From an uncultured Candidatus Melainabacteria bacterium (GTDB lineage Bacteria; Cyanobacteriota; Vampirovibrionia; Gastranaerophilales; Gastranaerophilaceae): a DNA stretch of 34,561 bases. The position numbers were made by a program, and so were the translations under genes. The stretch is from assembly GCA_949927415.1 (NCBI GenBank), contig CATLFB010000008.1, positions 1 through 34,561 of the forward strand. Direction: 5' to 3'. Positions 1 to 34,561 of this stretch are shown here, in pieces (the first letter of the stretch is position 1; every line of letters starts with the position of its first letter). The notes below the pieces were generated by a model that searched no databases, was not told the origin of the DNA, and was given only the letters and a program-made list of their open reading frames with translations.

Positions 1-72
1 CAGGCGCAATCGCTTGTGAGACAAGGGATTTTACAATATCTCGATGGGCATTATGAATACTTGACACAATAG
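1..72 (+). CDS. C-terminal end of an upstream gene (partial)
   Basis: The first 23 codons of the window read in frame to a TAG at 70-72, ending ...GHYEYLTQ. The gene begins outside the window and I do not recognise the family. The same tail recurs at 601-672, and in frameshifted form at about 1178-1269, each time just ahead of a secreted-protein gene or its remnant. The tail is therefore part of the duplicated unit. It is followed by a strong hairpin plus T-tract at 87-123 that could end its transcript. Confidence 0.5.
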   Translation, partial: QAQSLVRQGILQYLDGHYEYLTQ

Positions 73-86
73 ACTTGATGGTTTAG

Positions 87-123
87 AGTAGAGCAATGAA
101 ATATTTTATTGCTCTACTTTTTT
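87..123 (+). terminator. Terminator-like hairpin over the start of the first secreted gene
   Basis: An 11-bp perfect stem (87-97 with 108-118, arm AGTAGAGCAAT) closes a 10-nt loop and is followed by six T. It fits a rho-independent terminator for the gene ending at 72. The ATG of the next gene (96-98) lies at the top of the stem, so terminator and start site share the same bases. Confidence 0.75.
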
Positions 124-584
124 GTATTATCTGTGGAATGCAGATTGCGTTCGCGGAAACGTTGCCGCCAAAGGGGTATTATGATGTTAAACCAGAAGAG
201 TATCCAGTCTTGTTTGAGTATCTCAACAACCATGCAAACCAACTGTTTGAGGAGTTTAATCCTGGGATTTTAGAAGCATATCATTGGGGACCTTCTGCTT
301 CTTATACTATTTATAAAGATGGGACTATTGAGAAATCCTACTTTACAAGTAGACAAATTGAAAAGGTTGTCAAACAGACCTCGATAGCACCTTTTCCAAA
401 AGAACTCGAGACAGATAGGATTAAAGTAAGTTTAATTTTATTTAAAGATAAAGAATCTCAAATTACTATTGATTTTAACGAAATATTTGGATTGGTTGAA
501 ATAACAATTTATAAAGACCACGATAAAAACCGATGGTTTAAGAAGAAACACTCAATCAATATACCTAAAGCTAAAAAATCATGA
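96..584 (+). CDS. Small secreted protein, possibly TonB-C-like fold (copy 1)
   Basis: 162 aa. Residues 1-20 form a signal peptide with likely cleavage at AFA|E, so the product is probably periplasmic or secreted. The middle (YTIYKDGTIEK ... APFPKEL ... IKVSLILF) resembles the beta-alpha-beta pattern of TonB C-terminal-like domains (DG turn, then PFP, then a final strand). That is a pattern match, not a firm assignment. No clear Shine-Dalgarno sequence precedes the ATG, which sits inside a terminator-like hairpin. The C-terminus is lysine-rich. A diverged paralogue follows at 696-1160. Function unknown. Confidence 0.7.
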   Translation: MKYFIALLFCIICGMQIAFAETLPPKGYYDVKPEEYPVLFEYLNNHANQLFEEFNPGILEAYHWGPSASYTIYKDGTIEKSYFTSRQIEKVVKQTSIAPFPKELETDRIKVSLILFKDKESQITIDFNEIFGLVEITIYKDHDKNRWFKKKHSINIPKAKKS

Positions 585-686
585 CATCATTCCGGAGCAG
601 CAGGCGCAATCGCTTGTGAGACAAGGGATTTTACAATATCTCGATGGGCATTATGAATACTTGACACAATAGACTTGATGGTTTAG

Positions 687-723
687 AGTAGAGCAATGAA
701 ATATTTTATTGCTCTACTTTTTT
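687..723 (+). terminator. Terminator-like hairpin over the start of the second secreted gene
   Basis: Exact copy of the hairpin at 87-123: stem 687-697 with 708-718, then six T. It follows the second copy of the upstream gene tail (stop at 672) and again includes the start codon at 696. Confidence 0.75.
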
Positions 724-1160
724 GTATTATCTGTGGGGTACAGGTTGCACTTGCAGAAACACTGCCGCCAAAGGATTCCTATTTCGCATCAAAAGAAGAA
801 TATCCTGTTTTGCATGAATATCTGAACAATTATGCAGCCTTGCTTTTTGAAAATTTTAACCCGGGAATTTTAGAAGCATATCATTGGGGACCTGCTGCTT
901 CTTATACTATTTATAAAGATGGCACTATTGAGAAATCCTACTTTACAAGTAGACAAATTGAAAAGGTTGTCAAACAGACTCCGATAGCACCTTTTCCAAA
1001 AGAACTGGAAGCAGATAGGATTAAAGTAAGTTTAATTTTATTTAAACAAAAATTTACAGAAATAAAGGTTTACTTTTGGGGCTTAGACCAACTTGCAAAC
1101 ATAACCATATCTAAAGACCATGAAAAAAAGCCGTGGTTCAAAAAGAAAACTAAGAAATAG
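696..1160 (+). CDS. Small secreted protein, possibly TonB-C-like fold (copy 2)
   Basis: 154 aa, paralogue of the gene at 96-584. It shares the start of the signal peptide (cleavage near ALA|E) and the YTIYKDGTIEK ... PFPKELE core. Residues 20-55 and everything after about residue 112 differ, and it ends in a short lysine-rich tail. Because the 5' 136 bp of the unit are identical to copy 1, promoter and start-site control should be the same. Function unknown; a pair of related secreted proteins with variable ends could reflect diversification of a binding surface. Confidence 0.7.
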   Translation: MKYFIALLFCIICGVQVALAETLPPKDSYFASKEEYPVLHEYLNNYAALLFENFNPGILEAYHWGPAASYTIYKDGTIEKSYFTSRQIEKVVKQTPIAPFPKELEADRIKVSLILFKQKFTEIKVYFWGLDQLANITISKDHEKKPWFKKKTKK

Positions 1161-1177
1161 CCGAACGGCTAAAAATT

Positions 1178-1269
1178 CATGATATCATTCCGGAACAACA
1201 GGCGCAATCGCTTGTGAGGCAAGGATTTTACAATATATCGACAGGCATTATGAATACTTGACACAATAA
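1178..1269 (+). pseudogene. Frameshifted third copy of the upstream gene tail
   Basis: The tail (HDIIPEQQAQSLVRQG) is present again, but one G is missing in the run after CAAG. The frame then shifts, and what was ...LQYLDGHYEYLTQ reads out of frame. The following 50 bases resemble the hairpin region but have lost the complementary arms, and no secreted gene follows. Confidence 0.7.
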
Positions 1270-1361
1270 GATTCATAGGATAAAGTAAATCAACAAATTT
1301 CTTCATTGCTCAAATTTTTTGCCAACATTTTCGCAACTTAAAAATTTTTTAAACAAAACTA

Positions 1362-1390
1362 TTGACATTTAAAATTGTTTAGCATAGAAT
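1362..1390 (+). promoter_or_regulatory. Sigma-70-type promoter of tRNA-Glu
   Basis: TTGACA at 1362-1367, a 17-nt spacer and TAGAAT at 1385-1390, about 21 nt before the mature tRNA 5' end. Confidence 0.85.
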
Positions 1391-1411
1391 AAAACTTGTG
1401 AAAGAAATCAA

Positions 1412-1487
1412 GCCCCCATCGTCTAGAGGCCTAGGACAACACCCTTTCACGGTGTAGACAGCGATTCGAATTCGCTTGGGGGTACCA
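1412..1487 (+). tRNA. trnE: tRNA-Glu (anticodon TTC), island attachment gene
   Basis: The full cloverleaf can be drawn. Acceptor GCCCCCA pairs with TGGGGGT (G-T at the first pair), the anticodon stem ACACC/GGTGT encloses CTTTCAC with TTC at 1446-1448, there is a GATTCGAATTC T-arm, and CCA is encoded at 1485-1487. The sequence resembles cyanobacterial and plastid tRNA-Glu. Its 3' half from 1443 is repeated at 17809-17854, so the island integrated into this gene and restored an intact copy. Confidence 0.97.
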
Positions 1488-1488
1488 T
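1443..1488 (+). repeat. attL: tRNA-side direct repeat
   Basis: 46 bp identical to 17809-17854, running from the anticodon-loop edge through the CCA end plus one base. The two sequences differ on both sides of this block, which defines the maximum crossover segment. Confidence 0.95.
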
Positions 1489-1491
1489 ATT

Positions 1492-1518
1492 AAAAGCCAC
1501 TCACAGAGTGGCTTTTTT
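1492..1518 (+). terminator. Terminator of tRNA-Glu supplied by the island
   Basis: AAAAGCCACTC, a 3-nt loop ACA, then GAGTGGCTTTTTT: an 11-bp stem ending in a T-tract, just after the tRNA. Because it lies inside the island, it replaces the original terminator, which is now at 17864-17884. Confidence 0.9.
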
Positions 1519-1557
1519 ATTGTTTGTAATTTATTTGAGTCTTCAAATTTATCCTAT

Positions 1558-1579
1558 TTGGTAACGAACTTGGTAACGA
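1558..1579 (+). promoter_or_regulatory. Candidate integrase arm-type sites (left pair)
   Basis: Two direct copies of TTGGTAACGA at 1558-1567 and 1570-1579, 12 bp apart, about 70 bp inside attL. A matching pair in the same orientation lies at 17676-17696 near the other end. Paired short repeats at both ends are typical of the arm sites bound by the N-terminal domain of lambda-type integrases. Confidence 0.65.
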
Positions 1580-1604
1580 AATTTTAGCTTGAGAAATTTG
1601 GCAA

Positions 1605-2057
1605 CTATATTTCCTTATCAGCTATTCTTTTGGGCATTTTGCTCAGAACAGCTTTTCTGTATTTCTTATAGTCAATATATTCTAATATATCTTTCACATC
1701 ATCTTTATCACAACCCATTTTCAATAGAGTGTTTCTCAATAACTCATCATCTCTTTTGGTTGTAACTTCAGGATTAAATGAAAACTCTAAACCTGTAGCT
1801 TTTCTACCCAATATCTCATTAAACGGAATACCTAAAGCAAGTATCAATCTTATTAATGTTTCAATACGAGGCAGTTTATCCCCATTTTCTAATAATGATA
1901 TTAAAGCAATACTTATATTTGTTTGTTTACTGAGTTCTCTTAAACTGAGTCCTTTTTGCTCACGAACATAATTGAAATATTCTCCATATAATTTGCAAAG
2001 ATTCGTATAAATTTTATCAGCTTCATCTGCAATATTATTTTTCTTCGGTTCGGTCAT
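1605..2057 (-). CDS. HTH (XRE-family) repressor of the island
   Basis: 150 aa from an ATG at 2057, chosen because GGAGGG (complement of 2062-2067) sits about 5 nt upstream. A longer frame to 2207 lacks such a site and runs across the promoter. Residues 28-84 form an XRE/HTH_3 domain (GLSLRELSKQTNISIALISL, ENGDKLPRIETL). The remainder is a short helical tail, too small for a LexA-type autoprotease. It is divergent from xis and int and probably holds the island quiescent by binding the shared intergenic region, perhaps the CAAATATTTG palindrome at 2083-2092 inside its own promoter. Confidence 0.85.
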   Translation of the reverse strand: MTEPKKNNIADEADKIYTNLCKLYGEYFNYVREQKGLSLRELSKQTNISIALISLLENGDKLPRIETLIRLILALGIPFNEILGRKATGLEFSFNPEVTTKRDDELLRNTLLKMGCDKDDVKDILEYIDYKKYRKAVLSKMPKRIADKEI

Positions 2058-2075
2058 AGTTCCCTCCATATTTGC

Positions 2076-2104
2076 ATCATAGCAAATATTTGTTATCCTG
2101 TCAA
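2076..2104 (-). promoter_or_regulatory. Repressor promoter with an internal palindrome
   Basis: On the minus strand: TTGACA (2104-2099), a 17-nt spacer, TATGAT (2081-2076). A perfect 10-bp palindrome CAAATATTTG (2083-2092) lies in the spacer and is a plausible operator for autoregulation. Confidence 0.75.
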
Positions 2105-2128
2105 TATTTCGTAAATGTTTACCAATGC

Positions 2129-2158
2129 TTGACAAGGGTCGAGACCATGGATTAGTAT
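2129..2158 (+). promoter_or_regulatory. Candidate promoter of xis-int
   Basis: TTGACA at 2129-2134, an 18-nt spacer and TAGTAT at 2153-2158. The spacer holds an inverted repeat GGTC-GA-GACC (2137-2146). It is face to face with the repressor genes' promoter, 25 bp away, giving the layout of a lysis-lysogeny type switch. Confidence 0.55.
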
Positions 2159-2210
2159 AAGAATGTAAATAAACTATAAACAGTTTGCAAAATGTAGAAA
2201 GGAGCATTCC

Positions 2211-2393
2211 ATGAACAAAGAAGTTTATTTATGTCTTAAAGAAGTGGCAGACTTCTTGGGTCTCAAATACCACCACACAAGAAATTTGTTATATGCAGAT
2301 TCAGAGCTAAAATGCTATAGCTACGGCAGAATCAAACGATGGGAACTTAATGACATTATTGCCTTTAAAGAAAGACACGCAATCGGAGCATAG
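2211..2393 (+). CDS. xis: Excisionase-like small HTH protein
   Basis: 60 aa with AAAGGAG 6 nt before the ATG. The sequence (YLCLKEVADFLGLKYHHTRNLL, then IKRWELNDIIAF) matches the winged-helix HTH_17/excisionase family: a MerR-like helix-turn-helix followed by a basic wing and an R-W-hydrophobic helix. Such proteins bend attachment-site DNA and push the integrase towards excision. It lies 8 bp before the integrase gene and is surely cotranscribed with it. Confidence 0.8.
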   Translation: MNKEVYLCLKEVADFLGLKYHHTRNLLYADSELKCYSYGRIKRWELNDIIAFKERHAIGA

Positions 2394-2401
2394 GAGCAAT
2401 C

Positions 2402-3526
2402 ATGTCTGTTATAAAGCACTACTTAAATAAAGAAAAGACTAAATATAACTGGCGAGCAGTAGTTTATATTCCAACAGGAGAATATGACAGATTTGGAAAG
2501 CCGATTAAACAGCACAAACATGTCGGATATTATTCGACCAAAAGCGAAGGTGAAGCAGCCATCAGAGAATTCTGGAAAGAATTTGAAGCTGGCACCCTGG
2601 AGTTGAATAAGAATGCAACATTTAATGATGTTATCAAGTATTTCCTTGAATATGCTAAGAATGAAGGTAATTATGCCGAAGGAACTATCTGTAATTATGA
2701 AGGCTACCTTAAAAATCATTTGCAGATGTTCAAATATGTCCCGGTCCAAAACATTACTCCTGCTCTTATTCAAAAATGGAGAAGAGATTTACACACTAAT
2801 AGTGTAAGCGACCATATCTTCAATGGTTGCATAAAATTAGCTAAGGCCGCTTTCAATTATGCTATTGAACTAAAGCAGATTAACACTAATCCATTCAAGA
2901 ATATAACATCTGTAACAATCCAACCAAAACTAAGGAACAGGTTTAGTACAATAGAACTTAAAAGAGTAATTGACACTTGCGAGCAACAATTTCCTGAATA
3001 TTATTGCTTGTTTATTCTTGCAACATTAACTGGAGCAAGATTGGGTGAATACTCAGCAATAAGACCTTGTGATATAAGAGTAGATTCTTCCAAAATTTAT
3101 ATTAATAAGCAGATAACTAGAGGCAAAGAAAAGAATCGCACCAAAAAAGATGCTTCAACAAGAACTGTTGATATATCATCTAAGGTGCTAGAAATTATCC
3201 AATGGCACATAGAAACCTATAACATTGGTAATGCTGATTTAATGTTCAGAGCCGACAAAGGTGGACTTATGTATGCTAAATGGATTGAAAGAAAATTTGA
3301 AAAATTATTAGAAGCCTGTGGATATGACAAGAAGTTCTGTCGTGTACATGACCTAAGAGGACAGTATGTGGACATTCTCCACTTATGTGGAGTCCCAACA
3401 TCATACATATCAAGACAAGTAGGACACAGCAATTCTTATATTACAGAAAGAGCCTACACTCAGATTCTGAAAGAATTATCTACAGAAGCTAATAATTTAA
3501 TGGACGAGAAAATATTTGGAGATTAA
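2402..3526 (+). CDS. int: Tyrosine site-specific integrase
   Basis: 374 aa, normal length for a phage/ICE integrase. An N-terminal arm-binding region (about 1-65) precedes a SAM-like core-binding domain (72-165) and the catalytic domain (180-365). Visible catalytic residues are Arg213 (TGARLGE), His316 and Arg319 (HDLR), His342 (QVGHS) and the nucleophile Tyr352 (AYTQ); a Lys around 236-249 is likely. It would recombine the 46-bp tRNA-Glu site, using the TTGGTAACG repeats as arm sites. Ribosome site AGGAG lies 6 nt upstream. Confidence 0.96.
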   Translation: MSVIKHYLNKEKTKYNWRAVVYIPTGEYDRFGKPIKQHKHVGYYSTKSEGEAAIREFWKEFEAGTLELNKNATFNDVIKYFLEYAKNEGNYAEGTICNYEGYLKNHLQMFKYVPVQNITPALIQKWRRDLHTNSVSDHIFNGCIKLAKAAFNYAIELKQINTNPFKNITSVTIQPKLRNRFSTIELKRVIDTCEQQFPEYYCLFILATLTGARLGEYSAIRPCDIRVDSSKIYINKQITRGKEKNRTKKDASTRTVDISSKVLEIIQWHIETYNIGNADLMFRADKGGLMYAKWIERKFEKLLEACGYDKKFCRVHDLRGQYVDILHLCGVPTSYISRQVGHSNSYITERAYTQILKELSTEANNLMDEKIFGD

Positions 3527-3530
3527 GAAA

Positions 3531-3707
3531 ATGGATTACGAAAGAAATGGCAGACATATATATTTGTTATTGCTCACATATCATTTATTTGAGTACATAG
3601 AAGATGAGGAAGATTATAATGCAGCCCTTGATATGATTGCATATAATTGGTCTAAAATATCAAAAGGAGAAAAGAAAAGACCCCAAGAGCTTCCCGGCAG
3701 GTGCTAA
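3531..3707 (+). CDS. Small acidic hypothetical protein downstream of int
   Basis: 58 aa from ATG 3531, four bases after the integrase stop, with GGAG 9 nt upstream; an earlier ATG at 3516 overlaps int. The body (LFEYIEDEEDYNAALDMIAY) is acidic and helical. The last codons (PQELPGRC) run into a GC-rich structured segment. Not recognised. Position suggests cotranscription with xis and int, perhaps as a regulator or recombination accessory. Confidence 0.5.
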   Translation: MDYERNGRHIYLLLLTYHLFEYIEDEEDYNAALDMIAYNWSKISKGEKKRPQELPGRC

Positions 3708-3749
3708 ATCTGAGGGGATGCCCTCGACCACCGAGGTACGAGGTGGGGT
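3680..3749 (+). other. GC-rich structured segment (RNA or DNA element)
   Basis: In otherwise AT-rich DNA this stretch contains a 5-bp hairpin GAGGG-GATG-CCCTC (3712-3725), a second hairpin CCACC/GGTGG (3728-3732 with 3742-3746) and possible closing pairs ACCCC/GGGGT (3680-3684 with 3745-3749). It overlaps the end of the 58-aa gene and precedes the initiator-like gene. It could be a structured RNA, an origin or an oriT-like site; no known family was recognised. Confidence 0.4.
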
Positions 3750-3794
3750 GCTATTATTTGTTTTTTAAATGTTTCTTATTAAACTCAAATCACG

Positions 3795-3812
3795 ATATGC
3801 TAAAACGCATAT
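3795..3812. promoter_or_regulatory. Inverted repeat upstream of the initiator-like gene
   Basis: Perfect 6-bp arms ATATGC and GCATAT separated by TAAAAC. It lies 100 bp before the gene at 3912 and could be an operator or part of an origin. Confidence 0.35.
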
Positions 3813-3911
3813 GCCTATTGCTTTACAGGAAAATAGTAAACTGAGTATTACTAAAATTTATCTGACCTTCCTTAAATTTATTCTGAGCAACCCAAAGGAA
3901 CAATACTAACT

Positions 3912-5111
3912 ATGTTTAAACCTGAAATCTTACAAAAATTAAAAGAATTAAATATTAACACAATTACAAGCACATTAAAGGAAGCTGAGCACATACACCC
4001 ACTAATAAATTTACCGTTAAATGTGAAGTGTCCTTATTTCTTTGTAACTTTGTATGACAATGAACTGCTCAATCAGCTCATCAGGTCAAAAAATACAGTT
4101 GGTTACCTTACCGTAAACGGTACAACAACCTTAATTTTGTATATCCGTGACCCTGAAGAGCAAAAGAAATTTGCTCCTACAATAAACATAAAATCCGAAG
4201 AAGGTAATTTTATGTTTATAGACAGTTTGGAATTAAAGTATACTGATAAAATTTCAATCTTCCACAAATCCTTCAAGAAGAAGGCAAATGTTGATACCTC
4301 AGCACAAGTGTCAATTCTTGACGAATTTGCTGAACTATCAAAGAAGCCAAACAATTTGTTTTATGCTGATTATGCGAGAAAACACCCTTATTTCTACTTC
4401 TATAAGAAGCCGTTGGAATCAAAAGAAAACAACTTTAAAGATTATAAGTTCTTCAAATTATACTGTACCTTGCTATATATAGCAGAGAAGTCAAATGTTA
4501 TTAAACAGAAAAGGACACAATGCCACATATCCCCTAAGGATTTGATGGCAATAATTCCAAATTGTTTTAAATATCTTCACAAGGAGAATCCTTCAAAAAC
4601 TACAGAAAATAAAGCTAATAAATATTCAAAAGGATACATTACTTTTCTTAAGGCAGCCTTTAAGGCTGGCATAATAGAAAAAGCTAAAATTAAAGATGGT
4701 TACATTTCACTTACCTTTTCAGGCTCCTTTTTGAATGAACTTTGTGAACCACCATATATCAAAATTCCTTTTGGTTTGGTAAATGAAATTTCAACTAATA
4801 ATTATCAATTCATTATGTATTTTATTAGCAGACAATTCAGTAATAATCCCAAGAAACCTTACTTCATCAAGATAAAAATAAAGGAACTATTGAAATTAGG
4901 AAACATAAGCCTCTCTACATCGCAGGCAATGGCAGCAAAAAGGCTCAATACTTATCTATCCATATTAGATATGTATCATGCTATTAACTTGCAAATAACC
5001 TATATCGCAGAAGACATAAGAAAGGACAGACTGCTAAAATTAAGGCTATATCCTTTTAAGCATATCAGTATTGATATTGAAGAGGAAGACGAGGAGGATT
5101 ATGAAGATTAA
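3912..5111 (+). CDS. Hypothetical protein, possible winged-helix replication initiator
   Basis: 399 aa, not firmly recognised. The N-terminal 120 residues are mixed alpha/beta. Residues 140-385 are lysine-rich and contain two helix-rich segments that could be paired winged helices (about 175-275 and 285-375, the latter with KIPFGLVNEI and IKIKELLKLGN), as in RepA/Rep_3-type initiators. The C-terminus is very acidic. AAAGGA lies 12 nt before the ATG. Its place after the integration module, next to inverted repeats, is where integrative elements often keep a replication protein. The role is inference; a transcription regulator is also possible. Confidence 0.5.
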   Translation: MFKPEILQKLKELNINTITSTLKEAEHIHPLINLPLNVKCPYFFVTLYDNELLNQLIRSKNTVGYLTVNGTTTLILYIRDPEEQKKFAPTINIKSEEGNFMFIDSLELKYTDKISIFHKSFKKKANVDTSAQVSILDEFAELSKKPNNLFYADYARKHPYFYFYKKPLESKENNFKDYKFFKLYCTLLYIAEKSNVIKQKRTQCHISPKDLMAIIPNCFKYLHKENPSKTTENKANKYSKGYITFLKAAFKAGIIEKAKIKDGYISLTFSGSFLNELCEPPYIKIPFGLVNEISTNNYQFIMYFISRQFSNNPKKPYFIKIKIKELLKLGNISLSTSQAMAAKRLNTYLSILDMYHAINLQITYIAEDIRKDRLLKLRLYPFKHISIDIEEEDEEDYED

Positions 5112-5139
5112 GAATCCTCTGGTTCAACTCAACTATTTC

Positions 5140-5165
5140 AAAAGCAGCTCTAGGAGCTGCTTTTA
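5140..5165. terminator. Terminator after the initiator-like gene
   Basis: AAAAGCAGCTC-TAG-GAGCTGCTTTTA, an 11-bp perfect stem with A-tract and T-tract on either side. It can work in both directions. Confidence 0.85.
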
Positions 5166-5183
5166 AGGATTATTTGTTATTTC

Positions 5184-5342
5184 ATGATTAAAGTTATACC
5201 TTTCAAACTATCAAAGTGGGTTAAAAGCGGCACCAGTGGCCTCTCCTTGAATGTTTGCTACAAAAGAAATTATAACGGAAGTGTAATTTTGATTAAAAAG
5301 ACTATCAGACAGCTAGAAAATATCAGAATAATAGTGGTTTAG
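5184..5342 (+). CDS. Possible 52-aa basic protein
   Basis: An open frame from ATG 5184 to TAG 5342 encodes a lysine-rich 52-aa peptide (MIKVIPFKLSKWVK...). A weak AGGA lies 15 nt upstream, further than usual. It sits between a terminator and a palindrome in the gap between converging genes. No family recognised; it may be chance. Confidence 0.25.
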   Translation: MIKVIPFKLSKWVKSGTSGLSLNVCYKRNYNGSVILIKKTIRQLENIRIIVV

Positions 5343-5349
5343 GGCAGAT

Positions 5350-5366
5350 GGTGACAATTTGTCACC
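5350..5366. promoter_or_regulatory. 17-nt perfect palindrome
   Basis: GGTGACAA-T-TTGTCACC: 8-bp perfect arms around one base. It lies between the plus-strand initiator-like gene and the 3' end of the minus-strand defence operon. This is the form of a dimeric protein binding site; no run of T follows, so it is unlikely to be a terminator. Confidence 0.45.
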
Positions 5367-5404
5367 AGTTGAAATTATAATTTATACTAAAAATACCACA
5401 AGAA

Positions 5405-5800
5405 TTAAAGTAGCATTAGGTACTCTTCTTTTGGCTTATATATCTCTTTTTGCAGTGCAAAATAAACCTTATATATTGCTTGTATTGCTTTTGACGCTCT
5501 ACTACCTAATGATTTGAAGAATATTTTATAATTTATATCAAGATTTTGACATTCTGGGTGCTTTGCATCTCTTATTTGTCTATCTTTGATTTGACATTCT
5601 CTGAACCTTATTAGAAATTTATATGCTTCTTGTGCATCGTTTGGTATTATACTCATATTTTCTTTCTTTATTGTGGAAGCACAGAGACTATACATAGCAA
5701 TTAGTTTGTCTTTGTAATTTCTTTCATTAATATTTACGGTTTCAACTGCATCTCGAAAAGCTCTAAATATGCATGTGATTTGTTCATGTCTGTTATCCAT
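5405..5800 (-). CDS. 131-aa hypothetical protein paired with the SIR2 gene
   Basis: Last gene of the defence operon. Its ATG is one base beyond the SIR2 stop, and GGGGAG lies 6 nt upstream, so it is cotranscribed. The protein is helical and charged with several cysteines (CIFRAF, SLCAST, ECQIKD, ECQNLD). No motif or membrane segment is seen. As the partner of a SIR2-like protein it could be a regulator, sensor or inhibitor, but nothing in the sequence proves this. Confidence 0.75.
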   Translation of the reverse strand: MDNRHEQITCIFRAFRDAVETVNINERNYKDKLIAMYSLCASTIKKENMSIIPNDAQEAYKFLIRFRECQIKDRQIRDAKHPECQNLDINYKIFFKSLGSRASKAIQAIYKVYFALQKEIYKPKEEYLMLL

Positions 5801-5801
5801 C

Positions 5802-6860
5802 TTAACTCCCCTTTGTTATTTCTTCAACAAATACATTTAATGAGTCATCGCAACAATAATCATAGTTGACTTTGTTTTGACCAAATATGTAATCATACCG
5901 TTCCTTGATACAATTTTTAGCTTCTTTGGTGTTTATGGCAAATATTTTGCGTACCTTGTTATCGTGACTGAAAGCTGAATTAAATAAGAATTTGACAGAT
6001 ATATCAGTAAGAGGAAATGAAAAACCAACAATGTATACTTCATCTGCTTCTACTAGATTTTTATAAGCATCAGCCCAAATACTTTTGATAATATTATGAT
6101 TATAGTAATGTGTTTTATCTAATACTGGGGGAATGATGTATTCAGTTAAGTCCTTTCTTGAAATAGCCTCTTGTCTTTCTTGCTTTAATCTTTTATCTTC
6201 ATCTTCTTTTGAAACAGAAGATTTACAATATATAGGGTCGGATGGATTTGTTGCAGACCATAGCCAATTAATAGAACCGTGTAATTTGTGAATAGTTGGT
6301 AAATCACTTGGAGTTGCATCTCCGTATGTAAAACTACTTAGAGAAGTCTTTGGTAGTCTTGAATTTAAGTCATAAATTACTTGATTATAAAAATATCTGT
6401 ATTCAATATTATTGCTATTAGACTTATTTGATAGAAGGAATTTTTCCAGTAGTGTGTCATAGTTCAATGTTACTATGGGAATTTTGTTGTGCATAATAAA
6501 ACTTGAAAGTTTAGCATATTTAGTAAAATCATATTCACAATCCTTATCAAGTTTGTTAAAGTAATTTGCAATTTTACCAACAAGTTCAAAATACAAAGCC
6601 TTATCCAAGTGTTTCATTTGAGGATTTTGCCAAGGTAAGTCTGATAACAGATATGATAAAAGTTCCTCAATATCAGTCTTGTAATTGGGAGATATTTCAT
6701 CTAAGTGTCTATTAAGAGAACTCTTGCTAAAATTATTTAAAATTTGATTTGTTAGTGTTTTTAATGATGGGTATTTTACATCATTTGTAACACATTTCTC
6801 AGCAAGTGCCATTGAAAACCCAGCACCAAGAAAGAATACTCTATTTACTTTATCATTCAT
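5802..6860 (-). CDS. SIR2-like domain protein (putative antiphage NADase)
   Basis: 352 aa. Hallmarks of the SIR2-like fold are FFLGAGFSMALA (7-20, the NAD-binding GAGxS loop), VTLNYD with Asn133, KLHGSINWLW with His194 (expected catalytic pair) and IVGFSFPLTD (277-286). Zinc-binding cysteines of true deacetylases are absent, as in the NAD-degrading SIR2 proteins of antiphage systems such as Thoeris, DSR, Avs and SIR2-HerA. There is no obvious extra effector or sensor domain. It starts 22 nt after hsdR and overlaps nothing, with AAAGGG upstream. NAD depletion on infection is inferred from family knowledge. Confidence 0.88.
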   Translation of the reverse strand: MNDKVNRVFFLGAGFSMALAEKCVTNDVKYPSLKTLTNQILNNFSKSSLNRHLDEISPNYKTDIEELLSYLLSDLPWQNPQMKHLDKALYFELVGKIANYFNKLDKDCEYDFTKYAKLSSFIMHNKIPIVTLNYDTLLEKFLLSNKSNSNNIEYRYFYNQVIYDLNSRLPKTSLSSFTYGDATPSDLPTIHKLHGSINWLWSATNPSDPIYCKSSVSKEDEDKRLKQERQEAISRKDLTEYIIPPVLDKTHYYNHNIIKSIWADAYKNLVEADEVYIVGFSFPLTDISVKFLFNSAFSHDNKVRKIFAINTKEAKNCIKERYDYIFGQNKVNYDYCCDDSLNVFVEEITKGS

Positions 6861-6882
6861 TCAATAATCCCTTTTATAGAAA

Positions 6883-9800
6883 CTACAACCCCAAATACTT
6901 TTCAAAGAACTTTGACAACTTCTCTATGATTGTTTGCTTCTTTGCTTGCCTTTTCTTACCTGCATCCCCAAACAATCCCATTGGTGGAAGAAGTTTATCT
7001 AAGTCAGTTCCTGATGTTTTGATATCACCATCTCTAAAGGAATTATCAATGAACTTCTTTGTTTCTTCTGGTTTAAGTTTTTCATCATCAATGATTTGTT
7101 TTAGGTCAGCTTCCTTTTGTTTCACAATAAACTTCTTCCAATCATCGTCAACCCGAGTTGAGGCATTGATTGTAGCGATGAAGTTTTCGATAAGTTCTTT
7201 CTTGCTTCTGAGCTGAGGAGATGAACATATCGCCCTGTTAATATCTGCAAGGATTTCTTTATCAGCACAATTTGTTTTATGATACTTAATTACAAGCAAT
7301 AAGATATAGTCAATATTAACCTCGACTTGTCTTATAAGCTCCATTTCAAATTCAATATCATTGTTGATATTTTCTTTATCGGCCTTATCCTTGCCTCTCA
7401 ACTCTTGATATAAGTCAACATATTTACTTTGATAATCTTGAAGGTCTCTTTCAGTTATTGCTTTATCTTGCACAAAATCATCAAAAGCACTCAAGATATT
7501 TCTAATGCGTAGAATTGCTCCATAAAGTTTGATAAATTCTTTTTGGTTCTCTTCACCTTGTATCGTTTCGCAAATAGGAAAATTCTCCTTAAGTTGTGCG
7601 ATAAGTTCTTCATACCCGGCATGATGTCCTTTTTCATCATCGTAACCGTAGTAATAATCCTCATAGTTCTTCAATAAGACAATTCCACTGGCTTCTTTGT
7701 CTCCAAAAAGGGCAATAGCTTCTTCTGTTGCAGTCTGCAAGTCTCTAAAACAAACAACATTGCCGTATGTTTTAACTGAATTTAAAATTCGATTTGTTCT
7801 TGAAAATGCTTGTATAAGTCCGTGGTACTTAAGATTCTTATCCACCCAAAGAGTATTCAAAGTTGTAGCATCGAACCCGGTTAGGAACATATTGACAACA
7901 ATCAACAAGTCCAATTCTCTGTTCTTCATCCTAAGAGAAACATCCTTGTAATAGTTTTGGAACTTATCGGATGATGTATCATAGTTTGTGGCAAACATTT
8001 CGTTATAATCCTTGATTGCCATATCTAAGAAGTCTCTTGAAGACTGGTCAAGACCTGAGGTATCTTCCGGGTTTTCTTCTTCCAAGATATCGTAGTCAAC
8101 ATCTTCATTAACCCCAAAACTATAGATTATACCAACTCTTAAAGCCTGTTCAGGTTTTTCTTGCATCTGCTTTTTAAATTCGTTATAGTATGCTTTTGCA
8201 GTATCTATTGAAGCAACTGCAAACATAGAGTTAAAACCTGTAAGTCTGGTCTTCTGCTTAATCTCTTCAACAGTTCCTCTAATTTTTGCTGAAGCTACTT
8301 CTTCTATGTTTTGAAGTTGACTGAATGAATATGCTTGCTCATTCCTTTTTGTCTTTTGATTAAAGTGTTCAAGGATATAACTTACAATATTACTTATTCT
8401 TTGAGGTGAAGCCATAGCTTTTTCAATGTCTATTGCTCTGACTTGCGAGTCTTTAACTCCTTCTTTTTCTTTGACAGTATTTACATAGTCAATTCTGAAC
8501 GGAAGAACATTACCGTCATTGATTGCATCCACGATTGTATAAGTGTGTAGCTTTTCACCAAAGGCTTGAGGTGTAGTTTTAAGATTTATATTTCCACCAC
8601 TACTAGAGTTTACTGAAAATATCGGAGTCCCGGTAAAACCAAATATATGATAGTTTTTAAAGCTCTTTGTAATTGATGTGTGCATTTCACCAAATTGGGA
8701 ACGATGGCATTCATCAAAAATTATTACAACACGCTTTTTGAATACCTCATGACCTTTGTTCTTGGATATAAATACTCCGAGTTTCTGGATTGTAGTAATA
8801 ATTATTCTTGAATCGTCTGATTCTAACTGCTTTTGAAGAATGCTTGTTGAAGTGTTCGAATTCGCTGCACCTTTTTCAAACCTGTCATATTCTTTCATTG
8901 TCTGATAGTCTAAGTCTTTACGGTCTACAACAAACAACACTTTATCAATGTATGGTAAATTCGTAGCAAGTTGAGCTGTTTTGAATGATGTTAGGGTTTT
9001 CCCTGAACCTGTTGTGTGCCAAATATAGCCACCACCTTCAACCGAACCATACTTTTTGTAGTTGTGTGCAACTTCAATCCTGTTTATAATTCGCTCACAT
9101 GCAGAGATTTGATAAGGCCTCATTACAAGCAAAATATCTTCTGATGTGAACACGCAATATTTTGTTAGGATGTTAAGCAAGCTGTGTTTTGCAAAGAATG
9201 TCTTTGTAAAGTCAACAAGGTCTGTAATAATCTTGTTATTACCATCTGCCCAGAAAGAAGTAAATTCAAAACTATTACTTGTTTTCTTGCTCTTTCTGTT
9301 TTTGTTTGAGGTTTCTTTTATGTGACTGTCTCTTGTTGTATTTGAATAATACTTAGTGTTTGTACCGTTAGAAATAACAAATATTTGTATGTATTCATAA
9401 AGTCCACACGATGCCCAGAAGCTATCTCGTTTGTATCGCTCAATTTGATTGAAGGCTTCTCTTATTGGTACACCCCTGCGTTTAAGTTCAACATGAACTA
9501 TTGGAAGACCGTTCACAAGTATTGTTACATCATATCTTGTATCATGTTTGCCTTCTGTTTCTTCATACTGGTTGATAACTTGAAGCCTGTTGTTGTGAAT
9601 ATTTGATTTATCAATTAGCTTGACATTTCTTGTTGTGCCATCATCCAGTTTAAGAGCATAGACATGGTCTGTTTGAATTTTCCTTGTCTTGTCAATGAAG
9701 GTTTCATTGTTACTTGCAATGTAGTTACTAAAAAGTCTGTCCCATTCACTATCCAAAAAGGAGAAATTGTTTAGTCGTTCAAGTTGTAATCTCAAATTAC

Positions 9801-9987
9801 TGATTAAGTCTTTCTCGTTATTAATATGCAAATATTCATAACCTAAAGTTGTGAGTAATCGGATAAACTCTTGTTCAAGTTCTGCTTCCGATTGGTAATT
9901 ATCTGCTCTTTTAGAATCTGGTGTGTATTCAGATACTACCGTGCTTTGATTCATGCTGGCTATGATATTATATGTACTGTTGTTCAT
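6883..9987 (-). CDS. hsdR: Type I restriction enzyme, motor/nuclease subunit HsdR
   Basis: 1034 aa, normal for the family. The N-terminal nuclease domain has the PD-(D/E)xK residues Asp153, Glu167 and Lys169 (HVELKRRG). Superfamily 2 translocase motifs follow: Walker A TTGSGKT (325-331), DECH (425-428), TGTP (452-455) and QAFSRTNRI. A helical C-terminal region ends the protein and would contact the methylase. It cuts DNA after translocation when the target is unmethylated. The start overlaps the hsdS stop as ATGA, so translation is coupled. No frameshift or missing motif was found. Confidence 0.97.
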   Translation of the reverse strand: MNNSTYNIIASMNQSTVVSEYTPDSKRADNYQSEAELEQEFIRLLTTLGYEYLHINNEKDLISNLRLQLERLNNFSFLDSEWDRLFSNYIASNNETFIDKTRKIQTDHVYALKLDDGTTRNVKLIDKSNIHNNRLQVINQYEETEGKHDTRYDVTILVNGLPIVHVELKRRGVPIREAFNQIERYKRDSFWASCGLYEYIQIFVISNGTNTKYYSNTTRDSHIKETSNKNRKSKKTSNSFEFTSFWADGNNKIITDLVDFTKTFFAKHSLLNILTKYCVFTSEDILLVMRPYQISACERIINRIEVAHNYKKYGSVEGGGYIWHTTGSGKTLTSFKTAQLATNLPYIDKVLFVVDRKDLDYQTMKEYDRFEKGAANSNTSTSILQKQLESDDSRIIITTIQKLGVFISKNKGHEVFKKRVVIIFDECHRSQFGEMHTSITKSFKNYHIFGFTGTPIFSVNSSSGGNINLKTTPQAFGEKLHTYTIVDAINDGNVLPFRIDYVNTVKEKEGVKDSQVRAIDIEKAMASPQRISNIVSYILEHFNQKTKRNEQAYSFSQLQNIEEVASAKIRGTVEEIKQKTRLTGFNSMFAVASIDTAKAYYNEFKKQMQEKPEQALRVGIIYSFGVNEDVDYDILEEENPEDTSGLDQSSRDFLDMAIKDYNEMFATNYDTSSDKFQNYYKDVSLRMKNRELDLLIVVNMFLTGFDATTLNTLWVDKNLKYHGLIQAFSRTNRILNSVKTYGNVVCFRDLQTATEEAIALFGDKEASGIVLLKNYEDYYYGYDDEKGHHAGYEELIAQLKENFPICETIQGEENQKEFIKLYGAILRIRNILSAFDDFVQDKAITERDLQDYQSKYVDLYQELRGKDKADKENINNDIEFEMELIRQVEVNIDYILLLVIKYHKTNCADKEILADINRAICSSPQLRSKKELIENFIATINASTRVDDDWKKFIVKQKEADLKQIIDDEKLKPEETKKFIDNSFRDGDIKTSGTDLDKLLPPMGLFGDAGKKRQAKKQTIIEKLSKFFEKYLGL

Positions 9988-11093
9988 GATGCAACTTTCT
10001 CCTTGAATGTTAATAGTTTATCACGATAATACTCATATTGCTTCTTTCGAGCTTCAATTTCAGCAGGAAGACCAACTGTAATATCATTACACAAAGCATC
10101 AAACCTATCTAAAATTGAGACTATGCGTTCTTGCTCTGCAATCTTAGGAACTGGTATCATAACTTTGTTTAACACTGCTTGTGTAAGACTTGGAACACCA
10201 CCTGCTGTATTTAATTGTTCTAAATGTTCTTTTTGTAAGTAATAATAGACATACTTAGGTTCAACTTGCGAGATGTCTATATCTGTATAGAATATTGTAT
10301 CAACAGTCCAAAATGGAACATCTACATAGTATAATTTATCAATAGAACCTTTGCGGGGAATAAGAACAGAAGGTTTATTGAAAGCAAATGTATCAACATA
10401 GCACATGATACCACCAGTCCCATATACAGGAATATTGCCCTTGCCTAACGATTTATAGTCTTTTCCATTTTTAATTGTCAATACATCTTTAAGAGTTTTC
10501 CACTCAACACTTTTATCATTTTCATCAAAGGCCAGGAGTGTATCTCGATAATACTCATACTGTTTCTTTCTGGCTGTAAGCTCTGCTGTAAGCTCTGCTG
10601 TAAGCTCTGCTGTAAGCTCTGTGAAATTGTCCAGAATCCGAACAATTTCCTCCTGTACTTCGATTGGAGGTATTGGGACTTTTAATCTCTCAACCACTGC
10701 ATTATCAAGTGTTGGTATTCCTGCAACTCTAACCCTTGATTTTAGATAACTTTCTTGGCACAAAATAGCATAATACATATATCTGTTAATAAACTGATTT
10801 GAGTGTTCTATGCAAAAACAACCGTCAGAAGACCAGAAATCAACTGGACTGTAACCAACTGTACCAGCAGATGCACCAACATTTATAACCATTACAGTAT
10901 CGGCATTCCTATTCTTTTCATTATAGAATCCTAAAGGTTCTAGTCCCCCATGATATACTGGGAATCGTTCTTCTGGAAATAACTGATTTTTAGTTAGCCT
11001 TTTTCCCCTTAGAATAGATGTCATACTTCTTATTTCTTTATATTCCACCCCATTAGGACAGAGTTCTTGTATTAATTTATCCAGTTTAGTCAT
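9984..11093 (-). CDS. hsdS: Type I restriction specificity subunit HsdS
   Basis: 369 aa from ATG 11093, chosen for the family-typical start MTKLDKLIQELCPNGVEYK and the GAGGTG 5 nt upstream. Two target-recognition domains (about 20-145 and 195-330) are each followed by a conserved helical region; both repeats contain RKKQYEYYRD. The central spacer holds four ELTA repeats (159-174), encoded by four perfect 12-bp units. In EcoR124-type enzymes, changing the number of TAEL repeats alters the gap in the recognised sequence. Overlaps the cyclase-like gene by 8 bp and hsdR by 4 bp. Confidence 0.96.
   Translation of the reverse strand: MTKLDKLIQELCPNGVEYKEIRSMTSILRGKRLTKNQLFPEERFPVYHGGLEPLGFYNEKNRNADTVMVINVGASAGTVGYSPVDFWSSDGCFCIEHSNQFINRYMYYAILCQESYLKSRVRVAGIPTLDNAVVERLKVPIPPIEVQEEIVRILDNFTELTAELTAELTAELTARKKQYEYYRDTLLAFDENDKSVEWKTLKDVLTIKNGKDYKSLGKGNIPVYGTGGIMCYVDTFAFNKPSVLIPRKGSIDKLYYVDVPFWTVDTIFYTDIDISQVEPKYVYYYLQKEHLEQLNTAGGVPSLTQAVLNKVMIPVPKIAEQERIVSILDRFDALCNDITVGLPAEIEARKKQYEYYRDKLLTFKEKVAS
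10573..10620 (-). repeat. Four perfect 12-bp repeats in hsdS
   Basis: GCTGTAAGCTCT (plus strand) occurs four times without a mismatch, encoding ELTA x4 in the spacer between recognition domains. Slippage by whole units keeps the frame while changing domain spacing and thus DNA specificity. Confidence 0.95.
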
Positions 11094-11889
11094 TAGACAC
11101 CTCATTACATAAATTACTTTCTTCTTCTGGTGTTTTATTTATATCGAGCAATGAAATAGGTTCATGCTCGGGTTCATCATTGCATGTTTGTGAGCAGTAG
11201 AAATGATTGAAATAATTAACAAGCCAGTTTAGTTTTTGTTTAGCTTTTCTGTTATTAGAATTTATCTGCAAGAGCTCAAGTATATTAGTTTTATATTTTT
11301 CATAACTTCCAAAACCATTGATAAAAAAGCTATTCAAATACCATTCCCCATCGTTATCACGCATAATATACTGTGGAATCAAATGAATTAACTCTTCTTG
11401 AACAACAATTCTTGGATAGATAGCAATCTTTTCTTCAAGTTTAACAGCTTCAACAAGTGCTTTTCCAAATACAAATGTATTATTCTTGTAGAATTTGCCC
11501 TCTGTTATTCCACCTCTCATTAAGTAGCCATAATCCAATGCGTTGCAATATATATTTCCAGCAAGCTCAAATATTTTCTTAATCTTCTCAGCTCTGCCAG
11601 TATCATGTTGGCTTGTTTTAACAGCTATCAGAATATTATCAGAAAATATTTTGATATCTATTTTCTTTCTTGATACAACATTTGTAAACATAACATCATC
11701 TAATGCTTTTTCATAGATGGCATTCAGATTGTTTAAGAATTGCTCGCTATCATCTTCCATGTATTTAGTAGCACCCAATACATCCAAGTATGCAACTACA
11801 TAATTGTATGAATTCAACCGAGCAAGCCTTTTAGCAAAATCGTCTTTTGGAGTTAATGTCTGTTTTTTTGAAGATTCATCTTTTGCCAT
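11086..11889 (-). CDS. Class III nucleotidyl-cyclase-like protein
   Basis: 267 aa. The order of motifs follows class III cyclases: YLDVLGATKY (34-43, like FxDIxGFT, Asp36), KIFSDNILIAV (80-90, like KxxGDxxxAV, Asp84), LMRGGITEG (123-131, like RxGIHxG) and VFGKALVEAVKLEEK (140-154, like the VNxAxRLE helix). Both metal-binding Asp residues are present. The usual Asn and Arg of the last motif are Val146 and Lys150, so catalysis is not assured. No membrane or sensor domain; it would be a soluble single-domain enzyme like Pycsar cyclases. Overlaps the HEPN-like gene by 14 bp and hsdS by 8 bp. Signal production is inference. Confidence 0.65.
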   Translation of the reverse strand: MAKDESSKKQTLTPKDDFAKRLARLNSYNYVVAYLDVLGATKYMEDDSEQFLNNLNAIYEKALDDVMFTNVVSRKKIDIKIFSDNILIAVKTSQHDTGRAEKIKKIFELAGNIYCNALDYGYLMRGGITEGKFYKNNTFVFGKALVEAVKLEEKIAIYPRIVVQEELIHLIPQYIMRDNDGEWYLNSFFINGFGSYEKYKTNILELLQINSNNRKAKQKLNWLVNYFNHFYCSQTCNDEPEHEPISLLDINKTPEEESNLCNEVSND

Positions 11890-12394
11890 TGCAAGCCTCC
11901 AAATCTTTCAATAGGTTGTTATGAAATTCTATTTGCTTTTGAATTACTTCCTTATGCAGGGATAACAACTTATCTCTGGTTTTATCCAGCTCTAGCCTAT
12001 TGCAAAAGCCTTTGTCATCTAATGCATCATGTATTTTTCTGTGACATGAAGCTCTATCATCCAACAAAAGGTCTCCTTTGTCTGTCAAAGCGACAAACGA
12101 ATGACACAAAGCATTTCTCAAGCCATCCAATGTCATTTCTGACAAACTGCCATCTTTGTTCATAACCTTAGTAAACAAAGCATCTAATTTTAACTGAGGA
12201 ATGTTGTATTTTTCACTAGGAATATCAAGTTGAGACTTAGTTATATATGGAATAAGCAAATACATTGCAAGAAGTTCTCTGACACCTTTAACATCAAGGG
12301 GATTATAGCCAACAAGAAGACTGACAGCAATATCTGCCATAGTAATTGCGTGGTTATTATAACTTGTTATGTTTTCTAATTCTTCTTTTAACAT
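11876..12394 (-). CDS. HEPN-like protein (putative RNase)
   Basis: 172 aa, all helical. The motif LRNALCHSF (92-100) gives Arg93 and His98, the Rx4H signature of HEPN-domain RNases, and the surrounding pattern resembles the family of the pEK499 p136 protein. HEPN proteins often act as toxins or effectors in toxin-antitoxin, CRISPR and abortive infection systems. It lies between the RhuM-Fic gene (overlap 7 bp) and the cyclase-like gene (overlap 14 bp), so it is a tightly coupled part of the restriction operon. Assignment rests on the motif and helix content. Confidence 0.6.
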   Translation of the reverse strand: MLKEELENITSYNNHAITMADIAVSLLVGYNPLDVKGVRELLAMYLLIPYITKSQLDIPSEKYNIPQLKLDALFTKVMNKDGSLSEMTLDGLRNALCHSFVALTDKGDLLLDDRASCHRKIHDALDDKGFCNRLELDKTRDKLLSLHKEVIQKQIEFHNNLLKDLEACNGKR

Positions 12395-13392
12395 TTGTTT
12401 ACTCCATTAAGAACACTTATAACAATCTGTTTCATTGTCTCCATCTCATTAGGATTGCTTTCGGCAATTAATACCGTTAGGGCAAACAATGTTGAGTTAT
12501 CAATGATTGGTCTACCTGTTTTGTACAGCATTCCATTCTTTTCCAAGAAATACAAGAAACAACTTGCCGCAATTCTTTTGTTGCCGTCTGAGAATGAATG
12601 ATTTTTGGTTATCAAATACAACAACATTGAAGCCTTTTCTTCTAATGTAGGATAAAGTTCTTCACCTCCAAAAGTTTGATAAATCTGATTAACAGAACTA
12701 TCAAAACTCTCGTCTTTAGGATTTCCAAACACATCAGAAGCAAATTCTGATTTCATCTCCTTAACCACTTGCAAGAATTCATCAGTTGGTATTCTTACAG
12801 CTTCTTTTTTTGTTGTGCCTTTATTATCAAGTGTTTTATGGTCAAAGTTATCAAGTAAATCCAATCCGTGTGCAAAGTTATTCAAAATCTTAACTACAAT
12901 TTGAGCTTCATCAAGGTCTTCAATCTGATTAGTCAGACTTCTTGTTAGCAAGTCAACACTTATCTTGAGTGCTTCAATACTCTCTTGTTGTTGCTTAATT
13001 TTCTTTTCGTTTATTGCATAACCTTTTGTAAGGTATTCTTTCAATACTGAGTTTGACCATTTTCTAAAATGAGTTGCTACTTTAGATGTAACACGATAAC
13101 CGACTGCTAATATCATATCAAGGTTATAATAAGTAATTTCTCTTGTAATTCTTCTGCTGCCTTCGTTTCGAACTTGTGCAATTTTTGCACAAGTTGAAGC
13201 TTCTTCAAGCTCTTCTTCTTTTATAATATTCTTTATATGCCTTGCGATTGAAGTTCTATTGGTTTGAAATAATTCTTCTAATTGTTTCTGCGTAAGCCAC
13301 ATTGTATCATCTTGCAATACAACATCAACCCTATGTTTACCACTAACATCAGTATAAATTACTATTTCACCTCTGCTTAAGTCTTTATTCAT
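12388..13392 (-). CDS. RhuM-like / Fic fusion protein
   Basis: 334 aa. The N-terminal half (1-150) is the RhuM type: WLTQKQLEELFQTNRTSIARHIKNI (an HTH-like segment), then ITYYNLDMILAVGYRV. A coiled-coil linker leads to a C-terminal Fic/Doc domain with HSFSDGNKR at 265-273. This motif lies between Fic (HPFxxGNGR, AMP transfer) and Doc (HxFxxANKR, phosphorylation), so the reaction cannot be named. Such proteins frequently sit between hsdM and hsdS. The start overlaps the hsdM stop (TAATG). A guard or toxin of the restriction system is a reasonable inference. Confidence 0.9.
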   Translation of the reverse strand: MNKDLSRGEIVIYTDVSGKHRVDVVLQDDTMWLTQKQLEELFQTNRTSIARHIKNIIKEEELEEASTCAKIAQVRNEGSRRITREITYYNLDMILAVGYRVTSKVATHFRKWSNSVLKEYLTKGYAINEKKIKQQQESIEALKISVDLLTRSLTNQIEDLDEAQIVVKILNNFAHGLDLLDNFDHKTLDNKGTTKKEAVRIPTDEFLQVVKEMKSEFASDVFGNPKDESFDSSVNQIYQTFGGEELYPTLEEKASMLLYLITKNHSFSDGNKRIAASCFLYFLEKNGMLYKTGRPIIDNSTLFALTVLIAESNPNEMETMKQIVISVLNGVNKC

Positions 13393-14963
13393 TAGCCTGC
13401 CTCAATTTCTGAGATAATTTTCTCAATCTCGATTCTTAAGGTATCTTCTCTTTTAACAATCCTTGCGATTTCTTTGTTTAATTCAACAATGTCAATAACT
13501 TCTCTTGTGTCTTCTTGTTCAACATAAGTGCTTACAGATAAATTATATTCCTGCTCTTGGATTTCAGAATTAGGAACAAGTCTTGAAATGTATTCCTTAT
13601 CTTTTCTCTGTGTATAAGTTTCAAGAATTGAATTGATGTTATCATCGGATAATTTATTGTTATTTGTAACCTTAACACATTCTTTTGTTGCATCAATGAA
13701 TAATGTTGAATTATCCGTCTTGGATTTCTTCAAGACCATGATACAAGTTGCAATGGATGTACCGAAGAACAGGTTATCTGGTAATTGAATTACGCAGTCA
13801 ACAAAGTTATTATCAATTAAGTATTTTCGAATCTTTTGCTCGGCACCACCTCTATACATTATACCGGGGAAGCAAACTATTGCCGCTGTTCCATTTGTTG
13901 CAAGCCAAGAAAGCGAGTGCATAATAAAAGCCATATCAGCTTTTGACTTAGGAGCAAGAACACCTGCTGGAGAAAAACGAGGGTCATTTATTAGTAATGG
14001 ATTGTCATCGCCTTCCCACTTGATTGAGTAAGGAGGATTAGAAACTATTGCTTCAAAAGGCTCTTCATCCCAATGTAATGAAGACGGATGCTTCAGAGTA
14101 TCTCCATGAGCAATATCAAATTTTTCATATCCTATATCATGCAAGAACATGTTAATTCTACACAAGTTGTAAGTGGTAATGTTTATTTCTTGACCAAAGA
14201 AACCGTTTCTAACATTTTCTTTGCCCAGAATTTTTGCAAATTTCAAAAGCAGAGAGCCAGAACCACAAGCAGGGTCATAGACTTTGTTTACTTCGGTTTT
14301 ACCTACTAATGTAATTTTGGTTAAAAGTTCAGAAACTTCTTGAGGTGTGTAATATTCTCCTCCAGATTTCCCTGCGTTTGATGCGTACATTCCCATTAAG
14401 TATTCATAAGCATCGCCAAAAGCATCAATGGTATTATCTTTATATGCTCCCAAATTCATGCTATCAACACCATTGAGTAATTTAACAAGCCTTTCGTTTC
14501 TTTCTTTGACTGTTGCTCCAAGTTTATTACTATTGACATCCAAATCATCAAATAAGCCTTTGAAATCATCTTCGCTTTCCGTTCCAAGAGCAGAGTTTTC
14601 AATATTACGGAAGATATTATCTAATGTAACATTAAGGTCTTCATCGTTCTTTGCTCTTTCTTTAACATTACAGAACAATTCAGAAGGTAAGACAAAAACA
14701 CCTTTTGTTCTAATCATTTCATCTCTCGCAACTTCTGCTTCTGCATCTGATAATTTTGCGTAATCAAAATTAGCTTCCCCGGCTTCTCTTTGAATTTCAT
14801 TGATATAGTTTGTTAAGTTCTCAGAAATGTATCTATAAAACAACATGCCCAAAACATATTGTTTGAAATCCCAACCATCAACACTTCCTCTTAAATCGTT
14901 TGCTATTCCCCAAATGGTGCGATGCAATTCTGCTCGCTCCTGCTCTTTCCTATTATCTACCAT
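13392..14963 (-). CDS. hsdM: Type I DNA methyltransferase subunit HsdM
   Basis: 523 aa, usual length. A helical N-terminal HsdM_N domain (1-140) precedes the N6-adenine methylase domain: GGEYYTPQEV (201-210), SAM-binding DPACGSGSLLL (230-240) and catalytic SNPPY (308-312). With HsdS it methylates the target adenine and protects host DNA. It is the first gene of an eight-gene minus-strand operon running to 5405. GGGAGAG lies about 12 nt upstream of the ATG, and a possible -10 (TATAAT, complement of 14993-14998) lies 30 bp upstream. Confidence 0.97.
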   Translation of the reverse strand: MVDNRKEQERAELHRTIWGIANDLRGSVDGWDFKQYVLGMLFYRYISENLTNYINEIQREAGEANFDYAKLSDAEAEVARDEMIRTKGVFVLPSELFCNVKERAKNDEDLNVTLDNIFRNIENSALGTESEDDFKGLFDDLDVNSNKLGATVKERNERLVKLLNGVDSMNLGAYKDNTIDAFGDAYEYLMGMYASNAGKSGGEYYTPQEVSELLTKITLVGKTEVNKVYDPACGSGSLLLKFAKILGKENVRNGFFGQEINITTYNLCRINMFLHDIGYEKFDIAHGDTLKHPSSLHWDEEPFEAIVSNPPYSIKWEGDDNPLLINDPRFSPAGVLAPKSKADMAFIMHSLSWLATNGTAAIVCFPGIMYRGGAEQKIRKYLIDNNFVDCVIQLPDNLFFGTSIATCIMVLKKSKTDNSTLFIDATKECVKVTNNNKLSDDNINSILETYTQRKDKEYISRLVPNSEIQEQEYNLSVSTYVEQEDTREVIDIVELNKEIARIVKREDTLRIEIEKIISEIEAG

Positions 14964-15212
14964 AAACTATCTACTCTCTCCCTTAAGTAATTATTATACA
15001 ACAAGATTTTCAATGTGTCTTTTTGTAAAGTTATACAAGCAAAAGAAGCCTTTTGTTGTGTGAGCTAAATTTCATCAATAAAACTGAATGCAAGGTTTTG
15101 TTTTATGTTGAAAAGCAATATTGCAAGAGTGTATAGAGGTTTTTTGAGTTGATGTAATAGTCATATATTATACTGTTGACTGCAAACACACAAAAATACA
15201 AGTGGATTTACA
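14964..15212 (-). promoter_or_regulatory. Upstream region of the restriction operon
   Basis: No gene seen. It holds a TATAAT (complement of 14993-14998) that may serve as the -10 of the hsdM promoter, without a good -35. It also holds a perfect palindrome GCAATATTGC at 15115-15124 and a second TATAAT on the minus strand near 15170. The operon promoter must lie here, because the second recombinase upstream ends in its own terminator. Confidence 0.45.
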
Positions 15213-15249
15213 AAACAAGAAAATGCCTCCGATAATCATTACCAGAGGC
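15213..15249 (-). terminator. Terminator of the second recombinase gene
   Basis: On the minus strand GCCTCTG pairs with CGGAGGC (15249-15225, one G-T pair) and is followed by a T-rich stretch. It lies 30 bp after the recombinase stop and separates it from the restriction operon. Confidence 0.65.
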
Positions 15250-15279
15250 GTTCCTGCATTCTAAGGAGCAACGCAATCT

Positions 15280-15828
15280 TTATAATTCAAATTGTCTCAA
15301 AGTCTGTTCAATTTCATCTTGAGTAATCCCGATGTACCTAAGAGTAATTGAAGAACTTGAATGGTTGAATAAGTGTTGAAGAATCGCTACATCTTTAAAG
15401 GTCTGGTAATGGTGGTAGCCAAAGGTTTTTCTTAGAGTATGTGTTCCTATGTTATCAGTAATTCCTGCTTTGCGACAAGCAACATTTATAATCTTATAGG
15501 CCATTACTCTGGTTATAGGCTTATTTGCACCGTTGCGACTTCTGAACAGGTATTCGTTATCAAGTTTTCCTTTGATGTATTCATCAATCATTGATTGAAG
15601 ATTACCAAGTAAAGGGAATCTTTTAACCTTCCCGGTTTTCTGTTCTTTAATCTCAACATGGGATTTTCCTTTAACATCTGCAATCTTTAGCTTTAGGAGG
15701 TCAGAAATCCTTAGACCTGTATTGATTCCCATAGTAAACAGGAGTAAATCACGGCTCCCATTTTGTTTTAAGTATGATTTTATTTCTTCAATCTTTTGCT
15801 TATCTCTGATTGGCTGAACATATTTCAT
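15280..15828 (-). CDS. Small XerC/D-like tyrosine recombinase
   Basis: 182 aa from ATG 15828, chosen for GAGGTG 4 nt upstream; an extension to 15900 has no ribosome site. It is essentially a stand-alone catalytic domain: Arg in TGLRISD, His-Thr-Leu-Arg (HTLRKTFG), His in NHSSSS and Tyr in RYIG. Length and sequence are like the short integrases common on plasmids and islands of gut bacteria. Related enzymes invert hsdS segments in some bacteria, but only one hsdS is present and no inverted copy was found. Resolution of island multimers or inversion of a 15-bp-flanked segment upstream are alternatives. Confidence 0.88.
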   Translation of the reverse strand: MKYVQPIRDKQKIEEIKSYLKQNGSRDLLLFTMGINTGLRISDLLKLKIADVKGKSHVEIKEQKTGKVKRFPLLGNLQSMIDEYIKGKLDNEYLFRSRNGANKPITRVMAYKIINVACRKAGITDNIGTHTLRKTFGYHHYQTFKDVAILQHLFNHSSSSITLRYIGITQDEIEQTLRQFEL

Positions 15829-15879
15829 TTTGCACCTCATTTTCTGCTGTTTAGTTAAGTTAAAATTACGCTCTTGAAT

Positions 15880-15976
15880 CATTTTGTTAAATTCAATCAT
15901 AGCTTCTTTATAAACTTTTGCCCATCATTCTTTAGTGGTCTATGTTTGAACTTGTTTTGTCGAATTTAACAAAATG
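15880..15976. repeat. Perfect 15-bp inverted repeats upstream of the small recombinase
   Basis: CATTTTGTTAAATTC at 15880-15894 and its exact complement at 15962-15976, with 67 bp between. A third direct copy occurs at 17458-17472. The pair brackets the likely promoter of the recombinase, so it may be an operator, a recombinase site or part of an origin. Confidence 0.7.
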
Positions 15977-16043
15977 TCTATTGTGTTAAATTGGTCCGGG
16001 GATTTTTCAATCTTTCCATGGAACTTTACCCCCTGTCGCACAA

Positions 16044-16346
16044 TCATCTTTTATGGATAAATAAATCTATTCCATAAGTTTTGATATAAATGACTGCTTC
16101 GGCAATTTTCTTAAATCTAAATATCAGATTCATTTCTTTTGTAATTTTGTATAGTCTCAATCCAAGAGGCTCAAGCTCCTCTACAATCAACTCTTTAGCA
16201 GCTTGATAGCTAATACCATCATCTTGCTTTGAACAGTATTTATAGAAGGAAAGAACTAAATCAATGTGTTGCTTTTCAATTTCTTGCAACTTTTCAACGA
16301 AATCTTTGTATGTATTTATCTTTGTTGTATCTTTTGTTTCTGCCAT
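16044..16346 (-). CDS. 100-aa hypothetical protein (island)
   Basis: Helical, charged protein with no recognised motif. A good ribosome site (AAGGAAT) precedes the ATG. It is the last of three minus-strand small genes (17366 to 16044), separated from the previous one by a G/C hairpin. Company and size suggest a phage or plasmid accessory protein. Confidence 0.65.
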   Translation of the reverse strand: MAETKDTTKINTYKDFVEKLQEIEKQHIDLVLSFYKYCSKQDDGISYQAAKELIVEELEPLGLRLYKITKEMNLIFRFKKIAEAVIYIKTYGIDLFIHKR

Positions 16347-16375
16347 TTTCTTATTCCTTTTCTTTGTTTAGTTGA

Positions 16376-16393
16376 AGGGGGATTGCTCCCCCT
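16376..16393. repeat. Intergenic hairpin AGGGGG/CCCCCT
   Basis: 6-bp G/C arms around a 6-nt loop, in the 54-bp gap between two small genes. A closely similar element lies at 17058-17074. On the minus strand it is not followed by a T-tract, so it is more likely an RNA stability or processing element than a terminator. Confidence 0.55.
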
Positions 16394-16400
16394 AATCAAT

Positions 16401-17003
16401 CTATGCTATTTCTTCAACTTCCTTTGTGTCTGTCATCTCTTGAATCTTGTATTGCTTTATAAAGCCGTTCCACATTTGCAAGAACTCTGGATAAGCATAT
16501 TCACCACTACAAGAGATTTTTACATACTCTTCCCCTGTATAGAGTTTTTCAAAGGGTTTATCGCCAATGTATTCATCTTTGTCATAGTCATATTTGCATT
16601 CTTCATCACCAACTACAAAACCAATCTTTATTTCTTCAATATCTAATGCCCATGGTTGCTTGTCTGACGGCTTTTCTTTAATTTCAATAATCATTCCACC
16701 GTTATTGTTATCAGTTTTGTCAAAATACCTTTTGATAGTGTTCTTATGAAATACATCGGGTTGATACCTGTTACTTTTCTTGAAAGTTCGCTCAACATAT
16801 AAAGAATGCTCATCATCAAATATCTTCATGAAATCTTTCAAAGTTTTGTCTTGAAATCCTCTATAGGTAATCATTTCGAAAAAATCTCTGATGAAAAGAT
16901 TGTGCATAACTCGACCTATTCCCCATTGATGATGTACTAATCTTACATTTGCATCACCGTTCCAATATGTTCTTTTTATTAAAAATGCTGTTCTTTGACC
17001 CAT
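16401..17003 (-). CDS. 200-aa hypothetical protein, phage/island type
   Basis: Starts MGQRTAFLIKRTYW with GAAAGGA 9 nt upstream. Contains HHQWGIGRVM near residue 24, a phrase I associate with small proteins of gut mobile elements, without known function. The C-terminal half is acidic (DEECKYDYDKDEYIGD). No catalytic motif or membrane segment is visible. Likely cotranscribed with its neighbours. Confidence 0.7.
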   Translation of the reverse strand: MGQRTAFLIKRTYWNGDANVRLVHHQWGIGRVMHNLFIRDFFEMITYRGFQDKTLKDFMKIFDDEHSLYVERTFKKSNRYQPDVFHKNTIKRYFDKTDNNNGGMIIEIKEKPSDKQPWALDIEEIKIGFVVGDEECKYDYDKDEYIGDKPFEKLYTGEEYVKISCSGEYAYPEFLQMWNGFIKQYKIQEMTDTKEVEEIA

Positions 17004-17044
17004 TTATTTATATCCTTTCAAATTATTTTCTACCAAACTATAAC

Positions 17045-17074
17045 CCCCATAAGGGGAAGGGGAATTATTCCCCT
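17045..17074. repeat. Tandem G/C hairpins at the end of the 97-aa gene
   Basis: CCCC-ATAA-GGGG (17045-17056) followed by a 17-nt perfect palindrome AGGGGAAT-T-ATTCCCCT (17058-17074) that touches the stop codon of the gene at 17073. Similar in sequence and position to 16376-16393. Confidence 0.6.
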
Positions 17075-17366
17075 AAGAGATTGTGAACTTTCTGTAATTG
17101 CTTTGTTTAATGAAAGCATTGTATAGTTCGAGATACTTTTTCTTGAATGCTGATGTGTTGAAGTTGTTTCTTACCACATTTGTAAAGCGAATTGTGAATG
17201 CTCCGACTTGCAGTTCTTCTAATCCTGCGTTATCAAGAAGTTTTTTGAGTTCAGCTTCCTTTTCTTCTCGAAGCTCTTTAAGTTCCTTTTCTTTAGCTTC
17301 ATAGCATTTAATAAGTTTGATTTCTTCTTCAATGTTCAAGTTTGTTGTAATAATAGTCTTTGACAT
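17073..17366 (-). CDS. 97-aa coiled-coil phage-type protein
   Basis: A coiled coil (about 10-50, EEEIKLIKCYEAKEKELKEL) is followed by a small domain with VGAFTIRFTNVVRNNFNTSAF and a basic end. The pattern resembles small phage and ICE proteins near recombination genes (Gp157-like, found by YqaJ/RecT), but neither partner is here. AAGGAG lies 8 nt before the ATG. First gene of a three-gene minus-strand unit. Confidence 0.65.
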   Translation of the reverse strand: MSKTIITTNLNIEEEIKLIKCYEAKEKELKELREEKEAELKKLLDNAGLEELQVGAFTIRFTNVVRNNFNTSAFKKKYLELYNAFIKQSNYRKFTIS

Positions 17367-17401
17367 AATGGTTGCTCCTTATATTGTTGTATTTACTAAA
17401 G

Positions 17402-17417
17402 AGCAGCGGCCGTTGCT
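17402..17417. promoter_or_regulatory. Near-palindrome upstream of the small-gene operon
   Basis: AGCAGCGGCCGTTGCT has 16 nt with a single non-matching pair around a CGGCCG core, 36 bp upstream of the first gene. It is the right place for an operator over the promoter. Confidence 0.4.
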
Positions 17418-17808
17418 ATGCTCACATATTAAACCCGAACCCTGACCCTTTGCAGCTCATTTTGTTAAATTCGTAACATTTAGCAGCAAAACGCAGCAGT
17501 GCTTAATATTTCACCGATTTCAGTTGACAAGACCCGGAAACATAGAACTAAAATGGTAGATAGAGACATGTAGAACAAGCCAAAACCTATAAAGATAATT
17601 GCCTAACGGAAATTTTCATAAATTTAGGAAATTGTTACCTATGCAGCGCAAAGAATGGTACCTTATAATATGATTTTGGTAACGGCTTGGTAACGAAAGC
17701 TATCACAAGAGTCAAAATTTTCAAATTCTTCAAATTCAAATAAGGCTGAAACCCTATATTTTTCAACACCATCAAAATCATCAAATTGGTCAAATTGCCT
17801 GCCAAAAA
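17418..17808. other. Right-end non-coding region of the island
   Basis: No convincing gene. It holds the third copy of CATTTTGTTAAATTC (17458-17472), a TTGACA at 17523-17528 without a matching -10, the right arm-site pair (17676-17696) and AT-rich DNA with repeated TCAAA/TCAAAT words up to attR. This is the usual make-up of an integrase-binding end. Confidence 0.6.
17676..17696 (+). promoter_or_regulatory. Candidate integrase arm-type sites (right pair)
   Basis: TTGGTAACGG at 17676-17685 and TTGGTAACGA at 17687-17696, 11 bp apart, in the same orientation as the left pair at 1558-1579 and 113 bp inside attR. Confidence 0.65.
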
Positions 17809-17854
17809 CCTTTCACGGTGTAGACAGCGATTCGAATTCGCTTGGGGGTACCAT
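17809..17854 (+). repeat. attR: 3' remnant of tRNA-Glu
   Basis: 46 bp identical to 1443-1488. The 5' half of the tRNA is missing, so this is not a functional gene. Confidence 0.95.
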
Positions 17855-17863
17855 TTAAAAGAT

Positions 17864-17884
17864 AGCGGCATTAGCCGCTTTTTT
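17864..17884 (+). terminator. Original chromosomal terminator of tRNA-Glu
   Basis: AGCGGC-ATTA-GCCGCT followed by six T, directly after attR. Before integration it would have ended the tRNA-Glu transcript. Confidence 0.8.
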
Positions 17885-18052
17885 AATGCTTTATTTTGAA
17901 ATCTTATGTGAGTCTTGGCAAAAATCAATCGCTAATTATACAGAACATGTTAATAATTAAGCGTTGCGCCAAAAACCTCAAACAATAATGAATTTTTCGC
18001 ATTCAAACCCTGGTATATTGAAAATCTTCTCATTTTATACTAATTTATAATT

Positions 18053-18688
18053 ATGCCTAAATTAATCGGAATATCAGACATACACGGAGAATATGAAAAA
18101 CTTTGCGCTGTTTTAAATAAAATTTCTCCCCAAAAAGATGACACTATTATTTTTATGGGAGACTATATTGACCGCGGCGCTAAATCCAGAGAAGTAGTCG
18201 ATAAAATAATCGGGATGCAAAATGTTTGCAATTGCGTTTATCTGATAGGTTCTCATGAATATGCGCTTTTACATGCAGATTCCGATGAATATTACAATTA
18301 TCTTTTCTGGAATTACGGAGGCGTACAAACCGTTGAAAGTTACGGAAGTTTTGAAAATATATTGAAAACCCATGGCGATTTTTTCAAAAGCCTTAAATTT
18401 TACCACTTAACAGATAATTATCTTTTCATCCATGCCGGTCTGAAACCGGGGGTGCCATTAGAAGAACAGCATGAAACCGATATGGTTTATATCAGAAAAG
18501 AGTTTTACGGACAAAAACATTCCCTTCCGCAAAAAATAATCTTCGGGCACACGGAATTCACATCCCCGCAAATTCAGGATGACAAAATTTGTATTGATAC
18601 GGGCTGCGGCAAATTCAAAGACGCTCCGCTTACGGCTTTTATCAGTGAAAACGAAAAAGAATATTTTATAAATTCAAACGATTTGTAA
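18053..18688 (+). CDS. PPP-type metallophosphatase (Ser/Thr phosphatase / ApaH-like)
   Basis: 211 aa. Metal-site motifs in order: SDIHGEY (Asp9, His11), GDYIDRG (36-42), GSHE (66-69), FIHAG (His127) and IFGHT (His166). This is the bacterial PrpE/ApaH-like branch of the PPP family, which hydrolyses phosphoproteins or dinucleoside tetraphosphates in the cytoplasm. The usual GNHE has Ser67 in place of Asn, a metal-bridging and phosphate-contacting residue, so activity may be altered. No ribosome site is seen; a TATACT at 18036-18041 would give a leader of only about 5 nt. Confidence 0.9.
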   Translation: MPKLIGISDIHGEYEKLCAVLNKISPQKDDTIIFMGDYIDRGAKSREVVDKIIGMQNVCNCVYLIGSHEYALLHADSDEYYNYLFWNYGGVQTVESYGSFENILKTHGDFFKSLKFYHLTDNYLFIHAGLKPGVPLEEQHETDMVYIRKEFYGQKHSLPQKIIFGHTEFTSPQIQDDKICIDTGCGKFKDAPLTAFISENEKEYFINSNDL

Positions 18689-18692
18689 AAAT

Positions 18693-19517
18693 TTAGTAAT
18701 TGATGAATTTATAACCGCGCGGAGGTGTTTCTGAGTGGTCTTTCACCGGAAGATTCTGTTTTTTACGTCCGTCATCAACAGTTCCCATCGGAACATCAAA
18801 TACCGATTCTAAAGCATTTTCAAAGCTCTTGCGGCTTGCATCGACCCTGTAAAAGCTGCCGCCGGTCGAGGAGGTCAGGCACTTCAAAGTATTGTCCGAA
18901 CCTAATTGTATAACATCAATTTGAATATCTTTTCTTGTTCGAACCAATTCGCGAATGTATTCGCAAGGATCGCCGCTGCAATTGTCTCCGCCGTCTGTGA
19001 CAAGTATTATTTTCTTGTTTTTCTTAGAATTGTTGTCTTTATTCATGACGCTTAGATTTCGCAAATCTTTTTCAACAGTTTCCTTTAATGCAAATGTCAA
19101 AGGGGTATTTCCGCCGACTTGAGTTTCCTGCAAGCCTTTCAGGATATTTGCCTGATTGTCTTTTTTGAAATAAGTTACAAGCCTTGTGGCTTTGCAAGAA
19201 TCCGTGTATTGCATTGTACCCGGATTTTCGCCGAAAATACGCAGTGCAACAGATGTTGAATTCGGAATTTTCGGAAGAATAAATTCAAGCGTTTCCATTG
19301 AAAGCTGAATCCACGGAATCATACTTCCCGAAAAATCAACAAGAAGTTCAACTGCAGTGCCGTTAATTTTAGCATTCTTCGGACTTTGAACAATGTTTAT
19401 CTGTTTGTATGCTGTCGGCGTATAAACATTGTATTGCGCGGCCTGAGAAGGATTTGACAAGTTAGCCGCAAACGCAAAGCATACAAATAGAGCAAATATC
19501 ATTACGGATTTTTTCAC
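18693..19517 (-). CDS. Secreted VWA-domain protein 1
   Basis: 274 aa with a signal peptide (cleavage near SQAA|Q). A VWA domain has a complete MIDAS: DFSGS (Asp61, Ser63, Ser65), Thr138 in GGNTPLT and Asp175 in VTDGGD. Such domains bind ligands through a metal ion. The end, GYKFINY, is shared with its paralogue at 19577. The start is GTG with GGAGG 4 nt upstream; an ATG two bases earlier runs straight into TGA (ATGTGA), which may lower translation. It has its own promoter at 19538-19566. Confidence 0.88.
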   Translation of the reverse strand: MKKSVMIFALFVCFAFAANLSNPSQAAQYNVYTPTAYKQINIVQSPKNAKINGTAVELLVDFSGSMIPWIQLSMETLEFILPKIPNSTSVALRIFGENPGTMQYTDSCKATRLVTYFKKDNQANILKGLQETQVGGNTPLTFALKETVEKDLRNLSVMNKDNNSKKNKKIILVTDGGDNCSGDPCEYIRELVRTRKDIQIDVIQLGSDNTLKCLTSSTGGSFYRVDASRKSFENALESVFDVPMGTVDDGRKKQNLPVKDHSETPPRGYKFINY

Positions 19518-19537
19518 ATTGCCTCCAAATTAAATTT

Positions 19538-19566
19538 ATTATAAACCATAACTTTCACTAATGCAA
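19538..19566 (-). promoter_or_regulatory. Promoter of VWA protein 1
   Basis: On the minus strand: TTGCAT (19566-19561), 17-nt spacer, TATAAT (19543-19538). Confidence 0.75.
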
Positions 19567-19576
19567 TTTGAAAAAA

Positions 19577-20425
19577 TTAATAGTTTACAAATTTGTATTT
19601 AGCAGACATAGGCTTTGTATTGTTGTATTTCGGGGTCGGCTTTTTGTAAGTTGAATTTTCCGCATATTTTTGAGCCGCGACAGTGCCTGCAGGAATGTCA
19701 AATGCGGTTTCAAAAGCTGTTTCAAACTGCGCACGCTTACCGTTGACCTGATGGTAAGTTCCTCCTGTTTCATCCGCCAGACACATCAAGCGATTGTTGA
19801 AACCAACCTGTATTACATCTATTGTGATATCTCTTCTGGTGCGCATAACCTCTCTGATATATGCGCAAGGATCGCCCCCGCAGCCTTCGGCACCATCTGT
19901 TACAAGGATGATTTTCTTCTTTTTGTTTGTGGAATTTTTATCAAACGCACGAACATATCTCAAATCTTTTTCAATTGTTTCGCGCAAAGTGTATTCTATC
20001 GGCGTGCCGCCTCCAAGTTTTGCATCATTTAAACCGTTTTCAATTCCTGATTGATTGTTTTTCCTGAAATTTGAAACAAGCCTTGTTGATTGACACACAT
20101 TAGTAATTTCGGGATTTGAACCCGGTTTTTCGCCAAAAAGCCTCAAGGCAACGGCAGACGATTGCGGCAGGCGCGGAATGATTATATCAAGGGTTTCTCT
20201 TGCAACCCCAATCCATCCGCTCATGCTTCCGGAATAATCCACTACAAGTTCGATTGCCTCTCCATGAATTCTTGTCGGCGCGATTCTTGACGGAGAGGGC
20301 GAATTATTATATTTAGTTATCTGCTTGTAAGCATCAGGTGAATAAACCCTGAATTCACCGGCAGAAACAGGACAGAAAGCCTGAACAAATAATATTAACA
20401 GAATAGAGAATAAAAACTTTTGCAT
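19577..20425 (-). CDS. Secreted VWA-domain protein 2
   Basis: 282 aa, paralogue of the gene at 18693-19517. Signal peptide (cleavage near VSAG|E), MIDAS residues DYSGS (Asp63, Ser65, Ser67), the Thr of GGGTPIE and the Asp of VTDGAEG, and the same C-terminal YKFxNY. Both share a four-cysteine pattern (VCQSTRL, GCGGDPCAY, MCLAD), suggesting disulphides in the periplasm or outside. AGGAAG precedes the ATG. It is divergent from the VirB10-like operon at 20557, so the pair may work with that envelope complex. Confidence 0.88.
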   Translation of the reverse strand: MQKFLFSILLILFVQAFCPVSAGEFRVYSPDAYKQITKYNNSPSPSRIAPTRIHGEAIELVVDYSGSMSGWIGVARETLDIIIPRLPQSSAVALRLFGEKPGSNPEITNVCQSTRLVSNFRKNNQSGIENGLNDAKLGGGTPIEYTLRETIEKDLRYVRAFDKNSTNKKKKIILVTDGAEGCGGDPCAYIREVMRTRRDITIDVIQVGFNNRLMCLADETGGTYHQVNGKRAQFETAFETAFDIPAGTVAAQKYAENSTYKKPTPKYNNTKPMSAKYKFVNY

Positions 20426-20513
20426 AAAAACTTCCTAATACACATTTCCATATATTAATAAAGTTCAAAATGAACAAAAAATTTACAAAATCGTTAAGTA
20501 AATATAAGTTTTA

Positions 20514-20542
20514 TTGCAAAAGGAATGTTGTACGAATATAAT
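20514..20542 (+). promoter_or_regulatory. Promoter of the envelope operon
   Basis: TTGCAA (20514-20519), 17-nt spacer, TATAAT (20537-20542). Transcription should begin about 8 nt before the ATG at 20557, leaving a very short leader that includes AAGGA. Confidence 0.8.
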
Positions 20543-20556
20543 ATCTTGTAAGGAAT

Positions 20557-21870
20557 ATGTTAAAGAAATTTTTTATAACATTATTTATTTTTATTTTAAG
20601 CTGTTCAACCACACTCGCAGCCGATGTTTCGCGGCTTTATACAGTGACGGAAACCGCACCTTCTGATATTACTCAGGTTCTTGCACCATATTTAAAGAGA
20701 AAATTTCCAACCCTGATAAATTCAGACAATTCTTTTATAATAGAAGATAAAAACAAAAAATATTATTATGTCATACTTCTTTCAAACAAAGGCGAACACT
20801 GTTATTTTTATTACATGTCAAATAATGATGACGAAAGTTTCAGAAAAGATATTCTGACACTTTTAAAGAACAACGACTTCAAAAGCAAAAAAGTAGTTGA
20901 TTCAAAACTGAAAAGTTTCTTTTACGGAGAAGCCTACACAGCCCTTGCGCACAGCAATCTGCCTGTAAATATGCGCAGCCGATTTGAAAATTCCGAAAAC
21001 TCAACTCCAGTGCCCGATGAAATCATCAGAGCAGATGCAATAGAATACGATTTCAGCGATGAAGCGCAGGCAAAATTCAGCGGCGCACCTTACACGTCAA
21101 ACACTAACGAAAATATCGTAAAAATCGAACAGCGTCCTGCATTGCCGCTTGATGAAGAATCTCCGATTGAACTTAATCCTGTGACACAAAATCCGGCTGA
21201 AAAAAACGTCGTAAGGCTTCCGAAAATCGAATCTTCTTTTCAGGGAAGCGCCTTTAATCCGGATTACCGCTATGAACAAAACGCCGGAGAACAAACTTAT
21301 CAAAAACCCGGCACCCTCACGGGAAGCGTCATTTACATTCAAGACGGTGCTACCTTCACGGCCGCCCTGCTCTCTGATATAAGTTCCGACAGCCTTATGA
21401 ATAACGACAGAATCAGCGCGGAATTAGATGAAGACTGGGTTTACAACGGACTTTTAATTGCGCCAGCAGGAAGCATACTGAGCGGGCAGGCAATTGATAT
21501 GCAGGCCGCATCTTACGCAATGAAAAACGGGCAGATAGGATTGCTGTTTGACGAAATTATGACGCCTGACGGAAATGTTATACCATTAAAGACAAATAAA
21601 GTTTTTATTGTCGGAAATTCCACAAGGGCGCTCAACGTAACCAAAAGAATTGCAGGAGGGGCTGCAGCGGGGCTGGTATTATCTGCGGTTTCCATAATAT
21701 TCGGGGCGGATCCGGTTACGGCGATAATTGCAGGAACTTCAATCGGCGCAGGCTCAGGTGCAATATCTGCAATATCAACTAAAGGCGAAGAAATAAGGCT
21801 TATTGAAGGCTCCCAGCTTCAAATTATGCTCACAGAACCCTTGACCGTCCAGCTTTACAGGCAAAACTGA
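20557..21870 (+). CDS. Exported protein with VirB10/TrbI-like C-terminal domain
   Basis: 437 aa. A signal sequence at 1-21 could be cut at LAA or, less likely, act as a lipobox at Cys16. Residues 22-135 form a small alpha/beta domain, then a low-complexity acidic linker. Residues 250-355 (GSVIYIQDGATFTAALLSDI, GLLIAPAGSILSGQAI, GLLFDEIMTPDGNVIPL) follow the beta-barrel pattern of VirB10/TrbI proteins. A glycine-rich hydrophobic stretch (365-405) resembles a glycine zipper that could insert in a membrane. First of four genes. No VirB4 or coupling gene is nearby, so this is not a full T4SS. Confidence 0.7.
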   Translation: MLKKFFITLFIFILSCSTTLAADVSRLYTVTETAPSDITQVLAPYLKRKFPTLINSDNSFIIEDKNKKYYYVILLSNKGEHCYFYYMSNNDDESFRKDILTLLKNNDFKSKKVVDSKLKSFFYGEAYTALAHSNLPVNMRSRFENSENSTPVPDEIIRADAIEYDFSDEAQAKFSGAPYTSNTNENIVKIEQRPALPLDEESPIELNPVTQNPAEKNVVRLPKIESSFQGSAFNPDYRYEQNAGEQTYQKPGTLTGSVIYIQDGATFTAALLSDISSDSLMNNDRISAELDEDWVYNGLLIAPAGSILSGQAIDMQAASYAMKNGQIGLLFDEIMTPDGNVIPLKTNKVFIVGNSTRALNVTKRIAGGAAAGLVLSAVSIIFGADPVTAIIAGTSIGAGSGAISAISTKGEEIRLIEGSQLQIMLTEPLTVQLYRQN

Positions 21871-21880
21871 AAGGATTAAA

Positions 21881-23485
21881 ATGACTGTTATCATATCATC
21901 TTTAAATAATGAAAAAATTTTCAAAGAAAAAGATTTTATTATAATCGGCTCAAATTCGGACTGCGATTATCAGGTGAATGCGGGGTTTGAATTCATTTTA
22001 ACTGTTCAGTACGACAAAAAAACAAATAAATGCACTGTTATTAACAATTTTGAAAACCCGAAAATACTTTTCCGCGGCGAACCTTTCAAAGGCAAAATCA
22101 TTGTCGAAAAATTCTGCAAATTGAAACTTGATACATCTCAGGAATTCATCGGCATAAAAATCGCTGATGAAAAGATGTTATCGGATACAGGCGAAAAAGA
22201 ACTTACATTGAAAGAGGTCTCGAAACTTTACGGCGACAGTGAAAACACAGAGGTAAAACTCAAACTTGAAAAGAAAAAATCGGATATTGAAAAACGCCGT
22301 ATTGCAATAGCAAAACAGATTGCGTTTGCAATAACGGATATCAAAAAAAGGATTTCACTGAACTTTAAAACCGCGATTTTTCTAAACACAGCACTTGCGG
22401 CATCTTCAATTGTTCTGACGTTTGGAATTGCAAATTATATTATGGGCCTGCCGGTTTCCGATACCGTCGCATTTATAAATATGCCGACAAATATCAAAAT
22501 TCTTGCGCTTTTTTCCGTTTTAACCTTTGCGGTTTCACTATCTTTAAAGCAGGGTGTGTTTTTGTTTTTGCAAAACAGGGATTTGGCAAAGCCTTCAGGC
22601 GGGGCAAAATTTGCGCAGAATTTTCTTATAATCCTTTCGACATTTTTCATGTGCATATTTTATGCAATAAACATGATTTATTATATGAACCCGAACGGGC
22701 GCGTATTTTACGGGGCTATAACCGCGCTTTGTTTTGTGATGATTACTGTTTTGACAGCTTTTGCTTGCGGTTATTTCAAATACAGCGGACACAAATTGTC
22801 GATGGAACTTGACAGGTATGAATACAGAGAAGATTTTGAACTCGTTTTGAATGGCTATCAAAACTGGATTGATATGTTTGTAAACAGCTTGAGCGGAGTG
22901 AAATTAAAAAATATAAAAGAGAGAATTTTCAATCTGCAAATTTTTTCGTTCCTGGAAACTTTTGCCGGTATTTTGACAGCGCCCTTTCTGGCTTATGGAG
23001 TATCAAACACGCTTGCGATGTGTTTTCCGGAAGCTGCAGGATGGGTGAGGATTTCCGGGGTGAGATTTTCGCCTGTATTTCTGGTTTTAGCAACATTATT
23101 AATTGTGTTTGCGTTTTTCACAATTACAAACGGATTTTTGAATATCAGAAAAATCAACGGGTCTGACATTATAAAACTCGATGGGTTCAGAAATTATCTT
23201 TCGCATGGCGTTGATATTTTCGGGCTTCAAAATGTCAGAACGCTTGAAATCGAACGCACGCGGCTTTTTGTTATCGGGATTTCCATTATATTTATAGAAT
23301 TCTCGATGAACACTTCATTTTTCATGAGCGAAATCGGCGCGGATTTGAAAGGCATTCTTATAAGCTTTATCGCCGCAATGGTTCCGACAGCCCTTTTGAT
23401 TGCAGAAACTTACATCCTGAGCAGTACAAAGTACAAGCTTTTTGTATGTGATGAATTAATGGCAAAACTGGATAAAAATGATTAG
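21881..23485 (+). CDS. Multi-pass membrane protein with possible N-terminal FHA-like domain
   Basis: 534 aa, AAGGAT 6 nt before the ATG. Residues 1-100 look like a small beta-sandwich, perhaps FHA-like (FIIIGSNSDCDYQV resembles the strand-turn of FHA domains, which bind phosphothreonine), though the usual Arg is missing. A charged coiled region (105-160) leads to about seven membrane helices between 165 and 525. The end overlaps the next gene by 8 bp. Probably the inner-membrane part of the complex encoded by this operon. Function not known. Confidence 0.65.
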   Translation: MTVIISSLNNEKIFKEKDFIIIGSNSDCDYQVNAGFEFILTVQYDKKTNKCTVINNFENPKILFRGEPFKGKIIVEKFCKLKLDTSQEFIGIKIADEKMLSDTGEKELTLKEVSKLYGDSENTEVKLKLEKKKSDIEKRRIAIAKQIAFAITDIKKRISLNFKTAIFLNTALAASSIVLTFGIANYIMGLPVSDTVAFINMPTNIKILALFSVLTFAVSLSLKQGVFLFLQNRDLAKPSGGAKFAQNFLIILSTFFMCIFYAINMIYYMNPNGRVFYGAITALCFVMITVLTAFACGYFKYSGHKLSMELDRYEYREDFELVLNGYQNWIDMFVNSLSGVKLKNIKERIFNLQIFSFLETFAGILTAPFLAYGVSNTLAMCFPEAAGWVRISGVRFSPVFLVLATLLIVFAFFTITNGFLNIRKINGSDIIKLDGFRNYLSHGVDIFGLQNVRTLEIERTRLFVIGISIIFIEFSMNTSFFMSEIGADLKGILISFIAAMVPTALLIAETYILSSTKYKLFVCDELMAKLDKND

Positions 23486-24452
23486 ACTATATTTTATAAT
23501 AACAACCATATTTTTAATATTACTGACAATTACTGCCGGTATGCTTAAGCCCGGAATCAATAAGCCGGTAAGATTTGCCGCAAACGATTTTTCGATATCA
23601 AACACAGAACTTGCGATTAATCCGGATGGTGCAAAACAACAGGAAAATATTCCGGCAAAACCCGTTCAAACAAATTCTTCAACAACAAAAATTGAAGAAA
23701 AAGTCGTTGATGTCTCAACTCCTTCAACTACGAAAAACACAAAAATAATCGAAAAGAAAAATAACGCTATATCAAAAACTGTTGAAGTTCAAAAGCCCGC
23801 AGAAAAAGTAAAAACTTCAACAAAAATACTAAATACGACACCCCCTGAATCGCAGACAAAAACAGTCACAAAAGAAGCGAAAAACGCTGAAAAACATACA
23901 GAACAAACAAAACCTGCGCAGATTCCGCAATCAATCAAGGATATAGTTAACAACACGCAAAAGCCCTCAACAGAAGAGCCAAAGCCTCAGCCGCAGGAAA
24001 AAGTTAAACTCCCGCAAATTGACCCGACACCAAAACCTTCACAAAACATAATAGAAAAAATTCCCCCAGCACAGCGCCCGCTCACAGAGCAGGAAGAAAT
24101 AATCGTCTGGAACACATGGAGGAGCAATCTTCAAAACCGGATTATGCATGACACACAGATTTCAGCACCGATTGGCACTACTTTTAAATTTTCATTTACC
24201 GTGGATAAAAAAGGCCGGATTTCAAACCTGAGGACCTGGGCAATTCCCGAAAGCTACAATCCAATGGCAATAAACTATTTAAAACCGTTGATTTTAAAAT
24301 ATATGGAAACGAATGATTCAATCCTGAACTTTCCGGCCCGCACAAAACGTGTTATAACTAATGTAACCGGCGGGTTTGTAATCTCAACGCAAGACAGGTT
24401 CAGCACGCCAAACGATTTTTCAGATATAGAAAAAATAAAAACAATAAGGTAA
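23478..24452 (+). CDS. TonB-like protein 1 (membrane anchor, linker, C-terminal domain)
   Basis: 324 aa. One N-terminal membrane helix (3-22) is followed by a long Lys/Pro/Thr/Gln-rich linker (30-200) that could cross the periplasm. A C-terminal domain (about 208-310: FKFSFTVDKKGRISNLRTW ... INYLKPLIL) matches the TonB_C pattern. TonB proteins carry energy from ExbB/ExbD to outer-membrane proteins; neither partner is in this window. The start lies within the preceding gene (ATGATTAG overlap), indicating coupled translation. Confidence 0.75.
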   Translation: MIRLYFIITTIFLILLTITAGMLKPGINKPVRFAANDFSISNTELAINPDGAKQQENIPAKPVQTNSSTTKIEEKVVDVSTPSTTKNTKIIEKKNNAISKTVEVQKPAEKVKTSTKILNTTPPESQTKTVTKEAKNAEKHTEQTKPAQIPQSIKDIVNNTQKPSTEEPKPQPQEKVKLPQIDPTPKPSQNIIEKIPPAQRPLTEQEEIIVWNTWRSNLQNRIMHDTQISAPIGTTFKFSFTVDKKGRISNLRTWAIPESYNPMAINYLKPLILKYMETNDSILNFPARTKRVITNVTGGFVISTQDRFSTPNDFSDIEKIKTIR

Positions 24453-24455
24453 AAA

Positions 24456-25481
24456 ATGTACAGATGCACAGAATGTAGAGAAGAATTTAAAGAAAAACCG
24501 GATTATTGCACATGCGGAAACGATGAGTTTGAAGAGTTTTCAGAGCCGAGTGAGATTTCTGCCGGAGACAGAATTTCTGAAAGAATTTCGCTTTCAAAAA
24601 GTAGCGCAAAACCGATTCCGGCGGAAAAAATTTTCGCAATCGGATTTTTCTTTCTCTGCATAATTCTTGCAATTGTACCGTGGCTTTTTAAGGTTGAAAA
24701 AGTCGAAAAAACAACCGCCGCATCACAAGAAAAAACTCTAAAACACGCCCCCGGAATTGAAACTTTTTGGAAAGATACACCCCCACAAACCAAAAATTCT
24801 TCAGTAGAAATTGCGATTGAAAAACCGCTCGAAGAAATAATAAACACATCAAAACCGGTTCAAAAAACTAAAAACACTGATACCGTGCAAAAAGCATCGT
24901 CAAAATCGCCCGCAAGCGCGGCAAAAACAAAAACAAATGCGTCCGCGCCTGCAAAAAACCCCACCCCCCAAGCAAAACCTGTTCAAAAGGCGCCGGCTTC
25001 ACAAAAACCTCAAAATCAGAGTGCGGCAAACACCGCGCCCATAAAGCTTCCGCAATCTGTTCTGAACCAACAGAAAAAAGATTCTCAGCCCGCATCTAAC
25101 ACAAATGCGCAGCCCCAAACCTCTACACAAAACCCAAAACCGGTCACAACCCCTTCAAAAATAGAAGAAAAACCGCAAATGGACAAAAACGAATTTTTAA
25201 ACTACAAAGGTTCAATTAGAAGTGCGCTACTTGCAAAGCTTAATATCACGGCAATTCAAGGGTCAGGCGACTGCGCGGTGGAATTTTCCGTTGACAATTC
25301 CGGAAAACTCATCAACAGAAATTTCATCTACAAATCAAATAACAAAACAGTAAATGATGAAGTGTATTTTATGCTCATGCGTCTTCCATACTACAAACAG
25401 CCGCCAAAATATTACAACGGCGAGAAAATCAAACTGAAATTTTCATTCAACAACGGATATTATGAAATATCCTTTATCTAA
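24456..25481 (+). CDS. TonB-like protein 2 with an N-terminal zinc ribbon
   Basis: 341 aa. Cys4, Cys7, Cys18 and Cys20 (CTEC ... CTC) form a likely zinc ribbon in the cytoplasm. A membrane helix spans about 59-79, followed by a Pro/Lys/Gln-rich linker (90-245). A TonB_C-like domain closes the protein (250-341, CAVEFSVDNSGKLINRNFIY). It starts 3 bases after the previous stop. A zinc ribbon on a TonB-type protein is unusual and suggests a cytoplasmic sensing or docking role. Its 3' end overlaps the convergent glycosyltransferase by 8 bp. Confidence 0.75.
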   Translation: MYRCTECREEFKEKPDYCTCGNDEFEEFSEPSEISAGDRISERISLSKSSAKPIPAEKIFAIGFFFLCIILAIVPWLFKVEKVEKTTAASQEKTLKHAPGIETFWKDTPPQTKNSSVEIAIEKPLEEIINTSKPVQKTKNTDTVQKASSKSPASAAKTKTNASAPAKNPTPQAKPVQKAPASQKPQNQSAANTAPIKLPQSVLNQQKKDSQPASNTNAQPQTSTQNPKPVTTPSKIEEKPQMDKNEFLNYKGSIRSALLAKLNITAIQGSGDCAVEFSVDNSGKLINRNFIYKSNNKTVNDEVYFMLMRLPYYKQPPKYYNGEKIKLKFSFNNGYYEISFI

Positions 25482-26460
25482 ATATTAAAAGTTTTTTAAA
25501 GAATGATTCCTGAATCCCCATCAACTTGTTGTATCTTCTGCGGAATTTCGCGTTGATATATTTGTTATTTTCAACATCAATTGATTTTAATTCATCTATA
25601 GCCGCGGCTTTGAAAGACTCTTTATATTTATCAACAACCGAATTGTTCCACTCATACAAAACTTTTAACATATAAAAATCGCACATTTTCTTGTAATCAA
25701 TATGCAAAGAACCGCTTTCCACAAGTTCTGCCACATGATTTCTCAATTTATTAAAAATTTTACAAATATCAAACACGTAATCAGAATAAAACGCTCTTGA
25801 AAGAATGGAAGTTTCCCGCAGTCTGTAAATGTATGAAGTATCGGAAATAATTGAGATTTTTTTCGCTAAGGCAATCGCCAAAAACGAAAAATGCGTATCC
25901 TCAAACGTTATTCCATTCACAAATCTGATATTATTTTTATTTATCAATTCAGTTTTATAAATTTTATTCCAGAGATTGGCAACCCTTACAAAATAAATTT
26001 TGTCGTCCGGAGTTTCAAGAATATCCTTACCCATACGGTAAGTATGCTTGTTTATAATATTTTTTTCAATATATTCTCCGTCTTTGAAAAATTTCACCTT
26101 TGTTGCAGCAATATCTGCATCAGTTTCTTTGGCAGATTTGTAAAGCTTTTCGTAAAAATCCAAATCCATATAATCGTCACTGTCAACAAATGCCAGATAT
26201 TCACCCCGAACGCATTCAAGCCCTCTGTTTCTGGATCCGCTAGGACCGCGGTTTTCCTGATTTATAACAATAATTCTGGAATCTTTTTTTGCATATTCTT
26301 CCAAAATTTCTAAAGAATTATCAGTTGAACCGTTATTTACGCAAATTATTTCGATATCTTTAAATGTCTGATTTACAAGGCTTTCCAAACACTCTCTCAA
26401 ATATTTTTCCACGTTGTAAACCGGAACAACAACACTTATCTTCACATTTTTTTCTGCCAT
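25474..26460 (-). CDS. Family 2 glycosyltransferase
   Basis: 328 aa from MAEKNVKISVVVPVYN; an ATG eight codons earlier is also possible and neither has a clear ribosome site. The GT-A fold is plain: VVVPVYNVEKY (10-20), VNNGSTDNS (41-49), NRGPSGSRNRGL (70-81) and the metal-binding DSDD (93-96). It would transfer a sugar from a nucleotide donor to a surface polysaccharide or LPS in the cytoplasm; the acceptor cannot be told. A basic C-terminus suggests membrane contact. It stands alone and converges on the TonB-like operon. Confidence 0.92.
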   Translation of the reverse strand: MAEKNVKISVVVPVYNVEKYLRECLESLVNQTFKDIEIICVNNGSTDNSLEILEEYAKKDSRIIVINQENRGPSGSRNRGLECVRGEYLAFVDSDDYMDLDFYEKLYKSAKETDADIAATKVKFFKDGEYIEKNIINKHTYRMGKDILETPDDKIYFVRVANLWNKIYKTELINKNNIRFVNGITFEDTHFSFLAIALAKKISIISDTSYIYRLRETSILSRAFYSDYVFDICKIFNKLRNHVAELVESGSLHIDYKKMCDFYMLKVLYEWNNSVVDKYKESFKAAAIDELKSIDVENNKYINAKFRRRYNKLMGIQESFFKKLLIFR

Positions 26461-26633
26461 AATTATAAATGTTATTATCAACAAAATTCACATGCAATAG
26501 CCATCTTTACATTTTTTTTTTTTACGATAACATAAAATTATGATGAAAAGATTAATCCGACGTAGAATATTTGAATGTGAGGTTTTGTTTAGAAAATAAA
26601 ACGCAAATTTTTACGCGGAAGAAAAAAATTTCA
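26461..26633. other. Intergenic region with poly-T run; possible small RNA
   Basis: Contains 12 T in a row (26512-26523), about 50 bp upstream of the glycosyltransferase. On the plus strand, about 110 nt then lead into a strong terminator with no real gene before it; the only frame is 19 codons long (26539). A small RNA read from about 26530 to 26670 would explain the terminator. Confidence 0.4.
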
Positions 26634-26670
26634 AAACAAGACCTTGGAAAATTCAGGGTCTTGTTTTTTT
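26634..26670 (+). terminator. Orphan rho-independent terminator
   Basis: AAACAAGACC pairs with GGTCTTGTTT (26634-26643 with 26657-26666) and is followed by T. No protein gene on the plus strand ends here. Confidence 0.85.
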
Positions 26671-26671
26671 G

Positions 26672-26898
26672 TTAAAAAAAGTAAAAAAATAAAAAAATTA
26701 AAGCAATTAAAAAATTTACAGTACTTAGAATAAAATGTGAAAGGACAATTATGAAATCAACACTGCGATGACGAAATGTCTTGGATAAAGCGAATGCCCC
26801 GATCGTGAGATTACAAAATTTAATTTGGGGATTGTAACAGACATTTGTGCAAATGGCGAAAATCCGCTGTTTGCCGTAATCGTAAAGGACAATCATAC
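26672..26898 (+). other. Leader of the 468-aa gene with a mini-ORF
   Basis: An A-rich stretch is followed by AAAGGACAATT and a 6-codon frame MKSTLR (26751-26771). The true start at 26899 has the same AAAGGACAAT signal. The rest could fold, but no known riboswitch was recognised. A short upstream peptide with its own ribosome site hints at translational control. Confidence 0.4.
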
Positions 26899-28305
26899 AT
26901 GATACCCGCAATTTCAGCAAGTAAAATATATTCAACATTAGGAAACAGCAATTCACTGGTGCCGCTGGCGATTAAAGACTGTGCAAACAGCATAGGGCTT
27001 ACAACGGCATCCTACATAACAGGCGATGAAGCCGAAGGAAGAGACAGATTTATAGATGAATTCGGAACACAGGCCATCTGGCTTTTCGGCATTCCGGTTT
27101 ATAAGAAAGTACTTGATTTTGCACTTTTTAAACCCCTTGGATTTGACCCGAAAATTGATGTGAGAGTCTTGAAAGACCCCGAAATTCTAAAAAAAGCAAA
27201 AGAACACGCCCCCACAAAAGAAATACAGGAATCTTTGGAAAAAGCCGGAAAATCCGCTAAAACTTTCAAAGGCCTTGCTTTTGGCAAATTTGTTGCCTCA
27301 ACTTTACTTACAATCCTTTCATATTACGGACTTACAAAGTTCAGACATAAACACATTGAAGAGCATATTAAAGAGGATTACCTGAAAAAACATGCTGATG
27401 AAATCCGGAAGGCAGAAGCGCAAAAACCTAAACAAACTGAAACAAAAGACCTTTTCACACCGCAAAAGCCTCTCCCGACGGCATTCAACGGCGTCCACAA
27501 ACCCGCAAAGAAAGACTGCAACGGCAAGAACCCGACATTTGGCGGAATTCAGGATTTCATGTTCAGCCCGACAAAAAATCTAATGATTGTTGATGCGTCA
27601 ATTTCGGCAGAAAGAATTTTCGAATCAAGAAACCCTCAGGATACTGTCGGCTACATTGTGAAAGAAGGAAGTTTCTGGGCATTCATGTACTTTTTAGGCG
27701 AAAAGATTCAAAAACACTTTGAAAACTCCGCAGAAAAAAATCATGATAGAAACATTCAGCTAGATGCCAGAGTTATCGAAAGCGAAGAACTCAGAAACGC
27801 GCTTCAAAACAAGGATCTCAAAACAACACTTCAGGCATTTACAAACCTCAAAAAAGACGCTGATTTGTACGATTTTATCTGCAATAAATTCAACAAAGAC
27901 AATATTATCGTCAAAATGTCTAAAATGTCAGATTTGATAAACGTTGTGGACAAGAAAAATCTTTCAAGCGAAGCTGACACAAGAAAATACATCGACTTAA
28001 AAGAAATCAGAGGCGTCAATGAAAAATTGGGCAAAGTTTACGCACAATTTGAAAGATTCAGCGAAAAAATGCACACTGAAAAGCCGGCAATGAAAGATTC
28101 AGAAATTTTAGACGAATTTTTGAAAGATTTGAGAAAACTCAAAAGAGGTTCGGTGAGAAAGAACATCGGAGCCTGCATCGGCGCCCTCGGCATTGTGGCA
28201 CCTGCGATAATGTTGGCACTAAGATTTGCCGGCAAAGACAACAAAGAATTCAAAGTAAAAGCACAGATTGAAAAACAGCTTGAGCAAGAGGTGCTACGCA
28301 CGTAG
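26899..28305 (+). CDS. Lineage-type hypothetical protein with two membrane segments
   Basis: 468 aa from ATG 26899, chosen for AAAGGA 9 nt upstream. The start (MIPAISASKIYSTLGNSNSL, then ITGDEAEGRDRFIDEFGTQ) recalls a family I have seen repeatedly in Gastranaerophilales genomes; no function is known to me. Hydrophobic segments lie at about 137-157 and 430-455, with a long charged region between them. The stop codon and last three codons (LRT) fall inside the first copy of the intergenic repeat core, so the C-terminus may have been changed by the repeat. Confidence 0.85.
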   Translation: MIPAISASKIYSTLGNSNSLVPLAIKDCANSIGLTTASYITGDEAEGRDRFIDEFGTQAIWLFGIPVYKKVLDFALFKPLGFDPKIDVRVLKDPEILKKAKEHAPTKEIQESLEKAGKSAKTFKGLAFGKFVASTLLTILSYYGLTKFRHKHIEEHIKEDYLKKHADEIRKAEAQKPKQTETKDLFTPQKPLPTAFNGVHKPAKKDCNGKNPTFGGIQDFMFSPTKNLMIVDASISAERIFESRNPQDTVGYIVKEGSFWAFMYFLGEKIQKHFENSAEKNHDRNIQLDARVIESEELRNALQNKDLKTTLQAFTNLKKDADLYDFICNKFNKDNIIVKMSKMSDLINVVDKKNLSSEADTRKYIDLKEIRGVNEKLGKVYAQFERFSEKMHTEKPAMKDSEILDEFLKDLRKLKRGSVRKNIGACIGALGIVAPAIMLALRFAGKDNKEFKVKAQIEKQLEQEVLRT

Positions 28306-28306
28306 A
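28290..28306 (+). repeat. Repeat core copy at the end of the 468-aa gene
   Basis: GGTGCTACGCACGTAGA, identical to the first 17 bases of the repeat at 28417. It supplies the stop codon TAG of the preceding gene. Confidence 0.8.
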
Positions 28307-28416
28307 TGGATTTTCTCTCACGTGAAAGGAGCGTGAGCGACTGGAACCCGTAAGAGCAAACAATTCAATGGAGCGGCTTAAAGCCGTAAGGCTTTAAATA
28401 GCGGAATGCTTGAATT

Positions 28417-28534
28417 GGTGCTACGCACGTAGACACACTGGAACAGGATTAGGTGAAAGGCGCTTTTGACAGAATTAGGCGCTGGACGTTCAGGATTAGG
28501 ACAGGGACGCTTGGAAAGGACGACGTCTTTTGAC
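28417..28534 (+). repeat. Intergenic repeat, copy A
   Basis: 118 bp beginning GGTGCTACGCACGTAGAC, then TGGAACAGGATTAGGTGAAA, CAGAATTAGGCGC and AGGATTAGGACAG. Aligns along its length with 28646-28762 and 28786-28881. No open frame. Confidence 0.75.
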
Positions 28535-28569
28535 AGCTTACGCAAACGACAACAATAATCGTTGCAATC

Positions 28570-28640
28570 CCCTCTCCGGTAGAGGAGAGGGTAGAATTTC
28601 AACTTGAGCCCGCCATTGCGGTGCGAAAGTTTGAAATTCG
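28570..28640. repeat. Two strong stem-loops between repeat copies
   Basis: CCCTCTCC/GGAGAGGG (28570-28577 with 28584-28591) and then GAATTTCAA/TTGAAATTC enclosing CCGC-CATT-GCGG. The layout resembles REP/BIME- or MITE-like intergenic elements. Confidence 0.7.
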
Positions 28641-28645
28641 GGTGA

Positions 28646-28762
28646 GGTACTACGTACGTAGACGTGTTGGAACTGAATTAGGTAAAACCCGCTTTTAAAA
28701 GAATTAGACGCGGAAGTACTGGATTAGGACAGAAGCGCTATGAAAGGGCAACGCCTTCTGAC
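28646..28762 (+). repeat. Intergenic repeat, copy B
   Basis: 117 bp beginning GGTACTACGTACGTAGACG, then TTGGAACTGAATTAGG, TAAAACCCGCTTTTAAAAG and GGATTAGGACAGAAGCGC. Closest to copy C over the first 60 bp and to copy A over the last 60. Confidence 0.75.
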
Positions 28763-28785
28763 GGTTAAGGTGAATTTGTGACGGG

Positions 28786-28881
28786 TTTATTACGTACGTA
28801 GACGTATTGGAACTGATTAGGTAAAACCCGCTTTTAAAAGAATTAGGAGCAAAGTGCAGGATTAGTACTGGGGCGCTGGTG
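28786..28881 (+). repeat. Intergenic repeat, copy C
   Basis: 96 bp beginning TTTATTACGTACGTAGACG, nearly identical to copy B up to AAAAGAATTAG, then diverging. From 28882 to 29044 the DNA is non-coding, with GC-rich inverted words (GCGAACGCGAGAGCGAGC), and no gene is seen. Confidence 0.7.
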
Positions 28882-29044
28882 GATTTTCGGTAGAGTGGAG
28901 CGATAGCGCAGAGGATGAACGGAACTCGTCACATCCGAAACTCCGCAGGGAGCGGCAATTGAAGCGAACGCGAGAGCGAGCAAAACCCGTAAGGCAAACT
29001 ATTTACACCTCTCTTAATCTCAAAAATCTGCAATCAAATCGAAT

Positions 29045-30205
29045 TTATTCATTGCCGGCACCTTGAGCCGCCAAAAACCCTGTAGACCAGCAGTTTTGCA
29101 GATTAAACCCTCCGCAAAACCCGTCAATATCAAGCACTTCACCGCAAAAGAACAAATCTTTGACCAACTTTGACTGCATTGTCTTTGAATTGACTTCATC
29201 AAGCGAAACCCCGCCGCAAGTCACAACTTCGCCGCCTTTTGAGGCAGATATCACGGTTATTTCAAAAGCTGTCAAACTTTTGAGAATTTTGTCTCGGACT
29301 TTTCCGTTGATTTGAGAAGCTTTCAAATTCTCATCAATGGCTGAAACGCGCAAAATATACTGTACAAATGATTTTGGAACAAATTCAGCCAGCAGATTCT
29401 TGATACTTTTGTGCGGATTTGAGTTTAAAATCTCCTGCAACTCAATTTCGCCCACAAAATCAAACGAAATTTTATACGGGAAACTTTCTCTCGCCATCAG
29501 CGAAGAAATCTTATAAATCAAAGGCCCTGAAACACCGTGATGAGTGAAGAGCAAGTCGCCGCAAAGTGATTTTTTCCCAAACTGCGCCCGTGCATATTGA
29601 ATTGAAACGCCGGCAAGTTCTGACAAATTTTCTTTTGTTTTGAGCGCGCAAAGCGCCGGCACCGGCGGCAATATTGTGTGCCCGAGCCCTTTCAAAATCT
29701 CAAATGCGGAATGCCCGCCGATTGCAACGACAACTTTGTCAAAAAAATACGCGCAGCTTTCGCTTCTGACTTCAAAACCGCCTTGTAAAACCTTAATCGC
29801 GCAAACATTTTCCCGGCAAATCCGCACGCCGGAAATCGCCTCCAAAATCATTCGTCTGACATCCGATGCGCTGTCTGAAACCGGAAAAATCCTAAAATCA
29901 TCCTGAACATAAGTTTTCACACCGATTTTTTCAAAGAATTCAAGAGTTTCTGCGGTTGAGAATTTCGAAAAAACAGAATACAAAAACTTCTCACCTCTGG
30001 GGTAATTTGCGGCAAGTTCGCGCAAGTCAAATTCTGCATGCGCTAAATTACAGCGGCCGCCGCCTGTTGGAAGAAGCGTTTTTAGAGGCGAATTCTTCTC
30101 AAAAATCACCGGCTGAAACCCTTTTTGTCTCAGAAAATACGCGCAAATACAGCCTGCCGGCCCGCCTCCGACAATCGCAATTTTAGATTTCAACACGGGT
30201 GCCAT
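29045..30205 (-). CDS. YhiN/HI0933-type NAD(P)/FAD-dependent oxidoreductase
   Basis: 386 aa from ATG 30205; an earlier start at 30250 lies deeper in folK. Dinucleotide-binding loop AIVGGGPAGC (10-19), family motif TGGGRCNLAH (47-56) and the C-terminal DIDGFCGGFNLQNCWSTG place it in the HI0933-like flavoprotein family. The reaction is not known. The gene starts inside the 3' end of folK (23-bp overlap), so translation is probably coupled. Length is normal for the family and no motif is missing. Confidence 0.92.
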   Translation of the reverse strand: MAPVLKSKIAIVGGGPAGCICAYFLRQKGFQPVIFEKNSPLKTLLPTGGGRCNLAHAEFDLRELAANYPRGEKFLYSVFSKFSTAETLEFFEKIGVKTYVQDDFRIFPVSDSASDVRRMILEAISGVRICRENVCAIKVLQGGFEVRSESCAYFFDKVVVAIGGHSAFEILKGLGHTILPPVPALCALKTKENLSELAGVSIQYARAQFGKKSLCGDLLFTHHGVSGPLIYKISSLMARESFPYKISFDFVGEIELQEILNSNPHKSIKNLLAEFVPKSFVQYILRVSAIDENLKASQINGKVRDKILKSLTAFEITVISASKGGEVVTCGGVSLDEVNSKTMQSKLVKDLFFCGEVLDIDGFCGGFNLQNCWSTGFLAAQGAGNE

Positions 30206-30689
30206 AAAGAAATACCATTTCAGGATTTTCCAAATCACTGTGCAAATCAATTATTGACTTATGCAAAACCGGATGGATATAATCCGGAATTAATTCAAGA
30301 AGCGGAACTAGCGTAAACGCACGCAAATGAACGTATTTGTGCGGGATTGTCAAATCATTTTCCTGAACAATTTCATTGCCGTAAAACAAAATATCAATAT
30401 CAATCGTTCTGTCTTCATAATTGCCGGTTTTTGCGGGTTTTCTGCCAAGCTGGGCTTCAATCCGCCTGCATTCATTCAAAAGGCCGCGCGGTGACAGTTT
30501 TGTCTTAATTTCGACAACGGCATTAACAAACCACGTGTCGGAATTCATATTCCATGGTTCGGTTTCGTAGAAGGCTGAAGTTCTGACGACACTAATATTT
30601 TCGCAGGCGCCCAAAAGGCTTGCCGCCTGCTGAACGTAGCCGATTCTGTCACCTTTATTCGAACCTAAACTTAAATAAACGATTGCCAT
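30183..30689 (-). CDS. folK: HPPK, dihydropteridine pyrophosphokinase
   Basis: 168 aa, full length. It transfers pyrophosphate from ATP to 6-hydroxymethyl-7,8-dihydropterin in folate synthesis. Motifs: LSLGSNKGD (6-14), TEPW (43-46), the signature DRTIDIDILFYG (93-104, with metal-binding Asp97 and Asp99) and IPHKYVHLRAF. No other folate gene is near. Its promoter (30696-30724) would start RNA within a few bases of the ATG, so the message is probably leaderless; no Shine-Dalgarno is seen. Confidence 0.96.
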   Translation of the reverse strand: MAIVYLSLGSNKGDRIGYVQQAASLLGACENISVVRTSAFYETEPWNMNSDTWFVNAVVEIKTKLSPRGLLNECRRIEAQLGRKPAKTGNYEDRTIDIDILFYGNEIVQENDLTIPHKYVHLRAFTLVPLLELIPDYIHPVLHKSIIDLHSDLENPEMVFLYGTRVEI

Positions 30690-30695
30690 AACAAT

Positions 30696-30724
30696 ATTTT
30701 ATAGATTTTTCAGTATAATGTCAA
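30696..30724 (-). promoter_or_regulatory. Promoter of folK
   Basis: On the minus strand: TTGACA (30724-30719), 17-nt spacer, TAAAAT (30701-30696), 6 nt before the ATG. Confidence 0.75.
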
Positions 30725-30739
30725 TAAAAATTTGTACAT

Positions 30740-31693
30740 TTAAGGCAAACATTCCCAATAAGTTTTTCCGACCCCGTCCGGACACTCGTTTGCAAGAGCG
30801 TAATAAGAACATCCCAAACCGTTTCCTGCAGTATTGTATTTTACAGAACACGGGCGTTTATCAGTTTCGGCATATTCAGCATCAGGATTAGGCTCACCCT
30901 CCGATGGCTTTTGTCCGACAAGAGTATCCAGTACTTTATCTACTCTGAACATAAAAATATCATGCCCGAACGCATTCGGTCCCTTAACAGGTCCGTTTAC
31001 ATCAACGGTTATCGAAATAGTAGAGGACCAAATACAGACACAAAGCGAGGAACCGTCCGGCAAAACTTTGTTGGGAATACAGGTAATGCCATCCATAATC
31101 TTTCCGGATTTTTCAGAATAAGGAACTGTTTTCTTCCTTGTATAATTAAGAGGCAATTTTTCATAATCCCGGGTTTCTACAACTTTCACATGTTTGTAAT
31201 ACTCATTGATGAAAAGGTCCGAATTTACATATTCCTTTCCGTTGTAAGATGCAAAAGATTTATGGATATTATCGGCACCAAGTTCAAATTTTGTTGCAAG
31301 AAGCGCTTGAGCCGCATTACTGTAAGCTTTTTTGAAACGCGTTTCCAGAACTTTAGTATCGCGTCTGTGAATTATTGTCGGCAGAGTCATTGCGGCAACA
31401 ATTCCGATAATACCAAGTGTGATGAGAACTTCGGCCATGGTAAACGCTTTTACACATCTGCAGAGCGAAAATTTTTCCTGCAGAACACTTTTCGCCGTCA
31501 AAAAAGCTGAGCCGCAAGTTTTTGAACCCGTAAATCCGTGCGGAATGTTGAAGTTTTTCTGCGGACAAAGACTTTCAAACCATTTCTTTAAGATGTTTTG
31601 CGATAAATGTTCATTAATAAAATCAGAAAATATTTTTGACCAAAAGCCTTTAAGGAGCTGATTAGCGGACGCCCCCCCCCCCCTGAAACTCAA
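30740..31693 (-). CDS. Type IV pilin-like prepilin with long leader, poly-G at the 5' end
   Basis: Open frame of 317 aa if read from a TTG at 31693. The prepilin signal KAFTMAEVLITLGIIGIVAAMTLP begins at about residue 82; cleavage after Ala83 leaves Phe1 and Glu5 as in type IV pilins and pseudopilins. The 83-residue leader is far longer than usual. The best ribosome site (AGGAGC, 8 nt before ATG 31712) drives a frame that enters the 12-G tract and stops at once; it joins the pilin frame only with 11 or 14 G. The mature part has a C-terminal cluster of cysteines. The gene is likely phase-variable and off in this sequence. Confidence 0.85.
   Translation of the reverse strand: MSFRGGGASANQLLKGFWSKIFSDFINEHLSQNILKKWFESLCPQKNFNIPHGFTGSKTCGSAFLTAKSVLQEKFSLCRCVKAFTMAEVLITLGIIGIVAAMTLPTIIHRRDTKVLETRFKKAYSNAAQALLATKFELGADNIHKSFASYNGKEYVNSDLFINEYYKHVKVVETRDYEKLPLNYTRKKTVPYSEKSGKIMDGITCIPNKVLPDGSSLCVCIWSSTISITVDVNGPVKGPNAFGHDIFMFRVDKVLDTLVGQKPSEGEPNPDAEYAETDKRPCSVKYNTAGNGLGCSYYALANECPDGVGKTYWECLP
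31672..31683 (-). repeat. Homopolymer of 12 G (minus strand) in the prepilin start
   Basis: Twelve consecutive C on the plus strand, about 10 codons after ATG 31712. Such tracts change length by slippage. With 12, the ATG frame ends in GGGG-Val-Arg-stop. Confidence 0.9.
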
Positions 31694-31749
31694 TTATAGC
31701 TTGATTTTTCATAAAATTTAGCTCCTTTCATACAAGCCTTACCTAACTA

Positions 31750-31778
31750 ATTATAAATTATTTTCAACAAATTTTCAA
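31750..31778 (-). promoter_or_regulatory. Promoter of the prepilin gene
   Basis: On the minus strand: TTGAAA (31778-31773), 17-nt spacer, TATAAT (31755-31750). It overlaps the stop codon of the aminotransferase gene and lies about 38 bp upstream of ATG 31712, which supports that ATG as the intended start. Confidence 0.75.
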
Positions 31779-32881
31779 GATTGCAATTTCAATTTTTTAA
31801 CCGCAGCCTGCAGCGCCGCAACAACGGTCAGAATATCGCGTTCAGAGACAAACCCTAAAGTTCCGATTCTGAAAATCTTGTCTTTCAAATCGTTTTGTCC
31901 GTTTGCAACGATAATATCAAAATCATCTTTCAAAACTTTTCTGATAGAAGGCACAGAAACTCCATCAGGCGGAAACACTGATGTTACGGCAAAACTAGCC
32001 TTGCTGTCATCTTCTACAAAAAGTTTCAGCCCCATTTGTCTAAGAGAATTTCGCAAAAGCATTGCATTTTCTCTATGGCGGGCGAGAACATTTTCAAGTC
32101 CTTCTTCTTTAATCATTTTCAGAGCAGCATGCAACGCCACAACAAGATTCACAGCCGGCGTATAGGGTGTTGTATGCTGGGCAAGAGATTTTTTGTAACT
32201 GCTCCAGTTAAAATAAAATCCCGGATATTTGCACTGCTTATGAACTTCAAAAGCTTTTTCGCTTGCAGCCAGAAACGCAAGCCCCGGCGGAATCATAAAC
32301 CCTTTTTGAGAACCGGAAACAAGAACATCAATTCCCCACTCATCAGTTTTGATATCTATTGCACCAACACTTGTAACTCCGTCTACAACTGAAAGTGCGC
32401 CATGCTCTTTAATGATTTTGCAAAGCGTTTTTACATCATTCACCGCACCCGTTGAGGTTTCGGATTGGGTGAGTGTGACGATTTTAATTTCTTTATTCAC
32501 ATCTTCATCAAGGCGTTTTTTCAAAACTTCCGGATTGATTGTTTCTCCGTTAGGTACGGTGAGTCTTTCGGCAATTGCTCCATGGGATTCTGCGATTTTT
32601 GCCCAGCGTTCGCCAAAGTTTCCGATTACAAGCGAAAGCACTTTATCCCCGGGGTTCACCAGGTTTGAAAGCGCGGCATCCATTGCCCCGGTTCCGCTTG
32701 CGGCAAAAATGAAAACATCGTTTCGGGTTTGAAAAATCATTTTCAAATCGTTATTAACTTCATCGAAAATAGCCGAGAATTCCGAACTTCTGTGCGGCAC
32801 AGGAGATTTTGCCATCTCTAAAAGCACATTTTCAGGAACAGGTGTCGGGCCCGGTATCATCAATAAAGTTTTGTCTTTCAT
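31775..32881 (-). CDS. Class V aminotransferase (alanine-glyoxylate / serine-pyruvate type)
   Basis: 368 aa, full length. The PLP fold is shown by PGPTPVPENVL (10-20), ASGTGAMDAAL (61-71), SVVDGVTSVGA (164-174) and the Schiff-base Lys193 in SGSQKGFMIPPG. Similar to the cyanobacterial soluble-hydrogenase 42-kDa subunit and to alanine-glyoxylate or serine-glyoxylate aminotransferases; the substrate cannot be decided. GGGGG lies 5 nt before the ATG. Divergent from waaA over a 95-bp gap. Confidence 0.95.
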   Translation of the reverse strand: MKDKTLLMIPGPTPVPENVLLEMAKSPVPHRSSEFSAIFDEVNNDLKMIFQTRNDVFIFAASGTGAMDAALSNLVNPGDKVLSLVIGNFGERWAKIAESHGAIAERLTVPNGETINPEVLKKRLDEDVNKEIKIVTLTQSETSTGAVNDVKTLCKIIKEHGALSVVDGVTSVGAIDIKTDEWGIDVLVSGSQKGFMIPPGLAFLAASEKAFEVHKQCKYPGFYFNWSSYKKSLAQHTTPYTPAVNLVVALHAALKMIKEEGLENVLARHRENAMLLRNSLRQMGLKLFVEDDSKASFAVTSVFPPDGVSVPSIRKVLKDDFDIIVANGQNDLKDKIFRIGTLGFVSERDILTVVAALQAAVKKLKLQS

Positions 32882-32938
32882 TTTTCCCCCTTATAATTTT
32901 TTAAACTACCGCACAATTGCGATAATTACAAAAACATA

Positions 32939-32967
32939 TTAACATGCTTTTTAATTTCATGTATAAT
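32939..32967 (+). promoter_or_regulatory. Promoter of waaA
   Basis: TTAACA (32939-32944), 17-nt spacer, TATAAT (32962-32967). It lies inside the longer possible reading frame from 32944, which argues for the start at 32977. Confidence 0.8.
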
Positions 32968-32976
32968 GTTAACGAA

Positions 32977-34218
32977 ATGTTTATATATGGAATTTTATCA
33001 ACAATAATATTTTTAACACTTCTCCCGTTTTATTACATAGTGAGGGTGTTTCAGAAAAAGTATCTTTATGGCTGGCGAGAAAAACTCGGGGCTTTAAAAT
33101 CACCCGAATTAGGTGAAAAAGTAATCATGCTTCACGGGGTTTCCGTTGGCGAAATCATTGCGCTGGAAAATCTTACGAAAAAAATCAAAGAAACTTTTCC
33201 GGACTACAAAATTGTTCTCACAACCGGCACAAAAACCGGTCAGGATATTGCGCACAAGAAATACGAAAAAATCGCGGATTTTATTACATATTTTCCGTTT
33301 GATATTCCGTTTGCGGTGGATTCATTTCTTGAAAAAGTCCGCCCCTCAGTTGTTCTGATTGCAGAAACAGAACTCTGGCCAAATTTTGCATACCTTTGCA
33401 AAAAGAAAAATATTCCGCTTTTTGTAATTAACGGCCGCATCAGCGACAGCACTTTCAATGCATACAAGCGGCTGAAATTCTTTTTTAAACATATTCTCAG
33501 CAATTACACCGGACTCTACACCCAGAGCATTGAAGACAGGGACAAACTTATTGCAATCGGCGCAAATCCTGAAACAACCGAATTTATGGGAAATCTGAAA
33601 TTCGACATCAAAAAACAGGATGTCCAAATTGATATCGGAAAAGGCGAAAATAAACTTATTATTGCCGGAAGCACACACAAAGGCGAAGACGAAATCGTAT
33701 TAAATGCTTTCAAAACCTTAAAATCAAAAGTTAAGGACGCCAAACTGCTTTTAGCATCACGCCACATGGAAAGACTTCCTGACATCACAGAAATTGTAAA
33801 AGCTACCGGCCTTTCTTACGGATTTCGCTCAAAAGGCGACACCTTTGCCGACAAAGAGATAATCCTTCTTGACACAATGGGCGAACTTGGCAAAATGTAT
33901 TCGATTTGCAATTTTGCATTCATTGGCGGAAGTTTCAACAACACAGGCGGCCACAATCCGCTTGAGGCATCAGTTTACAACAAACCGGTTATCACGGGCC
34001 CTTGCATTCACAATTTCAAAGACATTTACGGAATTCTGACCCGCACAAACGCCGGCAAACTTGTAAATACACCAGCCGAACTCGAAGAACAAATGCTAAA
34101 ACTTCTGACAGATGAGGTTTATTACAAATCCGCAAAAGATGATTGTTCAAATGTTTTCGAAAGCCAGAAAGGCGCGTTGGATTTTGTTGTGAACAAACTT
34201 AAGCTGATTTTAAAATAA
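32977..34218 (+). CDS. waaA: 3-deoxy-D-manno-octulosonic acid (Kdo) transferase
   Basis: 413 aa from ATG 32977, just downstream of a near-perfect promoter; an upstream ATG at 32944 falls inside that promoter. An N-terminal membrane anchor (2-22) is followed by the GT30 fold: HGVSVGE with the likely catalytic Glu59, ETELWPN, NGRISD, AGSTHKGEDE and FIGGSFNNTGGHNPLEA. The enzyme adds Kdo to lipid A precursor on the inner membrane, so this organism probably makes at least a core LPS. The message seems nearly leaderless, with no Shine-Dalgarno. Confidence 0.95.
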   Translation: MFIYGILSTIIFLTLLPFYYIVRVFQKKYLYGWREKLGALKSPELGEKVIMLHGVSVGEIIALENLTKKIKETFPDYKIVLTTGTKTGQDIAHKKYEKIADFITYFPFDIPFAVDSFLEKVRPSVVLIAETELWPNFAYLCKKKNIPLFVINGRISDSTFNAYKRLKFFFKHILSNYTGLYTQSIEDRDKLIAIGANPETTEFMGNLKFDIKKQDVQIDIGKGENKLIIAGSTHKGEDEIVLNAFKTLKSKVKDAKLLLASRHMERLPDITEIVKATGLSYGFRSKGDTFADKEIILLDTMGELGKMYSICNFAFIGGSFNNTGGHNPLEASVYNKPVITGPCIHNFKDIYGILTRTNAGKLVNTPAELEEQMLKLLTDEVYYKSAKDDCSNVFESQKGALDFVVNKLKLILK

Positions 34219-34500
34219 CTGCATACTATCATCCTTTAATAACTATGGCGCGTGAACTATATTAATTTACGCATGTATTGCGCATCTTGAGATTACCCTC
34301 CTCCCCGAAACGGTCTTCTCACCTCTCACTTTTCACTCCTCTCTCATCGCAACAATCGGAGCAAGTCAAGAACAGACATCACCCCATCCCCAAATGTAAC
34401 GAAACATTACAAATCTTCATCAATTTGGCGCTGGAATTAAAGTTTTTCACAACTTGTGCCGTAATACATGACAAGGAAATAATTCGAAAGGAAATTCGTC
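34219..34500 (+). other. Intergenic region before the last gene
   Basis: No gene supported. A C/T-rich stretch (34290-34350) and a small inverted repeat TGTAA/TTACA near 34397-34413 are present. A ribosome site (AAAGGA) for the next gene is at about 34488. No clear promoter or terminator was found, although waaA ends here. Confidence 0.4.
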
Positions 34501-34561
34501 ATGGGTATGGCTGCTTCGCAAGCTCGTTTCTTGGGGCTTACGGCTAGAAAAACTAATACCG
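34501..34561 (+). CDS. N-terminal start of a lineage-type protein (partial)
   Basis: Twenty codons beginning MGMAASQARFLGLTAR, cut by the window edge. This start recurs, to my knowledge, in proteins of Gastranaerophilales and a few other phyla, without known function. AAAGGA lies about 8 nt upstream. It supports the guess about the organism but nothing about function. Confidence 0.75.
   Translation, partial: MGMAASQARFLGLTARKTNT

Follow-up and report, generated by a model that had tools for sequence, protein, structure and literature searches.

A poly-G leader upstream of an out-of-frame prepilin gene in Gastranaerophilales, one of dozens per genome, and its possible role in phase variation held one step from ON

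Background

The locus described here raises the question of why a prepilin gene should be separated from its promoter, ribosome binding site and start codon by a run of twelve G that leaves it out of frame, and whether this tract is the switch of a phase-variable gene, a site of recoding, part of an attenuator or an error. It is situated in the window, i.e. the whole stretch of 34,561 nucleotides that was analysed, which belongs to a Gastranaerophilales genome of 2.18 Mb in 22 contigs (G000).

Results

The leader and the prepilin frame

The elements of the locus, all on the minus strand, are listed in Table 1. An earlier note had placed a good promoter and a ribosome site in front of an ATG whose frame enters a 12-G tract and stops soon after, and this proved exact; the tract does lie between a strong promoter, Shine-Dalgarno (SD) sequence and ATG on one side and an out-of-frame prepilin on the other. 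The promoter overlaps the 3' end of the upstream aminotransferase gene (stop at 31775), and the leader (ATG 31712-31710) opens with MKNQAIIEFQ and reaches a TAA at 31664-31662, 16 codons in all. The same note expected 11 or 14 G to read into a prepilin of 317 aa; both lengths do join the two frames, but the 317 aa are those of a mechanical ORF from TTG 31693, whereas the leader-prepilin fusion with 14 G is 324 aa long. No internal start with an SD sequence was found when the spacer (31445-31671) was searched.

Table 1. Features of the poly-G leader locus in the window
Feature	Position	Strand	Basis
Promoter, σ70-type, TTGAAA-17-TATAAT	31750..31778	-	11/12 consensus matches; consensus match only
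SD sequence AAGGAGCT, 5' arm of predicted SD/anti-SD stem	31720..31727	-	sequence, fold
Leader ORF in assembled frame, MKNQAIIEFQGGGGVR and stop	31662..31712	-	layout common to 42 G-type loci of the genome
Poly-G tract, 12 G	31672..31683	-	read from sequence
Anti-SD AGCTCCTT, directly 3' of leader stop, 3' arm of stem	31652..31659	-	complementarity, fold
Spacer, open in prepilin frame (reached with 11 or 14 G)	31445..31671	-	frame reading
Prepilin, FTMAEVLITLG motif to stop	30740..31444	-	PF07963; predicted helix and strand-rich head

The product matches PF07963, the N-terminal methylation motif expected of a type IV-type prepilin (E 1.4e-4, score over the gathering threshold), with F1, T2 and E5 invariant among 40 homologues, and the mature prepilin is predicted to consist of a 50-odd-residue helix and a strand-rich head (mean pLDDT 79.8). 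A Foldseek comparison of the predicted structure with solved structures gave nothing usable. A prepilin peptidase is encoded in the window's genome and the prepilins presumably form pili.

Leader loci across the genome

All 64 tracts of at least 9 G in the window's genome were read in context, revealing the layout of SD, ATG, leader and poly-G at 42 loci. Some five more carry poly-C in the coding strand (L046, L062, L075, L077 and L083; e.g. MHREDSIITCPPPP), and are out of frame by the shift that the poly-G leaders show. This gives a total of ~47 leader loci, 37 of which are linked to a prepilin frame, while many of those lacking a linked frame end at contig ends. Among the 37 prepilin-linked loci 33 have the shift of the window (one G fewer or two more would be in frame), three the other shift and one is in frame, i.e. 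36/37 are out of frame, and the window locus is one of dozens sharing one out-of-frame register. A search for SD and ATG followed by at least 10 G gave many matches in this and related genomes and close to none in the reversed control, which shows that the layout is not due to chance.

The linking frames of the G-type loci contain no stop in 1,614 codons, compared with 83 and 149 stops in the other two frames; the loci were chosen for an open link, which itself favours zero, and even so the count cannot be chance. An internal SD and start between leader and prepilin is absent at 36 of the 37 loci, ruling out internal translation starts as the route to the prepilins of this genome, and together with the absence of stops this implies that the frames are read across the tract at some time. 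The number of TATAAT-like sites 5' of the leaders barely exceeds that in shuffles, even though they group around -50 to -35, and a promoter is therefore not claimed for the whole family. The exact leader pattern of the window's genus had no match among viral contigs, so no link to phage is proposed.

Register and tract length

When one genome per species was compared, 136 prepilin loci in nine species of the window's genus gave 112 with the shift of the window, 10 with the other and 14 in frame. The tract, whose comparison with relatives had been suggested earlier, thus recurs in the genus, mostly in the register seen in the window, and loci in the other OFF register are as few as those that are ON. 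In four species of the genus 98 of 119 leaders share the same register, and tract length is mostly 11, 12 or 13 G where the codon before takes up 0, 1 or 2 of these G, a fit reached in none of 20,000 shuffles of lengths among loci (P < 5e-5). Tract length follows the reading phase of the leader, so it is the register that is conserved and not the length. Where a base at the tract's end is substituted, the length changes but the register does not, which indicates that indels are removed or rare while substitutions are kept.

In G049, belonging to another genus, the default is 10 G and one G more is needed (22/26 loci). Every well-sampled genome of the fused layout has some prepilin loci in frame (ON), for instance 5/30 in G008, 3/19 in G001, 3/26 in G049 and 6/16 in G014. 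Near-identical paralogues with gap-free flanks can differ just in tract length and state, as in G001 where L183 (G11) is ON and L171 (G12) is OFF, and adjacent copies in G049 carry G10 and G12. A clean ON/OFF comparison of close orthologues was prevented by leaders and spacers that differ in some of them despite similar mature pilins. In one such pair, L352 (G006) and L139 (G008), the mature prepilins are 94 percent identical across species while leaders and spacers differ, which points to an exchange of leader cassettes without the pilin.

Pairing of the Shine-Dalgarno sequence

The SD of the window pairs over 8 bp with AGCTCCTT past the leader stop, and the stem is present in the minimum-energy fold, the total stability of which is not unusual (z -1.18). 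The partner, which contains AGCTCC just 3' of the leader stop, covaries with the SD over the loci of the window's genome (AGGAGC/GCTCCT, AGGAGA/TCTCCT and GAAAGG/CCTTTC). When own and swapped partners were compared, the own partner was better in 200/200 trials in G000, 199 in G001, 195 in G012 and 168 in G008, and the same partner swap revealed no locus-specific complementarity in G023, G049, G014, G022 and G016. The claim is therefore limited to the window's genus, where the anti-SD is predicted to pair with the leader's own SD.

A different arrangement is seen in G023, where most leaders are unfused and the prepilin has its own start ~150-170 nt downstream, so that frame fusion is not the whole story. 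Here a conserved CCUCCG covers the prepilin SD in 22 of 29 single folds, and a +1 shift extends the leader to the CCUCCG region, three loci being already in that frame. In G083, a relative of G023, a separate prepilin start was found at two loci. The layout of these two genomes suggests that the tract can also work through an attenuator. Between leader and prepilin start, ~75-100 nt past the tract, loci L204-L223 of G023 contain a conserved small hairpin, AGCCGTGCCAANAGACACGGTGATTT, which is possibly a terminator.

Distribution in the family

The SD-ATG-poly-G pattern was identified in 78 of 191 genomes and 21 of 41 genera of the family, with few matches in the reversed control, and in 1/23 genomes beyond the family. 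In GTDB the records matching the leader pattern of the window's genus are titled as Candidatus Gastranaerophilales MAGs. Leader sequences differ by genus (e.g. MQTMIEI, MKNLFRxVH, MKNLFTR, MKNxIVxI and MQKxxIxRIS), and other genera have different leaders, a different default register or the uncoupled attenuator-like layout.

On contig C27 of G009 a 13-G leader, MKPTNINTLEL-GGGG (L355 / L111), is in frame with a 386-aa membrane protein which is no prepilin but looks like an acyltransferase, and the poly-G device is thus not confined to prepilins. Long spacers between leader and pilin, with the recurring peptides HSELDSES, HPELDSGS and MLNLFQHL, were observed in G012 (L154-L243) and G022 (L097 and L277-L283); their motifs resemble dispersed palindromic repeats that have entered in frame.

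Other variable or defence loci in the window

The gene hsdS (type I specificity subunit, 9984-11105) carries four copies of a 12-bp repeat at 10573-10621, which encode ELTA/TAEL repeats situated between the two target-recognition halves. Repeats of this kind alter the specificity of EcoR124-type enzymes, and by analogy the hsdS repeat is likely a second variable locus in the window. The gene is part of a type I restriction cluster (hsdR, hsdS and hsdM, 5802-16000) together with a SIR2-domain protein; a PDC-S23-type candidate defence protein lies within the same region and a small tyrosine recombinase (15280-15900) adjoins the cluster. A search of 9900-16000 revealed no inverted copy of hsdS.

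Discussion

On balance these loci are probably a large prepilin repertoire that undergoes slipped-strand phase variation while being kept a single step short of ON. The tract of the window would then be the switch of one member of the family, a poly-G (in some members poly-C) run in a short translated leader whose length is altered by replication slippage. With 12 G, initiation at ATG 31712 would end after 16 codons and yield no prepilin, whereas 11 or 14 G would fuse the leader in frame to the prepilin, and the N-terminal extension of the fusion would be removed by the prepilin peptidase. Initiation may be lowered further by the SD/anti-SD stem. It speaks against this account that most leaders of G023 are unfused, and that MutL is present in the window's genome, so that hypermutability through its loss is ruled out.

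The earlier note had seen in the locus the classic design of a single phase-variable gene. The design stands in that tract length in frame sets ON or OFF, and that related copies differ in length and state, some paralogues only in these; the notion of a single gene does not, as one register prevails at 33 of 37 loci here and at 112 of 136 in the genus. The constancy of the register (98/119) excludes free slippage with a neutral register, and since plain stochastic switching of that kind does not predict the bias, a further factor is needed, be it selection against ON or programmed slippage. We suggest that being ON is costly and that selection halts the tract at the OFF length adjoining ON. 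Nearly all loci would then stand exactly one G from ON, with a minority ON, and such a cost would yield 11, 12 or 13 G according to phase, a rare further OFF class and few ON loci. For the other OFF register to be as rare as ON this account needs a special balance, of mutation bias together with selection against ON. As the consensus of a metagenome assembly is the majority allele, a state in which few prepilins are ON in each cell would look as seen here. That G- and C-tracts share one register is as expected of a process at the DNA level.

More tentatively, the out-of-frame register may itself be functional, dozens of prepilins per genome being expressed only through slippage on G or C homopolymers or through an SD/anti-SD attenuator governed by the leader frame, which would make the tract a family-wide metering device and not a plain ON/OFF switch. 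Programmed recoding, in which slippage by RNA polymerase or the ribosome is constant in size, full-length prepilin makes up a set fraction of the product and the out-of-frame register is the working state, is in our view less likely but a serious rival. It would explain a register that is conserved over four species irrespective of length, the rarity of the second OFF register and the intact frames 3' of the tract, a conserved out-of-frame register before an intact frame being what programmed slippage calls for. A fixed device is nevertheless hard to square with the in-frame copies found in most genomes, with default shifts that are not the same in all members (+1 in G049 but -1 in the window's genus) and with poly-C copies, which share the register although they are ill-suited to ribosomal -1 slippage on GGG codons.

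That the short leader is itself functional, as a product or as a regulatory uORF whose frame governs the opening of the SD/anti-SD structure (translation attenuation), with the tract acting as a heritable setting, we regard as unlikely. The locus-specific complementarity in the window's genus and the arrangement in G023, where the prepilin has its own start with CCUCCG over its SD and a +1 shift brings the leader there, point in this direction. Against it, the prepilins of the window's genome have no start of their own, so that the leader must be fused; the complementarity is not locus-specific in five other genomes, and the overall stability of the window stem is nothing out of the ordinary. 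Sequencing of homopolymers is prone to error, and Illumina reads are disturbed by G-tracts (PMC9187656), but a miscount, the main caveat raised at the outset, or decay into pseudogenes is very improbable, since a length-dependent error cannot follow upstream reading phase as these lengths do, which rules out a systematic tract-length error, and since independent assemblies of several species agree on one register, the linking frames are without stops and one-base ON/OFF differences occur inside a single assembly.

Among known systems the nearest described case is the pilus switch of Bifidobacterium breve, in which replication slippage in poly-G controls sortase-dependent pili (PMC9187656). There, as is proposed here, the length of a G-tract gives ON/OFF control of pilus genes in a gut bacterium, but B. 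breve has one or two sortase pilus clusters per genome whereas here about forty prepilin genes share leader layout and default register. Poly-G/C phasomes are reported for Campylobacter and Neisseria (PMC6321876, PMC5084427). They likewise comprise many G/C homopolymers inside the reading frames of surface genes, though these genes are many and unrelated, whereas the present ones form one family that shares a leader and keeps a single out-of-frame register. PilC of Neisseria, a surface gene with a poly-G/C tract, is comparable to the phasomes.

The Opa genes of Neisseria gonorrhoeae, ~11 copies (PMC3745409), form a further parallel. They too are a paralogue family in which each member has its switching repeat where the coding sequence begins. 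Their repeats are pentamers in the leader sequence and their copies fewer, in contrast to the mononucleotide tract, more numerous copies and uniform register of the prepilin loci. Programmed transcriptional slippage in bacteria, analysed for A and T runs (PMC1088944), also involves a homopolymer followed by an intact frame out of register. It differs from the present case, where some paralogues are in frame and the default shift runs in opposite directions in different genera. Translation attenuators of the erm type combine a short leader ORF with an anti-SD element, a likeness clearest in G023; the variable homopolymer in the leader, and a stem that in the window covers the leader's own SD, set the present loci apart.

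Type IV pilus genes have been reported in a termite melainabacterium (PMC5877343). A search of the open-access literature (subscription journals and preprints being outside its scope) gave no description of phase variation in the Gastranaerophilales lineage, one flagellin survey mentioning both; the earlier remark that no such description in this lineage was known agrees with that literature, and the novelty of a phase-variable prepilin repertoire is provisional.

If phase variation held OFF is the correct account, a widespread and mostly uncultured gut lineage, the Gastranaerophilales, would possess a phase-variable surface repertoire of very large size, drawn mainly from one gene family whose members share a default-OFF register. 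This would account for annotation that misses or truncates these prepilin genes, and the tracts would be a ready marker of population heterogeneity in metagenomes. It would also put in testable form the question of how dozens of switches stay off and yet remain one base from on.
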